Source: Spirochaetes bacterium GWE1_32_154 (GTDB lineage Bacteria > Spirochaetota > GWE2-31-10). Taken from it: a stretch of DNA of 64,000 nucleotides. Under the pieces are notes generated by a model that saw only the letters and a list, made by a program, of their open reading frames with translations, did not search any database and was not told the DNA's origin. The position numbers were made by a program, and so were the translations under genes. This document shows, in pieces, positions 1 to 64,000 of this stretch; positions within the stretch are counted from its first letter, which is position 1; every line of letters begins with the position of its first letter. The stretch lies in the NCBI GenBank assembly GCA_001829315.1, contig MIAY01000021.1, positions 62,001-126,000 on the forward strand. Reading direction: 5' to 3'.

Positions 1-285
1 AATCTTTTAACAATGTCACCGGCTTCTTATTTGCAATACGGTTCAAAATATCCGATTAGCGGTTTAAGTCAGGGACCTGATAACTTTGCAATGAATAGAA
101 TGAAACAGCAAGTACTTGATAATCTTTTTATATCAGGCGGAGCTTCGTTCTCAGCAGGTGTGTGGGGAGCAATTGCCGGTTCATGGCAGGGTTTTGTCAG
201 CATCTATAAGAAAGTCTATAACACTGAAATCGGTAACCACGATGTTTTATACAAACCGGGTTTAAAGAATTTACCGAAGAAATAG
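1..285 (+). CDS. C-terminal part of an unknown membrane or exported protein (5' end outside window)
   Basis: The reading frame is open from the first base, so the ATG at 13 is probably internal and the gene begins upstream of the window. The visible 94 or so residues contain a Gly/Ala-rich hydrophobic stretch (about residues 45-60, with FISGGASF and GVWGAIAGSW) followed by a lysine-rich tail ending KNLPKK. No domain is recognised. A hairpin follows 15 bases after the stop, so this is the last gene of its transcript. The coding status is supported by the open frame and the terminator; the function is unknown. Confidence 0.6.
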   Translation, partial: NLLTMSPASYLQYGSKYPISGLSQGPDNFAMNRMKQQVLDNLFISGGASFSAGVWGAIAGSWQGFVSIYKKVYNTEIGNHDVLYKPGLKNLPKK

Positions 286-300
286 ATTCTGATTAGTTCG

Positions 301-355
301 AGCCTCATGCAAAAATACTTTTTTTATATTGAATTTTTGCATGGGGCTTTTTTTA
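301..355 (+). terminator. Hairpin terminator, member of a recurring hairpin family
   Basis: Arms of 16 bases (301-316 and 333-348) pair around a 16-base loop, with one or two G-T or mismatched positions, and a run of T follows. The arms contain ATGCAAAAAT and ATTTTTGCAT. Closely related hairpins occur at 17981, 30781 and 34454, with looser relatives at 11677 and 33542. Confidence 0.75.
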
Positions 356-552
356 TATTCTGTGTAAAAAACATCAACTACTACTTTACTTCAGGTTTTT
401 AAAATTACGACAAATTTTATTTGAAATAATTTACAGTCCATGCGGTTTTTTTATCATTTTATAAATGTAAAGACCAGTTTTCATAAAACCGGTCAGAGAT
501 TAATGCATTGAAAAATGATTTAAACTCCTAAAGAATATTATATGTAATACTG

Positions 553-1014
553 TTATAAAACGGGTTTCGTTATGATAGTATTATATCCGCCGAATCCATC
601 ATCGGATAAGTACATATTATGAAGTTTTTCAGAATAAGGCTGAATCCAATTTACATTGTTTATAACAAACTTGTATATTGAACCTACTGGCGTTTTTTCA
701 AGGAGTGTTTCAAATTCCCATAAATCCTCAACGGAGTTATAAGTCATCTGCCAATCAGTATGAGCAGGATCCCAACCATTAAAAGTTCCGCTGATTTGTA
801 CAGACTTGATATCAGATTCGTTATATATTTTATTGTCAAATACAAATTTTATCTGTTCTCCGGTAATAAAATACCCATTATAAAGTGTATTTTCTGTTGT
901 TACATCTTTCTTTGTACTGGAAGAATGACTGTCTTCTGCTGTAATGGGTACCTGACACCCGAAAAAAATAAATACTGTAAAAATAGCAAAGAAATAAATA
1001 ACTGTTTTTTTCAT
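553..1014 (-). CDS. Lipoprotein with a glycogen-binding (CBM48/AMPK-beta-like) domain
   Basis: The start chosen is the ATG at 1014, which has GGAG upstream and gives a classic lipoprotein signal: MKK, a hydrophobic run, then a lipobox ending FFGC. The open frame continues further upstream, but that extension would bury the signal peptide. After a Ser/Thr-rich linker, residues about 60-150 match the early-set fold that binds starch or glycogen: ISGTFNGWDP, a Trp/Met core, DLWEFETLL, and YKFVINNVNW. No catalytic domain is attached. It probably sits on the outer or periplasmic membrane face and binds alpha-glucan. The GH13 amylase at 55 kb is a possible functional relative but is not linked. Confidence 0.72.
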   Translation of the reverse strand: MKKTVIYFFAIFTVFIFFGCQVPITAEDSHSSSTKKDVTTENTLYNGYFITGEQIKFVFDNKIYNESDIKSVQISGTFNGWDPAHTDWQMTYNSVEDLWEFETLLEKTPVGSIYKFVINNVNWIQPYSEKLHNMYLSDDGFGGYNTIITKPVL

Positions 1015-1315
1015 AATAAATACTCCAATAATGATTTTGATTGAATATAACACATTTTTTTCAATAGTAAAATGCGATACCCATATCAGGACTTTATTTA
1101 TTAAGAAATGTAATATAACTGTAATAGACTTATTCAACATTTTGTTGGGAAATTTATTTTTTTATGTCATGTCAGGCTTTAATTATTACGTTTTGTATAT
1201 ATTTTAAAAGAATGTATTTTTTGTAATGTTAGATAATTATTGTTTTTATAATTTTTTGTATTATAATGAATTTATTATACTTTGGAGGTTTAAATGAAAA
1301 TATCCGGGTGATTAT
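1015..1315. other. Intergenic stretch with an orphan translation start
   Basis: There is no complete gene here. The DNA is very AT-rich. On the plus strand a strong ribosome binding site (GGAGG at 1284-1288) precedes ATG at 1294, but the frame stops after five codons (MKISG) at 1309-1311. The 3' end of the Rpn remnant lies directly after this. The likely reading is the surviving 5' tip of a gene whose body was lost when the Rpn element arrived or decayed. Confidence 0.4.
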
Positions 1316-1601
1316 TTATTTTCTCAATTTCTCAATCTCAGAGATACTTAAACCGGTGTAATAGGATATTTTATCTACAGGAAGCCCATCAGATAGCATA
1401 TTTACAGCGACTTCATTTTTTCCTTTTTTTCGTGCATGATTTAAAGAACTGACTTTTTCATGGAGTGATTTCTGTCGTTGTTCATAGAGGTATCTTTCTT
1501 TCTTATACGCTTAATACATAGAGCTGATTGAATGCTTTTTTAATTTCCGGTATTTGTTCTGCAATCATAGAAACGCTTTTTAGTTTTTCATCAACTACCA
1601 T
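1316..1601 (-). pseudogene. Remnant of an Rpn-family (PD-(D/E)XK) nuclease/putative transposase
   Basis: Only the C-terminal third of the gene is left, split over two frames. The upstream part reads VDEKLKSVSMIAEQIPEIKK and then FNQLYVL before a stop; shifting one base, the frame continues YLYEQRQKSLHEKVSSLNHA and ends NMLSDGLPVDKISYYTGLSI followed by SEIEKLRK. The ending (growing-residue helix, then Gly-Leu-Ser plus SxxEIEKL) is the helical tail typical of Rpn/T_den_put_tspse proteins. The PD-(D/E)XK catalytic region is absent. A related remnant lies at 36985-37208 and an intact Rpn-type gene at 48853-49812. Confidence 0.7.
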
Positions 1602-1751
1602 TTAAACAACCATACACCTGAATCACAAATAAATATATTAATAAAACATATCAAATATCAATAATAGTGTTATCTTTTAATAAGGTACCGTTATGCCTCC
1701 TTATGGTAGATTTTATACGGGCAGTATAATACCCTATTTCAGGAGAGTGTA

Positions 1752-4700
1752 ATGCTACTAAAGAAACGCAGCAGTATAAGAAAGTGTATAAAAAAACGGT
1801 TACATCAGATCTTACAAATACAGACTTTAATAGAAGAAACGCCATTGAGAGCTGAACTATTCAGTATAGCTCAGTTTGAAGAACACGCCAGAATACTCGC
1901 ATCCAAACATACCATCAGCTATAAAAGAGGGAAGGAGAAACTACTTTCACGGTTAAAAAAAAATGAAGCGGTTCTTTTACAAGCTAATGAACTTCTTGAT
2001 GAGACTGCAAAACAAAAAAGAATAATATCCCCGGCAGGTGAATGGCTTATGGATAATTATTATCTCATTGAAGACCAGATTCGCCTTGCCCAAAAATATT
2101 TACCCAAAGGGTACAGTCGTGGGTTGCCAAATTTAACTAAAGGATCAATGGAAGGGTATCCGAGGGTGTATGATATTGCCATGGAAGTGGTGTCACATGG
2201 AGATGGTAGAGTTGATATAAAAGGGCTTTCAGGTTTTGTCAAAGCATATCAATCGAAACAGTATTTAAAACTTGGTGAATTATGGGGTATTCCGATAATG
2301 CTTCGCCTTGCTCTTATTGAAAATTTAAGAAGAGTGTCATCCCGTTTAATTTTAACTCAAATAGACAGAGATAAAGCAGATTATTGGGCAGGCAGAATAT
2401 TGGATGTGTCTGCGCAAAATACCAATGAAGTAATACATGAAATTGCAGCAATGGCAAAAGATAATCCGCCTATGTCTGACTCATTTGTTTCAGAATTCGT
2501 AAGGAGACTTCAAGGACAAAGTTCCACATTGACCCTTCCGCTGATATGGCTTGAAAAAAGGCTTTTTGAACAGGGCGAAACGATTGAACGTTTAATTCAG
2601 TCAACCAGTCGGAAACATGCTGCAAATCAGGTTTCGATTGCTAATACAATTGAAAGTTTACGGGTTATTGAAAGTTCAAACTGGCATGATTTCGTTGATG
2701 AAGCCAGCATTGTAGAACATATTCTTGAACATGATCCTTCTGGTGATTATCCGGGTATGTCGTTTGAAACCCGTAATGACTATCGCGGGGTTATTGAAAA
2801 ACTCTCCACGAAAACCGGTATTGGTGAAGATTCATTAGCAGAAACAGTTCTTGATATTGCAACTAAGGCTTATGAAAAAACCGGTAAAGATGATGTTACG
2901 TCGCACATAGGTTATTATCTTATGGATAAGGGATTAGCCGTTTTTTATCGGACGCTTGGCAGAAATCTCCCGATTACCAATTATCTTAAAGCGAAAAAAA
3001 CAACTCTACCGTTTATTGTATATATACTATCAATTTTTATTATAACCGTCACCGGAACCGCACTTGTATTATGGGGAACAGGACAAAACATTGTATTAAA
3101 CATTTTTCAGTATCTGCTGCTTGGTTTTCCTTTACTTTTTTTAATCAGTCAGACAGCATTATCGCTGGTAAATTGGGTCGTTACTCTGGCTGTTTCTCCC
3201 CGTTTACTGCCGAAAATGGATCTTAGCAAGGGCATTCCTGCAAATGCGCATACATTAGTTGTTATTCCGACAATGTTAAGCAGTGAGACGGCAATAGCGT
3301 CACTTATTGAAAATCTTGAAGTTATGTATATGGCTAATTCCGATGTTCAACTTGATTTTGCTTTGTTAACTGATTATACCGATGCACTTCTTGAAACCAT
3401 GCCCGGGGATGATGCATTGTTATCACTTGCAATTGCCGGTATTGACAGGCTAAATAGCAAATATCCAAAAAATGAAGGGTTTATCTTTAATCTGTTTCAT
3501 CGTAGCAGGAAATGGAATCCAAAAGAAAAAAAATGGATGGGATATGAACGTAAAAGAGGTAAAATATCAGATTTAAATGCATTATTACGGGGCAAAGGCG
3601 AAGGACGGTTTAGTTCTGTAACAGGAGATAGTGCGTTTTTACAGGATGTTTCCTATGTTATTACACTTGATACTGATACAAAACTTCCCCGCAATGCAGC
3701 TCGTGATCTGGTTGCCATAATTATTCATCCGCTTAATCGTGCGAAATTTGATGTCAAAAAACAGCGGATCGTTTCCGGCTATGGTATACTTCAACCTCGT
3801 GTGGAAAGTAGTTTTCCAAAAGAAAATGCCTCCTTTTTTGTCACTTTGTATGGAGGTGAAAAAGGAATAGACCCGTATACCAAAACGGTTTCTGATGTTT
3901 ATCAGGATCTGTTTTTTGAAGGGTCATTTATCGGTAAAGGTTTGTATGATGTGGATGCATTTGAAATAGCAATTGGTGACCGGTTTCCTGAAAATTTGAT
4001 TCTCAGTCACGATATGCTTGAAGGGTGTTATGCCCGCTGTGGTCTGGTTACCGATGTTCAGTTGTATGAAGAGTATCCGGTGAGTTACTTAAAAGATGTA
4101 AACCGCAGGCGTCGTTGGATTAGAGGGGATTGGCAAATATTCGCTTGGCTCTTTCCCCGGGTAAAAGATGCAAAAAATAAAAAGACACGTAATCCAATTT
4201 CAATGCTTTCAAAGTGGAAGGTATTTGATAATTTAAGGCGCAGTCTGGTTTCTATATCAACAGTTTCATTATTCGTTTCAGGATGGATTATATGTAATAA
4301 TTCATGGTTATGGACATTGTTTATTATCATGCTGATTTCTCTGCCGATTCCATTGAAAACCTTATATGATTTTTTAAAAAAACCTAAGGGGATATCATTC
4401 CGTGATCATTTGTCAAGTTGTCTGACTTCTTTTTCATCAGGGGTATTTCAGACGTGTTTATCACTTGTTTTTCTTGTATATGAAGCCTATTTTAATCTTG
4501 ATTCAATTGTGAGAACAGTATGGCGAACCTGTGTTTCTCATAAGCGATTACTTGAATGGGCTACTGTTGATAGCACTGCTGTGCGATTAGAAAAAAGTAT
4601 TGCAACTTTTTATAAAAGAATGGGTATCGGACCGCTTGTTGCATTTCTTTGTGTAGTAACCGGATATAGTGGAGCAGATTTCCCGGCAATAGTGATACTT

Positions 4701-7700
4701 CTCGGGTGGTTTGTATCTCCGGCAATCGCCCTGTTAATCAGCAAACCGTCACATCCCCGAAAATATAAATTATCAGATGAAAGGTTGTTATTTTTAAGGA
4801 AGTTAACTCGTAAAACATGGCTGTTCTTTGAAGATTTTGTAACCGAACAGGACAATTTTCTTCCGCCTGATAATTTTCAGGAAAAACCTCTCGGTGTCGT
4901 TGCCCATAGAACTTCACCGACAAATATTGGCTTATCACTTTTATCAAATCTTACCGCACTTGATTTTGGTTATATCTCTGTAGGAATGATGGTTCGTCGC
5001 TCAATAAAAACACTTACGACGATGAGTAAAATGGCGAAATTCAAAGGGCATCTTTTTAACTGGTATGATACACAAACATTACAACCTTTAGAGCCAAAGT
5101 ATGTTTCATCGGTGGATAGTGGAAATTTAACCGGTCATCTTATTGTATTACGCTCGGGACTTACAGACTTGTACAGCAGCCCGATTGTTTCGATTAGCTT
5201 ATTTAATGGTTTATCAGATACATTGTATGCAATGGAAGATAGTATAAATACTTTTGATGGAAATGTATCAGAAATTGAATCACAAATATTAGGCAGGGCT
5301 ATCAGGAAAATTATACAATTACGGGAAACGATTGCAGTGCCTCCGGTTTCTCTATCAGAAATTTATAGAGTACTTCTACAGCTTTCAAATGATATATCAA
5401 AAATCTATGCGGGGTTAGACCGGATTGAGTTTGAAAAAATCAGAAATTGGGGCAGATCATTTGAAAAACAATGTTATGATTATCTGGAAGATATTCTGTT
5501 AATTGCTCCATGGATTCTCATTTCTCCGGAAATTCCCGGGATGTGGGAGTCTGGTGATGAAAAACAAAAAGCAAGGCTTACTATTCTTTATAAAGAGTTG
5601 CAATTTCTTGATCAAATACCGCGGCTTGATTATGTTGCCCGTCTTGAATTAAAGCTCCTGCCATTAATACACGAGATTATAGATTCAATACCGTTGCCGG
5701 GGGAAAGTAGAGAGAAACATATACAATGGTTTCTTCAATTAAAACATTCGATAGAGGATGCCGGAACCCAATCAACTGAAAGGGTAAAAGCTATTGAGAA
5801 TGCAGTGTTACTTTGCACTGAGTTGTCGAATGTTGAGTATGATTTTCTGTATGATAAAGCAAAAAATCTTATGGTCATTGGTTATAATGTCAACGAACAA
5901 AAACCTGATTCATCATGTTATGATCTTCTGGCATCTGAAGCAAGACTTGCAAGTTATGTCGCAATTGCACAGGGTAGAATACCTCAGGAACACTGGTTTA
6001 TATTAGGCAGACTTCTATCAAAACGCGGGGGAGACCCTGTTTTAATTTCCTGGGGCGGTTCGATGTTTGAATATTTAATGCCGCTTCTTATCATGCCGAA
6101 CTTTGAAGGCACATTATTGGATAGAACATATAAATCGGTAGTAAGCAGGCAGATTGATTATGGCAAAAAAAATAACATCCCCTGGGGGATATCAGAATCA
6201 GGGTATAATAAATTTGATGTTACTATGTCATATCAGTATCATTCATTTGGTGTTCCTGATACGGGTTTTAAGCGTGGTTTGTCTGAAGATCTTGTTATTG
6301 CACCGTATGCATCTGTTATGGGTTTGATGGTTGAAACTGATAAAGCGTGTAAAAATCTTGAATTATTAACCGGTTCGGGGTTTGAAGGTGACTATGGGTA
6401 TTATGAAGCAATAGATTATACCCCGTCAAGACTTGCTCCACATCAAAAGCACGCTGTCATACATTCATATATGGCACATCATCAGGGAATGAGCTTTTTA
6501 TCACTGGCATATATTCTACTAGATAAACCAATGCAAAAGCGGTTTATTGCCGATCCTGGTTTCAAAGCTACCGAGCTTCTACTTCAGGAGAAAATACCTG
6601 ACAGTATTGCTTATTTATATGACACTGAAGTAACCGGATCTCTTAGGAAATTTGAGAGTCGTGAAGTTTTATTACGTGTATTTACAACTGCTAATACCCC
6701 GATTCCTGAGATTCATTTGCTTTCAAATGGAAAATATAATGTAATGATAACCAATTCCGGCGGCGGATACAGTCGTTGGAAAAATCTCGCTGTAACACGA
6801 TGGCGGGAAGATGCAATACTTGATAATAAAGGTACATTCATATATGTGCGTAATATTGAAACACTCGATTTCTGGTCAACTTCATATCAGCCTGCACTGC
6901 ATAAATCAAAAAAATATGAGGCGGTTTTTTCCCGTTCATGGGCTGAGTTTAAACGCAGTGATTTTTCAATAGACACACATACAAAAATTGCTGTGTCTCC
7001 TGAAGATGATATTGAGTTACGCAGGGTTACAATCACAAACCGGTCCCGGTATAAGCGCACTGTTGAGCTGACGAGTTATGCAGAGGTGGTTTTAAATGAT
7101 CATCAGGCGGATGTTGCTCATACCACTTTTTCAAATCTGTTTGTTGAAACAGAAATTATTAAGTCTCATCAGGCTATTGTATGCAGTCGAAGGCCGCGGT
7201 CTGAAAAAGAAAAATTTCCCGTTATGCTTCATCTTATGGCAGTTCATGGTAATGCAACAGGTGATGCATCGTATGAAACTGATCGTGCAAAGTTTATAGG
7301 AAGAACCAATACACTGGTTAATCCTGATGCAATGCAATCAGGAGACCCTTTATCAAATAGTGAAGGTGCTGTGCTTGATCCAATTGTTTCAATCAGGTGT
7401 ACCGTCGTTCTTGAACCTCAGGAATCAGCGGTCGTAGATTATGTAACAGGTATGTGTGATGATAGAGTTCATGCAGATAAAATGATGGAAAAATATCGGG
7501 ATAAAAATCTTGCTGATCGTGTCTTTGAACTTTCATGGACTCACAGGCAGGTTGCATTGCAACAGATTAATGTATCAGAAGCAGATGCACAACTTTTCGG
7601 GCGACTTTCAAGTCCCGTAGTGTATGCCAATTCCTTATGGCGGGTTAATGAGATATTATTACGACGAAATCTACGGGGACAATCTGATTTATGGGGATAT

Positions 7701-10532
7701 CGTATTTCTGGTGATTTACCGATTGTTTTAGTTAGAATAGAAAATCCTGATAATGTAGAACTGGTAACAAAAATCGTTCATGCTCATGCTTTTTGGCAGA
7801 TGAACGGTTTACCTGTTGATGTTTTGATATGGAATGAAGATCATTCGGTTTACCGCGATGAAATGACTGATAAGATAAAAGGACTTATCGTAAAAAACAG
7901 TCGCAAGTCATCAAATCAGCCCGGTGCTATTTATGTAAACCGTGCTGATCAAATGTCTGAAGAAGATAAAATACTTATGCAATCAGTTGCTCGTGTGATA
8001 CTATCAGACAGAGCAGGTTCTCTTGAAGAACAAATTGATAGTTTTTCTCATATACGAATGTCACGACCTTATCTTAATCCTGTACGAAAAGTGTTGCAGG
8101 AGAATATGGATGCCGGTCTTGAAGAACGTACTGATCTGGTATATTACAATGGATATGGCGGTTTCACCCGCGATGGCAGGGAATATGTAATACATGTTAG
8201 AAATAATAAAAAAACACCGGCGCCGTGGGTTAATGTGCTTGCAAATAAGGATTTTGGAACGGTAATTTCTGAAAGCGGCAGTGGTTATACATGGAGTGAG
8301 AATGCCCATGAGTTTCGCTTAACGCCGTGGGGAAATGACCCGGTTACCGATGTCTCAGGTGAAGCAATCTATATCCGGGATGAAGAGACCGGTGTTTTCT
8401 GGTCACCTTCACCATTTCCTGCACAGGGTGAGTCATTGTATATATCCCGCCATGGTTTCGGGTATAGTATTTTTGAACATTTAGAAAACGGTATTTTTTC
8501 TGAGTTAACCGTTTTTGTATCTCTTAATCATCCGGTAAAATTTCAAAGTTTAAAAATTCGTAATAATTCAGGTCGTAAAAGATCACTTAGTGTGACATCG
8601 TATAATGAACTGGTTATGGGGACAGAAAGAGAAAAGTACCATATGCACATTCAAACTGAAATTGATCCTAAAAGCGGTGCATTATTTGCTACTAATCATT
8701 ACAATAAAGAGTTTCCTTTACGCGTTGTTTTCATGGATACCAGTGAAAATACCCGCTTTGTCAGTGGTGATAGAGATGAATTTCTCGGTAGAAACGGTTC
8801 TTTGAACAAACCAAAAGTAATGTATAAAGACAGGCTTTCGGGTAAAACCGGAGCAGGGCTTGATCCTTGTGTTTCAATGCAGGTAAAATTTGATATTTAT
8901 GACAGTAATGAAAAAGATGTAACATTCAGTTTTGGTGCAGGAAAAAATCATGAAGAAGCACGTGCAATAGTACAACAATGTAATAGTAGTATATCAATTC
9001 AACATGAACTTGAAGCTGTCTGGGATTATTGGAAACGAAGTCTTGGTGTCGTGTATGTTGAAACACCTGATGATTCTATAAATTTTATAGTTAATGGCTG
9101 GCTGCAGTATCAGATAATCTCCTGTCGTTTATGGGGGCGAAGCGGGTTTTATCAGTCAGGCGGGGCTTATGGTTTTCGTGATCAACTTCAGGATGTAATG
9201 GCATTAACGTATTCACATCCGGCTATGGTGAGGGAAAAACTTTTGCAATTTGCCGCTCATCAATTTACTGAAGGCGATGTTCTTCACTGGTGGCATCCGC
9301 CGCTTGGCCGGGGAATTAGAAGTCATTGTTCTGATGATTTTCTATGGCTTGCCTTTGTTACCTGTTTGTATGTCGATGAAATTGGTGACACCGGAGTTTT
9401 AGATGAAATCGTTCAGTTTCTTGATGGTCCGCCGGTCAATAGTGGTGAGGAATCAAATTATGGCCTTCCCGGTGTTGCAGAACATTCTGGAACGTTATAT
9501 GAACATTGCGTCATAGCGGTAAAAAACGCGCTTAAATTTGGTGTTCATGCACTCCCTCTTATGGGTGGTGGTGACTGGAATGACGGTATGAATCTTGTTG
9601 GTCATGAAGGAAAAGGGGAGAGTGTCTGGCTTGCTTTCTTTTTATACAAGGTGCTTACTCAGATGAGTACAATTGCCCACTCAAGAGGTGATATGGAAAT
9701 GTACTCACTTTGCATGACAGAGACAGCAAAACTTTCACGGAATATTGAAACAAATGCCTGGGATGGCACATGGTATTTACGGGCGTTTTATGATAATGGC
9801 GAATCTATGGGCTCTTCGCAGAATACAGAATGCCGTATTGATGCGCTTCCTCAGTCGTGGTCGGTGATTTCCGGTGCTGTAAACCCTGAGCGATGCAAAG
9901 TGGCTATGGAACAGGTTGATACACTGCTGGTTGATAGAGAAAATGCACTTATAAAATTGTTTTCACCTCCTTTTGATAAGGGGAATGCTAATCCGGGATA
10001 TATTAAAGGGTATGTTCCCGGTGTGAGAGAAAATGGTGGACAGTATACACATGCAGCTGTATGGACAACAATGGCGTTTGCTCTTTTACAGGATAAAAAT
10101 CGTGCATGGGAATTATTGAATATGATTAATCCTGTTAATCATGGTGATACAGCAGAAAAATGTGATGTGTATAAAGTTGAGCCGTATGTAATGGCTGCTG
10201 ATGTGTATGGAGGCGAGGCTAATGCCGGGCGGGGCGGATGGACATGGTATACCGGTTCCGCATCATGGATGTATCAGCTTATTGTTAAGCATCTTCTCGG
10301 TTTAAAACTTGAGGTAGACACATTGTATTTCAAACCGTGCCTGCCGGATAGCTGGCTTGAATATAAACTTCACTACAAATTCAGACAGACATTTTATCAT
10401 ATAACGATAAAACGATCAGGGAAAGAGGACAATGTGATTTCAATTTGTCTTGACGGGGTAAATCAGAGCAATTGTACTATTCCATTGAATGATGATGGAA
10501 TGGAACATGCGGCTGAAGTTGTAATAGGATAA
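1752..10532 (+). CDS. Giant cyclic beta-1,2-glucan synthase (NdvB/ChvB-type, GT84 + GH94)
   Basis: This 2926-residue membrane protein should polymerise UDP-glucose into beta-1,2-glucan and cyclise it. The domain order matches the family. The N-terminal helical region has AGEWLMDNYYLIEDQIR near residue 95. Membrane segments lie around residues 415-480. The glycosyltransferase core carries DTD at 640-642 and an RRRRW motif at 785-789. More membrane segments lie around 830-1000. A glucoamylase-like (DUF3131) region around residues 1050-1600 contains WGISESGYN. The C-terminal part is glycoside-phosphorylase-like (GH94), with GGGDWNDGM around 2605-2613. AGGAG at 1741-1745 fixes the start. The gene stands alone and ends at a strong terminator. 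The family name is sound; the product size and any export partner cannot be read from the sequence. Confidence 0.92.
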   Translation: MLLKKRSSIRKCIKKRLHQILQIQTLIEETPLRAELFSIAQFEEHARILASKHTISYKRGKEKLLSRLKKNEAVLLQANELLDETAKQKRIISPAGEWLMDNYYLIEDQIRLAQKYLPKGYSRGLPNLTKGSMEGYPRVYDIAMEVVSHGDGRVDIKGLSGFVKAYQSKQYLKLGELWGIPIMLRLALIENLRRVSSRLILTQIDRDKADYWAGRILDVSAQNTNEVIHEIAAMAKDNPPMSDSFVSEFVRRLQGQSSTLTLPLIWLEKRLFEQGETIERLIQSTSRKHAANQVSIANTIESLRVIESSNWHDFVDEASIVEHILEHDPSGDYPGMSFETRNDYRGVIEKLSTKTGIGEDSLAETVLDIATKAYEKTGKDDVTSHIGYYLMDKGLAVFYRTLGRNLPITNYLKAKKTTLPFIVYILSIFIITVTGTALVLWGTGQNIVLNIFQYLLLGFPLLFLISQTALSLVNWVVTLAVSPRLLPKMDLSKGIPANAHTLVVIPTMLSSETAIASLIENLEVMYMANSDVQLDFALLTDYTDALLETMPGDDALLSLAIAGIDRLNSKYPKNEGFIFNLFHRSRKWNPKEKKWMGYERKRGKISDLNALLRGKGEGRFSSVTGDSAFLQDVSYVITLDTDTKLPRNAARDLVAIIIHPLNRAKFDVKKQRIVSGYGILQPRVESSFPKENASFFVTLYGGEKGIDPYTKTVSDVYQDLFFEGSFIGKGLYDVDAFEIAIGDRFPENLILSHDMLEGCYARCGLVTDVQLYEEYPVSYLKDVNRRRRWIRGDWQIFAWLFPRVKDAKNKKTRNPISMLSKWKVFDNLRRSLVSISTVSLFVSGWIICNNSWLWTLFIIMLISLPIPLKTLYDFLKKPKGISFRDHLSSCLTSFSSGVFQTCLSLVFLVYEAYFNLDSIVRTVWRTCVSHKRLLEWATVDSTAVRLEKSIATFYKRMGIGPLVAFLCVVTGYSGADFPAIVILLGWFVSPAIALLISKPSHPRKYKLSDERLLFLRKLTRKTWLFFEDFVTEQDNFLPPDNFQEKPLGVVAHRTSPTNIGLSLLSNLTALDFGYISVGMMVRRSIKTLTTMSKMAKFKGHLFNWYDTQTLQPLEPKYVSSVDSGNLTGHLIVLRSGLTDLYSSPIVSISLFNGLSDTLYAMEDSINTFDGNVSEIESQILGRAIRKIIQLRETIAVPPVSLSEIYRVLLQLSNDISKIYAGLDRIEFEKIRNWGRSFEKQCYDYLEDILLIAPWILISPEIPGMWESGDEKQKARLTILYKELQFLDQIPRLDYVARLELKLLPLIHEIIDSIPLPGESREKHIQWFLQLKHSIEDAGTQSTERVKAIENAVLLCTELSNVEYDFLYDKAKNLMVIGYNVNEQKPDSSCYDLLASEARLASYVAIAQGRIPQEHWFILGRLLSKRGGDPVLISWGGSMFEYLMPLLIMPNFEGTLLDRTYKSVVSRQIDYGKKNNIPWGISESGYNKFDVTMSYQYHSFGVPDTGFKRGLSEDLVIAPYASVMGLMVETDKACKNLELLTGSGFEGDYGYYEAIDYTPSRLAPHQKHAVIHSYMAHHQGMSFLSLAYILLDKPMQKRFIADPGFKATELLLQEKIPDSIAYLYDTEVTGSLRKFESREVLLRVFTTANTPIPEIHLLSNGKYNVMITNSGGGYSRWKNLAVTRWREDAILDNKGTFIYVRNIETLDFWSTSYQPALHKSKKYEAVFSRSWAEFKRSDFSIDTHTKIAVSPEDDIELRRVTITNRSRYKRTVELTSYAEVVLNDHQADVAHTTFSNLFVETEIIKSHQAIVCSRRPRSEKEKFPVMLHLMAVHGNATGDASYETDRAKFIGRTNTLVNPDAMQSGDPLSNSEGAVLDPIVSIRCTVVLEPQESAVVDYVTGMCDDRVHADKMMEKYRDKNLADRVFELSWTHRQVALQQINVSEADAQLFGRLSSPVVYANSLWRVNEILLRRNLRGQSDLWGYRISGDLPIVLVRIENPDNVELVTKIVHAHAFWQMNGLPVDVLIWNEDHSVYRDEMTDKIKGLIVKNSRKSSNQPGAIYVNRADQMSEEDKILMQSVARVILSDRAGSLEEQIDSFSHIRMSRPYLNPVRKVLQENMDAGLEERTDLVYYNGYGGFTRDGREYVIHVRNNKKTPAPWVNVLANKDFGTVISESGSGYTWSENAHEFRLTPWGNDPVTDVSGEAIYIRDEETGVFWSPSPFPAQGESLYISRHGFGYSIFEHLENGIFSELTVFVSLNHPVKFQSLKIRNNSGRKRSLSVTSYNELVMGTEREKYHMHIQTEIDPKSGALFATNHYNKEFPLRVVFMDTSENTRFVSGDRDEFLGRNGSLNKPKVMYKDRLSGKTGAGLDPCVSMQVKFDIYDSNEKDVTFSFGAGKNHEEARAIVQQCNSSISIQHELEAVWDYWKRSLGVVYVETPDDSINFIVNGWLQYQIISCRLWGRSGFYQSGGAYGFRDQLQDVMALTYSHPAMVREKLLQFAAHQFTEGDVLHWWHPPLGRGIRSHCSDDFLWLAFVTCLYVDEIGDTGVLDEIVQFLDGPPVNSGEESNYGLPGVAEHSGTLYEHCVIAVKNALKFGVHALPLMGGGDWNDGMNLVGHEGKGESVWLAFFLYKVLTQMSTIAHSRGDMEMYSLCMTETAKLSRNIETNAWDGTWYLRAFYDNGESMGSSQNTECRIDALPQSWSVISGAVNPERCKVAMEQVDTLLVDRENALIKLFSPPFDKGNANPGYIKGYVPGVRENGGQYTHAAVWTTMAFALLQDKNRAWELLNMINPVNHGDTAEKCDVYKVEPYVMAADVYGGEANAGRGGWTWYTGSASWMYQLIVKHLLGLKLEVDTLYFKPCLPDSWLEYKLHYKFRQTFYHITIKRSGKEDNVISICLDGVNQSNCTIPLNDDGMEHAAEVVIG

Positions 10533-10546
10533 TTATGTGATGGTAT

Positions 10547-10581
10547 GAAAAAAACCGGTACGATATCGTACCGGTTCTTTT
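10547..10581. terminator. Bidirectional terminator with a 24-base perfect palindrome
   Basis: The perfect palindrome at 10553-10576 (AACCGGTACGAT and its complement) is flanked by A-rich and T-rich runs. It separates the convergent glucan synthase and solute-binding protein genes and can serve both. Confidence 0.85.
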
Positions 10582-10601
10582 GTGAGTTTATTTGAAATTT
10601 A

Positions 10602-11555
10602 CTACTTCAAAACATTGTTAAAAAAAGAACTGTATTTTATTTCATTTGTTCCTAAATAACCGGAATTAAGTAATGAGTCTTTCACAAAATTAAAATCTTT
10701 TTCATTTAAAAGGTGATTTACTTTAGCTTTAACCGGAATGTTTTTAATTATTGCAGATAACATTTTTCCCTGATGAATCCTGTCGCCTTTAGAATATTTC
10801 ATTACAATATCCAATGCTTCTTTTTCATTATCAATAACAAATTGCCATCCTTGTAATGTGGCTTTAACAACACTCTGTACAATCTCCTTATTTTCTGACA
10901 GATATTTTTGGGAAACATACAAGCCATCTTCAGGAAAATTTGCATTGAAATCTTTCGGGTTGAAAATGATAAGATCAGATTCTTTCATACCTTTTTCCAA
11001 TAGGATATTATATTCATTATAGAGCATAACAGAAATTACTTCACCGATCGCATCATAGTTTCCATTCACAAAGGGCATCATATCAAACCCTTCTTCAACT
11101 AGATTGGGAGTGATTTTCTGTTGTCTTACCAGTGTTTTTATTGGTGTACTGAACATACCAGCCCAGTAACCGATTTTCTTACCATTCATATCAGAAAATT
11201 TTGTAATATTACTTTTTTTGTTAGCAACAAGAACTAACATACTGTTTGGAAAAATCTGAGCAACATTAACAATAGGAGTACCTTTTGACGCAAACTCCAT
11301 TCCTCCTGATAACCAGGCAGTTGCAAAATTAACTTTTTCACTTCTGCAAATCTCTAAAATACCATTTGATGTCGGCCCGCCTTCTTCAATAGTAAAATCA
11401 ACCCCGAGAGCTTTGTAATAACCTTTTTCAATAGCAGCGTAATAACCTGCAAATTGTGCCTGATGAAACCATTGAACCCGTAATCCGGTATTTTTTGCAG
11501 ATACCCCTTGTAAACCCAGTAATAGTAAAATACCCGTAATCCTTAATACATTCAT
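10602..11555 (-). CDS. Orphan NMT1/THI5-like ABC solute-binding protein
   Basis: This 317-residue periplasmic binding protein has a cleavable signal peptide (MNVLRITGILLLLGLQGVSA). The mature part shows the NMT1/SsuA-like pattern: QFAGYYAAIEKGYYKALGVD, then a GILEICRSEKVNFATAW segment, and a hinge region around KKIGYWAGMF. Family members bind thiamine pyrimidine precursors, nitrate, sulfonates or riboflavin; the ligand here cannot be named. No permease or ATPase is adjacent, so it either serves a transporter elsewhere or feeds a chemoreceptor. AAGGGG precedes the start, and a good promoter lies at 11607-11635. Confidence 0.85.
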   Translation of the reverse strand: MNVLRITGILLLLGLQGVSAKNTGLRVQWFHQAQFAGYYAAIEKGYYKALGVDFTIEEGGPTSNGILEICRSEKVNFATAWLSGGMEFASKGTPIVNVAQIFPNSMLVLVANKKSNITKFSDMNGKKIGYWAGMFSTPIKTLVRQQKITPNLVEEGFDMMPFVNGNYDAIGEVISVMLYNEYNILLEKGMKESDLIIFNPKDFNANFPEDGLYVSQKYLSENKEIVQSVVKATLQGWQFVIDNEKEALDIVMKYSKGDRIHQGKMLSAIIKNIPVKAKVNHLLNEKDFNFVKDSLLNSGYLGTNEIKYSSFFNNVLK

Positions 11556-11606
11556 AATTTTCCCCTTTGCTTAAATCTTTTTTTCCAATTTTAAGATTAT
11601 CCGGTT

Positions 11607-11635
11607 ATAATAAATGTTTATCGGGACTTTTGCAA
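11607..11635 (-). promoter_or_regulatory. Sigma-70-type promoter for the NMT1-like gene
   Basis: On the minus strand, TTGCAA (11630-11635) and TATTAT (11607-11612) are separated by exactly 17 bases, about 50 bases upstream of the start codon. Confidence 0.55.
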
Positions 11636-11676
11636 TAGAATATAATTGTAGAAGTGTTTTTTAGCAGAAAACAGAA

Positions 11677-11723
11677 GAATCCTGCAAATAAATTGAGTAT
11701 TTAAATCTTTTTTTGCAGGATTT
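11677..11723 (-). terminator. Hairpin terminator downstream of the small Lys-rich gene
   Basis: Arms around CCTGCAAA (11677-11692) and TTTGCAGG (11708-11723) form a stem with a 15-base loop. T-rich sequence follows on the minus strand. It may be a distant member of the GCAAAAAT hairpin family. Confidence 0.6.
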
Positions 11724-11757
11724 ATCATAGTTGTTATTGAAGTTAAAAAGGAGTAGG

Positions 11758-11859
11758 TTATTTATTTACTTTTTTTTCTTTTTTTTCTTTTCGTTTTTCA
11801 ATAAGTGTCTTTGCCGGTTCTTTTTTAACTTCTTTTTTTTCTTTATCTTTATTTGCCAT
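11758..11859 (-). CDS. 33-residue Lys/Glu-rich microprotein
   Basis: This very short gene has one of the best ribosome binding sites in the window: AAAGGAGG six bases from the ATG at 11859. The product begins MANKDKEKKEVKKEPAKTLI and continues with alternating Lys/Glu to a Lys terminus, so it is highly charged and probably helical or disordered. The central PAKTLIEKR block is less repetitive than the rest and may be the conserved part. A hairpin terminator follows. On the opposite strand the same DNA gives a phenylalanine-rich frame that is clearly an artefact. The function is unknown; the charge would suit nucleic-acid or ribosome binding. Confidence 0.65.
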   Translation of the reverse strand: MANKDKEKKEVKKEPAKTLIEKRKEKKEKKVNK

Positions 11860-11916
11860 AGTTTTCCTCCTTTGATAATTATAGTCATTTATGTTTTTTT
11901 TTGCAAGAGGTTTACA

Positions 11917-12876
11917 TTATTCGATTTTTCTGATTTTTTCTCTAAGTTCTTTTATTTGTATATAATATTTTTCTGTATACTGTTTATTAAATAGTGTTGT
12001 CAGATTATCATCTGAGTCATCATTTTTTATTTTTTCATTAAGTGAAGTTATATCAAATAATAACATTTTTTCATTAGCGGATAATTCTATGTGTGCTTCT
12101 TGGAATAAATCTTTTAACTGTGATGATTTAATCGAATCTTCACCAGTTTTATTTACAATGACTGATTTTACAAGGTTCTCAAGCATACGATGAAAAAGCA
12201 TAAATGCTAATGAGTACTCGTTATTATTAAAAAGAGATTCAATTGAATTAAAATCATTATCTGACTGCTGAAGATATGATGCTGCAATTTCTGATGAAGA
12301 TTGAACCGGCACTATATCCTCTGTTTTTTCAACAGCTTTTATCCAGTTATAGTTTTTATAAAAACCTTTTGTATCTTTACCTGATAGTGCAGATTCTAAT
12401 TCACTTTGGTTTTCATTTTTTAAAACTGCATTGTACGTTACATTGTATGAAAAATCTTTTGGAATAGCTGTTATAACAGATATAGTTTGTAACATTGTAA
12501 TAGTATCCGGTACAATGGTGAAATTAATATTTTCAAATTCACTTGTGAGAAAGACCGTTATGGTAGAATTAGCGGATATTTCTTTTCGCCATTTCCAGAG
12601 TGAGTATTCACCGGCAGGAAGATTATAGAAAAAATAAACACCATTTTTTGATCGTGCCGTGTATGTCTTTTTATAATCTTTACTTCGTGCAATAACAACA
12701 ATGTTATCATTATACACACCGTCTTTCAGTGACCAGTATGTTCGGTTGGTTTTAAAATCAATTTTTCCGGCACAAATACCCGTTGCTTTTGTTGTGACCG
12801 GTTTTGGAACAGTAAAACATGAGGTCATTACTATGAAAAATAAAAACCAGATGATTTTAATACATTTTTTTAACAT
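11917..12876 (-). CDS. Lipoprotein of unknown function, possible HEPN-like C-terminal helices
   Basis: The N terminus is a lipoprotein signal with a lipobox ending VMTSC (Cys20). Residues about 35-125 look like a beta-sandwich, with KNGVYFFYNLPAGEYSLWKW typical of carboxypeptidase-regulatory-like domains. A linker follows, then a helical C-terminal domain (about residues 215-319) with LAFMLFHRMLENLVKSVI, LKDLFQEAHIELS and a closing YIQIKELREKI. The helical part resembles HEPN-type domains in layout, but no catalytic RxxxxH motif is seen, so this is only a fold suggestion. It lies upstream of the small Lys-rich gene on the same strand. Its role is unknown. Confidence 0.7.
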   Translation of the reverse strand: MLKKCIKIIWFLFFIVMTSCFTVPKPVTTKATGICAGKIDFKTNRTYWSLKDGVYNDNIVVIARSKDYKKTYTARSKNGVYFFYNLPAGEYSLWKWRKEISANSTITVFLTSEFENINFTIVPDTITMLQTISVITAIPKDFSYNVTYNAVLKNENQSELESALSGKDTKGFYKNYNWIKAVEKTEDIVPVQSSSEIAASYLQQSDNDFNSIESLFNNNEYSLAFMLFHRMLENLVKSVIVNKTGEDSIKSSQLKDLFQEAHIELSANEKMLLFDITSLNEKIKNDDSDDNLTTLFNKQYTEKYYIQIKELREKIRKIE

Positions 12877-12973
12877 TGATTACTCCATATATCATTTAAA
12901 TAGAAAATATCATTTTAAGTTGATAAATAAAAGAAGATTTTACTGAGTTCATTGAACAAACTTTGCAACACAA

Positions 12974-13003
12974 AATAAAAAGCAGCCCCGAAGGACTGCT
13001 TAT
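12974..13003 (-). terminator. Rho-independent terminator
   Basis: Read on the minus strand, AAGCAG pairs with CTGCTT, extended by GG/CC around a TTCG-like loop, and is followed by TTTTTATTTT. It closes the transcript of the lipoprotein at 13045-13566. Confidence 0.8.
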
Positions 13004-13044
13004 ATTTTTCTTTTACAATAAGATACTTTTTAAAATATTAATAA

Positions 13045-13566
13045 CTATTTTTCAGGGTATAGTGTAGTTGCACCAAATGTTAAAATAAATCCATAGGTAG
13101 CATCATAGTTAAATGTGAATATTGGAGTTCTTGTTACCGGAGCAGTCGGGTGATTTATTGTAGTTGATGCTGCAGTGGTATTAGTCATTGTTGACTTTAT
13201 TACAGGATAATATTCTCTCTTGATATTTGTATTTGTTTTAAAAGGGCTTAATTTACTATCACTATCAATAGTATATGTTACTTTGGTATATGCAACAGAA
13301 GTGCTGTCAAATGCACCATCCGTTGTAAAAGTAGCTGCCGGTGGAATCGTTTCTACGGTAATTTCTGTTTTTCCAAAAACTATTTTTACATAGTTTCCTG
13401 TTCCGTTATATGTTTTTACTCCTGCTGCATCTATAGAAGTACCGCCGGTTTTTGAAGGATCTGATATATAGGTGCTTGATTGATAAATAGGTGCTGCCGG
13501 TTCACATGAAATTATGATACCTGCAAAAATAGTCATTATTAAAAGTGTTACAAATTTTGATTTCAT
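13045..13566 (-). CDS. Small lipoprotein of unknown function
   Basis: The 173-residue product starts with a lipoprotein signal (MKSKFVTLLIMTIFAGIIISC, Cys21). The mature part is rich in Thr, Ser and beta-strand-forming residues, with no Cys and no recognised motif. It lies 44 bases downstream of the beta-barrel candidate gene and ends at a terminator, so the two are probably co-transcribed. ACTAAGGAGT precedes the start. A surface-exposed accessory to the neighbouring outer-membrane protein is possible, but this is inferred only from position. Confidence 0.7.
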   Translation of the reverse strand: MKSKFVTLLIMTIFAGIIISCEPAAPIYQSSTYISDPSKTGGTSIDAAGVKTYNGTGNYVKIVFGKTEITVETIPPAATFTTDGAFDSTSVAYTKVTYTIDSDSKLSPFKTNTNIKREYYPVIKSTMTNTTAASTTINHPTAPVTRTPIFTFNYDATYGFILTFGATTLYPEK

Positions 13567-13610
13567 ATTTTACTCCTTAGTTATATTATAATTCATTTTT
13601 CTAAAATTTT

Positions 13611-14999
13611 CTATTTCGCTTTAGGTTTAGCTTTTGGTGCCGGTGTTACCGGTGCCGGTTCTACAACCGGTGCCACGACAACAGGTTTTTTGTATAATGC
13701 CGGAAATTTTGTTGAAACTTCAAGTTTCCAGTTAGCAAGATTAAGTATATTGCTATCAGAAGATGAAGCAACCGCAAATCGAGGTGCCCATTTAAACTCA
13801 GCATTCCATCCTTCGAAATTAAACCCAAGTGTTAAACCGGGATCTAGGAAATGAGTTAATGTAACGTTTCCTGCAAGGGTATTCCATTTCCATTCACCAA
13901 CATTTTCATCGGCTCTATAAACTTGGTTAAATGTAAATCTCCATTCTGCATCAAATTTTAACCAGACAATTTTTGCAAATGTTGCTTTCCAGTTAGCACC
14001 GGTTGCAATTGTTGTTCCTATGATTCCTGTTGATTGACTGGATCTTCCTGTGTATGTATAATTTATGCTATCAATTGAAAATGATGGTTTAATCCAGAAA
14101 TTATTTTCAAGATGAGACATCGGGTTTAATGCAAGATTGATTTTTAAACCGGCTCCTCCGCCAATTCCTGATGGATTTTGAGCGTATTGACTTGCCTCAA
14201 TAATAGTGTTAAAAGATTTTTCAATTTTAGTATAATTAATTGATCGTACGCTATAATCTACTTCAAAGCCAAGTTCAAATTTAGGTAACCCTATTTCAAA
14301 CCCTTTAGATATACCAACCAAACCATCATAATTAACAGCGACATATTCATTTTTTGTTGCAAATTCAGCTCCATCAATTTTTTCAACTATAGAGTCTGAA
14401 ATACCAAGTGTACCCAAAAGAGTATTAAAAGAGGTAACATCGCTTGAAATCCCATTTCCACCGGCAATTCTTAGGAATTGTCTGATTTTCATATCATTGA
14501 TAAAATCATTAAAAATTGCTGATTTTATAATTATTCCGGCACCAATTTTTCCATAACCAAAGCCTGACATTGTGTCATTATAATAATTATGAATAGTATC
14601 TTTAGTGCTTTCATATTTACTAATGACAGAACCACCGGCAGCAAGAATCGTTAAATTGATTTCATCAGTAACAGGTAGACCGATAAATGCGTCAAAATTA
14701 GTATTAATTTTAGACCATTTCTGTATTTCATTTCGTCCTTGTTCCCCTCCGTTTTTATTTTCTTCGAGTGTGTACGTATCCATCTTTAGATCAATTCCGG
14801 TAATAAAACCTAATTTAATCTGTTCCATTATTGGAAGTGAAAGTTCAATTTTGAAAGCTGCATACGGATCGGCTACAAAATTTCTTAATCCGAAGTTAAT
14901 GTCGTACTCTTCAAATCCTGCAACTTCTTCAATATCAAACGAATAGATCATTGATATTGAAAGAAAAATTGCTAAAGTAATGCTTACAATTTTCTTCAT
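13611..14999 (-). CDS. Putative outer-membrane beta-barrel protein with a Pro/Ala/Lys-rich tail
   Basis: The protein has 462 residues with a signal peptide cleaved near IYS-FDIEE. The mature chain alternates polar and aromatic residues in strands such as LEVSTKFPALY, with frequent Asn, Gly, Tyr and Trp, as expected for a membrane beta-barrel. The last 30 residues are low-complexity (VVEPAPVTPAPKAKPKAK), a tail seen on several spirochaete envelope proteins. TAAAGGAGA precedes the start. It is followed by a small lipoprotein gene. No porin family is named with confidence; the barrel reading rests on composition. Confidence 0.6.
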   Translation of the reverse strand: MKKIVSITLAIFLSISMIYSFDIEEVAGFEEYDINFGLRNFVADPYAAFKIELSLPIMEQIKLGFITGIDLKMDTYTLEENKNGGEQGRNEIQKWSKINTNFDAFIGLPVTDEINLTILAAGGSVISKYESTKDTIHNYYNDTMSGFGYGKIGAGIIIKSAIFNDFINDMKIRQFLRIAGGNGISSDVTSFNTLLGTLGISDSIVEKIDGAEFATKNEYVAVNYDGLVGISKGFEIGLPKFELGFEVDYSVRSINYTKIEKSFNTIIEASQYAQNPSGIGGGAGLKINLALNPMSHLENNFWIKPSFSIDSINYTYTGRSSQSTGIIGTTIATGANWKATFAKIVWLKFDAEWRFTFNQVYRADENVGEWKWNTLAGNVTLTHFLDPGLTLGFNFEGWNAEFKWAPRFAVASSSDSNILNLANWKLEVSTKFPALYKKPVVVAPVVEPAPVTPAPKAKPKAK

Positions 15000-15159
15000 T
15001 CTTATTTCTCCTTTACATTAAAATTACAAATGATGTTATAATATTCTCATGATAAGTCAAGTGTTTTATTTTATTTTTAAAAGAAATTGTATTTAATATA
15101 AATTATTGATATCGTGACTTTTCTAAAGTTCTTGAATGTGCATATAAAGGAAATATATT

Positions 15160-15697
<538 letters not shown>

Positions 15698-15782
15698 TAA
15701 TTTTTTTTATAATGATTACTTTTTTATTTTTTTATGATACATTGAACACAATATTAAAAAAATAACTGTTCAGGATAAAAAA

Positions 15783-17003
15783 ATGAAACTTTTAGATAAC
15801 TCCAATAGTAATTTCGTTACTATCGGATTAAAGTCAATAACCGATATTGATTTAAAATTTCTTATGTATTTAAATTTAAATGAGATCCTCTATCCGGTTC
15901 TTATTGATATAATTAATCTCTATAAGTCTGTTGAACTATCAAGATTTGATACTTTTTTTGCTCATTGTAATGATGAAGCTATATTATTAAATGATGAAGA
16001 GTTTAACCTTTTTGAGAGTGTGGCAGATACATATCCAAATATTGATAATATAGGTGTTGTTATAGTATTTAGAGGCTTGTTTGTTCTTTATTCTTTAGTT
16101 TTACAAAATTTTGAACTTAATTCACAAGATAAGGAATATAAAAATAAATTTTATTCTGATGATACAGGGCATCAATTTAAAGCGTTAATGACTCGTGAAA
16201 CACGTCCTGAAAATTGCTTGCAAATTTTTAAAGATATAATAGAAAAAACTTCATTTAACGATGAACTTAAACAATTAATATTTGATTATTTTAAAATATT
16301 TCAAGTTAAATTTAACAAATATCCAGCAGTTTTTGATAATCCATTTTTTCAAAGAGGGGCAATATTAGCAGATTTTGATTTGTTTACATCAACAATCAGA
16401 AACTATAAAGTTCCAACTGATATTTGGAACAATAATGATGATTTATCAATTTATTCGCTTTGTTTGATACGGGATAGATTAATGATCCTTTTTTGGAATG
16501 ATTTAATAGAAAGTTCTGATATAACAGATGAAAGGAAAAAGTATTTTAACTCTATAATACCGAATTTGTCAGATTATGATATATTAGAATTGACAAAAAA
16601 AAATGGAAAAATGTTTCTTGGGGATTATATAATAACTGATATTATTTTATCTTTTAAAGAAATCAAACAATTTAATAATCAAACGCTTCAAGTAATCATA
16701 GCTGTTTTTTCAAAAGTACAATCAAAACAATATATTTATTGTGAAAATTTATTTTCATTGATGCTTACTATTTTATTATCCCCTGATTGTATTAATCATA
16801 TTAAAGATAGTGCTTCATCAGAAAATTTTTCAACCGCTGATAAATATCAGGAACGAATTACAATTTTAGTATCGCTTCTTTCTTCAATAATAAAAATGTA
16901 TATAACTGATTCAAGAACATTAGAAAATTTATATTACGATATTGAATTTCCCTATTTTAAAAACCTGATTGATGCTTATAAAATTTATATGCAAATAGTC
17001 TAA
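15783..17003 (+). CDS. Unknown cytosolic protein, 406 residues
   Basis: The frame is long, with a start at 15783 preceded by AGGA (15772-15775). There is no signal peptide and no convincing membrane segment. The protein is rich in Asp, Asn, Leu and Ile, predicted mostly helical, with blocks such as IGVVIVFRGLFVLYSLVL. I recognise no family. It is very AT-rich even for this window and lies next to the decayed methyltransferase, which suggests an accessory origin. The stop is 7 bases from the convergent gene at 17011, with no clear terminator between. Confidence 0.6.
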   Translation: MKLLDNSNSNFVTIGLKSITDIDLKFLMYLNLNEILYPVLIDIINLYKSVELSRFDTFFAHCNDEAILLNDEEFNLFESVADTYPNIDNIGVVIVFRGLFVLYSLVLQNFELNSQDKEYKNKFYSDDTGHQFKALMTRETRPENCLQIFKDIIEKTSFNDELKQLIFDYFKIFQVKFNKYPAVFDNPFFQRGAILADFDLFTSTIRNYKVPTDIWNNNDDLSIYSLCLIRDRLMILFWNDLIESSDITDERKKYFNSIIPNLSDYDILELTKKNGKMFLGDYIITDIILSFKEIKQFNNQTLQVIIAVFSKVQSKQYIYCENLFSLMLTILLSPDCINHIKDSASSENFSTADKYQERITILVSLLSSIIKMYITDSRTLENLYYDIEFPYFKNLIDAYKIYMQIV

Positions 17004-17010
17004 CTTTTTT

Positions 17011-17934
17011 TTATTGAACAATATGCTGAAAAAAGATTTTTTCATCACCATATTTTGATGCAATAAACCGGCTTTCAAGATTTATTTCTCCGATAAGAAT
17101 AAGCCCTGTTGTTTCATCAGCAGGTTTGACAAATACATCAAATAGTTTACTGCCTTCTGATAATTCATTTAGTTTTAGCCTGAAATCACGATTGTCATTA
17201 GAATCTTCTGCAGTCCCGGTCGCAGGATAAAAAAAGATCTGCTCCGGCCCTATTGGATTACTTTCAATTGATCCGTCAGCATTGATTTCTGCAAATGGTT
17301 TTAGTGATACTTTTAAGGCACTTCCATCCGGATTAAAAACTTGAGCAGCTTTTGTAAACACATTTAAAATTGACATCATAAGTGATGATTTCGGTGGCGG
17401 GATGATATTTGATAAAGGGTAAGCAAAATAGTTATAATTTTTTCCCTGTCCGTCAATTGTGTGAAGCGCTACAGTATTCAGTGATGGTTTTCCATCAATT
17501 AAAAATTTTAAAGCAATACCCGGTTGCAGATTGTCAGGATTGTATTGAACAACCGAAGCTCTAATAATCCCGTGAAGAACAGATTTGAATAAGCCTGTGT
17601 ATTGTGCTGATCCTGCAGATGGTGTGTATTGTATTTTTGCAACACTGCCATACGAGTGAATAAGTCTTTTTCTGTTTAACGGCATTTCATCAGATTGATG
17701 AGTTATCGTTGGAGTTAGGTATTTTACCTGGAAAAGTTTAAATATATCAAACGGAGAAACCCCTTTAGTAGGTAATGATGTATATTCACTTGATTCAATC
17801 TGTCGCCATAATAAGTTCTGTTTTTCTAATGCAGTTTTTGACTGATAATCAACAGGTAAATTTTGCCCGACAAGTGAAAATGGTACAGCAAGAAAGAATG
17901 AGAAAAAAATAATTAATATTCGAAAAAATAACAT
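17011..17934 (-). CDS. Exported protein with distant similarity to the catalase fold
   Basis: The 307-residue product has a signal peptide ending near SLVGQ. Residues 87-100 read LNRKRLIHSYGSVAK, which lines up with the catalase distal motif RVVHARGAGA: the Arg-x-x-His pair (R90, H93) is kept. Further on, HGIIRASVV and PGIALKFLIDGKPSLN resemble the catalase strands around the VRFS and GFAVKFY segments. The proximal heme-ligand Tyr motif is not apparent, and the length is shorter than true catalases, so peroxide-decomposing activity should not be assumed. It could be a catalase-like heme protein of another function. The evidence is pattern similarity by eye. Confidence 0.5.
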   Translation of the reverse strand: MLFFRILIIFFSFFLAVPFSLVGQNLPVDYQSKTALEKQNLLWRQIESSEYTSLPTKGVSPFDIFKLFQVKYLTPTITHQSDEMPLNRKRLIHSYGSVAKIQYTPSAGSAQYTGLFKSVLHGIIRASVVQYNPDNLQPGIALKFLIDGKPSLNTVALHTIDGQGKNYNYFAYPLSNIIPPPKSSLMMSILNVFTKAAQVFNPDGSALKVSLKPFAEINADGSIESNPIGPEQIFFYPATGTAEDSNDNRDFRLKLNELSEGSKLFDVFVKPADETTGLILIGEINLESRFIASKYGDEKIFFQHIVQ

Positions 17935-17980
17935 ATACTATCCTTATAAAACGTACGTAATTCAATGTTTATTACTACTG

Positions 17981-18030
17981 AAGTTCTTGCAAAAATTCGA
18001 GCAGAAAAGAGTATTTTTGCAAGAGGCTCT
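17981..18030. repeat. Hairpin of the GCAAAAAT/ATTTTTGC family
   Basis: The left arm (17981-17996, with CTTGCAAAAAT) pairs with the right arm (18013-18028, ATTTTTGCAAG). The loop carries TTCGA and AGAGT as in the copy at 30781. The stop codon of the neighbouring binding-protein gene lies inside the right arm. Confidence 0.75.
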
Positions 18031-18778
18031 ACTTAAAAATCTTTTTGAAGTAATCATCCTGTATTTTTTCAGGATTAATTTTCTTTAATCCTGTATTAAA
18101 TATTTCAAGATATTCTTTACCAATTGGTGTTTTTTTGAAACACACATAAATCATTTTATTTTCCAATGATTTTTTATTATATTGAAGATGTTTTCCATAA
18201 TCTTCCGTTTTATTAATCATTATTAAATAATGAAATACATTCTCATCAATAATAGCTAATGGTATCCTGCCACCTTTAACTTTCTTAATATTGGTTATAT
18301 CATCAACAACTGAATCAACTTTAATTGTACCTTTTGCTGTTAAATCATCAAAGTCTTTTGTGTTTACATAACCACTGACGGTCCCAATTGTGTATGAAGA
18401 CAGATCATTGAGTGTTTTCCAAACGATAGGATTACTTTTGTTTTCTACAAAACCTAACGGACCTTCCCCAATCGCATCTGAAAAATAAAAATTATCAGTA
18501 ATAGAATCAGAATAATATTCAGGTAAATATCCTGCATATTTATCAGATTTTTCGGCAAGATTCAATGTTCGTTCCCATGGATAAAATTCAACTACTAATG
18601 TGTACCCCATAGCATTAAATGCTTCAGTTGCTACTTTAATACTTGCCCCCTGATCAAACAGGCTAGCACTGGAATATGGAGCCCATTCTAAGGTTGTTAA
18701 ATACACTGTTTTGTCAGCTGCATTCACAATTGTTACAAATAATAAAAAAGTTAAAAATAGAACGATGTTTTTCTTCAT
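18029..18778 (-). CDS. Orphan family-3 periplasmic solute-binding protein
   Basis: The protein has 249 residues with a signal peptide (MKKNIVLFLTFLLFVTIVNA). The mature start, TVYLTTLEWAPYSS, and the segments GASIKVATEAFNAMGY, FYPWERTLNLAEK and YTIGTVSGYVN follow the SBP_bac_3 pattern for amino-acid-like ligands, in the FliY/GlnH style. There is no transporter permease or ATPase nearby, as with the other orphan binding protein at 10.6 kb. AAGGAGG precedes the start. Ligand unknown. Confidence 0.8.
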   Translation of the reverse strand: MKKNIVLFLTFLLFVTIVNAADKTVYLTTLEWAPYSSASLFDQGASIKVATEAFNAMGYTLVVEFYPWERTLNLAEKSDKYAGYLPEYYSDSITDNFYFSDAIGEGPLGFVENKSNPIVWKTLNDLSSYTIGTVSGYVNTKDFDDLTAKGTIKVDSVVDDITNIKKVKGGRIPLAIIDENVFHYLIMINKTEDYGKHLQYNKKSLENKMIYVCFKKTPIGKEYLEIFNTGLKKINPEKIQDDYFKKIFK

Positions 18779-18911
18779 AAAAATCCTCCTTAGTATAATG
18801 ATAAAATAAAAATTGTTAAGAGCATTTCTAAATATCCCCTATATAAATCAATGTTAATTTATATCTTTAAAAAAAGCAACAAAATAAAAAGTAAAAACAA
18901 CAGAGCTTTTA

Positions 18912-20477
18912 TTACTCAACAATGTTTACAAAATCAATGGTATACAAAGTATCATCGATTTTCACTAATGCAGCAGAGGTAAACCAGTCAATATCATATT
19001 CATCAATTACTGTATTGGTAATTTTTTCTTTTAAACAGGTATATTTTTGAAGCAGAATACCATTAATAAATGCGTTGTATTCTGATGCATCGTACTCTTT
19101 TCCATTATAATATATTTTCCCCTGAAAATAGCGAAGTAGCGATACAAGTGATGAAACTTCACGACTGTATATATCTTCAAAAAGTCTGTCTTTTATGCCT
19201 TTTGTAAACCATAGATTAAGTGACTGTAAAAAATAAATTGCAGGAATTCCGGTTTTAATTGAATATTCAGTTCCTGACATTGATTTATTCGTTTCTGAAA
19301 CTTCTAAAACTGTTCTTATTTTTTTATATGTATCAATTTCAATCTCACCGAGACTCGTGATTAATTCAATTGTTTGAGATTTTGGATCGCTCATAATATA
19401 GTTTTTTGCATTATCACAAAAAATTAATGACATCGTAACAATATCCATTGTATTGTCAGAGTCACCGGTTTCAGATTCGCGGAAAAAATCAGGTGCATTA
19501 TAGACAGGCGCAAGTCCCGGAAATGAAAACTCCAATAATGAGCGGTTTGTATAAAGAACATCAAGATCGTAAGGATTATTTGTATCAAGTTGATAGTTTG
19601 TAAGATTGATGATTCTATTTTCTGTTCTTTCAAACTCATTCAGTTTATTAAGTCTGTATCTTTTATTATTTTTAAATGATGTAATAAGATTTTCATCAAG
19701 TGCTATTAGATTTTCATTGATTAAAATACGGCGATTATCCCATACTTCATACAAATTAGGAACACGCATTACCTCATTAATTCGCTGGGTATATTGTGTT
19801 CGATTGGATATAAATGGTCTGGTTTGTGATTCCCATAGGGGAAATAATTTCGACGGATAGGTTTTCTGAAATAACGGGTTAACAATTTCATTTTTAATCC
19901 GGTAATCGATATCATATTTAAAAATTAACAGATCATCATTTGGATTGATAAAATATTGACGCCAGAACGTTTCATAGGGATAATATAATGAGTCTACAAA
20001 TTTTTTGTCAACCACTGCAGTTGTGTAATAATTTGCATTCAATTCATCAACTAAGAATTGGGCTGTATAGCGTTTTGAGGTAAAATCAACATCGGCAAAA
20101 AGCAGATCATTAGAGCGGAATTTGTAGTATGAACCATTTTCCTTCATGTAATACATTGAATTATAGTATACAACGATGTCTTTTTTATCGGAATAATAAA
20201 GACTTAAAAGTTTATCGGTATAATATTCACTGTAATCAACATAAATTGTTACATCATCATACAAACCAATCCCTTTATCCCAGGTCAATTTTTTTTCTGC
20301 ATATTCTTTTCTGATTGTATGAATAAATCTGCTTTTAGTTCTGACAAGATTATAATTGTCTGAAATATCAGCAAATTTGTTTTTATAAATAAATGACCGG
20401 ATTGCTTTGATTGAAAACGGTGATGCGGAAAAAAGAGTTACTATTAATAAATGTACATAGAGTATGACTTTAAACAT
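18912..20477 (-). CDS. Exported protein of unknown function, 521 residues
   Basis: The ATG at 20477 is preferred over an upstream GTG at 20486 because it begins directly with a signal peptide (MFKVILYVHLLIVTLFSASP). No good ribosome binding site precedes either. The mature protein is rich in Tyr, Asp and Asn, with many charged turns, and is probably soluble in the periplasm. No family is recognised. It is transcribed away from the sigma-54 operon that begins 195 bases upstream, so the intergenic region is shared. Confidence 0.65.
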   Translation of the reverse strand: MFKVILYVHLLIVTLFSASPFSIKAIRSFIYKNKFADISDNYNLVRTKSRFIHTIRKEYAEKKLTWDKGIGLYDDVTIYVDYSEYYTDKLLSLYYSDKKDIVVYYNSMYYMKENGSYYKFRSNDLLFADVDFTSKRYTAQFLVDELNANYYTTAVVDKKFVDSLYYPYETFWRQYFINPNDDLLIFKYDIDYRIKNEIVNPLFQKTYPSKLFPLWESQTRPFISNRTQYTQRINEVMRVPNLYEVWDNRRILINENLIALDENLITSFKNNKRYRLNKLNEFERTENRIINLTNYQLDTNNPYDLDVLYTNRSLLEFSFPGLAPVYNAPDFFRESETGDSDNTMDIVTMSLIFCDNAKNYIMSDPKSQTIELITSLGEIEIDTYKKIRTVLEVSETNKSMSGTEYSIKTGIPAIYFLQSLNLWFTKGIKDRLFEDIYSREVSSLVSLLRYFQGKIYYNGKEYDASEYNAFINGILLQKYTCLKEKITNTVIDEYDIDWFTSAALVKIDDTLYTIDFVNIVE

Positions 20478-20564
20478 AGAACACACTATATACTATTACC
20501 CTGAAAAAAAACCTGATATTTACAAAAAAATAATTTTTTTTTGTTGCGGTGAAACAATTTTGTT

Positions 20565-20581
20565 AGTGATATTTCATCACT
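20565..20581. promoter_or_regulatory. Dyad upstream of the sigma-54 promoter, candidate activator site
   Basis: AGTGAT and ATCACT form a perfect inverted repeat around ATTTC. The site is about 70 bases upstream of the -24 element, a normal distance for an enhancer-binding protein. A role in the divergent gene is equally possible. Confidence 0.4.
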
Positions 20582-20633
20582 GGTACGTTTTTGTATAGTT
20601 TGTGAATGAATAGCGTCTTTAAGTAATATACAG

Positions 20634-20650
20634 TTGGCACATATTTTGCT
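20634..20650 (+). promoter_or_regulatory. Sigma-54 promoter of the ammonium-signalling operon
   Basis: TTGGCACATATTTTGCT matches the -24/-12 consensus TGGCAC-N5-TTGCW exactly. The start of transcription should fall near 20660, only about a dozen bases before the cheY-like ATG at 20672, with the AGGAG ribosome binding site at 20661-20665 at the very 5' end of the message. Confidence 0.75.
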
Positions 20651-20671
20651 AAACAAAATGAGGAGTACGCT

Positions 20672-21037
20672 ATGAAACTATTAATTGTGGATGATTCAAA
20701 TATAATGCGCAGAGCAATAGAAAAATATGTAAAAGACTTTAAACTCGACCTCATCGGTACTGCCGGCGATGGGGAACAGGCTTTAGCATTATTTAAAACA
20801 CATTCACCTGACGTCGTCACTCTTGATATAACAATGCCTAAACTGGATGGAATCTCATGTTTAAAAGAAATGATGAAAATAAATCCGCGTTGCAGAGTAC
20901 TTATAATAAGTGCATTAAAAGACCCTGCCACAAGTTTGTCTGCTCTAAAATATGGTGCAAAAGGGTTTTTACCAAAACCATTTACTGAATTGCAGTTAAA
21001 GGAAGAAATTCTTGAATTATTGGGGGATACTAAATGA
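20672..21037 (+). CDS. CheY-like single-domain response regulator
   Basis: This 121-residue receiver domain has no output domain. All key residues are present: the acidic pair D7-D8, the phosphorylation site D52, S80 in the switch position and K102 in the KPF motif. It is the first gene of the sigma-54 operon and overlaps the next (cheX-like) gene by four bases (ATGA), so the two are translationally coupled. The likely phosphate donor is the HPt domain of the kinase two genes downstream. Whether it acts on the flagellar motor or on another partner cannot be told. Confidence 0.93.
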   Translation: MKLLIVDDSNIMRRAIEKYVKDFKLDLIGTAGDGEQALALFKTHSPDVVTLDITMPKLDGISCLKEMMKINPRCRVLIISALKDPATSLSALKYGAKGFLPKPFTELQLKEEILELLGDTK

Positions 21038-21480
21038 AAGAAGAAGAAATAAAAGGGTTTATACATACCGTAACAAGTTATTTTAATCAGATAACGGAAA
21101 TTCCTGCAATAATGGGGCTTCCATATATTAAAGATAATAAAACTGTAACATACGATTTCACCGGAGTAATCGGAATATCGGGTAATAGAAAAGGGGCTGT
21201 TTATTTTACCGCATCGAAACAATTGCTTCTTGATTTTGGACATTTCATTCTTGGTGATGATCAATTAGATGATGATGCGTTGTATGATTTAATTGGCGAG
21301 ATGGTCAATACAATTACCGGTAATATGCGAGAACTTTTTGGCAGTACATTTACAATTTCTGTCCCGATTATTATGAAGGGCACAATTGAAGATATTGTTA
21401 TTCAGTTGAAACCTCCCGTTTTTATTATCCCGATAAAATGGAAAGAACATACATGTCATCTTGGAATCGGGCTGGAGTAG
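21034..21480 (+). CDS. cheX: CheX-like phosphatase of CheY-P
   Basis: The 148-residue protein shows the CheX/CheC pattern: a beta-rich N-terminal half with GVIGISGNRKGAVYFTAS, then helix LIGEMVNTITGNMRELFG that carries the E-x-x-N catalytic motif (E-M-V-N). CheX proteins dephosphorylate CheY and are common in spirochaetes. The four-base overlap with the regulator gene upstream and the three-base gap to the kinase downstream support a private phospho-circuit. As there is only one ExxN motif, it is closer to CheX than to the two-site CheC. Confidence 0.85.
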   Translation: MKEEEIKGFIHTVTSYFNQITEIPAIMGLPYIKDNKTVTYDFTGVIGISGNRKGAVYFTASKQLLLDFGHFILGDDQLDDDALYDLIGEMVNTITGNMRELFGSTFTISVPIIMKGTIEDIVIQLKPPVFIIPIKWKEHTCHLGIGLE

Positions 21481-21483
21481 ATT

Positions 21484-24231
21484 ATGAATAATACAATGTT
21501 GGATATATTATGGATTGTAGTCGCATCAGGTCTTGTGTTTAGTATGCAGGCTGGTTTTGCAATGGTTGAATCAGGTTTAACTAGATCAAAAAACAGTATT
21601 AATGTTGCAATTAAAAACCTTACCGATCTTGGTGTTTCCATAATGATTTACTGGCTTTTCGGTTTTGCAATCATGTTTGGTATATCAAAATGGGGATTAT
21701 TCGGAACAACCGGGTTTTTCTTTGAACCGGTTGCGACGTGGGGAGCTGTTTTCTTTTTATTTCAATCTATGTTTTGCAGTACATCAGCAACAATCGTATC
21801 AGGAGCTGTTGCCGAGAGAATGAAATATTCAAGTTATATAATTTCAACAATTCTTTTATCACTGATTATTTATCCGGTATTTGGTCATTGGGTGTGGGGC
21901 GGCAGTTTTATCGAAGGTTCAAACGGCTGGCTGCGTTCTTTAGGTTTTATTGATTTTGCCGGGTCAACAGTAGTTCATAGTCTTGGGGGATGGGTTTCTC
22001 TTGCAATACTCATTATTATCGGGCCGAGAATCGGACGGTATTCGCCGGATGGTAAAGTAAATACAATAAATGGAAGTAATATCCCTAATGTCGTTCTCGG
22101 GGTTATTATATTATGGTTTGGCTGGTTTGGATTTAACGGGGGCAGTACTTTAGCAATGAATGAATCAGTTCCCGGCATAATTTTGCGAACAACATTATCA
22201 GCCGCAGCCGGTATGGTCGGTTCGCTTTTTATCGGATGGCCAATTCGCAAAAAACCTGATGCAACATTAGTAATGAATGGTTCATTAGCAGGTTTGGTTG
22301 CAATAACCGCATCGGTTCATGCGGTGAGTTCTTTTGAATCCGTAATAATCGGTTTAATAGGCGGTATTGTAATGATGGGTACCGAAGAATTATTAAACAG
22401 ATTACGAATAGATGACGCTGTCGGGGCTATTCCTGTTCATTTAGCAGCCGGTATATGGGGGACTCTTGCCGTTGCGATATTTGGAGACCTGACAATTCTT
22501 GGAACAGGGTTATCCCGGATTAATCAGACGTTTGTTCAAATAATCGGTATTGCTTCATGCGGTATTTGGACATTCGGACTTTCATACACTATTTTGTTTC
22601 TTGTTAATAAAGTTGTAAAAATGAGAGTTTCCGTTGCCGATGAACATACGGGGTTAAATATTGCCGAACACGGGGTAACTACAGAGATTCTTGATTTATA
22701 CACGACAATGGATGCTCAGGCTAAGACGGGTGATTTGAAACTTCGAGCTCCTGTTGAACCGTTTACAGAAGCCGGTCAAATTGCGCTCATGTATAATAAA
22801 GTTATCGATTCACTTGAAAAAAATACTATTGAAAAAGGGGCATATTTAGATATTCTACAGAATGTCACTGACGGGATATTTCTTGTAAATCGCGATCTGA
22901 CAATTGGAGATTATTATTCTACAGCACTTGAAACTATTTTTGGACAAAATAATTTAGGTGGTCTTAATATCATTTCTGTAATAAGTCAGCAGATACCATC
23001 ACGAATTGAAGATGTATTACACGAGTTTTTTTTTGTTAGTTTTGATAATTCGATTAAATGGAGAAATTGCAGTAAATTAAATCCACTCAATGAAGTCGAG
23101 TTTATTATACAGGATGGAAAAGGTTCTTTTACAAAAAAACACCTGTGTTTTAACTTTAAACGCCTGGAAAAAGATGGTGTCATTGAACAATTACTGGTTT
23201 TAGTACGGGATGAAACTATACAAAAAGAACTTTCTTTAGAAATGGATAAGAATCAGAAAGAAAACCGTTCTGAAATGGAGCTTTTGTATAAAATACTTCA
23301 TGTTGAACCGGAAATTATGGCTGAGTTTCTCAATAATCTTGAATACGAGTTAAATGAAATAAACCGGGAAATGCAAAACGGGGAGAGTAATTTACGTGAT
23401 ACAATTGAGGTGATATTCAGACATTCTCATGCGATAAAAGGTGAGGCGGGGCTTTTACAAATCGATTTTATAGCAGAAAAAGCAGAGGAACTGGAAAATA
23501 CGATACTTTCACTTCGTAATCGCACAACCATTGAAGCAGGTGATTTTTTACCGCTTACTCTTTTATTCAGTGAGTTGCAGAAAACAGCATTGAATGTTAA
23601 AGATCTTTTACATAAATGGTTGAAAATTGATAATCCGGCAAAACAATCATTTGAAACTAAAGATGAATTATTTATTAACAGCATAAAAAATATGGTGAAA
23701 CGATTATCATTAGAATACGGAAAAGAAATTAAATTGCATTTTGAAGGTGATATTTTTAAACATATTAAAACGGATAATCATAAAAAAGTAAAAGATATAA
23801 TCATTCAGTTATTACGAAATGCGGTTTTTCATGGAATAGAAAATCCATCGGTAAGAGAACGAATGGGGAAAAACAGGGAAGGGGTTATTCATATTAAATC
23901 ACAAAAAAATGAAAATAATGTTACCATACAGGTAAAAGATAATGGTCATGGAATTGATAAAAGAAAACTGTATACAATCGGAGTTGAGAAAGGTTTAATT
24001 TCATCACCAGGAAAGAAAATAACAGATAATGAAATTATTCAGTTGCTATTTGCATCGGGTATTTCAACAGCCGATAAACCGGATCATATTGCAGGTAAAG
24101 GTGTAGGAATGGGAATGGTTAAAAATCTGATTCGTGAACTTAACGGTTCAATTAATATCAAATCAAAAAAAAATGAATACTTTGATTTTCTTGTCACTTT
24201 TCCTGTTAATGGGGAGATAGTCAATGGATAA
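21484..24231 (+). CDS. Ammonium transporter fused to a PAS-HPt-HATPase (CheA-like) kinase
   Basis: Residues 1 to about 385 form a complete Amt channel with about 11 membrane segments and both pore histidines in the expected contexts (H165 in VVHSLGG, H319 in PVHLAAG). The linker, with EHTGLNIAEHG and PFTEAGQIALMYN, is the one seen in other Amt-signalling fusions. A PAS-like region follows (about 455-590), then an HPt domain with HSHAIKG (phosphorylatable H649) and a CheA-type ATPase with N box LLRNAVFHGIE, G1 DNGHGID and G2 GKGVGMGMV. There is no CheW-like P5 domain and no obvious P3 dimer helix pair. It should convert ammonium binding or passage into phosphotransfer to the CheY-like protein. 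The last 8 bases overlap the cyclase gene. Confidence 0.9.
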   Translation: MNNTMLDILWIVVASGLVFSMQAGFAMVESGLTRSKNSINVAIKNLTDLGVSIMIYWLFGFAIMFGISKWGLFGTTGFFFEPVATWGAVFFLFQSMFCSTSATIVSGAVAERMKYSSYIISTILLSLIIYPVFGHWVWGGSFIEGSNGWLRSLGFIDFAGSTVVHSLGGWVSLAILIIIGPRIGRYSPDGKVNTINGSNIPNVVLGVIILWFGWFGFNGGSTLAMNESVPGIILRTTLSAAAGMVGSLFIGWPIRKKPDATLVMNGSLAGLVAITASVHAVSSFESVIIGLIGGIVMMGTEELLNRLRIDDAVGAIPVHLAAGIWGTLAVAIFGDLTILGTGLSRINQTFVQIIGIASCGIWTFGLSYTILFLVNKVVKMRVSVADEHTGLNIAEHGVTTEILDLYTTMDAQAKTGDLKLRAPVEPFTEAGQIALMYNKVIDSLEKNTIEKGAYLDILQNVTDGIFLVNRDLTIGDYYSTALETIFGQNNLGGLNIISVISQQIPSRIEDVLHEFFFVSFDNSIKWRNCSKLNPLNEVEFIIQDGKGSFTKKHLCFNFKRLEKDGVIEQLLVLVRDETIQKELSLEMDKNQKENRSEMELLYKILHVEPEIMAEFLNNLEYELNEINREMQNGESNLRDTIEVIFRHSHAIKGEAGLLQIDFIAEKAEELENTILSLRNRTTIEAGDFLPLTLLFSELQKTALNVKDLLHKWLKIDNPAKQSFETKDELFINSIKNMVKRLSLEYGKEIKLHFEGDIFKHIKTDNHKKVKDIIIQLLRNAVFHGIENPSVRERMGKNREGVIHIKSQKNENNVTIQVKDNGHGIDKRKLYTIGVEKGLISSPGKKITDNEIIQLLFASGISTADKPDHIAGKGVGMGMVKNLIRELNGSINIKSKKNEYFDFLVTFPVNGEIVNG

Positions 24232-25324
24232 GATTATACCGGATATAAAAAATATCGAATGTGACAAAAATTGCCAATTTTATAATCTGTTTAAAAAATC
24301 ACAGGAAGCGATGTTTTTAACATCAAGAGACGGCTATTTTCTGGATGTCAATGATTCCATGGCTTTGTTGCTTGGTTATAAAAAAAGCGAACTTATCGGT
24401 ATGAATGTTGAGAAAATATATGATGTTAATAAAGACAGAGATTTATACATTAAATATATTGAAGAAAAAGGAGTGGCTCAAAATTATGAGATAACACTGA
24501 AAACATCTGACGGGAAGGAATTATTCTGTCTTATTGACGCAATTATCTGGAAGGAAAAAGGAAAAATTGCCGGGTATTACGGGATAATACGAACGAAGAA
24601 TCAGATTGTGAAGTCTTTCCAGGAATATTTTAATAAACTCAATGCTGATAGAAGTTCCACCGGGTATGAGAAAAAGAGCCAAATATCCGATACAATGTTA
24701 TTAATGCGATACGGTTCGAGTGAGCTTCTTGATTATGTCCAGAAAACAGGTAAAAACCCCATGCAATCCGGGAAACGAAAGGTAACCATATTGTTTTTTG
24801 ATATAATCGGTTCAACAACGATTGCAGAAAAATTATCACCTGAGGTTTTTACTTCATTTTTAAGTGATATTTTTGTCGATATTATGGATTTGATATATGG
24901 AAATCACGGATCTGTTAATAAATTACTTGGCGACGGTTTGATGGCAACTTTTGGTGTTCCTCTTGAAACAGATAATGATGAATTTAATGCAGTAAATACA
25001 GCAAAACAGATTGAAGAATATCTTGATACATACAATGATGTAAAACCTGATTTTATTGAAAATGAACTGAAAGCGGGAATTGGTATCGCTACAGGATATG
25101 TTTTTGCAGGGGTAATCGGTTCTGTTCGATGGGAGGAATATACGGTTCTCGGTGATACAGTAAATGTTGCCGCGCGGTTTGAAAAACTAACCAGGAAAAT
25201 TGACGGCAACATTCTTATTGATGAAGCAACATATAATGCGGTCAAAAACGACTTCCCGGTAAAAGCAATTTACAAAGGTGCTGTACGGGGCAGGAAAGAA
25301 AAAATGCGCCTATTTTCTGTTTAG
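24224..25324 (+). CDS. PAS-domain class III adenylate cyclase
   Basis: This soluble 366-residue enzyme has an N-terminal PAS domain (about 20-125, with DGYFLDVNDSMALLLGY) and a class III cyclase domain (about 185-366). Metal-binding Asp193 (FFDIIGST) and Asp237 (LLGDGLM) are present, as is the Lys233 expected for ATP specificity. LGDTVNVAARFE supplies the purine-contact Asp and the catalytic Asn/Arg. It overlaps the kinase gene by 8 bases, so it is tightly tied to the ammonium-sensing module, making cAMP a probable output or parallel branch. The next gene is convergent. Confidence 0.88.
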   Translation: MDKIIPDIKNIECDKNCQFYNLFKKSQEAMFLTSRDGYFLDVNDSMALLLGYKKSELIGMNVEKIYDVNKDRDLYIKYIEEKGVAQNYEITLKTSDGKELFCLIDAIIWKEKGKIAGYYGIIRTKNQIVKSFQEYFNKLNADRSSTGYEKKSQISDTMLLMRYGSSELLDYVQKTGKNPMQSGKRKVTILFFDIIGSTTIAEKLSPEVFTSFLSDIFVDIMDLIYGNHGSVNKLLGDGLMATFGVPLETDNDEFNAVNTAKQIEEYLDTYNDVKPDFIENELKAGIGIATGYVFAGVIGSVRWEEYTVLGDTVNVAARFEKLTRKIDGNILIDEATYNAVKNDFPVKAIYKGAVRGRKEKMRLFSV

Positions 25325-25337
25325 AGAGCCTCTATTC

Positions 25338-27050
25338 TTATAACATATCGGAACATTTTTCAATGAATAATGAAGCTACTGCATCATTTGGAAACACTGA
25401 ATGAATTTTTGAAAAAAGAGTTTTTGCCTCATCATACTTCTGAATATTAAAAAGGTATAGTGCATTGTGTAAATCAGATTTCGTTGTGTCTTTCAATTCA
25501 ATCAGTTCATTTGTATCTGCATCATAAATCTCAAAAACAACAATTGACTCGGTTTTTCCTTTTACAAGTGTATTACCTAAAAATCTATATTTATATTTAT
25601 CGGGAAAATTTAAACGATTAAACAATTCTTTGGTAATTAATGTCGAAACACCAAAATCTTTTGTCAGTGTATCAAGTCGTGCGGCTAAATTAACAGAATC
25701 TGAGATTACCGTGCCTTGCATTCTTTTTTCATCACCTATAATTCCAAGCATAAGTGTCCCCGTGTGGATACCGATTCCGGCATTAATTTCAAACAAACCC
25801 TGCGCTTTCCTTTCCCGGTTGTATTGAGCCAGTTCCTTTCTCATTTCAATGGAGGCGATGATTGCATCATCAGGATTTTTAGGAAATAAAGCCATTAAAC
25901 CATCACCGAGATATTTGTCAATAAAACCGCCATTTTTTCTGATGATCGGTCCGATTCTTTGTAAGTAAGAATTTAAAAAGTCAAATGTTTGTTTCGGTGT
26001 CATCGATTCTGACAGTGTGGAAAAAGAACGGATATCAGAGAACATAATTGCCATGTCTTTTTGTATCTGATCTCCCAGTTTTACCTGCATAATATCATTT
26101 TTTGATAAAAAAGTAAGAAACTCTAAAGGAACAAATCGTTCGTAAGAGGTATTGAGATCCTGCATATATGTGTTATAATCCTGAATTGTTACAGCCATTA
26201 AATTAAAATTTTCAATGAGGTTTGCTGTTTCTTTTATATTTGATTGAAAATCAGCACGTGCTTCAAAGTCCCGCTCAGAGAATCTTTTTACTGTATCAGA
26301 AAGGAGAATTATTGGTTTACTAATTGAATTAGCAAGTACAGCACTTATTACGATTACAAAAAAAATCGCTAAAATCATAATGACAAAGCATATAACAAGT
26401 ATCTTTCGTAAAAAAATAGCGATGTTTTTATTGGAAATATCAGCACCAAGAATTCCAAGAAATTCACCGGTATTTTTATCAAATATCGGGGCAAAACCCA
26501 TCATTGAGTAAACTTTATAATCTTTATCATATATAAATTGGGTTTCAATGCAGTTTTCTTTTTCTTTGAGAGCTTTTTGTGTTACCGGCTGAGATGAAAT
26601 ATCATAATCAAGCCCGAAATGAGAAATATCTTCATCAGGAGCTGACTCTTTTTTTAACGAAAGCACATCTGCATCAACGACAAATCGTGCCATGGTTTCG
26701 TCTTTCCCGGGAATTAAGGTGTAGACAAAAATAAAAAGGTCTTTTTTGGTATTTCTAATCTCGTTTAAATAGTTATATATTTTTTTATAATCATCAGATT
26801 GTTCGATACTATCAATAGAATCAGTTGTCAATTTATTTTCATTTATTTTCTCTGTTAACCGTTTAAATGCATCGGTATCTATACCTGATGCACCGAGGAA
26901 AACGGTGCTTTGAAAATTTTGTATTATTTCAGAGTACAATTTCTGTTTAACAAAATAATAAAAAGCTGCAGTTACCACCATAATAATAATTAAACTGGAA
27001 AAAAAGAAATACAAACCAATATTCATTTTATAGCTGATTTTTTTTGCCAT
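25338..27050 (-). CDS. Membrane-bound adenylate cyclase with extracytoplasmic sensor and HAMP
   Basis: The start is placed at 27050 (MAKKISYKM), preceded by AAGGTG and 10 bases after the upstream gene's stop; a longer frame would overlap that gene. A first membrane helix (about 10-38) is followed by a periplasmic Cache-like sensor, a second helix near 230-255, HAMP (about 255-305), and a class III cyclase domain. The cyclase has MFSDIRSFST and KYLGDGLM, with the ATP-specifying Lys, and VISDSVNLAARL. A short TPR-like tail follows. It is independent of the sigma-54 operon and converges on it. Confidence 0.87.
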   Translation of the reverse strand: MAKKISYKMNIGLYFFFSSLIIIMVVTAAFYYFVKQKLYSEIIQNFQSTVFLGASGIDTDAFKRLTEKINENKLTTDSIDSIEQSDDYKKIYNYLNEIRNTKKDLFIFVYTLIPGKDETMARFVVDADVLSLKKESAPDEDISHFGLDYDISSQPVTQKALKEKENCIETQFIYDKDYKVYSMMGFAPIFDKNTGEFLGILGADISNKNIAIFLRKILVICFVIMILAIFFVIVISAVLANSISKPIILLSDTVKRFSERDFEARADFQSNIKETANLIENFNLMAVTIQDYNTYMQDLNTSYERFVPLEFLTFLSKNDIMQVKLGDQIQKDMAIMFSDIRSFSTLSESMTPKQTFDFLNSYLQRIGPIIRKNGGFIDKYLGDGLMALFPKNPDDAIIASIEMRKELAQYNRERKAQGLFEINAGIGIHTGTLMLGIIGDEKRMQGTVISDSVNLAARLDTLTKDFGVSTLITKELFNRLNFPDKYKYRFLGNTLVKGKTESIVVFEIYDADTNELIELKDTTKSDLHNALYLFNIQKYDEAKTLFSKIHSVFPNDAVASLFIEKCSDML

Positions 27051-27060
27051 AAAGCACCTT

Positions 27061-27651
27061 TTATTTTTTATATAGTAATGAAACATTGGAAATCATATTT
27101 TCGTCCTTTTTTTTCTCGCCGGAATAATGAGTCTCAATGTTGATGTTTTTATTGTTTTCACTTTTATTAATAATTGCACTATATAAAACCCTGTATTTCC
27201 ATCGTATTGAGCCTTCAATCAGGATTTTGTATTCCCCGTCGGCAACGGGAAGTGAATTATAATCAGTAAAATCCCATGACAGATTGATTGTTTTTGATTG
27301 AGGTGTGGCACTGCTTATAGAATCAATATCCACCTTGGACAAAGTTGATACTTTTGATGATTTAGCCCATAATGGAATAGAGTCCGGTCTGTTTTTCCAT
27401 CCCTTTTTGGCAGTAAATTGTGTGACATAGATAGTTTTTACATAGTTTCCCGATAAATCTTCTATCCATACCGCAAATTGATTACTGGCAATACCGCTTA
27501 GTCTTATATAATCAAATGATATCTGTATTGCATTTTCGCTTGTTTTAGTAGCTGATATTACATCATTACTATATAAATGAAATGTACTGAGAGCAAACAG
27601 GATGAATAATGGTATAATAAACTTATTGTTGTATGTGTATTGAATTTTCAT
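27061..27651 (-). CDS. Exported DUF2271-like protein
   Basis: The 196-residue protein has an N-terminal signal or anchor segment (FIIPLFILFALSTFHLYS). The conserved DUF2271 features are visible: NQFAVWIEDLSGNYVKTIYV, KKGWKNRPDSIPLWAKSS, and a late strand VADGEYKILIEGS. DUF2271 proteins are periplasmic and often travel with FMN-binding or PepSY redox proteins; here a flavodoxin gene lies 19 bases upstream and the double FMN-binding protein is 6 kb away. The exact role is not known. Confidence 0.72.
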   Translation of the reverse strand: MKIQYTYNNKFIIPLFILFALSTFHLYSNDVISATKTSENAIQISFDYIRLSGIASNQFAVWIEDLSGNYVKTIYVTQFTAKKGWKNRPDSIPLWAKSSKVSTLSKVDIDSISSATPQSKTINLSWDFTDYNSLPVADGEYKILIEGSIRWKYRVLYSAIINKSENNKNINIETHYSGEKKKDENMISNVSLLYKK

Positions 27652-27670
27652 AATATCTCCCTGATTTTTA

Positions 27671-28222
27671 CTACGATTCTTTTTTAACTATTTGTATGAA
27701 ATTGTCATATTTTTTAAGTAAAGTTGAATTATTAAATGTTTCTTCTGAAAGTTTCAGTTTCATAATTTCATCAGTTTTACCTTTTAATTCGTCAGGAATA
27801 ATTGCATCAATCGAAAATGCCTCCCCGGCAATAAAAGAGTCATTTAACAGCATTTTAACTTTTTTAAATACTCCATTGTATCCAAATGGAGAATCTTTTT
27901 CTGATTCACCGCCACCACAACATGTTGCAAAATATAATGCTTTTATGGTGTTTTTATTTTTTTTTATAAAATCAAAAAGTGGTGAAATTAATTGTCCCAT
28001 CCATATCGGTCCGCAAAGGATTATTTTGTCATAGGTTTCAATACGATGTTTTGTTTTTTTATTTCCAAAGCTTATTTTTAATAAGGAAGATAGTATGAGG
28101 AAAAAAAATACATTTAATCGGGGGATTATTTCGTAAAGATCAGCGTTTAATGATGCAGAGAGTTTTTTAGCAATAAATTTATTATTGCCGGTGCGGGAGT
28201 AGTATGCAATTAGTATTTTCAT
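27671..28222 (-). CDS. Flavodoxin-family protein
   Basis: The 183-residue protein starts MKILIAYYSRTGNNKFIAKK, the flavodoxin FMN-phosphate loop (S-R-T-G-N). Later segments IILCGPIWMGQL and FATCCGGGESEKD supply the second and third flavin-binding loops, with a Cys pair in the latter. Length and pattern suit the flavodoxin_4/5 or protoporphyrinogen-oxidase-like group. It is followed closely by the DUF2271 gene, and the two form a probable redox operon. Confidence 0.8.
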   Translation of the reverse strand: MKILIAYYSRTGNNKFIAKKLSASLNADLYEIIPRLNVFFFLILSSLLKISFGNKKTKHRIETYDKIILCGPIWMGQLISPLFDFIKKNKNTIKALYFATCCGGGESEKDSPFGYNGVFKKVKMLLNDSFIAGEAFSIDAIIPDELKGKTDEIMKLKLSEETFNNSTLLKKYDNFIQIVKKES

Positions 28223-28306
28223 AATGCTTCCTTGTATATTGATTGATTATATGTATATCATACTATAAAGTATTAAATTGCACAAATTAAAAACTAATAA
28301 AAAAAA

Positions 28307-28353
28307 ATTAAACCTTTTTATTAGTTAGTGTATCTAAGTAGTAAAGGAGTTTT
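28307..28353 (+). promoter_or_regulatory. Leader element shared with the gene at 32923
   Basis: ATTAAACCTTTTTA is followed by a dyad-like block around GTGTATCTAAGTAGT and the AAGGAGTTTTA ribosome binding site. Nearly the same sequence stands at 32872-32919. It may combine a promoter (TTAAAC, 16-17 bases, GTATCT) with an operator. Confidence 0.5.
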
Positions 28354-28356
28354 AAT

Positions 28357-30678
28357 ATGAAAAAGTCATTTGTTTTTTTAGTTTTTTCGATTTTCTTATT
28401 TGCAGGATGCGGTGTTGCAACTATTCCTGATACAAATTCAGCATCTGATACCGGTTACTCATTAAGTGCTGATGGGACAAACGCAACAGTATCAACTTCA
28501 AAAGGACTCAAGGATATGCTTGCGAAAAGCAGTGTGACAGTAATTAAACTGGAAGCAGGAAATTATGCGGATGAATATGATGTTAATGATGCAAAAGAAA
28601 TTAATGGTTCTCTAACTACAACAATAAATAAAATATCAGTCAATTGTAGTGATGTAACAATCAGATCTTCAACAATAACAACGCTAATAGCCGGAAAGGG
28701 CATAGAAGAAGGTGAATTAACTTTAGAGGATGTTATTATTGAAGGGGATGCTGTTTTTCAGGGTGGCGGTTCAAATAGTATTAAAGTGCTTGGGAAATCC
28801 ATTTTTAAGGGACTTGTAACACTTGATAAAGCAGGAATCAGCTTCAAAATGGGAACGCTCACAGAAATAATAAAATCACTTATTGTTTTACAACCGGCCT
28901 CTATTATGCCTCTTGATGAAAATACACTTGCACCTGCTATTAAAGGTGATATTGTCATTAATTATACAAAATATAGTAGTGTTGCAACAGTTTGTAATAT
29001 TATAGCAGCAAAACTCGTTGTTGGAGACACTGTTAATAATGTAACTCTTGGAGCTAAGTCTGTAATAGCAATGGTATATGCAACAAAATCAGGAACAATA
29101 AATATAACTAATAATGGAAAAATAGAGTCTGCTAATGATTTGGCTACTATTTTAGGAAATAAAGCCGAAAACCCTATGCCAGTTGATTTAAGTACAGATT
29201 ATCAATTACAGGGAATTATTACTTTATCAAAATTAAATAATTCTTTATTTTCAGTTTCTGACATTAATTCTATTACTGATAATTTTGATGTGCAAACAAA
29301 CTTTACAATTTCTGATGATACATCCATCGTTATCAGCTGGACTTCAAATAACTCTTCAGTTTTGTCTATCTCCGGCGAAAAGATCAGCGTTACACAACCT
29401 GATGTGACAACTCCGGTAATACTGACAGCATCAGTGACAATTGACGGCAGTATAATAAAAAAAGATTTCACTGTTACCGTAATTGCGAAAGTTAATCCCG
29501 ATAATCTTACTAATCTTCCTGCCGAAGCCGATGGGACATGGACGATATCCGCTATCCCTCTATCTTTTACTGTAAGCGATTCAAAGATAACCATGAACGG
29601 TTCAACGAATCCGGTTCAATATGATAAGACTAACGGGCAAATGTATTATAAGAAAGAGAACATTAATGTGATAATGAAAGATTTATTCTGGAAAGATTCT
29701 GCGTTTTATAATAAAGGTGTGTTATTAACAAAAGGGACAGGGAGCGCGATTATATATAGTAATTTACCCGTTGAAGCTAGCGGAACATGGGCTGGTTCTA
29801 CTTTTTTTACTGTAAGTGGTAATAAGATGAGTATGGGTACTATGGTGTTTGAAATTACCTATGATAGTGCTACCGGATTAGTATATGGAACTGCTGATGG
29901 TCAAAGCGGACTTCTGTCTGGTATATTATGGAAAAATTCTGCGTTTATATTTCAAGGTGAAATTTTAACAAAGGTTACTTTGATTACATTACCAGCTGAT
30001 GCAGATGGAACATGGACAATGTCCGGTTCTACGGTTCTGAGTGTGAGTGGAGGTAAGATGACTATGGGGCCTCAGGTGATTGTCATTACCTATGATAGTG
30101 CTACCGGGTTAGTATATGGAGATTTTGATGGTCAAAACGGACCTATGACTGGTTTACTATGGAAAGATTCTGCGTTTATTTTTCAGGATGTAACTTTAAC
30201 AAAGCTTACGTTAACTACATTACCAGTTGAAGCCGAAGGAGCATGGACAATGCCGGGCTCTTTAATTTTGAGTGTAAGTGGTACTAAAATGAATATGGGT
30301 AACCAGATATTTGATATTACCTATGATAGCTCTACAGGAGTAATTTATGGTCTTGTTGATGGACAAAATGTGCTTATGCCGGATTTACTTTGGAAAGACT
30401 CTGCGTTTATCTATCAAACTGTAACATTAACAAAAGGAACTTTTATTAATGTACCCGCTGAAGCTAGCGGAACCTGGACAATGTCAGGTTCTACTCTATT
30501 GACAGTAAGTGGGAATAAGATGAACATGGGGGGCGAGGAGTTCGATATTATCTATCATAGCACTACCGGACAAGTCTTTTTTTATGCAAATGCTATGACT
30601 TTGACCCTTGCTGTTACAGGTATAATTTGGAATGGAACTGCTTTTACTTATGAAGGTACAGTACTAACCAAACTTTAG
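28357..30678 (+). CDS. Large lipoprotein with a bacterial Ig-like domain and five tandem repeats
   Basis: The lipobox is FLFAGC (Cys18). Residues about 40-290 look like a strand-rich solenoid with many short Ile/Val/Thr repeats. Residues about 300-380 match atrophied bacterial Ig-like domains (ISWTSNNSSVLSISG). From about residue 387 to the end there are five tandem repeats of about 75 residues, each opening with LPAEADGTW-like sequence, with a central ITYDSATGLVYG and closing LWKDSAFIFQ...LTK. Repeats 2-4 are very similar even at the DNA level, implying recent duplication. It is probably a surface adhesin or structural protein. A strong terminator follows. Confidence 0.78.
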   Translation: MKKSFVFLVFSIFLFAGCGVATIPDTNSASDTGYSLSADGTNATVSTSKGLKDMLAKSSVTVIKLEAGNYADEYDVNDAKEINGSLTTTINKISVNCSDVTIRSSTITTLIAGKGIEEGELTLEDVIIEGDAVFQGGGSNSIKVLGKSIFKGLVTLDKAGISFKMGTLTEIIKSLIVLQPASIMPLDENTLAPAIKGDIVINYTKYSSVATVCNIIAAKLVVGDTVNNVTLGAKSVIAMVYATKSGTINITNNGKIESANDLATILGNKAENPMPVDLSTDYQLQGIITLSKLNNSLFSVSDINSITDNFDVQTNFTISDDTSIVISWTSNNSSVLSISGEKISVTQPDVTTPVILTASVTIDGSIIKKDFTVTVIAKVNPDNLTNLPAEADGTWTISAIPLSFTVSDSKITMNGSTNPVQYDKTNGQMYYKKENINVIMKDLFWKDSAFYNKGVLLTKGTGSAIIYSNLPVEASGTWAGSTFFTVSGNKMSMGTMVFEITYDSATGLVYGTADGQSGLLSGILWKNSAFIFQGEILTKVTLITLPADADGTWTMSGSTVLSVSGGKMTMGPQVIVITYDSATGLVYGDFDGQNGPMTGLLWKDSAFIFQDVTLTKLTLTTLPVEAEGAWTMPGSLILSVSGTKMNMGNQIFDITYDSSTGVIYGLVDGQNVLMPDLLWKDSAFIYQTVTLTKGTFINVPAEASGTWTMSGSTLLTVSGNKMNMGGEEFDIIYHSTTGQVFFYANAMTLTLAVTGIIWNGTAFTYEGTVLTKL

Positions 30679-30693
30679 TATAACTAATTTTAG

Positions 30694-30735
30694 AAAGGAA
30701 TATGAGGATGTATGTCCTCATATTCCTTTTTTATT
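30694..30735 (+). terminator. Strong rho-independent terminator
   Basis: AAAGGAATATGAGGA (30694-30708) pairs perfectly with 30715-30729 around a six-base loop and is followed by a T-run. Confidence 0.92.
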
Positions 30736-30780
30736 TATAACAATCCATCTTTAGCTTTTATTTTAATTTTTTTTTATTAC

Positions 30781-30834
30781 AGAGGCTCTTGCAAAAATTC
30801 GATAAAAACCAAGAGTGTTTTTGCAAGAAGCTTT
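30781..30834. repeat. Hairpin of the GCAAAAAT/ATTTTTGC family
   Basis: AGAGGCTCTTGCAAAAAT (30781-30798) pairs with GTTTTTGCAAGAAGCTTT (30817-30834). The 18-base loop resembles the loop of the copy at 17981. A separate strong terminator stands just upstream, so this element is not needed for termination. Confidence 0.8.
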
Positions 30835-30931
30835 ACAATCATTTTTTTATGAATTAAAGTATAAATAATAAAAGTTGTTTTCTTAAGAATTATGAAGTAT
30901 ATGTAATTAAGTAAAAAAAATAGGAGCATTT

Positions 30932-32377
30932 ATGAAATATTGTACGCGGGTTTTATTTATTTTATTGCTGATAACTACTAATATCAATGCTGCAGAACTT
31001 AATTTTTCAAATAAAACTATTACTTTGGAAGAATGTATAAAAATTGCCGAAACGGCATCTTTGGATACGGCGATTAATGACATTCAAAAGTCAAATTATG
31101 ACCTTGCGGTTATTAGTCGCTGGTTTAATTATTTACCTGATGTTGACTTTAATATGTATAAAAATTACTCATATCTCGACGTTGGTAAAGAAAACAACTA
31201 TCAACTACCCCGTAATTATGCTGATTTTGAGGAAACTACCGGAAAATCAACAATTACAGGTACAAACCTGACCTTTAGACAAAAAATATTTGATGCGAAT
31301 TTAGTAACTTTGCTAAGTGACGCTAACTCAATAAGAACAAAAAGAGATATAATTACGGATGAGTTTAAGGTGAATCTTCATGAAAAAATTCGTAGAAACT
31401 ATTATGAAATTTTACTGAATGAGCAGAAACTGAATTATTACACGGCAATACTTGATAATTTTAAACCGGCAACATCCACCGGTTATGATGCTTTATTACA
31501 TGCTGATGATAGAATAACCGCATTGAGAATAGAAAAAATCATACTCGATTTAAATGAGGCCGTAATAAATCAAAAACGATATCTGCTTTATTGTCTCCAG
31601 TTACCACTAAACAAGCAATTGATATTAACTACACCGCTTGTTTTTCCTGAACTTAATACGGACGCTGATAAAGCATCTGTTTTATTGAATAATACAAAGC
31701 TTAAAAATCTCCGCATAAAACTTTATGAAAATAAACGTACTTTTGCTATGGGATTTATGCAGTTTATTCCTAAATCCTCACTGTCTCTTGATACAATAAT
31801 TAATGACAATCTGAAACTTGGTGTTGACGTTAATCTCGACGGCAGTAATTTCGGGGTAGACCTGATTGGTGAATATTTAATTTACCAGAATAAAGAAACC
31901 TATTATATCTACAAAGATGCTAAAGAACCGGTAATTACTTCTACAAATAATCCGAAATCTATTAATGACTGGAATATAAATGATACTAAATTAAAGCTAC
32001 AGAGTACAATAAGTTTAGACAGAATTGCTTCTGCCGGTGTTGATATAAAAAGACTTAGAAATGCTGTTGAAATGGCTCAGATTGATATTACCCGTGAAAA
32101 GAACATTTTATTGATCAATTTTGAAAATATAGCACTTGATATATCTGGTCTAAAAAAAGATATTGAACTTGTTACAGAGAAGTTAGCCTATGCTCAGAGT
32201 AAAAAGGAACTTCTGAAGAAAAGTTCTCTTCAGGATGATATTGCAAAGCTTGAGTATTATGAATCGAGAAATAACGATATATTGTCATATACTGAGTCAT
32301 TATTTAATACAAAATTAGATCTGATAAAAGCCTATATTATATATATGAGGGTTATCCAAGGAGGGGGGTATTTATGA
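30932..32377 (+). CDS. TolC-like outer-membrane efflux protein
   Basis: The 481-residue product has a signal peptide ending NINA. It shows the long, heptad-like helices of the outer-membrane efflux family: TITLEECIKIAETASLDTAI at the N terminus and a second repeat-like half from about residue 330, with GLKKDIELVTEKLAYAQSK. Asp and Asn-rich strands fill the barrel regions. No membrane-fusion or inner-membrane pump gene is adjacent. The only partner is a small lipoprotein gene that overlaps by four bases. The substrate is unknown. Confidence 0.72.
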   Translation: MKYCTRVLFILLLITTNINAAELNFSNKTITLEECIKIAETASLDTAINDIQKSNYDLAVISRWFNYLPDVDFNMYKNYSYLDVGKENNYQLPRNYADFEETTGKSTITGTNLTFRQKIFDANLVTLLSDANSIRTKRDIITDEFKVNLHEKIRRNYYEILLNEQKLNYYTAILDNFKPATSTGYDALLHADDRITALRIEKIILDLNEAVINQKRYLLYCLQLPLNKQLILTTPLVFPELNTDADKASVLLNNTKLKNLRIKLYENKRTFAMGFMQFIPKSSLSLDTIINDNLKLGVDVNLDGSNFGVDLIGEYLIYQNKETYYIYKDAKEPVITSTNNPKSINDWNINDTKLKLQSTISLDRIASAGVDIKRLRNAVEMAQIDITREKNILLINFENIALDISGLKKDIELVTEKLAYAQSKKELLKKSSLQDDIAKLEYYESRNNDILSYTESLFNTKLDLIKAYIIYMRVIQGGGYL

Positions 32378-32820
32378 AATTTGTTAATAAAATAGTTTTT
32401 ATCGTGATACTGATTACAGTATGTTCATGTGGTTTTCCGGTAGTAGAAAAAAGATCCGAGATTGAGGATAATAATATAAAAGAATTGTATACTGAAATAA
32501 CTAATGATGGTCTGATAATCAATGGAAGTATATCTAATGTTGATGATGTTGATTATTATCGTTTTACAGCCGGTATTGGTGTTGAATATACGATAAAGTT
32601 TAAAAGTATAAACCAGCTTGTTGCCCGAATGACAACTGATACTGAGGTGAACCTGGGATCTATTTATCCTTTAGAAAAAGAACCTTATTATGCTTATAAC
32701 AGTTTTTATTCGAGTAAAAGTTATTATGTGTATATCAGTGTTTCGGCTAACGGTGATGAAAGCGGAGACTATCAGTTAAGTGTAACCGGTAAAATTGGTA
32801 ATGATGTATATAACTATTAA
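32374..32820 (+). CDS. Small lipoprotein with a PPC-like beta domain
   Basis: It starts inside the stop codon of the TolC-like gene (ATGA overlap). The lipobox is VCSC (Cys19). The remaining 130 residues show the pre-peptidase C-terminal (PPC) pattern: NGSISNVDDVDYYRFTAGIG, a central strand VEYTIKFKS, and the closing YYVYISVSANGDESGDYQLSV. Such domains bind surfaces or polysaccharides. Translational coupling with the TolC-like gene suggests that both act in one envelope complex. Confidence 0.7.
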   Translation: MKFVNKIVFIVILITVCSCGFPVVEKRSEIEDNNIKELYTEITNDGLIINGSISNVDDVDYYRFTAGIGVEYTIKFKSINQLVARMTTDTEVNLGSIYPLEKEPYYAYNSFYSSKSYYVYISVSANGDESGDYQLSVTGKIGNDVYNY

Positions 32821-32871
32821 TCTGAAAAAAATGATTTGTTTTTTTACTTCATCAAATAAAAAGAAAAAATA

Positions 32872-32919
32872 ATTAAACCTTTTTACTACTTAATGTATCT
32901 TAGTAGTTAAGGAGTTTTA
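32872..32919 (+). promoter_or_regulatory. Leader element shared with the gene at 28357
   Basis: ATTAAACCTTTTTA is identical to the copy at 28307. It is followed by ACTACTTA and TTAGTAGT, a dyad around ATGTATC, and an AAGGAGTTTTA ribosome binding site. The strong conservation covers the whole leader but stops at the coding region. Confidence 0.5.
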
Positions 32920-32922
32920 TAA

Positions 32923-33525
32923 ATGAAAAAAATGGTATTTATTTTTGTATGTATGTTATTTGCATCGTTTATTTTCGCGAATGAAAAAGGTGAATTATTA
33001 AATTCTACGTTAAACAAAACAGGCAAGAATTATTCTACACAATTCCAATCTTTTGAGGCAGATAATTCAGAGAGTGGAATTATTAAAAATAAAAAACTTT
33101 TCTACACCGGTTGGTTTTATTGTATGGCTAACTCAACACAGGCATTTATTTTTACTGCTGTGGCTATGACAATTCAGCCTAATATGGGGTATATGTTTTT
33201 ATTTACCGGTTTACCGGCATTTGTTAATATATTAGGAGCAAGTCTTATTCCGTTTGCCGGCCCTTTTATTACTTCTTTTTCAATGTTTATTACCGCAGCT
33301 GCCTGCTTTGTTGCAGGATTGGGATTTGGTGCTCCTTTACTGGTTGCAGCGGGGGCTAATTTAGTAATATCATCCTGGCTGGATATTGGAGCTGCTATAC
33401 TTCAAATCAGTTCATTAGTTGATAATGAAAAAACTGAAGTTCAGAAAGTGTCATTACTTGCATCTGCGTTTTATAAAAATGAAAATGAGAATGGAATGGT
33501 ACTCGGGGTAGGGTACAGGTTTTAA
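32923..33525 (+). CDS. Exported hydrophobic protein of unknown function
   Basis: The 200-residue product has a signal peptide (MKKMVFIFVCMLFASFIFA), a polar stretch, then several hydrophobic segments between about residues 55 and 165 rich in Gly, Ala and Phe (TGLPAFVNILGASLIPFAG). It ends in VLGVGYRF, a terminal Phe as in outer-membrane proteins. It may be an inner-membrane protein or an unusual outer-membrane one. No family is recognised. Its leader matches that of the repeat lipoprotein at 28357. Confidence 0.62.
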   Translation: MKKMVFIFVCMLFASFIFANEKGELLNSTLNKTGKNYSTQFQSFEADNSESGIIKNKKLFYTGWFYCMANSTQAFIFTAVAMTIQPNMGYMFLFTGLPAFVNILGASLIPFAGPFITSFSMFITAAACFVAGLGFGAPLLVAAGANLVISSWLDIGAAILQISSLVDNEKTEVQKVSLLASAFYKNENENGMVLGVGYRF

Positions 33526-33541
33526 ATGATTAGTTTTTAAT

Positions 33542-33590
33542 AGAGCTTATTGCATAAAACAATACTTTTATATTTTATGCAATAAGCTTT
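33542..33590. terminator. Bidirectional hairpin between convergent genes
   Basis: AGAGCTTATTGCATAAAA (33542-33559) pairs with TTTTATGCAATAAGCTTT (33573-33590). It is a looser relative of the GCAAAAAT hairpins and lies between two convergent genes. Confidence 0.7.
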
Positions 33591-33609
33591 TAATATAGAT
33601 TCTTTACTG

Positions 33610-34356
33610 TTATTTTACTCCCCGAATACTGGCAATAACTTTTGAAAGTTCTATAAATCTTTGTGAAGATGATGACGCCCCGGTTACTGTATCAATTGAA
33701 AATGTATTTTGAGACTTCAACAGGGATGCTTCAAGTTTACCGATAGCATCTTTCCATGTCGTTTTATTTGTTTTAAGCATTTCACTGTTTACATAATCAC
33801 TTGATTTTTTATCTTGTTTTTTTGCATCAAACTCATTATAATTAACAGCAGTTATTGCACCGTTTGTATACGTTACTGCAAGAGTTGCTGTATACCCTCT
33901 TCCATCCGGTTTATCACTCGCTGTATAAGTAGTGTTCATCGGTAAAACGGTTGAAGATTTATCGCCTTTTTGTGCTTTAATAAGTATTGCTTTAGCAAGT
34001 TCATTGAAAAGTTTCGTTGAAGTAGTTGCGCCGGTTACACTATCGACCGGAACTTTTTGTAATGATAGAATTTTTTTATTTAATTCTGTGTAAGCTTCTT
34101 GAGGTGCTATACCCGATTTAGGCTTCATGGTATTGGCATACATTTTATCGGCAGATTTTAAACTTCCTGTTGCATTAATATAATCCATCTTCGCTAAAAC
34201 AATTTTATTCCCTTTAATCGTGATTTCAAGTTGCGGTTTCCATGATTTTGAATCATTAAAATCGTAAGTTCCAAAATAAACACCATCTTTATATGTGTTT
34301 TGAGCAAATACGATACAGGATGTTAAGATAAAAAATAATATAAAATGCCGTTTCAT
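33610..34356 (-). CDS. Exported protein with two FMN-binding domains (ApbE flavinylation targets)
   Basis: Signal sequence MKRHFILFFILTSCIVFAQ could be cut by signal peptidase I, or at Cys14 as a lipoprotein. Two FMN-binding domains follow. The first has DSVTGATTS with T111 as the expected FMN attachment residue; the second has DTVTGASSS with S228 in that place. These D-x-x-TGA-[T/S] motifs are substrates of ApbE flavin transferase. Tandem-domain proteins of this kind carry electrons outside the membrane. No ApbE gene is in the window. It has its own ribosome binding site (AGGAGG). Confidence 0.85.
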   Translation of the reverse strand: MKRHFILFFILTSCIVFAQNTYKDGVYFGTYDFNDSKSWKPQLEITIKGNKIVLAKMDYINATGSLKSADKMYANTMKPKSGIAPQEAYTELNKKILSLQKVPVDSVTGATTSTKLFNELAKAILIKAQKGDKSSTVLPMNTTYTASDKPDGRGYTATLAVTYTNGAITAVNYNEFDAKKQDKKSSDYVNSEMLKTNKTTWKDAIGKLEASLLKSQNTFSIDTVTGASSSSQRFIELSKVIASIRGVK

Positions 34357-34453
34357 AATTTTTCCTCCTGCTTTATTATAAATAATACTATGATAAAAAT
34401 CAATACTGTTTTGTTTAATGCAAATTGTTATTGTTTTTATGACTTATCATATT

Positions 34454-34503
34454 GAAGCTCTTGCAAAAATTTGAGATAAAATGAGTATTTTTGCAAGTAG
34501 CTC
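34454..34503. repeat. Hairpin of the GCAAAAAT/ATTTTTGC family
   Basis: GAAGCTCTTGCAAAAAT (34454-34470) pairs with ATTTTTGCAAGTAGCTC (34487-34503). It lies between two divergent genes, where no terminator is needed, which argues that the family is a dispersed repeat. Confidence 0.82.
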
Positions 34504-34588
34504 TATTGTATTTTTTAATGATATGAAATATCATTAATTATGTACCCGTATTCAGGAATATCTATTTATACAAAGCGAGGTGGTTACC

Positions 34589-36130
34589 ATGAAAATATCA
34601 GTGAAATTATTAGTAAGTTTTGTAATTATTGCTTTTTTTACGCTTATCATTGGTGGTACCGGAGTAATAATCATTAATCAGAATAATAAGGTCAATAGAT
34701 TTATATATGAGAAAGGGACTACCGGTATTTTTTATTTTGCTAAAATAGTTCCATTTTTTTATCATGCCCGGAATAATGTTGATCGATTTGTTTATGCAAC
34801 GACTCAGAAAGACAGAGAAGAGGCAATTAAAGAAATTGGTTTTGCATCAGGTGAGGCTGATAAATTAACAAAACTTTATCAGAAAACAATGATTGATGAA
34901 AAAAGCAGAGAGTTATTCAGCATATTTGAGAAATCAAAAAAGGGGTATCTTGATACAGTTAATGAACTCTTTGGTATGATAATGAAAGGTGAAAAACGTG
35001 ATACTTATATACAATTTTATACTACCTCGGTTAAAAATACGGAGAGTATTCACTCACAGGATATAATAAAAATTATTGATTATAATGCAGTTGCTACAGG
35101 TGATATTGCTGAAAAAAATCAGCGTCAGGCAACAAATGCTATAATTTTTCTGATATTTTTCACCGTTATTGCGTTTGTATTTGCCGTAGCTCTCGGGGTT
35201 TATACGGGTATTTATTCTATAACAAAACCTATTTCAAAACTGGTGAAATCATTGACTGAAAGCTCCTCGCAATTTTTAATATCATCAAAACAATTATCTC
35301 AGGCATCACAAGATCTTGCAAACGGTGCTTCAGAACAGGCTTCGTCAATTGAAGAAACTTCTGCATCGATAGAAGAGTTGTCTTCCATGGTTAAGTTAAG
35401 TGCGGATAATTCAAAAGAGTCAGCTAATCGTGCTGGTAAAACCAGAGAAGAGTCAGAAGCCGGTTATAGTGAAATGAAAAAAATGCTTCAATCTATGAAA
35501 GGGATAAGCGATTCAGCAGATCAGATACAATCCGTAATTGATGTTATTGATGAGATTGCTTTTCAGACAAATATGCTTGCATTAAATGCTTCTGTTGAGG
35601 CTGCACGGGCAGGCGAAGCCGGTATGGGGTTTGCAGTTGTTGCAGATGAAGTTAAACAATTGGCAAATAGAAGTGCTTCTTCTGCTAAAGAAACTGCAAA
35701 AATGATAAAACAAACAATAGATGGAGTAAATGAAGGTTTGGGAATATCAAAAAAACTATCTGAAATATTTGAAGAAATTCTTGTAAATTCTGATGTTGTA
35801 AAAAAACAGACAAAAGAAATGGAAGTTTCTTCGGCACAACAATCGGAGGGAATAGAGCAGGTTCAAAAAGCAATATTGGAGCTTGATAGCGTAGTTCAGA
35901 ATAATGCAGCTTCATCCGAGGAAACCGCTTCAACTGCAGAAGAACTTGAAAATCAGGTGAAAAAAATCAATAATGTCATATCCGAGCTGGATGGACTTTT
36001 AAACGGGTTGAAAAAAGAAAATAAAACCATATCATCTGATGTTGTGACTGATAAGTTTTATCCGGGTAATGATTTCAACAGGAAAGATACAAGAAAGGCA
36101 ATATCATATGAGATAAGTGAGGATGAGTAA
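34589..36130 (+). CDS. Methyl-accepting chemotaxis protein
   Basis: The ATG at 34589 follows GAGGTGG; a GTG nine bases earlier is inside that site and unlikely. The 513-residue receptor has a first membrane helix (about 5-30), a four-helix-bundle periplasmic sensor, a second helix (about 185-210), a weak HAMP, and a cytoplasmic signalling hairpin whose tip reads [20 protein letters not shown] followed by [16 protein letters not shown]. No CheW-like docking tail is visible at the C terminus. No other chemotaxis gene is adjacent. The ligand is unknown. Confidence 0.93.
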
Positions 36131-36149
36131 CAGTATAAATGGGTGCAGG

Positions 36150-36187
36150 TTAATCTCTAAAAATCCAATCAGATTTTTAGAGATTAA
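36150..36187. terminator. Perfect 16-bp hairpin between convergent genes
   Basis: TTAATCTCTAAAAATC pairs perfectly with its complement at 36172-36187 around a six-base loop. It can end both the chemoreceptor and the acetate-transporter transcripts. Confidence 0.75.
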
Positions 36188-36194
36188 CACAGAT

Positions 36195-36761
36195 TTATTT
36201 TTTCATAGCACCCAATGGAAATATAGTTTTGTTATACATTTCATTAAGTACTTGTGCCATTCCGGTGTATATTGCTGAGAGTCCGCAAAAAATACCTTCA
36301 TACCCGGCAATTTTAATTAATAGACTGTTTTCAAGTGCGTCTCCAATTGAAAGAAGAGCAAATAAAATTGTCAATGAACCGAAAATCACCATAGTTGCAA
36401 TATTTGTTTTTATAGTACCGATAAAAAGTAGTGCGGTAAATATACCCCATACTGCAAGATATGCACTTTTTGCTGTTGAATCGGTTGCTTCTGCTATACC
36501 GAATTTAGGTAAAAGAATCATAGCAACAAGTGATAACCAGAAAAAACCATACGAAGTAAATGCAAGTGTACCGAAGGTGTTTTTCTTTTTAAATTCCATT
36601 GAGCCTGCAATAACCTGTGCAATACCACCGTAAAAGATACCCATAGCTAGAATCATCGAGTTCATCCCATAAAAACCAGCATTATGAATGTTTAAAAGTA
36701 CCGTTGTCATCCCGAAAGCAAGTAACCCCAGAGGTGCCGGATTTGAATATGTATCGTTCAT
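36195..36761 (-). CDS. Acetate uptake transporter, GPR1/FUN34/YaaH (SatP) family
   Basis: The 188-residue protein has six membrane segments. The family signature NPAPLGLLAFGMTT stands at residues 7-20. FYGGIAQVIAGSMEFKKKNTF and GFFWLSLV are also typical of SatP, which takes up acetate and succinate by proton symport. It would let the cell recover acetate formed by fermentation. The gene is alone and ends at a hairpin. Confidence 0.93.
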   Translation of the reverse strand: MNDTYSNPAPLGLLAFGMTTVLLNIHNAGFYGMNSMILAMGIFYGGIAQVIAGSMEFKKKNTFGTLAFTSYGFFWLSLVAMILLPKFGIAEATDSTAKSAYLAVWGIFTALLFIGTIKTNIATMVIFGSLTILFALLSIGDALENSLLIKIAGYEGIFCGLSAIYTGMAQVLNEMYNKTIFPLGAMKK

Positions 36762-36984
36762 TGTATCTCCTGATTATGGCGGTACTTATATCATTAAAGT
36801 TTTATTTTATCAATCTGAATGTGAAGAAATGAGAAGTTAGAGATTTAAGTGGATTCGTTTTGAATAACCTTACAAAAAAGTGGTAATATAGTGTTGTTTG
36901 TTAATTTCCGGCTAAACTTCCTGAAAATTGTAAATAATATGCAGTTTTTACATGGTTCCCCCTTTAATATATACGGAGGCACTT

Positions 36985-37208
36985 ATGAAAAAACACAATG
37001 ACACACAAAAGCAAATCGGATATAATGAAACTGAGGATACAAAAATGACATCACGTTACATTAATCCATATGCCGATTTTGGTTTGAAAAAACTAAACAA
37101 ACAGTCGGGATTATGCATTCAGATGGTTTTACTATAGAGCAAATGGTTAAGTATACCGGGCTTGGTGATACAGACATCAGGAAGTTAATCAGGGATTTTA
37201 ATAACTGA
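36985..37208 (+). pseudogene. Rpn-family remnant with a large internal deletion
   Basis: A normal ribosome binding site (CGGAGG) and ATG lead to RYINPYADFGLKKLN, the N terminus of Rpn/PD-(D/E)XK proteins. The sequence then jumps, in another frame, to MHSDGFTIEQMVKYTGLGDT and DIRKLIRDFNN, their C terminus. About 200 residues of nuclease core between the two have been lost. It parallels the remnant at 1316-1601. Confidence 0.72.
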
Positions 37209-37244
37209 CAAAATATACTCACAATTTTCAAACAGGTATTACGA

Positions 37245-38435
37245 ATGAGAATAAACAAAAACATTGTATTATTATACATTTTCAGTTTTTTTAAAAACTT
37301 TCTGATATTCGGTGCTGTTAGTGTACCTTTTTATCTTCATAAAGCGGGACTTGATTATAAAGGAATGTTTATATTAGAGGCTGTTTTTTCAATCGGGATG
37401 GTAGTCTTTGAAATACCGACGGGTATTATTGCCGATAAATTCGGCAGGAAGATTTCACTTCTTCTAGGAACATTAGTCTTTGGCGGTTCTTTTTTTATTT
37501 TCGGTTTTGTTCCGGTATTTCATATTCTGATCGTGGCGCAGATTATTTGTGCATTGGGTATGACGATGTTAAGCGGGGCTGATCGTGCGCTATTGTATGA
37601 GGTTATACAAAAATCAAAAGCTTCAGATAAATCGGGTCGTATTATGGCGCGGTATGATGCGTTTGGAACTGCAGGGATGCTTGTTGCTTTTCCGCTGGGT
37701 TCATTATTTGTCGGAAGTGGTATAGTTTCATACACTGATGCGTTAGGACTTGTTTTTATTGCAACGGCATTAGCAATATTATTATCAGGTGTTTTTATAC
37801 TGTTCGTTACTGAAGACCGGGGGGGAATACATTCAAATACATCTATAAGTTCATTACAATTGGGAATCAATGGGTTCTTTTACACGTTCAAGCACCCGAA
37901 ACTGCGTGTATTCGGTTTAAATTATGCACTTATTTCATCACTTACATTTTTTATGTTCTGGTTTTATCAGGCATTATTGTTAAAAAATCATTTTCCTGTG
38001 ACATTTCTTGGTTTTGTTGCATCCGGGTTTAATTTTACCGCAATGATTTTGCTCTTTTTTACACCATTTTTTGAAAAGAAACCGGGTATTAAAAACACAC
38101 TTTTTCTGTCGTCTCTAATACCCGGTGTTTTATACATTCTGTCATCGTTTATCCCGGGAGTTTTTATGGCTTTCATTGCCATATTCGGTGTGACAAATTT
38201 CAGAATGTTGCGAATGCCTATGCTTAATTCACTTATGAACAAACATATTGAAGATGGTAACAGAGCAACCGTTTTATCAGGTATCTCAATGATAGAACGG
38301 TTGTCAACAACTCTTTTGTACCCGATAGTCGGAATGTTGACTGATATATCGTTATCAATTTCATTTCTCGTTCTTGGTATAATCACGGTTATTTTATCTG
38401 TTTTATTACGGGTTGAAGAAGAAACGTTAGTCTGA
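37245..38435 (+). CDS. MFS transporter
   Basis: This 396-residue protein has about 12 membrane segments. The MFS motif A is present after helix 2 (GIIADKFGRKISLLLG), and LSGADRALLYEVIQK is typical of the drug:H+ antiporter-like clade found in many anaerobes. The substrate cannot be deduced. The 3' end overlaps the convergent GntR regulator gene by nine bases. There is no terminator between them. Confidence 0.87.
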   Translation: MRINKNIVLLYIFSFFKNFLIFGAVSVPFYLHKAGLDYKGMFILEAVFSIGMVVFEIPTGIIADKFGRKISLLLGTLVFGGSFFIFGFVPVFHILIVAQIICALGMTMLSGADRALLYEVIQKSKASDKSGRIMARYDAFGTAGMLVAFPLGSLFVGSGIVSYTDALGLVFIATALAILLSGVFILFVTEDRGGIHSNTSISSLQLGINGFFYTFKHPKLRVFGLNYALISSLTFFMFWFYQALLLKNHFPVTFLGFVASGFNFTAMILLFFTPFFEKKPGIKNTLFLSSLIPGVLYILSSFIPGVFMAFIAIFGVTNFRMLRMPMLNSLMNKHIEDGNRATVLSGISMIERLSTTLLYPIVGMLTDISLSISFLVLGIITVILSVLLRVEEETLV

Positions 38436-38783
38436 AATCGAGTATAATTGTGTAAAATCCTCCAGGCTGATTTTAAGCAGTTTGAGTTTTTTGATAATTC
38501 TCGGTAATTCTTCCTCAATAAATACTTCTTTCTGCATTTGTAAAACCATATTTTCAGCACCTGGACTAACGAAATAACCGATTCCCCGCTGATTAAATAT
38601 TATATTTTTCTCCTGCAGGGTTGTATATGTCCGGTTAACGGTATTAGGGTTTACTTCCATGGAAATGGCAAACTCACGTACAGATGGCAGGCGTTCACCT
38701 TCTTTCCATATCCCTTTTAATATGTTTTCACAAATCAGCTCTCCTATCTGGATATATATGGGGTTACTCTGATCAAACAACAT
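38427..38783 (-). CDS. GntR-family regulator (YtrA type)
   Basis: The 118-residue protein has the GntR winged helix at residues 8-75, with GERLPSVREFAISMEVNPNT and GIGYFVSPGA. A short helical dimerisation tail of about 40 residues, with no large ligand domain, defines the YtrA subgroup, which usually controls an ABC transporter in its own operon. That is the arrangement here: it is the third gene after an ATPase and a permease. Its ATG shares one base with the permease stop codon. The dyad at 40404-40430 is the likely operator. Confidence 0.9.
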   Translation of the reverse strand: MLFDQSNPIYIQIGELICENILKGIWKEGERLPSVREFAISMEVNPNTVNRTYTTLQEKNIIFNQRGIGYFVSPGAENMVLQMQKEVFIEEELPRIIKKLKLLKISLEDFTQLYSISD

Positions 38784-39550
38784 TATTTTACCTCTAATTT
38801 TTTCATTCTAATATAGGAGATTGAATACAAGGCTATTGGTAAAAGTATTAAGAATATATTCCATACAACTGATAATACGGGAAAGTTCATACTATCATTG
38901 AATACTCCGAATGAATTTGGCATCGTAGACCCGAACGATTTCATAAAAAAATCAACAAGAGAAAGTGACATAAAAGTCATTACCGAAATGCCGGTAATAA
39001 TAAAGAATGCTATGATTGATAACGTAGTTTTCATAAATCGCGAACTTTTAAATAGAAGAGATCCGGTAAAATATATAGAATGTAAAACAATAAAAAATCC
39101 GAATGATTGAAGCATATCTAATGTAAACGGGTTAAAAAAAGCTAATGCTGTACCATGAGAAATAAAACTGATCACCTTAATAAATGATGATGTAATTATA
39201 ATCGTTGTGATTGATGCAATAAATAATATAAAAAGCGTATTGATAAGTTTAGCTGCAAACCGTTCAACATTGCTGACCGGTACCATAAGAAATGCAATAA
39301 GTTGTTCTGTATCATACGTGGCAGGAAATGCTTTGCTTGCCATAATTAAACCGGCAATTATTATTACTCCGGTAAAATTTGAGTAGTCGGTTGTTGTGAT
39401 ATTAAATCCGCTCATTATACCGCTTAATAGAATAAGACCGCCGATTATTCCAAGGAAAATTGAATAAAATCTCATTGTACCAAAAAGTTCATTTTTTAAC
39501 AGATAAAAAAAACGTTTAGCATTAAAAACGCTGTTATGTATTGTAATCAT
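38783..39550 (-). CDS. ABC transporter permease subunit
   Basis: The 255-residue protein has about six hydrophobic segments and no other domain. It overlaps the ATPase gene by four bases upstream and meets the regulator gene downstream, so all three are translationally linked. Such ATPase-permease-YtrA operons form ABC-2 type exporters, often induced by cell-envelope stress. The substrate is unknown. Confidence 0.82.
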   Translation of the reverse strand: MITIHNSVFNAKRFFYLLKNELFGTMRFYSIFLGIIGGLILLSGIMSGFNITTTDYSNFTGVIIIAGLIMASKAFPATYDTEQLIAFLMVPVSNVERFAAKLINTLFILFIASITTIIITSSFIKVISFISHGTALAFFNPFTLDMLQSFGFFIVLHSIYFTGSLLFKSSRFMKTTLSIIAFFIITGISVMTFMSLSLVDFFMKSFGSTMPNSFGVFNDSMNFPVLSVVWNIFLILLPIALYSISYIRMKKLEVK

Positions 39551-40389
39551 TTGTTACCCCCGTTCTTGCTATTAATATAATTAATTGTATTGGTATCTCC
39601 GAGTAATACCGCATTAAGCAGATATTCAAGTACTCCGTGATCTGCCTGCGCATTTTCATCAACAACAAGGGCTGAGTACCCGCCGGGAATCTTTTCTGAA
39701 TAAATGACATATTCCGGTGATTCCTCAAGTGATGGAAGCAATTTCACCGCAATTCCAGATGTTAGCTTGTTGATATCAGATTGTATAAGTATTGATCCTT
39801 CATCAAGAACGAGTATTTCATCAAAAATATTTTCAAGTTCACGAAAATGGTGGGTTGAAATAATAACACTCCGGTTTTCATTAATAAAATCAGCTAATAT
39901 TTTACGAATCATTTTTTGAGACGGTATATCAAGTCCGTTTGTCGGTTCGTCGAAAATCAGTATTTTTGCTCCGGTTGCAAAACCGAATGCAAGCATAAAT
40001 TTCTTCTTCTGCCCAAATGACAGAGTATGTAATAATTTAGTGTTATCAATAGAGAACTCATTGAATTTATCAAATGAAAATGCCGGATAAAAAGGAGCGT
40101 TTAATGTTGCATACATTTTTCCGGTTGTATTGGGCAGAAAAAAAGATTCAGGAATAAAAAATATCTGTGATGCTACTTCCGGTCGCCTGTCCGAACTTTT
40201 GTGATTTAATACAATGGCTTCGCCAGAATGAGGAAATAAAAGACCGCTTATTATTTTGAGTAACGATGTTTTACCTGATCCGTTTTTACCGATTAAACCG
40301 TATATTTTTCCTTCGTTAATTGTAAGTGATACATTATTAAATAATTTTTTTGAACCATACGCAAAACTGACATTATTCAATGAAACCAT
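39547..40389 (-). CDS. ABC transporter ATP-binding subunit
   Basis: The 280-residue protein carries Walker A (GLIGKNGSGKTS), an LSFGQKKK signature in place of LSGGQ, Walker B (ILIFDEPTNGLD) and the switch His (ISTHHFRE). Residues after about 215 form a C-terminal extension. It is the first gene of the three-gene operon, with AAAGGAG before the ATG. The Phe in the signature motif is common in this clade and is not a defect. Confidence 0.92.
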   Translation of the reverse strand: MVSLNNVSFAYGSKKLFNNVSLTINEGKIYGLIGKNGSGKTSLLKIISGLLFPHSGEAIVLNHKSSDRRPEVASQIFFIPESFFLPNTTGKMYATLNAPFYPAFSFDKFNEFSIDNTKLLHTLSFGQKKKFMLAFGFATGAKILIFDEPTNGLDIPSQKMIRKILADFINENRSVIISTHHFRELENIFDEILVLDEGSILIQSDINKLTSGIAVKLLPSLEESPEYVIYSEKIPGGYSALVVDENAQADHGVLEYLLNAVLLGDTNTINYINSKNGGNK

Positions 40390-40403
40390 AAATTCTCCTT
40401 TGT

Positions 40404-40430
40404 TAGTGTAGTATGTAACTAAGACACTTA
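40404..40430. promoter_or_regulatory. Candidate GntR/YtrA operator
   Basis: TAGTGT and ACACTTA form an imperfect inverted repeat, spaced for a winged-helix dimer. It lies between the -10 box and the ribosome binding site of the ABC operon, where a bound repressor would block transcription. Confidence 0.45.
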
Positions 40431-40431
40431 T

Positions 40432-40460
40432 AACATACTGTATGTTTTTATTTATTACAA
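40432..40460 (-). promoter_or_regulatory. Promoter of the ABC exporter operon
   Basis: On the minus strand TTGTAA (40455-40460) and TATGTT (40432-40437) are 17 bases apart, about 45 bases upstream of the ATPase start. Confidence 0.5.
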
Positions 40461-40530
40461 GTTAATTTGTATATTTATGATAATTAATTTACAATCGAGC
40501 CTTACTATACAATATGAAAGAGGAAATACA

Positions 40531-40716
40531 ATGGATGGAAAAAAAAGAAGTGATGTGAAAATCGGGCAACAGGTTTCAATCGTGTTAAAAGAAGATCAGA
40601 AAACTGGAAAGTTAACAGAAGGGGTTGTAAGTGATATATTAACAAATTCAGCAGAACATCCACACGGAATTAAAGTAAGACTTGAAAGCGGTTTCGTAGG
40701 CAGGGTAAAAAAATAG
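40531..40716 (+). CDS. YwbE family (DUF2196) small protein
   Basis: The start at 40531 follows AAAGAGG and gives a 61-residue protein matching YwbE: GQQVSIVLKEDQKTGKLTEG, then VVSDILTNSAEHPHGIKVRL and a closing GFVGRVK. This small beta-barrel family is conserved but of unknown function, possibly nucleic-acid binding. An upstream in-frame ATG at 40477 lacks a ribosome binding site. Confidence 0.87.
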   Translation: MDGKKRSDVKIGQQVSIVLKEDQKTGKLTEGVVSDILTNSAEHPHGIKVRLESGFVGRVKK

Positions 40717-40731
40717 GCTGATGTGGTTATT

Positions 40732-41439
40732 TTATTCGTTGCATGAGAAAATAATTCCTTCACTCTTAATCGTTTTAATATAACGCGGATTTTTCGGGTC
40801 GTCCTCAATGAGATTGCGTAACATATGAATGTGGACAGATAGAGTATTATCATTGATGTGGTTCTCATTACTCCATATATTCTGATAAATTTGTTCACGG
40901 GTAAGCAGTGTGTTTTTATTTTTTACAAGATAAAAAAACAAATTGAATAATTTACTGTTTAATTCAATGTTTTTACCGTTTTTATCAACTTTGTACCGGA
41001 GAAAATCAAATTTGAATTCTCCAACTTCAATGATTTCATCTAATGTGTTATTTTTATTATTAATTAAATTTTCATTAGTTTTAAGAAGTTTTTTTACGCG
41101 GATAATTAATTCTTCAAAATAAAATGGTTTTGTTAAATAATCATCGCATCCGATAGTGAAGTTTTCAATTTTTGATTGAATTGAATCTGCTGTTGAGATA
41201 ATAATAACAGGTGTTCTGATAAACTGATCGCGGAGAGATTTTAAAATGATTGAACCATCCATATCACCAAGATGAAGATCAAGAATTATCAAATCAACAA
41301 CCGTATTGCCTAAAATCGTGTATCCATCACGACCTGATGCTGCTTCGTGAAGTATAAAATTGTCTTTAGAAAGTGAATTGATAATCGTTTGTCTCAAATA
41401 GAGATCATTTTCTATTATCAGGATGGAATATTGCCTCAA
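40732..41439 (-). CDS. OmpR-family response regulator
   Basis: The 235-residue protein has a receiver domain with E10 and D12 in the acidic pocket, phosphorylation site D54, the switch region ISTAD and K in LTKPF. A winged-helix output domain follows (about 135-232) with LLTREQIYQNIW and VSVHIHMLRNLIE-like sequence. The ATGA overlap with the sensor kinase gene upstream makes a cognate pair. Target genes are not evident. Confidence 0.92.
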   Translation of the reverse strand: MRQYSILIIENDLYLRQTIINSLSKDNFILHEAASGRDGYTILGNTVVDLIILDLHLGDMDGSIILKSLRDQFIRTPVIIISTADSIQSKIENFTIGCDDYLTKPFYFEELIIRVKKLLKTNENLINNKNNTLDEIIEVGEFKFDFLRYKVDKNGKNIELNSKLFNLFFYLVKNKNTLLTREQIYQNIWSNENHINDNTLSVHIHMLRNLIEDDPKNPRYIKTIKSEGIIFSCNE

Positions 41440-43232
41440 ACTATCTCCTTAATAGAAGTTTTATTAAATCGTACTATAAAACTTGCTCCGGAAAAATTTC
41501 TGGAATCATCAAGTATAAGTGTAGAGCCAATAATTTCAGATATTTTCCTGACAAGGTAGAGCCCCAGGCCTGTTGACTGCTCCATTCCTGTCGGTTTTGC
41601 AGAAAGTTTCTGAAACTTGGTAAACATTTTTCCTTTATCATTTTCTGAAAAACCCGGACCGCTGTCACGGATATGCCATTGTACATGCTGATTATCTTCT
41701 GTGATTATAATAGAGATGTATCCATTTTTAAATGTATATTTGATTGCGTTATCAATTAAATTTTCCAGTATTATTTTTGTTAGAAAATAATCACTGTAAA
41801 TAAAGCAATCACCATGACTTTCTATTGTAATTGATATTTGTTTCATTGTGCAATACTTTTTACAATTATTTATAATAAGGCCGGTAAGTTCTGTAATGCT
41901 TATTCGTTCTGAAATAGTACTGGTAAAACCCGAGTCAACTTTCAGATATGCCATAATATTTTCATTAAATTTTTTTAAATCTCTCGATGCCTGATGTACC
42001 GTTTGATATCGTTGATCAAAAGGATTTTCATCTGAAAGTTGATTTGTTGTATGAAAAAGGTACGTAATCGGTGAAGCAGAGTTGTGGGTCAGTATATGAA
42101 GTAGTGAATTTCGTAAGTCAACAAGTTGTTCTTTCAGTAATAATTGTTCATGAAGATTTTTATTGTTATTTTCAAGATTTTTTGTTTGATCGCTAATCAG
42201 TTTGAGCAGATAATTAAAATTGGTATTTACAACTGAAAACTCATCATCAGAAGAAAAAATCAATTCCTGAGTATAATCACCATCTATTTTTTTTTGAATA
42301 TATTTGCCAAGTAATTCAATTTTAGAAATAAGTTGTTTTGATATATAAAAACCCATAAGAACAGCTGTTAATAATGCGAAGACTGCTACACAGAAAATAA
42401 TGTAAAAAATAGAAAGACCTTCCTGATTGATATTTGTTACAGGTATTAAACTTATCAGATTGATATTAATTTTTTTTACAGGTAAAATCACAACGTAATA
42501 GTGTTTTTTATTAATTGTGATTGTATCACCTGTTTTACTTTCTGATAAAATATTCAAGTCATTAATTATTCCAATAGAATTATGATTTTGAGTAATAATT
42601 GATAGTTTATTTTTTTGTAAAATAAGTAAATCAATATTGATTTTTGTTGATTCATACGCTATTTGTGAGAGGATTTTATTAAGCGATAAATCTATAGAAA
42701 AGACACCTTTAAAAACACCTTCTTTGTTTTTTACACCTCGAGTAGCAGAAATAACAATATCTTTTGTAATATATTCTTCATACGGGGCTACCCATTGTAC
42801 TGTTTCAGATTCTTTTCCGGCGATATACCATGGCCGATTATATATTGAATAATTTTCAGGTGGAATCCATTCAGGGCTGACGATAATTTGATTTTTTTCA
42901 GAGCCACCATAATACATCCAGGTATTTTCCGGAAATACTATTCTAAAAAAATCCCATTCCTTTATTTTTTGTTTTATTAAATCCGGGTTATCGAAAATTG
43001 AAGATAAATCTTCTGTATTTGAAAGAGCGAAAACCAGTTCTTCAACCCTGTCAATATAGGTATCTATAGCATTGTATTTAATAGCCTGTAAAAAAGATGT
43101 TTGTGTAATTATAAAATTATGAACATTTTTTTTGTGAATAATAAATGAAAATAAAGTGCTGAAAATTAATATCGGGATAATAACGAGCAAAACGAATATT
43201 GTTATAAATTTACTTCGAACAGTTTTTTTCAT
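41436..43232 (-). CDS. Sensor histidine kinase with Cache sensor
   Basis: The 598-residue kinase has a first membrane helix (about 10-32), an extracytoplasmic Cache-type domain with FSIDLSLNKIL, a second helix (about 275-300), HAMP, a coiled coil, and the kinase core. The H box is atypical (LTHNSASPIT, His383) where most kinases have HELRTP. N box LIDNAIKYTF, G1 DSGPGF and G2 GLGLYLV are normal. It is the first gene of the pair and overlaps the regulator gene by four bases. Confidence 0.9.
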   Translation of the reverse strand: MKKTVRSKFITIFVLLVIIPILIFSTLFSFIIHKKNVHNFIITQTSFLQAIKYNAIDTYIDRVEELVFALSNTEDLSSIFDNPDLIKQKIKEWDFFRIVFPENTWMYYGGSEKNQIIVSPEWIPPENYSIYNRPWYIAGKESETVQWVAPYEEYITKDIVISATRGVKNKEGVFKGVFSIDLSLNKILSQIAYESTKINIDLLILQKNKLSIITQNHNSIGIINDLNILSESKTGDTITINKKHYYVVILPVKKININLISLIPVTNINQEGLSIFYIIFCVAVFALLTAVLMGFYISKQLISKIELLGKYIQKKIDGDYTQELIFSSDDEFSVVNTNFNYLLKLISDQTKNLENNNKNLHEQLLLKEQLVDLRNSLLHILTHNSASPITYLFHTTNQLSDENPFDQRYQTVHQASRDLKKFNENIMAYLKVDSGFTSTISERISITELTGLIINNCKKYCTMKQISITIESHGDCFIYSDYFLTKIILENLIDNAIKYTFKNGYISIIITEDNQHVQWHIRDSGPGFSENDKGKMFTKFQKLSAKPTGMEQSTGLGLYLVRKISEIIGSTLILDDSRNFSGASFIVRFNKTSIKEIV

Positions 43233-43379
43233 GCAACATCCTGTTTACGGATTGTAGTTTAAGAACATACTATTGTCAATAGAACCTTTGTTTTTTTTAA
43301 TCCGGATGTTATTATTGTGAATGTTTGTTATATCAAATGGTATGATTGTAATAATAATGTGATATTAATAACAATATGC

Positions 43380-43409
43380 TTGACATCGTTGTTTTTATAT
43401 TGTACTTAT
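43380..43409 (+). promoter_or_regulatory. adhE promoter
   Basis: TTGACA at 43380-43385 is a perfect -35. After 17-18 bases comes a weaker -10 (TACTTAT at 43403-43409), preceded by TG. The message would have a leader of about 75 bases. Confidence 0.55.
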
Positions 43410-43417
43410 ATTCACAA
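43400..43417. promoter_or_regulatory. Candidate Rex operator overlapping the adhE -10
   Basis: TTGTACTTATATTCACAA matches 11 of the 14 fixed positions of the Rex consensus TTGTGAA-N4-TTCACAA; the right half is perfect. A separate perfect left half (TTGTGAA) lies at 43315-43321. Rex represses adhE in many fermenters when NADH is low. No rex gene is in the window. Confidence 0.5.
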
Positions 43418-43491
43418 CAAGTGATATGCGAGGCACAACAAATATCTTTGTTTCAGTATTAAGTTGGATTAGAATCAGAAAGGAGGCATGT

Positions 43492-46092
43492 ATGTTTATG
43501 AAAGTAACAAATCCCGAAGAACTTGAAGTTCTTATTGAGAGAGTAAAAGAATCGCAGAAGAAATTCGCGACATTTACTCAAAAACAGGTTGATGAAATCT
43601 TTAGAGTCGCGGCGGTTAGTGCTAATTCGGCACGAATTGTGTTGGCAAAAGAAGCGGTGGAAGACACCAGTATGGGAATCATGGAAGATAAAGTTATAAA
43701 AAATCATTTTGCTTCCGAGTACATTTATAACCAGTACAAAGATGAAAAAACCTGCGGTGTGATTGAAGAAGACAAGTCATTTGGTATAAAAAAGATTGCA
43801 GAGCCGATAGGAATTATTGCCGGTGTAATCCCGACTACAAATCCAACATCAACTGCTATTTTTAAATCATTACTTGCACTGAAAACGAGAAATGCAATTA
43901 TCTTTTCTCCGCATCCAAGAGCAAAACGATGTACGATTAATGCTGCTAAAATCATACTGGAAGCTGCTGTTAAAGCCGGCGCTCCTGAACATATTATCGG
44001 CTGGATTGATGAACCAACTGTTGAGTTGTCACAAATGCTTATGAAACACCCTGATATTAGTATGATACTGGCAACCGGCGGACCGGGCATGGTTAAAGCG
44101 GCGTACAGTTCGGGTAAACCGGCTATTGGCGTCGGACCTGGAAACACACCGGTAGTGATTGATGAAACGGCAGATATTCAAATGGCTGTAAACTCAGTGT
44201 TATTGAGTAAAACCTTTGATAACGGGGTTATATGCGCTTCAGAACAATCTGTGGTTGTTCATAAAGATATTTATGATGCTGTTAAAGAAGAATTTTCAAA
44301 ACGCGGTGCATATATACTGAATAATGAAGAAAAAGAAAAAGTAGGGAAGACGGTTATTGTCGATGGTCATGTTAACGCAAAAATTGTCGGTCAAAGTGCA
44401 TTTGCTATTGCAGAATTATCAGGTATTAAGGCAGATGAAAAAGTGAAAGTTCTTATCGGTGAAGCGCAATTGATTGATGAGAGTGAACCTTTTGCCTTTG
44501 AAAAATTATCCCCGGTTCTTGGTATGTATAAAGCGGATGATTTCACTGATGCTGTAGAAAAAGCTGCAAAACTGGTTGAGTTCGGCGGTTTTGGACATAC
44601 ATCGGTTATTTATACAAAAGCGACTAATAAAGAACGTATTGCTCAATTTAGTGAAGCGGTAAAAACTGCACGAATTCTTGTGAATATGCCTTCTTCACAT
44701 GGTGCAATTGGTGATATTTATAACTTTAAACTGGCTCCTTCACTTACATTAGGCTGCGGATCATGGGGCGGCAATTCTGTGAGTGAAAATGTCGGTGTAA
44801 AACATCTTATAAATATCAAGAGCGTTGTTGAGAGGAGAGAGAATATGTTGTGGTTTAAAGTTCCGCCTAAAATTTATTATAAATATGGTGCATTACCGGT
44901 TGCTTTACAGGATTTATCAGGTAAGAAAAAAGCATTTATTGTAACTGACAGAGCATTATCTGATATGGGATATGTGGAAAAGGTTACAGTGATACTTGAT
45001 GAAATCGGTATTGATTACGAAATATTTAATGAGGTTTTACCTGACCCGACATTAACAACGATTAATAAAGGACTTGAATTAATCAATAAGTTTAAACCTG
45101 ATGTCATAATTGCTTTGGGTGGCGGTTCACCGATTGATGCTGCTAAAATAATCTGGATGTTGTATGAACACCCTGATGTTCACTTTGACGGTTTGGCTTT
45201 GCGGTTTATGGATATACGAAAACGAATTTATACATTTCCGGCTCTCGGTAAAAAAGCAGCAATGGTTTGTATACCGACAACATCAGGAACCGGTTCTGAA
45301 GTAACACCGTTTGCCGTTGTAACCGATGATGCGACCGGTATTAAATATCCGATAGCTGATTATGAATTAACACCTGATATTGCGATTGTTGACCCGGAAC
45401 TTGTTATGTCAATGCCGAAGGGGTTAACGGCCTATTCGGGGATTGATGTGTTAACTCATGCAATTGAAGCGTATGTTTCGGTTTTTGCAACCGAGTTTAC
45501 CAATGGTTATGCACTTCAGGCAATGGATATGGTTTTTAAGTATCTTAAACGATCGTATGATAATGGCGCTGATGATGTTGAGGCAAAAGAAAAAATGCAT
45601 TATGCTTCATGTCTTGCCGGGATGGCTTTTGCTAACGCATTTTTGGGGATTTGTCATTCAATGGCGCATAAACTCGGTTCTACATTCCATTTAGCTCATG
45701 GTCTTGCAAACGGTTTGCTGTTAAGTCACTCAATCATGTTTAACTCAACTGATGCTCCGAGAAAACAGGCTGCATTTGCACAGTATAAATATCCTGAGGC
45801 TAAAAAAAGATATGCAGAAATTGCTGATTATTTGAAACTTGGCGGTACCACCGATGATGATAAAGTTCAAAAACTTATTGAGGCAATCGAAAAATTGAAA
45901 GCTGATATAAAAATACCGGATTCATTAAAAAATGCCGGCGTAGTTTTGTCAGAATTCTATGCTAAGCTTGATTTAATGTCTGAAATGGCATTTGATGACC
46001 AGTGTACGGGAGCTAATCCAAGATATCCTCTCATTGCTGAAATTAAACAATTGTACATCAATGCTTTTAACGGAGAACTGAAAGAAGTTTAA
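43492..46092 (+). CDS. adhE: Bifunctional aldehyde-alcohol dehydrogenase
   Basis: The ATG at 43492 follows AAGGAGG; the frame is open upstream, but that part has no ribosome binding site and no homology. The N-terminal half (about 1-440) is a CoA-acylating aldehyde dehydrogenase with the catalytic Cys in GVICASEQS and the GVGPGNTPV nucleotide-binding region. The C-terminal half is an iron alcohol dehydrogenase with GGGSPIDAAKI, TTSGTGSEVTPFAVV and the metal-binding HSMAHKLGSTFHLAHG. Together they reduce acetyl-CoA to ethanol with two NADH. At 866 residues it is full length. It implies fermentative growth. Confidence 0.97.
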   Translation: MFMKVTNPEELEVLIERVKESQKKFATFTQKQVDEIFRVAAVSANSARIVLAKEAVEDTSMGIMEDKVIKNHFASEYIYNQYKDEKTCGVIEEDKSFGIKKIAEPIGIIAGVIPTTNPTSTAIFKSLLALKTRNAIIFSPHPRAKRCTINAAKIILEAAVKAGAPEHIIGWIDEPTVELSQMLMKHPDISMILATGGPGMVKAAYSSGKPAIGVGPGNTPVVIDETADIQMAVNSVLLSKTFDNGVICASEQSVVVHKDIYDAVKEEFSKRGAYILNNEEKEKVGKTVIVDGHVNAKIVGQSAFAIAELSGIKADEKVKVLIGEAQLIDESEPFAFEKLSPVLGMYKADDFTDAVEKAAKLVEFGGFGHTSVIYTKATNKERIAQFSEAVKTARILVNMPSSHGAIGDIYNFKLAPSLTLGCGSWGGNSVSENVGVKHLINIKSVVERRENMLWFKVPPKIYYKYGALPVALQDLSGKKKAFIVTDRALSDMGYVEKVTVILDEIGIDYEIFNEVLPDPTLTTINKGLELINKFKPDVIIALGGGSPIDAAKIIWMLYEHPDVHFDGLALRFMDIRKRIYTFPALGKKAAMVCIPTTSGTGSEVTPFAVVTDDATGIKYPIADYELTPDIAIVDPELVMSMPKGLTAYSGIDVLTHAIEAYVSVFATEFTNGYALQAMDMVFKYLKRSYDNGADDVEAKEKMHYASCLAGMAFANAFLGICHSMAHKLGSTFHLAHGLANGLLLSHSIMFNSTDAPRKQAAFAQYKYPEAKKRYAEIADYLKLGGTTDDDKVQKLIEAIEKLKADIKIPDSLKNAGVVLSEFYAKLDLMSEMAFDDQCTGANPRYPLIAEIKQLYINAFNGELKEV

Positions 46093-46111
46093 GTGGAATT
46101 GTCGTAGTTTA

Positions 46112-46150
46112 AAAGGGGCTGTTTTCAGTGATGAAACAGCCCTTTAGTTT
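46112..46150. terminator. adhE terminator
   Basis: GGGCTGTTT pairs with AAACAGCCC (46134-46142) around nine bases, followed by TTTAGTTTTT. The stop codon of the toxin remnant on the other strand lies in its tail. Confidence 0.85.
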
Positions 46151-46371
46151 TTCGGAAAAATTCTGTCATTAGATTTTTTATAAACATCTAAATCATTTCT
46201 TTTTCCTATCGCAATTATTTTAACTATTATCTCATTTTGATTAAAACAATAAACTATTCTTATTTTCTTATTATCAACATACATTTTTCTTAAGCCGGTT
46301 AAATCAAATCCATGTTTATTACCTAATTCTTCACCTAACTGGGGATTTATAGAGATTTTTATTTCTTCTTT
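46144..46371 (-). pseudogene. RelE/ParE-type toxin remnant, N terminus missing
   Basis: In the frame starting right after a TAA at the tail of the antitoxin gene, the sequence reads KEEIKISINPQLGEELGNKH, then GFDLTGLRKMYVDNKKIRIV and IIVKIIAIGKRNDLDVYK. This is the C-terminal two-thirds of a RelE/ParE-family toxin (the GLRKxYxDNKKIRIVY core strand is distinctive). No start codon or N-terminal helices are present, and the frame overlaps the antitoxin's last codons. The toxin should be dead. Confidence 0.7.
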
Positions 46372-46585
46372 TTACCGTTTCGTAAATATCACGATATTCA
46401 ATTATTTCCATTGTTTCCTTCATATTTTCGTATTCATCATATGGAATAATTATAGCTTCCATTTCATTATTTCTTAAAACAACAACTTTTTCTAAAGTAT
46501 GAGCTTTTATTTTATTCAGTACTTCGCTGAAATTTCTGGTTAATTTAGTAGAGGGGATAATTTCTTCTTTTGTAAATGTTAACAT
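46331..46585 (-). CDS. Phd/YefM-type antitoxin, probably with an altered C terminus
   Basis: The 84-residue protein starts MLTFTKEEIIPSTKLTRNFS, followed by EVLNKIKAHTLEKVVVLRNN and a Pro-Tyr-Asp-Glu-Tyr segment, the DNA-binding core of Phd/YefM antitoxins. AAAGGAT precedes the ATG. The last dozen residues (KNLYKSPVR) run into toxin-coding DNA in the wrong frame, so a deletion fused the antitoxin end to the toxin body. The DNA-binding part may still work. Confidence 0.78.
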   Translation of the reverse strand: MLTFTKEEIIPSTKLTRNFSEVLNKIKAHTLEKVVVLRNNEMEAIIIPYDEYENMKETMEIIEYRDIYETVKRRNKNLYKSPVR

Positions 46586-46731
46586 GTGTTATCCTTTGAG
46601 TTAATATACAAGTAATAATACATGTTATAATTTGAAAAATCAATAGATTTTTAAGTTTCAAACACTTTTTTAGAAATACTTGACCAAAAGAGTTTGATAA
46701 ATTATCATTTAAAAAAAAGTCAGGAGTCAGC

Positions 46732-48432
46732 ATGGAAAAAAAAGAGTCTCACTGTATTAGTTTACTCTACCCGTCCGGTGCAAAATCAAATTACCATGAA
46801 AAAACAATTATTAATAAGCAAGGTGAAAAGGATCTCGATTTAGATAGACTTTTTGATGCCTTAATTCCAAATGGAAAAATTGGAAGAGAAAAAAGATTAC
46901 TTCAGGAAACTATAAAGGATATGCTACTTAATGCAAATAGTGATAATGAAATAATTAAATACAGGCAGGATATATTCGAAGATCTTTTGACTTCTCCAAA
47001 CCTGTTTAATACTTTGAAAGAAATTACACCTGATTTACTTGCTTTAAGCAGTGCTGCAGGGTATCTAAAACAGGATAATACAGACTTTTTTATTATGGTG
47101 AATAAACTGGTTGAAGTTGAAAGTTATGTTGTATGTATATATAAATTACATTCTGTTTTAAATACAATTGATAATCTTCGTTCTGAAGGTTTTCAAAAAC
47201 TTAAACATTTTGTTGAAAGTTCATATAATAATGAAGCTTTCAAAATATTAGAAAAGAACCTGCCGGAGTTGCTTAAAAGCATACGGGGACTTCAGAGTAT
47301 TACGATTGGTGTAAATCTGAATGGTTCTTTACAGCCATATGAAGCTACCCTTGTATCAATAAATGAAAAGAAGTATGTTGAACCGGTATCCGCATTACAA
47401 AAGCTTCTTGGTTATAATGAAACTCTCACCGGGATTGGAGAAATCCATAAAGAACCCGATGCCAATTTTAATTCTGAAAGCATGATGTCTGTCCCTATTG
47501 TTAGAGACGGAAGTTCAATTCTAAACCCATTATTAAGAGATGTTTCATTTGTGATGGATAAAATTGGGAAAAATCTGCAGAATCAGATAAAAAAATATAT
47601 TAATATAAACACATCTCTTTTCACAGGACTTAACAATGAAATATTATTTTATATTGGAGCTGTTGAATTTTTAAATAAACTGAAAGAGAGCGGACTTCCT
47701 GTGTGCCGGCCTCAAATTATAGATAAGGAAAAACGGGTATTTGAAGTCGAAAATATTTACAGTCTTCATTTAGTTCTTCAGAACTATAAAAAGGGTAGTG
47801 ATAATCAGACTCCTATAGTAAAGAATAATTTTAAATTTAATGATGATGGAAGAATCGCTATTTTAACAGGGCCAAACCGTGGTGGGAAAACAGTAATAAC
47901 ACAAGCCGTTGGCTGGGTACAGATACTTGCTCAGGCAGGTTTTTTCATACCCGGAACAAGTGCGGTAATAAGTCCGGTTGATAGTATATTTACCCATTAT
48001 CAGATTGAAGAACGACCGGATAATCAAACCGGTAGATTTGGCGATGAAGCAAATCGTTTTTACGAGATATTTAACTCCATTACTTCTCACTGTCTTGTAT
48101 TATTAAATGAATCATTATCAAGCACAAATGCCGGCGAAAGTCTTTATATTGCACAGGATATTATCAGTACATTCAGACTTGTGGGGGCACGAGTCGTTTT
48201 TGCGACCCATCTCCATGAGCTAGCAGAAAAGGCGGATGAACTTAACGCGAAAGTTCAGGGGAAAAGTAAGGTTTTTAGTCTTGTTTCACAGGTTCTTGAT
48301 GGTCAAAATACTTTTAAGATACTAAAATCCCCACCGATGGGGCATAGTTTTGCACAAAAGATGGCTGAAAATTATAATATCAGCTTCCGGCAATTAGTAA
48401 CAATGTTACAAACAAAAGGATTGGTTGATTAA
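46732..48432 (+). CDS. Lone MutS-family ATPase without the mismatch-recognition domain
   Basis: The 566-residue protein has a helical lever-like region (about 30-330) and a C-terminal MutS-type ATPase: Walker A GPNRGGKTVIT (about 380-390), the Q-loop-like HYQIEERPDNQTGRFGDE, Walker B/ signature LLNESLSSTNAGES and the switch FATHLHELA. In MutS proper, Walker B is DEIG; here it is NESL, a known variant in MutS-like proteins outside mismatch repair. No Smr domain (as in MutS2) is present. The role is unknown. AGGAG precedes the start. Confidence 0.82.
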   Translation: MEKKESHCISLLYPSGAKSNYHEKTIINKQGEKDLDLDRLFDALIPNGKIGREKRLLQETIKDMLLNANSDNEIIKYRQDIFEDLLTSPNLFNTLKEITPDLLALSSAAGYLKQDNTDFFIMVNKLVEVESYVVCIYKLHSVLNTIDNLRSEGFQKLKHFVESSYNNEAFKILEKNLPELLKSIRGLQSITIGVNLNGSLQPYEATLVSINEKKYVEPVSALQKLLGYNETLTGIGEIHKEPDANFNSESMMSVPIVRDGSSILNPLLRDVSFVMDKIGKNLQNQIKKYININTSLFTGLNNEILFYIGAVEFLNKLKESGLPVCRPQIIDKEKRVFEVENIYSLHLVLQNYKKGSDNQTPIVKNNFKFNDDGRIAILTGPNRGGKTVITQAVGWVQILAQAGFFIPGTSAVISPVDSIFTHYQIEERPDNQTGRFGDEANRFYEIFNSITSHCLVLLNESLSSTNAGESLYIAQDIISTFRLVGARVVFATHLHELAEKADELNAKVQGKSKVFSLVSQVLDGQNTFKILKSPPMGHSFAQKMAENYNISFRQLVTMLQTKGLVD

Positions 48433-48556
48433 AAAGAGGGTGGTGTAAATTTGAATATGGTATGATTTGGCATAATGTAGTTTTCTAAAATGTATTACTG
48501 TAACTGCACGGGCGAGAAACCCGTGGGGTACTTCATGAGGAGTTTAGTCGCGGATA

Positions 48557-48588
48557 TCAGGAAGTTTCACGCGGAGTTACGGAGACGC
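48557..48588 (+). repeat. GTTTCACGCGGAGTT intergenic repeat, copy 1
   Basis: The 32-base stretch opening TCAGGAAGTTTCACGCGGAG is repeated at 50349-50380 with only a few differences near its end. The core recurs inverted at 48733-48762. Confidence 0.85.
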
Positions 48589-48732
48589 TGAGTTGGATTT
48601 TTTTTTGTATTTTTATAGTATAAAAATGAACAATTATTTGATGTGAGAGAATAACAAGTGTTATTCAAAAATCCCGGGTTATTTTTAAAATTTTATTATC
48701 TGAAAATCCTTTTCATCAGTGTTCTATTCTCT

Positions 48733-48762
48733 CTCCGCGAACTCACAAACTCCGCGTGAAAC
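48733..48762 (-). repeat. GTTTCACGCGGAGTT intergenic repeat, inverted copy
   Basis: On the minus strand GTTTCACGCGGAGTT is identical to copies 1 and 3, followed by a diverged tail. With copy 1 it forms a 15-base inverted repeat about 145 bases apart. Confidence 0.82.
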
Positions 48763-48800
48763 ACTCTTGAAAAAAAAGTTTGAAAACCTCAATATTTTTC

Positions 48801-48835
48801 TTATCTGCGGTTAAATAATCTTGAATTATGCCATG
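48801..48835 (+). repeat. Direct repeat flanking the Rpn gene, left copy
   Basis: TTATCTGCGGTTAAATAATC and the next 15 bases match 49905-49939 at 30 of 35 positions. The two copies bracket the Rpn gene in the same orientation. Confidence 0.8.
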
Positions 48836-48852
48836 AAGAGGGGGTTTTTGTT

Positions 48853-49812
48853 TTAAATCCGAAAAACTTCGAGAATTTCTTCCTTATTTTTACCCATTGC
48901 AAAATAATCAGATGCCTCTTCAATTTTAGAAGTATCATTACAGTTTTGAACAAGATCCTCATCATGTTCACTCAAGAAAAATTTAAGTTTTAATTGACGA
49001 AGAAGTACTTTTTTCTCACCTTTGACTTCACCTTTCATCATCCATTCTGCACCATGCAGTCTTTCAAATGTATTTACATAAGCCATTTTTTTGCCCTCCT
49101 GATAATTTAGCACTGTATTCTCAAATTTCTTATCAATATCAATAGGTAACTTAATCACCCAGTCTATAAAGTTGAAAAGTACCCGTATATATTCCTCACT
49201 AAACCCTTTTTCAAGCAACAGAATTGTCAATCTGGTTTTCAAATCCAATTTCTTTTGTTGCTCTTTATTGCAAGTATGCCATTCTAACAAGCTATATGTT
49301 ACCAAAGCAAAGGGGTTTTGTAAAGTTAAAAGTAGTTCACCCTGATCTTTAAAGTCTGTTATCTTCTTGTATGGAAATGTGAATTTATATTCAAACTCTT
49401 CAAACTTAAATTGATAGACGTTGTTAATATTTTTATTACTGCCGTCAGTTAAAAGCGCAACGCTCAGGATATCATGATTATATCGGTCTTTGATTCTGGT
49501 ATAATAGTGAAGCATTCTTTCTGCAAAGTCTTTTTTGCGTGTTCCCTGAACTTCAATGTGGATATAGAGGATGCTTTTTTTCCCATTTTTAAGGGTGACT
49601 ACTATTAATTTGTCTGCAACTTTATGGGTATGATATGATTTAGAAAATATCTTCTGAAGCTCTTTGTCTTTATGTTCAACCGGTTGTGTGAAATCAATTC
49701 GATTATACAATGCCGGGAAGTAGAAATCAAAAAAATCGGCGGTGAATGCTTCGATTAAACTTTTCCAGGCTTCATCATATTCACTTCGTTGCGTTGTTTT
49801 ATAGTTCTGCAC
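48853..49812 (-). CDS. Rpn-like PD-(D/E)XK nuclease / putative transposase
   Basis: The 319-residue protein belongs to the Rpn/DUF4351-like group. The nuclease core shows ADKLIVVTL with the acidic residue, then ILYIHIEVQG with the E-x-Q pair, where D-(18-20)-ExQ replaces ExK. RMLHYYTRIKDRYNHDILSV is also typical. The C-terminal half is helical and charged. The start is a GTG at 49812 with GGAG six bases upstream. It is flanked by imperfect 35-base direct repeats. Members promote recA-independent recombination in E. coli; here it is the one intact copy, beside two decayed ones. Confidence 0.8.
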   Translation of the reverse strand: MQNYKTTQRSEYDEAWKSLIEAFTADFFDFYFPALYNRIDFTQPVEHKDKELQKIFSKSYHTHKVADKLIVVTLKNGKKSILYIHIEVQGTRKKDFAERMLHYYTRIKDRYNHDILSVALLTDGSNKNINNVYQFKFEEFEYKFTFPYKKITDFKDQGELLLTLQNPFALVTYSLLEWHTCNKEQQKKLDLKTRLTILLLEKGFSEEYIRVLFNFIDWVIKLPIDIDKKFENTVLNYQEGKKMAYVNTFERLHGAEWMMKGEVKGEKKVLLRQLKLKFFLSEHDEDLVQNCNDTSKIEEASDYFAMGKNKEEILEVFRI

Positions 49813-49824
49813 ATTGTACTCCGT

Positions 49825-49884
49825 TTTTATCTCTACTTCTATTAAAGTGAAAAACTTGTAAAATCTGCGGGGATTAATGAAAAT
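49825..49884. repeat. Rpn upstream repeat, also present at the Wadjet end
   Basis: From TTTTATCTCTACTT through TATTAAAGTG and TGTAAAATCTGC to GAAAATT, this stretch resembles 63936-63990 in the same orientation. It covers the promoter side of the Rpn gene. Confidence 0.7.
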
Positions 49885-49904
49885 TTATCTATTTACATTT
49901 GCGT

Positions 49905-49939
49905 TTATCTACGGTTAAATAAACTTGAACTATGTTATG
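49905..49939 (+). repeat. Direct repeat flanking the Rpn gene, right copy
   Basis: TTATCTACGGTTAAATAAAC and the next 15 bases match the left copy at 30 of 35 positions. Confidence 0.8.
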
Positions 49940-49986
49940 TGGAAGTTAGAAAATTTAGCCATAGATTAATGCTGATGAAAGCAAAT

Positions 49987-49996
49987 GGGGGGGGGG
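49987..49996 (+). repeat. Homopolymeric tract of ten G
   Basis: Ten consecutive G stand directly before the AGGAGG site of the antitoxin-like gene, striking in such AT-rich DNA. Slippage could alter spacing or frame. Confidence 0.9.
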
Positions 49997-50007
49997 CAGG
50001 AGGGTAT

Positions 50008-50229
50008 ATGAATACAGCGGTAATAAAAAAACAGATATTTAATGATATTGAAATTTTGAATGAAACAAAATTACTGGATTTACTTAATTATCTTAATTTT
50101 TTAAAAAATCGGGAAGAAAATGATCCGACTCTTGAAATAATTGAGAATGATGATTTTTATAATCAGTTAAAACGTGGTATCACAGAAAAAGAAAATGGGC
50201 AGGTATTTGACTGGAATAGCAGTATATGA
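50008..50229 (+). CDS. Antitoxin-like small protein
   Basis: The ATG at 50008 has a strong AGGAGG upstream; a longer frame begins at 49939 but would read through the G tract. The 73-residue product starts MNTAVIKKQIFNDIEILNET, followed by KLLDLLNYLNFLKNREEND, a short amphipathic helix pattern seen in DUF2281/RelB-like antitoxins, and ends with an acidic region and VFDWNSSI. The next frame, overlapping by ATGA, is the N terminus of a RelE-like toxin, which supports the antitoxin reading. Confidence 0.68.
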   Translation: MNTAVIKKQIFNDIEILNETKLLDLLNYLNFLKNREENDPTLEIIENDDFYNQLKRGITEKENGQVFDWNSSI

Positions 50230-50285
50230 AAGTACTCATTTCAGAGTCAGCTTTAAAGCAATATAAAAAATTAATAATTCATTAA
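50226..50285 (+). pseudogene. RelE/ParE-type toxin remnant, only the N terminus left
   Basis: The ATG overlaps the antitoxin stop (ATGA), normal for toxin-antitoxin operons. The frame gives only 19 residues (MKVLISESALKQYKKLIIH), the opening strand and helix of a RelE/ParE toxin, then stops within a perfect hairpin (CATTAAGTTC/GAACTTAATG, 50280-50302). The rest of the toxin is gone. Confidence 0.6.
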
Positions 50286-50348
50286 GTTCATAGAACTTAA
50301 TGTTTGGTATATTTTTTGACTTTGTCTGCTATTTTGTTAAAATTATTG

Positions 50349-50380
50349 TCAGGAAGTTTCACGCGGAGTTAGCAAGACGC
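50349..50380 (+). repeat. GTTTCACGCGGAGTT intergenic repeat, copy 3
   Basis: TCAGGAAGTTTCACGCGGAG is identical to copy 1 at 48557, with the following 12 bases closely similar. It lies just after the toxin remnant. Confidence 0.85.
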
Positions 50381-50404
50381 GGGGGTTTAGAGACCTGGTA
50401 TGAA

Positions 50405-51058
50405 TTATCTCATTAACTCTTTCATCGTATGAACGTTTATTTCCGGTATTCTATCAATTATTAAATCTGCTATTGATAAATCCTGGTTACCAGAGTTTAT
50501 ATTTTTATACCCGATACATTTCATACCAGCTTTTTTAGCTGCAATCGTACCGCTTTTAGAGTCCTCAATTACAATGCATTTATCTGGATTCACGCCTAAT
50601 AATTCTGAAATTTTTAAAAACACATCCGGTTCCGGTTTGCTTTTTTCAACTTCTTCTCCACTTATCCAATTATCAAAATATTGAGAAATACCTATTTTAT
50701 TTATTACCGCTTCAATGAAAACTCGTGGAGATGAAGATGCTATTCCCATTGGTATTTTATTTAGTCGGATTTCTTCCAGTAACTCTTTTATTCCATCAAT
50801 TGCTTTATAATCGCTCTTTTCCAAAAAATGTAGTTTCGTAGTCATTTGAAGCTCAATCAGTTCATCTATTGTTTTTTCAATTGAATATTCGTTTTGTATG
50901 ATTTGCCACATCGCGCAATTTGTATATCCGACAAATCTTTCTAAATAACTTTTTGATTCATTTATATTTAATTTTCTCAAAACCATTTGATCAACTTCAA
51001 AGTGTAACGGTTCGCTGTCAATTAAAACACCGTCCATATCAAATATTACTGCTTTCAA
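50405..51058 (-). CDS. HAD-family phosphatase/phosphomutase (beta-phosphoglucomutase-like)
   Basis: The 217-residue protein has the four HAD motifs: DMDGVLIDSEP (nucleophile Asp8, second Asp10), SS in MGIASSSP, Lys in EKSKPEPDVF, and IEDSKSG. The helical cap between about residues 16 and 80 is the C1 type of beta-phosphoglucomutase and related sugar phosphatases. The exact substrate cannot be read. It is a single gene with no clear operon partner. Confidence 0.9.
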   Translation of the reverse strand: MKAVIFDMDGVLIDSEPLHFEVDQMVLRKLNINESKSYLERFVGYTNCAMWQIIQNEYSIEKTIDELIELQMTTKLHFLEKSDYKAIDGIKELLEEIRLNKIPMGIASSSPRVFIEAVINKIGISQYFDNWISGEEVEKSKPEPDVFLKISELLGVNPDKCIVIEDSKSGTIAAKKAGMKCIGYKNINSGNQDLSIADLIIDRIPEINVHTMKELMR

Positions 51059-51120
51059 TTTTTCACATCCTACCCTGATAAATAAAATTATTTTTTATCG
51101 ACACCCATTTGTAAAATACA

Positions 51121-51552
51121 CTAAACATTCCAGCCTGACAAATCAATTGTATCCGATTTAAAATTCTGATATATTCTCATTTGTTTTGCTGAAAATTTTA
51201 AAACACAGTAATCCGGATCTGTAACTCCAAGCGGATAATACATTGTATCTCCATCGTGCCATATCATATCCTTTGTCATTTGGTCAGTTAATACTTCCAT
51301 TGTTCCAATTAGCATAACACCTCGAAAAAATCGTTTGTCAAAAAAATAGAGACTTGCTTTATTGTTGAGTTGATATTGCTTTACTCGCATCGATGAAGTG
51401 TTTGTTGTAAAATAAAAAGCAGAAAGTCCCTCTCTTCTTCTGGGTGGAAGCATAGCTTTGGTATTTGGAAAACCCGATTCATCCACAGAACTAATTATTG
51501 ATACGCCAATTCCATCGATCATTTTCTCAATTGCTTCATTTGATATTGCCAT
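51121..51552 (-). CDS. Pyridoxamine 5'-phosphate oxidase-like FMN-binding protein
   Basis: The 143-residue protein has the split-barrel pattern of the PNPOx-like group (general stress protein 26 type): SIISSVDESGFPNTKAMLPP, AFYFTTNTSSMRVKQYQLNN and KASLYFFDKRFFRGVMLIG. The second of two adjacent ATGs is preferred because it sits six bases from GGAGG. It probably binds FMN or F420; the substrate is unknown. The gene is monocistronic. Confidence 0.87.
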   Translation of the reverse strand: MAISNEAIEKMIDGIGVSIISSVDESGFPNTKAMLPPRRREGLSAFYFTTNTSSMRVKQYQLNNKASLYFFDKRFFRGVMLIGTMEVLTDQMTKDMIWHDGDTMYYPLGVTDPDYCVLKFSAKQMRIYQNFKSDTIDLSGWNV

Positions 51553-51725
51553 CATTCGCCTCCATACAATTTTTATAATTGATAACCTATGTTATTTATA
51601 ATGTCAAATAATACAGTTTTTGTTTGTATATCAGTCATAATAAAAACAAAAAATAATTGTTTAAATTTGTCTAAAATTGTTTTATACTAATAGCAATAAA
51701 AAAGCTATACTCAAGGTTACTATTA

Positions 51726-53840
51726 ATGAAAAAAATGATGCCGATGCGGTTACGGGTTCTTCTGACAATTCTCCCCATTGCAATAGTGCCAATTCTGGTT
51801 GTAGCACTCGTTACCGTTGGGTTGATACGTGATAGAATGATAAATCAAAGTAGAGTTTTCTATTCAAATATTGTAAGCCAGGTGGAAACCAATATTGATT
51901 TTTTTTATAATCAATATGCAATTGTTTTATCTGATATTACCCAAACCGAGTCTTTTTTAACCATTGTTAACCAGCCTCAAGCCAGAAACTTTAGAGAACA
52001 GCGGATCGATCTTGAGCGGGAAGACAGACTTTCTGTTTATGGAAGAGTCAGAACTACAATAACAACACGGTCAAAAGGTGATTTTATACTTCTTGAAACA
52101 GACAGGTATGATCACGATAGAAAAAAAGATTTTATTCTCACAAAATTCTCTGTTAATGATATCGTACTAACTGATAAAAGTAACTTTTTTGATTCTTCAG
52201 TATATAAAGTTATGAATGAACGTATGAATATGCAACCGGTTTTTTCTGTTGCATCATGTATGGGGTTAAACGGGTATGAACTTGATATCAGACCGGGTTT
52301 TTTTGCTCCATTTCTGCAGGATGGTTTTAACAATATCACAAAAGCTGTTGGTATCGTAGAAACAAAGGATTTTATTAGAGATTTGTATAAAAAAAATACA
52401 AGTTTACAATCAGGTACTATATATATATTAGATCAATTTGATAATGTATTATCAAGAAATCATCCTGATTTTGATGATTATTATGATTATGACAAAACAA
52501 AGAAGAAATATATTTTAAACCCGGGTGATCCGCTTTATGATTCATTCACAAAAATGAGTTTTTTAGAGTATAATTTATTGAATACAGATCCTGCAATATT
52601 ACAGAACATTTCAATTGAAAATGAAATAGCTGAAAATGATGATGATGAATACTCGGTTAAGTCAAGGATTATAGAATACAAAGGGATAAAATATTTGTCA
52701 TTCTTTACAATTTCTCCGTTGTCCGGGGCAAAGATAGCTTATTTTCATCCTGTTAAACAGATATTAGGTCCGATTGTTCAAATGGTGAATATGATATTAA
52801 TAATTGCTTTTATAGTCACAATCGTAGTGTTAATAATAAGCCTTTTTATCTCCAGGTTTTTTACAAAACCAATTGTTGATTTAACAGACGCTGCCCGGGT
52901 TATTAAAAGCGGTGATTATACAAGTACTGTCAATTCACGAAAATATTTTGGTGAATTTGTTGAACTCGGTGAAACGTTTAACAGTATGGTTGCTCAGATA
53001 AACACATACAATCAGGATTTGGAAAGGCTTGTAAAACAAAGAACTGAAGAATTGCATGATGCTAACAGTCACTTAAAGACTGCAAATAATGATCTGGTAC
53101 ATATCAATGATAAAAATAAAAAAGAATTACTCATGGCACAACGGATTCAGATGTCACTTATTCCAAAAGTTTTTCCACATTCAGATATTATTTCATTTTC
53201 CGCCCTTTATTTACCAATGGAGGCATTAGGCGGTGATTTGTATGATGTGTATACAATTTCAGAAAGAAAATTCGGTATTTTAATACTTGATGTTTGTGGT
53301 CACGGGGTTCCTGCCGCATTAATTACTACGATGGCTAAAATGTCTTTCAGTACCAATTCAAAGCTGTTTTTTCATCCTGATAAAGTTATGGAGTCATCAA
53401 ATAAAGATTTATGTGAGGCAATTCAAGGTTCAGGTGATTTTCTCACAGCATTTTATGGCATTATAGACATTGATAGTATGACGATAGAATATTCTAACGC
53501 AGGTCACAATGATATGTTAATAATTCACTCTGACGGGGAAATTACACCGATGGGAACAAATGGTCCGGTTGTCGGGGTGTTTAATGATATGGAGTTTGGT
53601 TCTGCTACGGTCAAACTGCATCCTAAAGACAGAATTGTTCTCTATACCGATGGAGTAACTGAGGCCATGAATTTTGAAAAATCATTGTATATGACGGAAA
53701 GACTGATTGATATTATAAAACAGAACACACACAAAACATCAAAAGAGTTTACTCAAATTCTTTTTGATGATATTATGACTTTTAAAGGAGATGTGCCTCA
53801 TAATGATGATATTGCTGTTATCGTAACAGATGTTATATAA
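51726..53840 (+). CDS. Membrane sensor with SpoIIE/RsbU-type PP2C phosphatase
   Basis: This 704-residue protein has a membrane helix (about 10-33), a large extracytoplasmic Cache-like sensor, a second helix (about 350-378), HAMP, a coiled coil of about 40 residues and a C-terminal SpoIIE-type PP2C phosphatase. The phosphatase has MEALGGDLYDV and ILDVCGHGVPAAL with metal-binding Asp, then YSNAGHN, YTDGVTEAM and PHNDDIAVIV. Such proteins dephosphorylate an anti-sigma-factor antagonist. No partner switch genes are adjacent. Confidence 0.92.
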   Translation: MKKMMPMRLRVLLTILPIAIVPILVVALVTVGLIRDRMINQSRVFYSNIVSQVETNIDFFYNQYAIVLSDITQTESFLTIVNQPQARNFREQRIDLEREDRLSVYGRVRTTITTRSKGDFILLETDRYDHDRKKDFILTKFSVNDIVLTDKSNFFDSSVYKVMNERMNMQPVFSVASCMGLNGYELDIRPGFFAPFLQDGFNNITKAVGIVETKDFIRDLYKKNTSLQSGTIYILDQFDNVLSRNHPDFDDYYDYDKTKKKYILNPGDPLYDSFTKMSFLEYNLLNTDPAILQNISIENEIAENDDDEYSVKSRIIEYKGIKYLSFFTISPLSGAKIAYFHPVKQILGPIVQMVNMILIIAFIVTIVVLIISLFISRFFTKPIVDLTDAARVIKSGDYTSTVNSRKYFGEFVELGETFNSMVAQINTYNQDLERLVKQRTEELHDANSHLKTANNDLVHINDKNKKELLMAQRIQMSLIPKVFPHSDIISFSALYLPMEALGGDLYDVYTISERKFGILILDVCGHGVPAALITTMAKMSFSTNSKLFFHPDKVMESSNKDLCEAIQGSGDFLTAFYGIIDIDSMTIEYSNAGHNDMLIIHSDGEITPMGTNGPVVGVFNDMEFGSATVKLHPKDRIVLYTDGVTEAMNFEKSLYMTERLIDIIKQNTHKTSKEFTQILFDDIMTFKGDVPHNDDIAVIVTDVI

Positions 53841-53876
53841 AAAGATGTTAAAATTAAATAAAACTGTGAAGGAAAT

Positions 53877-55007
53877 ATGGAAAATAAAGAAAGAAAGTTT
53901 GTGGCAACCTGTTCAACGGGGCTTGAAGAAATTTTAAAGGGCGAGGTTGAAAAGTGCGGTTGTGAAGTCGAGAGTGTTGGCAAGAATACAGTGAGTTTCT
54001 ATGCGGATACCCGGTCGATTTATATGTTGAATATGAGTTCAAGAGTCGCTGTTCATATACTGCGGTATATTGATAATTTCTTTTTTAGAAATGCAGATGA
54101 TATTTATAACCGTGTTTTCCGTATTGAATGGGAAAAATATTTTTCGTATGATAAAACAATCAGAATTGATATGAAAGGTAGTACGAAGAATCTGAAAAAC
54201 ACTCATTTTGGTGTTTTACGGGTTAAAGATGGTATTGTTGACCGTTTTAAAGATAAAACAGGTGAACGGCCTTCGATATCAAAAGGTGACCCTGATATTC
54301 AGATTACTATTTATGTGAATGAAAATCAGGCAATTATCTATCTTGACAGTTGCGGGCTTCCGCTTTTTAAAAGAGGATATAGAATTCAGCATGGTGATGC
54401 TCCGATTAAAGAAGATCTTGCAGCAGGCATTTTATTGTTATCCGGGTATGATGGAACGAAAGATTTTTTAGACCCTATGTGCGGATCAGGAACATTTTTA
54501 TTTGAAGCCTATATGATTGCCTGTAATATTGCTCCGAATGTTGACCGGAAATTTGCTTTTATGAACTGGCATGAGTTTGATAAACCATTGTATGAAGTCG
54601 TTAAAACTGAACTAATTGACAGAGAAAAACGGTTGGAAACAACTATTACCGGTTTTGAAAAAGACAGTAAAACGGCAATTCTTGCTAATGTCATTAAAAA
54701 AGATTTTTTTAACGACAAAAAGATTAAAATTATGACCTGTGACTTTAGAAAAGTTGAAGAAACATTTGAAAAATATGTCATTGTTACCAATCCGCCGTAT
54801 GGTGAGCGAATAAAAACTGATAATGACATAACATTGTTTTATAAGGAAATTGGCGATTTTTTCAAAAAAAACTGTACCGGCTCTGAGGGGTTTATATTTA
54901 CCGCTAATTTAGAGGCTGCAAAATATATAGGTTTGCGAACTTCTGCAAAGATTCCGCTTTTCAACGGACCGTTAGAAGCAAGGCTTTTAAAATATCAAAT
55001 GTATTAG
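53877..55007 (+). CDS. THUMP-domain RNA guanine-N2 methyltransferase (RlmL-like)
   Basis: The 376-residue protein has an N-terminal ferredoxin-like and THUMP domain (about 1-160) and a class I methyltransferase core. FLDPMCGSGTFLFEA binds SAM, and the catalytic VTNPPYGER is the N-P-P-Y motif of N2-guanine methylation. It corresponds to the N-terminal half of E. coli RlmL, which modifies 23S rRNA G2445; the RlmK half is missing, as in YpsC-like proteins. AAGGAA precedes the start and a strong terminator follows. Confidence 0.92.
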   Translation: MENKERKFVATCSTGLEEILKGEVEKCGCEVESVGKNTVSFYADTRSIYMLNMSSRVAVHILRYIDNFFFRNADDIYNRVFRIEWEKYFSYDKTIRIDMKGSTKNLKNTHFGVLRVKDGIVDRFKDKTGERPSISKGDPDIQITIYVNENQAIIYLDSCGLPLFKRGYRIQHGDAPIKEDLAAGILLLSGYDGTKDFLDPMCGSGTFLFEAYMIACNIAPNVDRKFAFMNWHEFDKPLYEVVKTELIDREKRLETTITGFEKDSKTAILANVIKKDFFNDKKIKIMTCDFRKVEETFEKYVIVTNPPYGERIKTDNDITLFYKEIGDFFKKNCTGSEGFIFTANLEAAKYIGLRTSAKIPLFNGPLEARLLKYQMY

Positions 55008-55014
55008 GACGTTA

Positions 55015-55050
55015 TAAAAAAACAGGTTGTGAAAACAACCTGTTTTTTTT
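55015..55050 (+). terminator. Rho-independent terminator
   Basis: AACAGGTTGT pairs perfectly with ACAACCTGTT around a GAAA tetraloop, with A-run before and T-run after, so it can act on both convergent transcripts. Confidence 0.95.
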
Positions 55051-55063
55051 ATGTAAAGAATAT

Positions 55064-56923
55064 TTACTGTTTTTCAATTCTTAATATATACGCACCAAGC
55101 GGATCGATTGAAATATCAACTCCGGCTGTTTTTGATCCACGATTTCTTACTTTTTTACCGTCAAATTTATATTGATTTTCTGTCATAAATAAATCTTTTA
55201 AAATGTATTTACCATTCGGATCTAATCCCATTGCAGAAAAACATTCATCGGTAATTTTCAGTTTAAACTTTTTTGCTGTTACAGAATCAAAATTGACAAT
55301 GACAACAATTCTTTCATCACCGTCAAACCTGACATACGAATAAAGTTTTGTATCATCATAACCATTTGATTGATTCTTTTTGTTTGCAAAGTGTAATTCG
55401 TAGAAATTACCTTTTCGTAATGCATTGTTTGATTGAACAAGATGCAATAGTTTTGAATAGGCTTCTCTTAATTTTTTCTGATCAGCGGATAATTTTCCAC
55501 CGTCAAAAGCTCCGTCATTCATCCATTTCTGATGTTCAGGAACACCCCAGTAATCAAAAATAGTTGTTCTTCCGTCTTCCTTACTGAAACCTGAAACACC
55601 TGCACCGGCTTCGCCGACTTCCTGACCGGAATACATCATAACCGGTCCTGAACCGAGAGTTGCTGATAATGTCATACCGGTGATTCCTTTCCAGACATTA
55701 CCGCCACCAAAATAAGCAATTCGCTGTTCATCATGGTTTTCAAGAAAACGTAGCATTTTACTGTTAAGATTTTTAAGTGCCAGCCATGTATAATTAACCA
55801 TATCCATTTGTGCATCATTTTTACTCATTAACGCCCGAACAGCATCATACAATCCTGACTTATCATACAGGAAGTCAAACTTTCCAATTTCAACATAATC
55901 ACGGTAAGCACCTTTATTGTAAATCTCGGCAATAAAGATAATCTCAGGATTAACTTTTTTAATTTCCGGTATAACCCATGCCCAGAATTCTACAGGAACC
56001 ATTTCAGCCATATCACATCTGAAACCATCAACTTTTTTTCCGGCCCAGTAGGTAAGAATGTCACGCATTTTAAACCAGGTATCAGGAATCGGATCAAAGT
56101 GTTTTGCTTTCTTATTTTGAATATCAACACCGTAATTAAGTTTAACCGTTTCAAACCAGTCATTAATTGAAGGTTGCGCTTTAAAAACATCGTTACCGGT
56201 TACTTTTGCAGGAAACTCTGTAAATGTTCTGTCTTTTGTGCTGTACGTATTTTCTTTTCCCAACGATTCATACCCCTGCGGAACAATAAAGTTTTCTCCG
56301 GGTATGTAATAATAGTTATTGTTTTTATCAAACGAAACAGTTTTATTGTCTTTAACGCCGAAATCATCAACACCCTTCGGTTTAGCATCAGAATTATAAT
56401 CACGAGCAACATGGTTAGGTACAAAGTCAATAATTACTTTTAATTGAGTATCATGAGTTCTTTGTATTAAATCTTCAAACTCTTTCATACGGTTTTTAAC
56501 ATCAACAGCAAGATCAGGATTAACATCATAATAATCTTTAATTGCATAAGGAGAACCGGCTCGTCCTTTTATAACATCAGCATCATCATTTTTTATACCA
56601 AATTTGGAATAATCGGTTAAAACACCATGTTCAATAACCCCCGTATACCAGATATGAGTTACGCCAAAGTCTTTTAATGACTGTAAAGCAATGGTATTGA
56701 TGTCATTAAACTTTCCGACTCCATTTTCTTCAATGGTTCCATAATATTTGTTGGTTGTTACTTTATTACCGAATAAACGCGTCATCATTTGATATACAAC
56801 AAATTTATTGTCTTCCACCGGTATGGTAATGTCATTGGGGTCTTTTGGTGGCGGTGTTTTTTTTGATGCAAAACTGCCGAATAAAACAGAAATAGAAAAA
56901 AGTGTAATCATTATCATTTTCAT
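55064..56923 (-). CDS. Exported GH13 alpha-amylase-family enzyme
   Basis: The start at 56923 has GGAGAG upstream and gives a signal peptide (MKMIMITLFSISVLFGSFA). The 619-residue enzyme keeps the GH13 catalytic triad: nucleophile D304 in GFRCDMAEM, acid/base E333 in FIAEIYNK and D398 in LENHDEQR; VIIDFVPNHVA is the first conserved region. The C terminus (about 520-619) is a beta-sandwich. It should hydrolyse alpha-1,4-glucans outside the cytoplasm. The frame extends upstream without a ribosome binding site. Confidence 0.92.
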   Translation of the reverse strand: MKMIMITLFSISVLFGSFASKKTPPPKDPNDITIPVEDNKFVVYQMMTRLFGNKVTTNKYYGTIEENGVGKFNDINTIALQSLKDFGVTHIWYTGVIEHGVLTDYSKFGIKNDDADVIKGRAGSPYAIKDYYDVNPDLAVDVKNRMKEFEDLIQRTHDTQLKVIIDFVPNHVARDYNSDAKPKGVDDFGVKDNKTVSFDKNNNYYYIPGENFIVPQGYESLGKENTYSTKDRTFTEFPAKVTGNDVFKAQPSINDWFETVKLNYGVDIQNKKAKHFDPIPDTWFKMRDILTYWAGKKVDGFRCDMAEMVPVEFWAWVIPEIKKVNPEIIFIAEIYNKGAYRDYVEIGKFDFLYDKSGLYDAVRALMSKNDAQMDMVNYTWLALKNLNSKMLRFLENHDEQRIAYFGGGNVWKGITGMTLSATLGSGPVMMYSGQEVGEAGAGVSGFSKEDGRTTIFDYWGVPEHQKWMNDGAFDGGKLSADQKKLREAYSKLLHLVQSNNALRKGNFYELHFANKKNQSNGYDDTKLYSYVRFDGDERIVVIVNFDSVTAKKFKLKITDECFSAMGLDPNGKYILKDLFMTENQYKFDGKKVRNRGSKTAGVDISIDPLGAYILRIEKQ

Positions 56924-57066
56924 TATGCTCTCCATAAATTTTTTTGTTATCACTTGTATAACTAAATGAAGTGTACTATTTACAGCGGATATGTCAAGAG
57001 GCGCCAAAAAAAATTAAAAAAATTATTGACAGGAGGGAGGATATTTGATATATCTCTCTTATCAAA

Positions 57067-57138
<72 letters not shown>

Positions 57139-57142
57139 ATTT

Positions 57143-57172
57143 AAAGCCAATCTATATGATTGGCTTTTTTTT
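57143..57172 (+). terminator. tRNA-Gly terminator
   Basis: AAAGCCAATC pairs with GATTGGCTTT around TATAT and is followed by a T-run. Confidence 0.93.
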
Positions 57173-57223
57173 ATAAGCGATAACAATAAATCTATTTTCG
57201 AGAGTAGTGATTTTCGAGAATAC

Positions 57224-58399
57224 TTAATGCATCAACAGCTTCTTAACCGCATATTCATAACTGATAAACTCCTGCTCAAGTCTGTTAATAGTTCCCTTAC
57301 AATTAAGTCTTTCAAAAAGTGCCGTTTCATCAGCCGTAAGACGCAAATCACGATACTTCGAGACAACCTCACCTTCAACGGCAAGGGGATAAAATGTTTC
57401 AAAAGTTTCGTTATCCATCATCACCGATGTTGTTTCGGGGAAGTACTTTCTAAAGTTGGACAGTATGATGAAACCGTGCGGATCTATGTCGCCCCAGTAT
57501 TGTATTGTTGCATTATGAAGCCATTGTGCTCTACCGCACAGTGTTACCCCGAAACCTTTGCCGAAAAGTGCTATCGTGTTCTTAAGTTCGGGAAGTGTAA
57601 GAAAGTTCAGAATATTTGAGAAGCTTGTTTTGTTTTCGATAATGATTACATTTTTTACCGGAATTGACAGTTCCGAGAACTCGCTTACGGTGATTGACAG
57701 ATCTGTAAGGCCTGAGAAAAAATGATTGGCAATGTGTGTATCGAGGATTTTCATTCTGATAAGCGGTTCGGGATATTTGAGATTGAAGCGTTTTTCAAAC
57801 TCTGTTTCTCCGGTATTTATATGTTCTTCAATGAGAATATCAAGCATTTCCCGGAGTATCGTGCTGTAGTTTTCAATAAATTTGCTGTGAACACCGGCAT
57901 TAATTTCCCTGGTATAGATACCCGGTTTAGGATTATTGATAAAGTAACCGGTGACTTTGCATAAGTCGGGCAATACTGCAGAATAGTCTATTAATTTCTG
58001 GGGATATTTTAATGCCCATTCATTGAGTAACGGGTATTTTTCATATACAAAACGATATGTATTTTTAAAAATCTCTGCTTCTTGTGTCAGCCCTGTATAT
58101 TTTAGATAGTCTTTTTCTGTTTCAAAGCATAGTGTATCGGGGATATTTTGTTTTCCAATCTGCCGGTTATTGATACATGAAAACCCGACAGTATAGCCGT
58201 AACCCCGGTTATCTTTTGAATTATCTTTAAGCTCCTGAATCCATTTGTCAAGTAAAGCGAAGTTTTTCAATGCTTCACCGGCAGTCGGTTTTGCAAATTG
58301 TATAGATAACGGAAAAAAATCTTCTCCGGTTATTATCGATTGAAGAAAGCTTTTCCATAACTTCAGGGCTTTCTCTTTAATTTGAGTGCTATTTATCAA
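57224..58399 (-). CDS. jetD: Wadjet JetD, Toprim-type nuclease subunit
   Basis: The product is about 391 residues with DUF3322 at the N terminus (EKALKLWKSFLQ) and DUF2220 at the C terminus. The Toprim nuclease centre is visible: the glutamate in VIIIENKTS (about 253) and the D-x-D in YWGDIDPHG (about 304). The TTG at 58399 is preferred: AAGGGAG lies about ten bases upstream, and it begins where family members begin; a TTG at 58435 would add 12 poorly supported residues. It overlaps jetC by 11 bases. In Wadjet, JetD cuts plasmid DNA extruded by JetABC. Confidence 0.9.
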   Translation of the reverse strand: MINSTQIKEKALKLWKSFLQSIITGEDFFPLSIQFAKPTAGEALKNFALLDKWIQELKDNSKDNRGYGYTVGFSCINNRQIGKQNIPDTLCFETEKDYLKYTGLTQEAEIFKNTYRFVYEKYPLLNEWALKYPQKLIDYSAVLPDLCKVTGYFINNPKPGIYTREINAGVHSKFIENYSTILREMLDILIEEHINTGETEFEKRFNLKYPEPLIRMKILDTHIANHFFSGLTDLSITVSEFSELSIPVKNVIIIENKTSFSNILNFLTLPELKNTIALFGKGFGVTLCGRAQWLHNATIQYWGDIDPHGFIILSNFRKYFPETTSVMMDNETFETFYPLAVEGEVVSKYRDLRLTADETALFERLNCKGTINRLEQEFISYEYAVKKLLMH

Positions 58400-61300
58400 G
58401 TTTCGATTGCTCCCTTTTCTTTCTATGTTCTTCAATCGTTATCTTTCTCAGATTTGATGCTGATCCCTCATCATTATTTGATACGACATGGATTGAGTTT
58501 ATATAATTTTCGATAACATGTATTTTTTGAAGCGGGGTTATAAGAAGAAGCTGGAGGTTTAATTTCTTAAACAGTTCAAGTCCGTATTTGACACTGTCGT
58601 CACTTCCACGGCTGAATGCTTCGTCAATAACCGAAAATCTGAATGAACGTGATTTGGTAACATTCCACTCAAGACCAAACTGAAAGGCGAGGGCGGAAGC
58701 CAGTATTGTATACGCAAGTTTTTCCTTCTGACCGCCTGACTTACCTGATGAATCAGAGTAGAATTCCTTTTCAGTGCTGTCTGAAATCCACCGTTCCCGT
58801 GCATTAAACCGGTACCAGTTTCTTACATCGGTTACTTTATTCATCCAGTTAAATGACTTCTCATCCTTAAACTTATCAAGTATCTGTTTAACATCAAGAA
58901 ATTTGCCTTCGGAATACAAATCACTTTCACCGGCTGTGTTTTCAAGGCATCGTCGCAGGTCGTACCTGAAGTTTCGTATGTCAATATCCTGTGTTTCTTC
59001 GGCTTCAAGTATAATAAACGTACCGGGATTGTATTCTATTTCATTCAGTGATTTATTGATATTATCAATTTTTTCAGTAATGTCAGCACCAAATGACTCG
59101 AGTTTCTGTTTGAAAAGTGCAATTCCCTGTATCGTTTTTTCCTTGAGCAAGTCACGGAATTTCCCTTCAAATTGTGGTAGTTGATCCTGAGAAATTGTCG
59201 TGAATATACCGGTATAATCCTTTCTGAATGTTATATCAGCCGATAAGGTAAGTGTGTCATCGGGATATTTATTATTAAAATCCGACATAAGCCGTGTAAT
59301 TTTAGATGCGGTAAGTCCTGCTTCTTTCTGAAGTTTATCTCTGTCATTAAATACTTTTTCCCGTATTTCATTCTCAATATTCTGGAAATTGGAAATAGTA
59401 AGTTTTCTGTTTTTAATAATGCTTTCAAAAAATGCTTCAGTTTCCTTTCTTATTTCATTGTAGAGATCTAAAGGCATTGCTGAAAGCATATTTGTTAGTA
59501 CAGATTCCTCATCCCGGTAATGTTTCAGGTCCCGGTCCATGTTGGATATTTCACCGACAAGCGTGTTTTTTTCATTCTCAAGGGTTATAAGTTCTTTGGC
59601 GATGAGTAAAAGCCGTTCTGTAATGGATTTAAGAAGTTCCGAGCCTGACTCAAGTTTTTTCTTTTCATCCTCAAGTTTAGTAATTTCCTTGACATCAGCT
59701 TCCCAATTAATACTGTTAAAGTCAGTAAAACCGGCAAGTTCTCGAGACGTTAATATCATTGTGTTCAGTTCATCAAGAGATTTTTTCAGTCCGGCAATTT
59801 CTCTTATTGTGTCACTCTGTTCTTTTTCAAGTTCGGCAATTCGTTCCTCAAGTAGACGTATTTTTCTTTTGTTATCCCAGCCGAGTATGTAATATCGCCT
59901 GTCAAAGATACTTTTTCTGTCATCCTTTTCATGTTTAACCCCACCTGTTTTTGTAAGCCCCTCCGGTGTAACTGCGTACGGCAGGTGATAAAAATCTTCC
60001 ATTGTATCACAACAAATAACATTAAACCGTGACACTATTTCATTGTATAACCAGTCATAGTAAACGGTATCAGATTTTATATCAAGTTTGGTAATAATCG
60101 CATTTTTTTCCGCAGCTTCCCGATAGCCGGTTTTAGTGTCTGTTTTTACTTTGTAATAGACAATTCTCATCTTAAGATCAGTTTTATTGATGTATTCGTT
60201 AACCTTTTTATAATATTTGTCATGCACCAGAATACTCAGTCCGAAGTTGTGAAGTATTCTTTCGCAGGCACCTTCCCATTTCTCACATCCGCTTTTTATA
60301 CGAATTAGTTCAGCTGCAAATGGAATTTCTTCGGGGTTGATTTTTAATACATCACATATTGAGTTTCTCAGTTTGATGTTTTCAAACGGTATCTGACTTG
60401 CCCGGCTTCGTAGTGATTCAAGTTCATTTTTTTCCTGGTCAATTTCAGTTTTGAGTTTGCTTGACGCAATTGTAAGAACGACCTTGTCATTTTCAATTTT
60501 ATTCTGTTTTTCAGGAAGATTCGCTGTTAGTTCTTTAAGTCGTGAAATATTCTCATAAAAAATATCAGCATCGGCTTTGGGATGAAATGAAAGTGTTTTA
60601 CACAAACCACTGTACCTGGTGTATTTTAGAAGTTTTTCTGCTCTGCTGTCATTGGTTTTCTTGAGAAGATACTCGATTTCATTAAGGCGGATAGCCTCGG
60701 AGCTTGACTGCTGGGTTTTAATCAGTGATATTTTCTCATCCTGCAGCATATTAATTTGAGTGTTAAGCTCTTGAAAATTGTTATTGTGAATATGTAACGC
60801 CCGAATTAACCGTTCATTTTCATTTTGTATTAGAACGAGTTTGTTTTCTGCGAAATACACGGGCATTGCCTGGCTGTATTGTACAAATCTGTTGTATTTA
60901 TCTTCAATTATATCGTAATCGGTGATGTATGTGACTAACGGTTCTAAGAGTTTAATCTGTTCTTTTGCCTTGATAACTGCTTCATGCGCTCTGGTGAGAT
61001 GATCAAAGTTTTTTATGAGCTCTGCAATCTCGGTAGCTGCATCCTGTTTTTCAAGCATATTATCCCGGACAAAATCGGTAAGATTACCAATCGATTTAAG
61101 AGATACGGTATGAAAAAAAAGCTCTAATGCCTTTTCTGACTTTATTCCGAATACCGATCTGAACTTTGAGCTGTAGTTTGCGAATGTTTCAAACAATTCC
61201 AGTTCCTCAATGTTTTTTAACTTCTTTTTCAGATCTTTAATATCCGTACCGAACCCGGTAAAATGTTCTTTTATCGTAAGTTTGTTTCTTGAAACAACAA

Positions 61301-61736
61301 AAAACTTTTCAATACTGCCGCCCCGTATATAAAACACCTGGGCAAGAGTTACTGTTTCAAGATAACCCGAGTTATAGAAATGACCAAGAATTACCGTGTA
61401 ATGGGTATCATCCCGCAGATATACAGGTTTGGCACTTTGCTCGCGTCCGGTCTTCTCTGTTCTATATTCACCTCGAACATACGAATAAATAGTTCTTTCT
61501 TTCCATTCCGCACCGGCGGCTCTATTATAAATTATTTTATTATGCGGCACTAAAAGGGTCGTAATCGCATCGACTACCGTTGATTTTCCGGAGCCGACAT
61601 TACCGGTTAAAAGTGAGTTGGCGCTATCCGGTTCGATTTTTGTGATAGTATTGAATGTTCCCCAGTTTAATAATTCGAATGTTTTAAGCCGGAAACCAGT
61701 CAGACTATTGTCATTGTCAAAATTAAGAAAGTCCAT
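58389..61736 (-). CDS. jetC: Wadjet JetC, SMC/MukB-like ATPase
   Basis: The 1115-residue protein has Walker A at residues 45-53 (GNVGSGKST), two long coiled-coil arms with a hinge-like region around residues 480-620, an ABC signature around 1000 (SGGQKEKLA) and Walker B around 1041 (VIDEAFSRG). This is the loop-extruding motor of the system. It starts two bases after jetB. The length is typical for type I JetC. Confidence 0.95.
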   Translation of the reverse strand: MDFLNFDNDNSLTGFRLKTFELLNWGTFNTITKIEPDSANSLLTGNVGSGKSTVVDAITTLLVPHNKIIYNRAAGAEWKERTIYSYVRGEYRTEKTGREQSAKPVYLRDDTHYTVILGHFYNSGYLETVTLAQVFYIRGGSIEKFFVVSRNKLTIKEHFTGFGTDIKDLKKKLKNIEELELFETFANYSSKFRSVFGIKSEKALELFFHTVSLKSIGNLTDFVRDNMLEKQDAATEIAELIKNFDHLTRAHEAVIKAKEQIKLLEPLVTYITDYDIIEDKYNRFVQYSQAMPVYFAENKLVLIQNENERLIRALHIHNNNFQELNTQINMLQDEKISLIKTQQSSSEAIRLNEIEYLLKKTNDSRAEKLLKYTRYSGLCKTLSFHPKADADIFYENISRLKELTANLPEKQNKIENDKVVLTIASSKLKTEIDQEKNELESLRSRASQIPFENIKLRNSICDVLKINPEEIPFAAELIRIKSGCEKWEGACERILHNFGLSILVHDKYYKKVNEYINKTDLKMRIVYYKVKTDTKTGYREAAEKNAIITKLDIKSDTVYYDWLYNEIVSRFNVICCDTMEDFYHLPYAVTPEGLTKTGGVKHEKDDRKSIFDRRYYILGWDNKRKIRLLEERIAELEKEQSDTIREIAGLKKSLDELNTMILTSRELAGFTDFNSINWEADVKEITKLEDEKKKLESGSELLKSITERLLLIAKELITLENEKNTLVGEISNMDRDLKHYRDEESVLTNMLSAMPLDLYNEIRKETEAFFESIIKNRKLTISNFQNIENEIREKVFNDRDKLQKEAGLTASKITRLMSDFNNKYPDDTLTLSADITFRKDYTGIFTTISQDQLPQFEGKFRDLLKEKTIQGIALFKQKLESFGADITEKIDNINKSLNEIEYNPGTFIILEAEETQDIDIRNFRYDLRRCLENTAGESDLYSEGKFLDVKQILDKFKDEKSFNWMNKVTDVRNWYRFNARERWISDSTEKEFYSDSSGKSGGQKEKLAYTILASALAFQFGLEWNVTKSRSFRFSVIDEAFSRGSDDSVKYGLELFKKLNLQLLLITPLQKIHVIENYINSIHVVSNNDEGSASNLRKITIEEHRKKREQSKLDK

Positions 61737-61738
61737 TA

Positions 61739-62344
61739 TTACTCCGATACCGCATTGAGATATTCTTCAAGTTTATCATTAACTTCTGTAAGTATGTTTG
61801 CAGAGAATTTAGCTTTGAGTATTCTTTTTACTTCTACTTCACTGTCATTTATTTTTCGCAGGAATCCATATTCAATAAGTTTATTGATATGCGTATCAAG
61901 AAGATCGACCGTTTTTGCCTCATTTGATTTTTCAGGCAGAAATACCCCGAAGTTTTCCTTAATATCCTGTCGTTTCAGTATAAGTCGCGTCTGATCTCCC
62001 GAGGTTATTTCAAATTCAAGAAGTTTTTTTGTTAATATCACGCATAATAAACTGATATGGTAACCAAGCTGTCTTTTTGAAAAAAGAGATGGTATGTCAG
62101 TATCAGATTGTGACTTTTCATTGTCTAAAGTCTCTTCGTCATTTTCATCATTACTGTCTGTAAGATAGGCAAAACCATCATTTTCACTCATGATGAGTGT
62201 TACACCGATTTTTGCAAAATAATCAGCTATTCCGTACCGGTATGTTGTTAATTCATCCCATAATGCTTCCTGTTCGCTATAAATTGCCCCTTGAAGAAGA
62301 CGAATAATTGAGTTTGTATATGGAAGTGTTTTGTTATCATTCAT
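61739..62344 (-). CDS. jetB: Wadjet JetB, MukE-like subunit
   Basis: The 201-residue protein (DUF4194 type) is composed of winged-helix-like segments, with LLQGAIYSEQEALWDELTTY at the N terminus and LLDTHINKLIEYGFLRKIND near residue 155. A low-complexity acidic insertion (SNDENDEETLDNEKSQSDTD) lies near the middle. It overlaps jetA by four bases (ATGA) and so is translationally coupled. Confidence 0.9.
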   Translation of the reverse strand: MNDNKTLPYTNSIIRLLQGAIYSEQEALWDELTTYRYGIADYFAKIGVTLIMSENDGFAYLTDSNDENDEETLDNEKSQSDTDIPSLFSKRQLGYHISLLCVILTKKLLEFEITSGDQTRLILKRQDIKENFGVFLPEKSNEAKTVDLLDTHINKLIEYGFLRKINDSEVEVKRILKAKFSANILTEVNDKLEEYLNAVSE

Positions 62345-63786
62345 AATTTTTCCCTGCAGAATAGTATTAATGGTGTTGTAACGTGATAGTCTGTTTCTTC
62401 TTTATAATTAAATATATATAAAATCTCACTTTCAGTTTCATCAATGATACCGGTCAGCATATTTAAAGCGATGTAATAATATTCTATAATCTCTGAAACT
62501 CCCTTTGTAACGGGATATCTTTCAATTACCTGAGATAATCTGACCTGCTCAAATTCGGATAACATTTTTTCAATATTACTGATAAGCTCGTTTCTGTCAA
62601 CAAATAACTGTTCGTAAATAAAATCAGTCGATACTTCACCATTGCCTTCGAGTATCTCATCAAGTGACAGCTGAACTTTGGGTGTTGCAATATGAAGCGG
62701 TCTTGAAATAAAGGAGTCAATACGCGGTTTGTCATCTATCTCAAGGAATCGTTTATCATCAGTAACTTTATTATCTTTTAGTTTTACAGCTTTAGCCTCA
62801 ATTTCTCTGATTAGTTCTATAATTCTTTTATTTTCGCTGATCTGTTTTGCACTGACAAATCGTGAAAGTTGTTCTATAAGTGCATTGATTGTACGGTTTA
62901 CCTTACCGCCTGCTTCTGTCAGATTGTATTTAAGTTTTTCAAGCTGAAAATCCCTTTTTATGAAACTTATTTCATTCATCGATATAACTGACTTGAGAAG
63001 ATGATCCAGTTCATCAAGTTTATTTTGCGATAGAATAAGTTCCCAGAACCCCTTGAAACTTCGCCCCTGATCACTATCCCATATATCATTTTGCCATGAG
63101 AAGAAATTATCAATAACAGCACCTTTTGAAAGTGTCTCATCAGCAAGTTTTACCCGTATTGACCGGTCAACCTCACGGAAATTATATTCGACCTGACGGA
63201 AATCAGATAAAAGACGTGAAGATGTATCAAGAAGTTCAAAATACCGTTCTTTAATCTGTGTGGGATCAAGCGTTTCGATAAAGCCGGATTCAATTTTTTT
63301 AATTTCAATATCAATCTTCTCGCGTTCATTATGAAGCTCTTTTAAACGGATTTCAGGATCTTTAGAGCTTTTATAAACAAGGTCTTTTAACAGTTCGAAA
63401 ATTTTTAACAGTCTTGACTCGGTACCGATAAATTCTTTTACTTCAAGTTCTGCAATCCACTCAAGTGCCTTAATTGCAGCCGGAGTCAATTCAAAAAGCG
63501 GGATATCAGATTCGGCAGTATAGTATTTTCTTAGAAAACCATCATCGGCCCATTGATTAAGGTAGGAAGCTGCATTAAGAGAATAATTATCATCAGGGAA
63601 ATGTTCATTTATATAGTAGATATAATCAGTAAGATTTGCTGTTAAAGTCAGTGCATCAACAGCAAGCACTCCCGGCTCGCGGAATTCCCGTATAAAAAAG
63701 CCGGTTATAAACGCCAAAGTATCCTTAGCGAATAGTTTAAGTGTTGTATTATACTGTCTGAAGAATCTGATATCATCGTATTTCAT
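62341..63786 (-). CDS. jetA: Wadjet JetA, MukF/kleisin-like subunit
   Basis: This 481-residue DUF3375 protein opens the operon. It has an N-terminal winged-helix region (about 1-100, with LNQWADDGFLRKYYT), long helices in the middle and a C-terminal domain with TPKVQLSLDEILEGN and a final PLILFC. DUF3375 identifies the type I system. There is no ribosome binding site before the ATG, and the promoter at 63793-63821 would start transcription at or next to it. Confidence 0.93.
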   Translation of the reverse strand: MKYDDIRFFRQYNTTLKLFAKDTLAFITGFFIREFREPGVLAVDALTLTANLTDYIYYINEHFPDDNYSLNAASYLNQWADDGFLRKYYTAESDIPLFELTPAAIKALEWIAELEVKEFIGTESRLLKIFELLKDLVYKSSKDPEIRLKELHNEREKIDIEIKKIESGFIETLDPTQIKERYFELLDTSSRLLSDFRQVEYNFREVDRSIRVKLADETLSKGAVIDNFFSWQNDIWDSDQGRSFKGFWELILSQNKLDELDHLLKSVISMNEISFIKRDFQLEKLKYNLTEAGGKVNRTINALIEQLSRFVSAKQISENKRIIELIREIEAKAVKLKDNKVTDDKRFLEIDDKPRIDSFISRPLHIATPKVQLSLDEILEGNGEVSTDFIYEQLFVDRNELISNIEKMLSEFEQVRLSQVIERYPVTKGVSEIIEYYYIALNMLTGIIDETESEILYIFNYKEETDYHVTTPLILFCREKL

Positions 63787-63792
63787 AGAGAA

Positions 63793-63821
63793 GTTATAAT
63801 GAAAATTGTGGTTTTTGTCAT
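63793..63821 (-). promoter_or_regulatory. Candidate promoter of the Wadjet operon, possibly leaderless
   Basis: On the minus strand ATGACA (63816-63821) and TATAAC (63793-63798) are 17 bases apart. Transcription would start about seven bases further, at the A of the jetA ATG. Confidence 0.4.
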
Positions 63822-63935
63822 CTGAATTTTATATTTAAAAAATGGTTTTTGAAAAAAAATATTTTAGCAAGTGGTTAAAATGATTTATAAAAAATTGAAT
63901 TATGATTATTTAACTGCAGATGGGGGTATTATAGC

Positions 63936-63990
63936 TTTTATCTATACTTGTATTAAAGTGTAAAATCTGCAGGGATTGGTTGAAAATTAA
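63936..63990. repeat. Partial copy of the Rpn upstream repeat
   Basis: TTTTATCTATACTTGTATTA continues with AAGTG, TGTAAAATCTGC and TTGAAAATT, matching 49825-49884 in the same orientation apart from a small gap and scattered changes. It probably continues past the window edge. Confidence 0.65.
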
Positions 63991-64000
63991 CTATTTTCTT

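Follow-up and report, generated by a model that had tools for sequence, protein, structure and literature searches.

A sigma-54 promoter and putative paired enhancer sites upstream of a predicted ammonium-receptor phosphorelay operon in a bacterium of the Spirochaetota

The sigma-54 promoter glnAp2 of Escherichia coli is activated by NtrC, and its paired enhancers lie about three helical turns apart. With regard to spirochaetes, their chemotaxis employs a CheA-type ATPase, a CheX phosphatase and a single-domain CheY. As for nitrogen control in this phylum, little was found in the literature searched beyond Leptospira, in which RpoN and EbpA, an enhancer-binding protein (EBP) of the GAF type, control amtB (PMC12655853). 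A further described system is Ks-Amt5 of Kuenenia stuttgartiensis, an ammonium sensor histidine kinase with an N-terminal Amt (PMC5764959; 6eu6).

The locus described here lies in a window of 64 kb, i.e., the whole stretch of DNA that was analysed. Its features, in order of position, are the following:

20553-20564, no strand assigned: putative enhancer site 1, AACAATTTTGTT, agreeing with TACA-N4-TGTA at 6 of 8 positions
20565-20581, no strand assigned: dyad AGTGAT ATTTC ATCACT, which fills the gap between enhancer sites 1 and 2 and is probably coincidental
20584-20595, no strand assigned: putative enhancer site 2, TACGTTTTTGTA, agreeing at 7 of 8 positions, 31 bp from site 1 and 39 bp before the -24 element
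20635-20650, + strand: sigma-54 promoter TGGCACATATTTTGCT, TGGCAC-N5-TTGCT, an exact consensus match that is conserved in orthologous operons; the -24 GG is at 20636-20637 and the -12 GC at 20648-20649
20660-20665, + strand: ribosome binding site GAGGAG, assigned by sequence
20672-21037, + strand: CheY-like single-domain response regulator, 121 aa (Response_reg, E 4.8e-27; phospho-acceptor D52 invariant in four orthologues)
21034-21480, + strand: CheX phosphatase, 148 aa (CheX, E 2.3e-16), overlapping cheY by 4 nt
21484-24231, + strand: Amt-CheA-type receptor kinase, 915 aa (Pfam Amt, Hpt and HATPase in a single frame)
24224-25324, + strand: PAS domain plus class III adenylate/guanylate cyclase, 366 aa (Guanylate_cyc, E 6.4e-24; PAS_9, 1.4e-11)

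The four genes overlap or are separated by gaps of a few bases, and the PAS-cyclase gene is likely the last of the operon. Convergent with it, on the - strand at 25338-27086 of the window, is the gene for another class III cyclase, whose sensor domains are HAMP and Cache-like.

The promoter agrees with TGGCAC-N5-TTGCW and has the GG and GC of sigma-54-dependent promoters at -24 and -12. The full consensus claimed in the preliminary description is borne out, and a pattern search returned the site as the sole exact match in the 64-kb window. When up to two mismatches were allowed, the window gave 19 matches against 21 expected; hence only the exact match is informative. The motif is placed 22 bp before the ATG at 20672, and several further sigma-54 sites of the same genome also lie 19-26 nt, from motif end, before an ATG. 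By standard sigma-54 geometry, the predicted +1 falls at about 20660-20661, 12 bp past the -12 GC, leaving a leader of ~11 nt; the arithmetic behind the earlier remark that the message would start nearly at the ribosome binding site therefore holds.

The genome (4.03 Mb) does contain rpoN, in one copy, without which the proposal would fall, together with 15 strong EBPs. Promoter assignments across the genome are pattern searches: TGGCAC-N5-TTGCW gave 15 exact matches versus 3 in the reverse-read control, and TGGYAY-N5-TTGCW gave 45 versus 6. The TGGCAC matches ending in TTGCT are mostly intergenic or at the start of a gene, often with an ATG 19-60 bp downstream, and those ending in TTGCA, as far as examined, fall mostly within coding sequences. 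The TTGCT group includes the sites of nifH and the type III glutamine synthetase; a matching or near-matching site also stands upstream of each of the two canonical amtB genes, and the nifA-like gene has the site TGGCATAAATTTTGCT. By eye, a nif cluster (L175, G000:C10:72000-91500) comprises nifH, two PII-like genes, nifDK/EN-like genes and a homocitrate-synthase-like gene; two EBP genes are nearby, and sigma-54 sites are found at nifH and the nifA-like gene. Elsewhere, two sigma-54 promoters that are almost identical (TGGCACAACTTTTGCT; L104, G000:C5:37859, and L109, C17:92785) precede related genes of unassigned function, and the enhancer pair is absent from both.

Four other genomes of this phylum, spread over three families, encode full-length orthologues of the Amt-kinase with 42-45% identity, and all four operons keep the order cheY-cheX-amt::kinase. 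Upstream of each there is a -24/-12 site, directly before cheY in three of them: TGGCACACTTCTTGCG in G049, and TGGCCCCGTTTTTGCA in G013 and G052. The site of G018, TGGCACACTCTTTGCC, lies further upstream, at 458 bp, a distance that leaves space for an intervening gene, and in this genome a PAS-cyclase homologue follows the Amt-kinase. Given that identity is below 50% and that the upstream DNA is otherwise unlike, the conservation of the -24/-12 site is strong support for the promoter. With the full consensus, rpoN and the EBPs, the sites at nitrogen genes and the presence in all four orthologous operons, the sigma-54 promoter of the operon is almost certainly real. Sigma-54 control and its link to nitrogen, both proposed in the preliminary description, are well supported by rpoN and the EBPs, by conservation in the orthologues, and by the occurrence of promoter and enhancer together at amtB, glutamine synthetase and the nifA-like gene. 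Taken alone, this promoter reading is ordinary; the part worth follow-up is the enhancer motif together with the receptor operon.

What, then, is the control sequence of the operon? The comparison of upstream regions from this operon, two amtB genes, glnN and the G013 orthologue led to a 12-bp palindrome, TACA-N4-TGTA, that occurs in pairs 28-31 bp apart. Over the 36 sites of 18 pairs, the bases at the outer positions hardly vary, and A or T predominates at the four in the middle. The pair of this operon, upstream of the sigma-54 site and with a spacing of 31 bp, fits the set, being weaker (6/8 and 7/8) than most members, and its shuffle p of 0.026 is post hoc because the motif was noticed partly in the same sequence. 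The pair is present at this operon, the genome's own amtB, glnN, the nifA-like gene and the amtB of relatives, with a shuffle p of 0.001-0.003 for most, 0.001 being the floor of the test. Several of these regions played no part in finding the motif: the nifA-like gene (p 0.003), amtB of G043, G004, G006 and G013 (p 0.001 each), and an operon of G380 whose first gene resembles an amino-acid-transporter binding protein (p 0.001). Within the genome itself, the pair is absent from 12 of 13 non-nitrogen sigma-54 promoters, the remaining one (L112) having a p of 0.018, and it is not supported at nifH (p 0.14); nor was it found at the amtB copy examined in G001, G029, G033 and G046.

A search of 393 genomes for the combined pattern (pair, then 60-90 bp, then the sigma-54 core) gave 14 matches versus none in the reverse-read control, nearly all of them before amtB, glutamine synthetase or the Amt-kinase operon. 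Eight of the 14 were previously unseen: five precede glutamine synthetase genes (types I and III), one amtB, one a modA-like gene for a molybdate-type binding protein, and one a small gene of unassigned function. A companion search with a spacer of 31-61 bp returned three matches in this genome, one elsewhere and none in the controls. Without the sigma-54 site, the pair pattern had 8 matches in this genome versus 8 in the control, so that specificity resides only in the combination with that site. On these comparisons of sequence, the control sequence of the operon is likely the TACA-N4-TGTA pair rather than the dyad.

Variants of the motif were also seen. Upstream of nifH in G006 (L246) there is a variant pair, TACCTAAAAGTA and TACTTTTAGGTA, 30 bp apart, which counted from the sigma-54 site stand at -134 and -104, and the nifH of the present genome has TACCTTTCAGTA at -137; such a variant is possibly a form of the enhancer that is particular to nif and serves one of two EBP paralogues. 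In another genome (L292, G374:C37:12305-12427), a pair and a sigma-54 site stand before the gene for a protein of 104 aa that has a cysteine-rich end and matches no Pfam family.

Another question is which protein would bind these sites. In a tree of 42 EBPs, one clade (support 100/99) includes two proteins of this genome, C4:5214-6749 and the nif-cluster one at C10:77014, along with proteins encoded beside amtB in G004, G013, G052 and G043. Each of the four members checked combines a GAF, an AAA and a Fis-type HTH domain and lacks a receiver domain, i.e., they are NifA-like. A profile of the clade HTH sets strong hits (E below about 1e-20) apart from the rest, and the two proteins of this genome score 3.6e-27 and 1.0e-27, respectively. 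All of the pair-bearing genomes that were checked have the clade, and the HTH profile did not find it in G018 and G049, in which the operon keeps the promoter without the pair. In G033, the pair lies between a clade member and the glutamine synthetase gene that directly follows it. The link is one-way, since G001, G029, G033 and G046 have the clade and lack the pair at the amtB copy examined. From this imperfect correlation we infer that the GAF-AAA-HTH clade is the probable binder of the TACA-N4-TGTA sites.

The same promoter and pair might instead be served by a receiver-domain EBP of the NtrC type (e.g., C19:111782 or C34:28764), which we regard as unlikely. In proteobacteria, nitrogen genes are usually activated by NtrC, several receiver-domain EBPs are indeed encoded in the genome, as the preliminary description had anticipated, and the C19 group is represented in the pair-bearing G013, G006 and G043 as well. 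However, receiver-type EBPs are likewise present in the pair-less G018 and G049 (in the latter on a loosely supported branch of the C19 group), and it is the GAF clade, not the receiver EBPs, that adjoins amtB or glnA with the pair between or alongside. The clade that tracks the motif carries an N-terminal GAF and no receiver, so the expected activator is probably not NtrC-like. Moreover, the NtrC (NRI) consensus TGCACY-N5-RGTGCA reaches 7/12 at best within 250 bp of the operon, and no NifA site (TGT-N10-ACA) occurs within 250 bp of its promoter; being absent or poor, neither consensus was retained as the control element.

With a GAF-type EBP as the probable activator, the system can be set beside those already described. 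In common with glnAp2 and NtrC of E. coli, it has the -24/-12 element, the EBP logic, the paired sites, and amtB and glutamine synthetase as targets; it differs in having TACA-N4-TGTA rather than TGCAC-type sites, a probable activator with GAF and without receiver, and an ammonium-receptor kinase among the targets. By description, it appears to resemble EbpA-RpoN of Leptospira, which sets a precedent for it, in sigma-54, the GAF-type EBP, the amtB target and nitrogen limitation; an Amt-kinase operon is not described there (PMC12655853), whereas the present system has one.

The locus had been called an ammonium operon, and this name is incomplete: an Amt is present, but as the N-terminal part of a histidine kinase, and the first gene encodes a CheY. 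The kinase consists of Amt (residues 1-399), a coupling linker (~400-445), a PAS-like part recognized by eye, Hpt (610-686, with H649) and a CheA-type ATPase (731-908). In the four aligned orthologues, the phospho-accepting H649, N779, H783, the G-boxes and the twin pore histidines H165/H319 are invariant, as are E89 and N92 of the E-x2-N motif in CheX. Like CheA, the protein has an Hpt (P1) with HxxKG and a P4 ATPase, H649/K652/G653 and the ATPase boxes being invariant, and CheA chains in the PDB match residues 731-908; a C-terminal CheW-like P5 is lacking, as the protein ends just past the ATPase and has no CheW match. When the named genome collection was searched with the whole protein, the matches were essentially confined to the Amt part and gave no help with the operon.

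Having an Amt fused to a cytoplasmic signalling output, the protein is a candidate member of the sensor Amts of the Ks-Amt5 type, Ks-Amt5 being the experimental precedent for such a fusion to a kinase. Like Ks-Amt5, it joins an N-terminal Amt to a histidine kinase and is a putative sensor rather than a plain transporter; Ks-Amt5 has a standard DHp-type kinase, whereas the protein described here has an Hpt and a CheA-type ATPase with a CheY and a CheX of its own. By sequence, the closest solved relatives of residues 1-444 are 8qj3/8qpf, followed by Ks-Amt5 (6eu6). The former are long Amt proteins (644-661 aa) whose alignment reaches residue 444, and thus includes the linker, and stops before the C-terminal part; the likeness covers Amt and linker. 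The operon resembles the chemotaxis system of spirochaetes in its CheA-type ATPase, CheX and single-domain CheY; unlike it, the kinase has no CheW domain, the operon has no MCP, and the receptor is covalently attached to the kinase.

Other Amt fusions were also observed. On the reverse strand of L169 (G057; Amt start at about rc 4786), Amt is fused directly to a class III cyclase, with TGGCACTCAAATTGCT upstream; judged from its domains, this protein is a one-protein version of ammonium-to-cyclic-nucleotide signalling. The Amt proteins at 5179-7308 of L170 (G044) and 2-2023 of L124 (G020) have the same linker and differ in what follows it at the C-terminus, which by eye is a PP2C/SpoIIE-like phosphatase and PAS repeats; the Amt-linker unit thus appears to be joined to several outputs.

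Could the Amt-kinase be mainly a transporter, with a phosphorelay that tunes it or is vestigial? The twin pore histidines are intact, as such a role would have it, and yet we consider it quite improbable. The genome already has two ordinary amtB-glnK pairs elsewhere, and for this reason we favour a receptor over an uptake system as the reading of the protein. In addition, the residues of kinase, CheY and CheX are conserved over large distances, and the linker after Amt is kept in Amt proteins fused to other outputs. The best reading of these sequences is that the operon encodes an ammonium-receptor phosphorelay, predicted to be induced under nitrogen limitation, and not a plain transporter operon.

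The preliminary description had also placed an NtrC-like activator on the dyad. The letters are there, with perfect 6-bp arms, a span of 17 bp as in an NtrC site and a position ~55-70 bp before the -24 element, but a role as activator site finds no support and is very improbable. A perfect inverted repeat with arms of at least 6 and a loop of 3-12 arises in 59% of 1000 dinucleotide shuffles of the 148-bp upstream region and in 184 of 432 window segments of 148 bp, and the dyad is not even the longest inverted repeat of that region. The recommended search for it at other sigma-54 promoters gave no support: the genome has one other exact copy, which is within a coding sequence, and hence the exact dyad is at no second sigma-54 promoter. 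It was not seen in the upstream regions, as printed, of the orthologous operons either. On shuffles, non-recurrence and non-conservation, the dyad was rejected as the enhancer.

A reading in which the sigma-54 site matches by chance and a sigma-70-type promoter serves the operon is just as hard to credit: promoter-like matches come up often in DNA as rich in A+T as this region (74%), but no sigma-70-type match was found on the coding strand upstream of the operon, the site is kept in the orthologous operons (just before cheY in three of four), and sigma-54 sites are strongly enriched before genes genome-wide.

Collectively, the promoter, the paired motif with its recurrence, the gene order, the domains and the conserved catalytic residues, all read from sequence, are best explained by a sigma-54 and GAF-EBP paired-site control of an Amt-CheA phosphorelay, an explanation that we hold to be probable as a whole. 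RpoN-RNA polymerase would sit as a closed complex at the promoter at 20635-20650, which would drive the cheY-cheX-amt::cheA-cyclase operon. Under nitrogen limitation, the presumed signal, a GAF-AAA-HTH (NifA-like) EBP would bind at 20553-20564 and 20584-20595, ~three helical turns apart, and its ATP hydrolysis would open the promoter, likewise at amtB, glutamine synthetase and the nifA-like gene. The Amt domain would bind ammonium outside the cell, and the linker would relay the signal to the Hpt and the CheA-type ATPase. Phosphate would then pass to the co-encoded CheY, from which CheX would remove it. For the PAS-cyclase, a role as second output or as target of the relay is probable. The direction of the response to ammonium is a further presumption, as is the final output, which may be motility or a cyclic nucleotide.

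What does this mean for these bacteria? From a single promoter match comes a nitrogen regulon that can be tested, its enhancer sequence defined and the candidate activators narrowed to a few. The operon also points to the coupling of an ammonium receptor to signalling of the chemotaxis type, which would extend the idea of the sensor Amt from Kuenenia to a CheY/CheX relay. More broadly, and more tentatively, probable spirochaetes may possess a nitrogen control distinct from NtrB/NtrC, working through a GAF-type, NifA-like EBP and paired TACA-N4-TGTA enhancers; its regulon would include a self-contained ammonium chemoreceptor, with Amt in place of an MCP and joined to a CheA-like kinase, which would give ammonium-directed CheY, and possibly cyclic-nucleotide, signalling when nitrogen is short.
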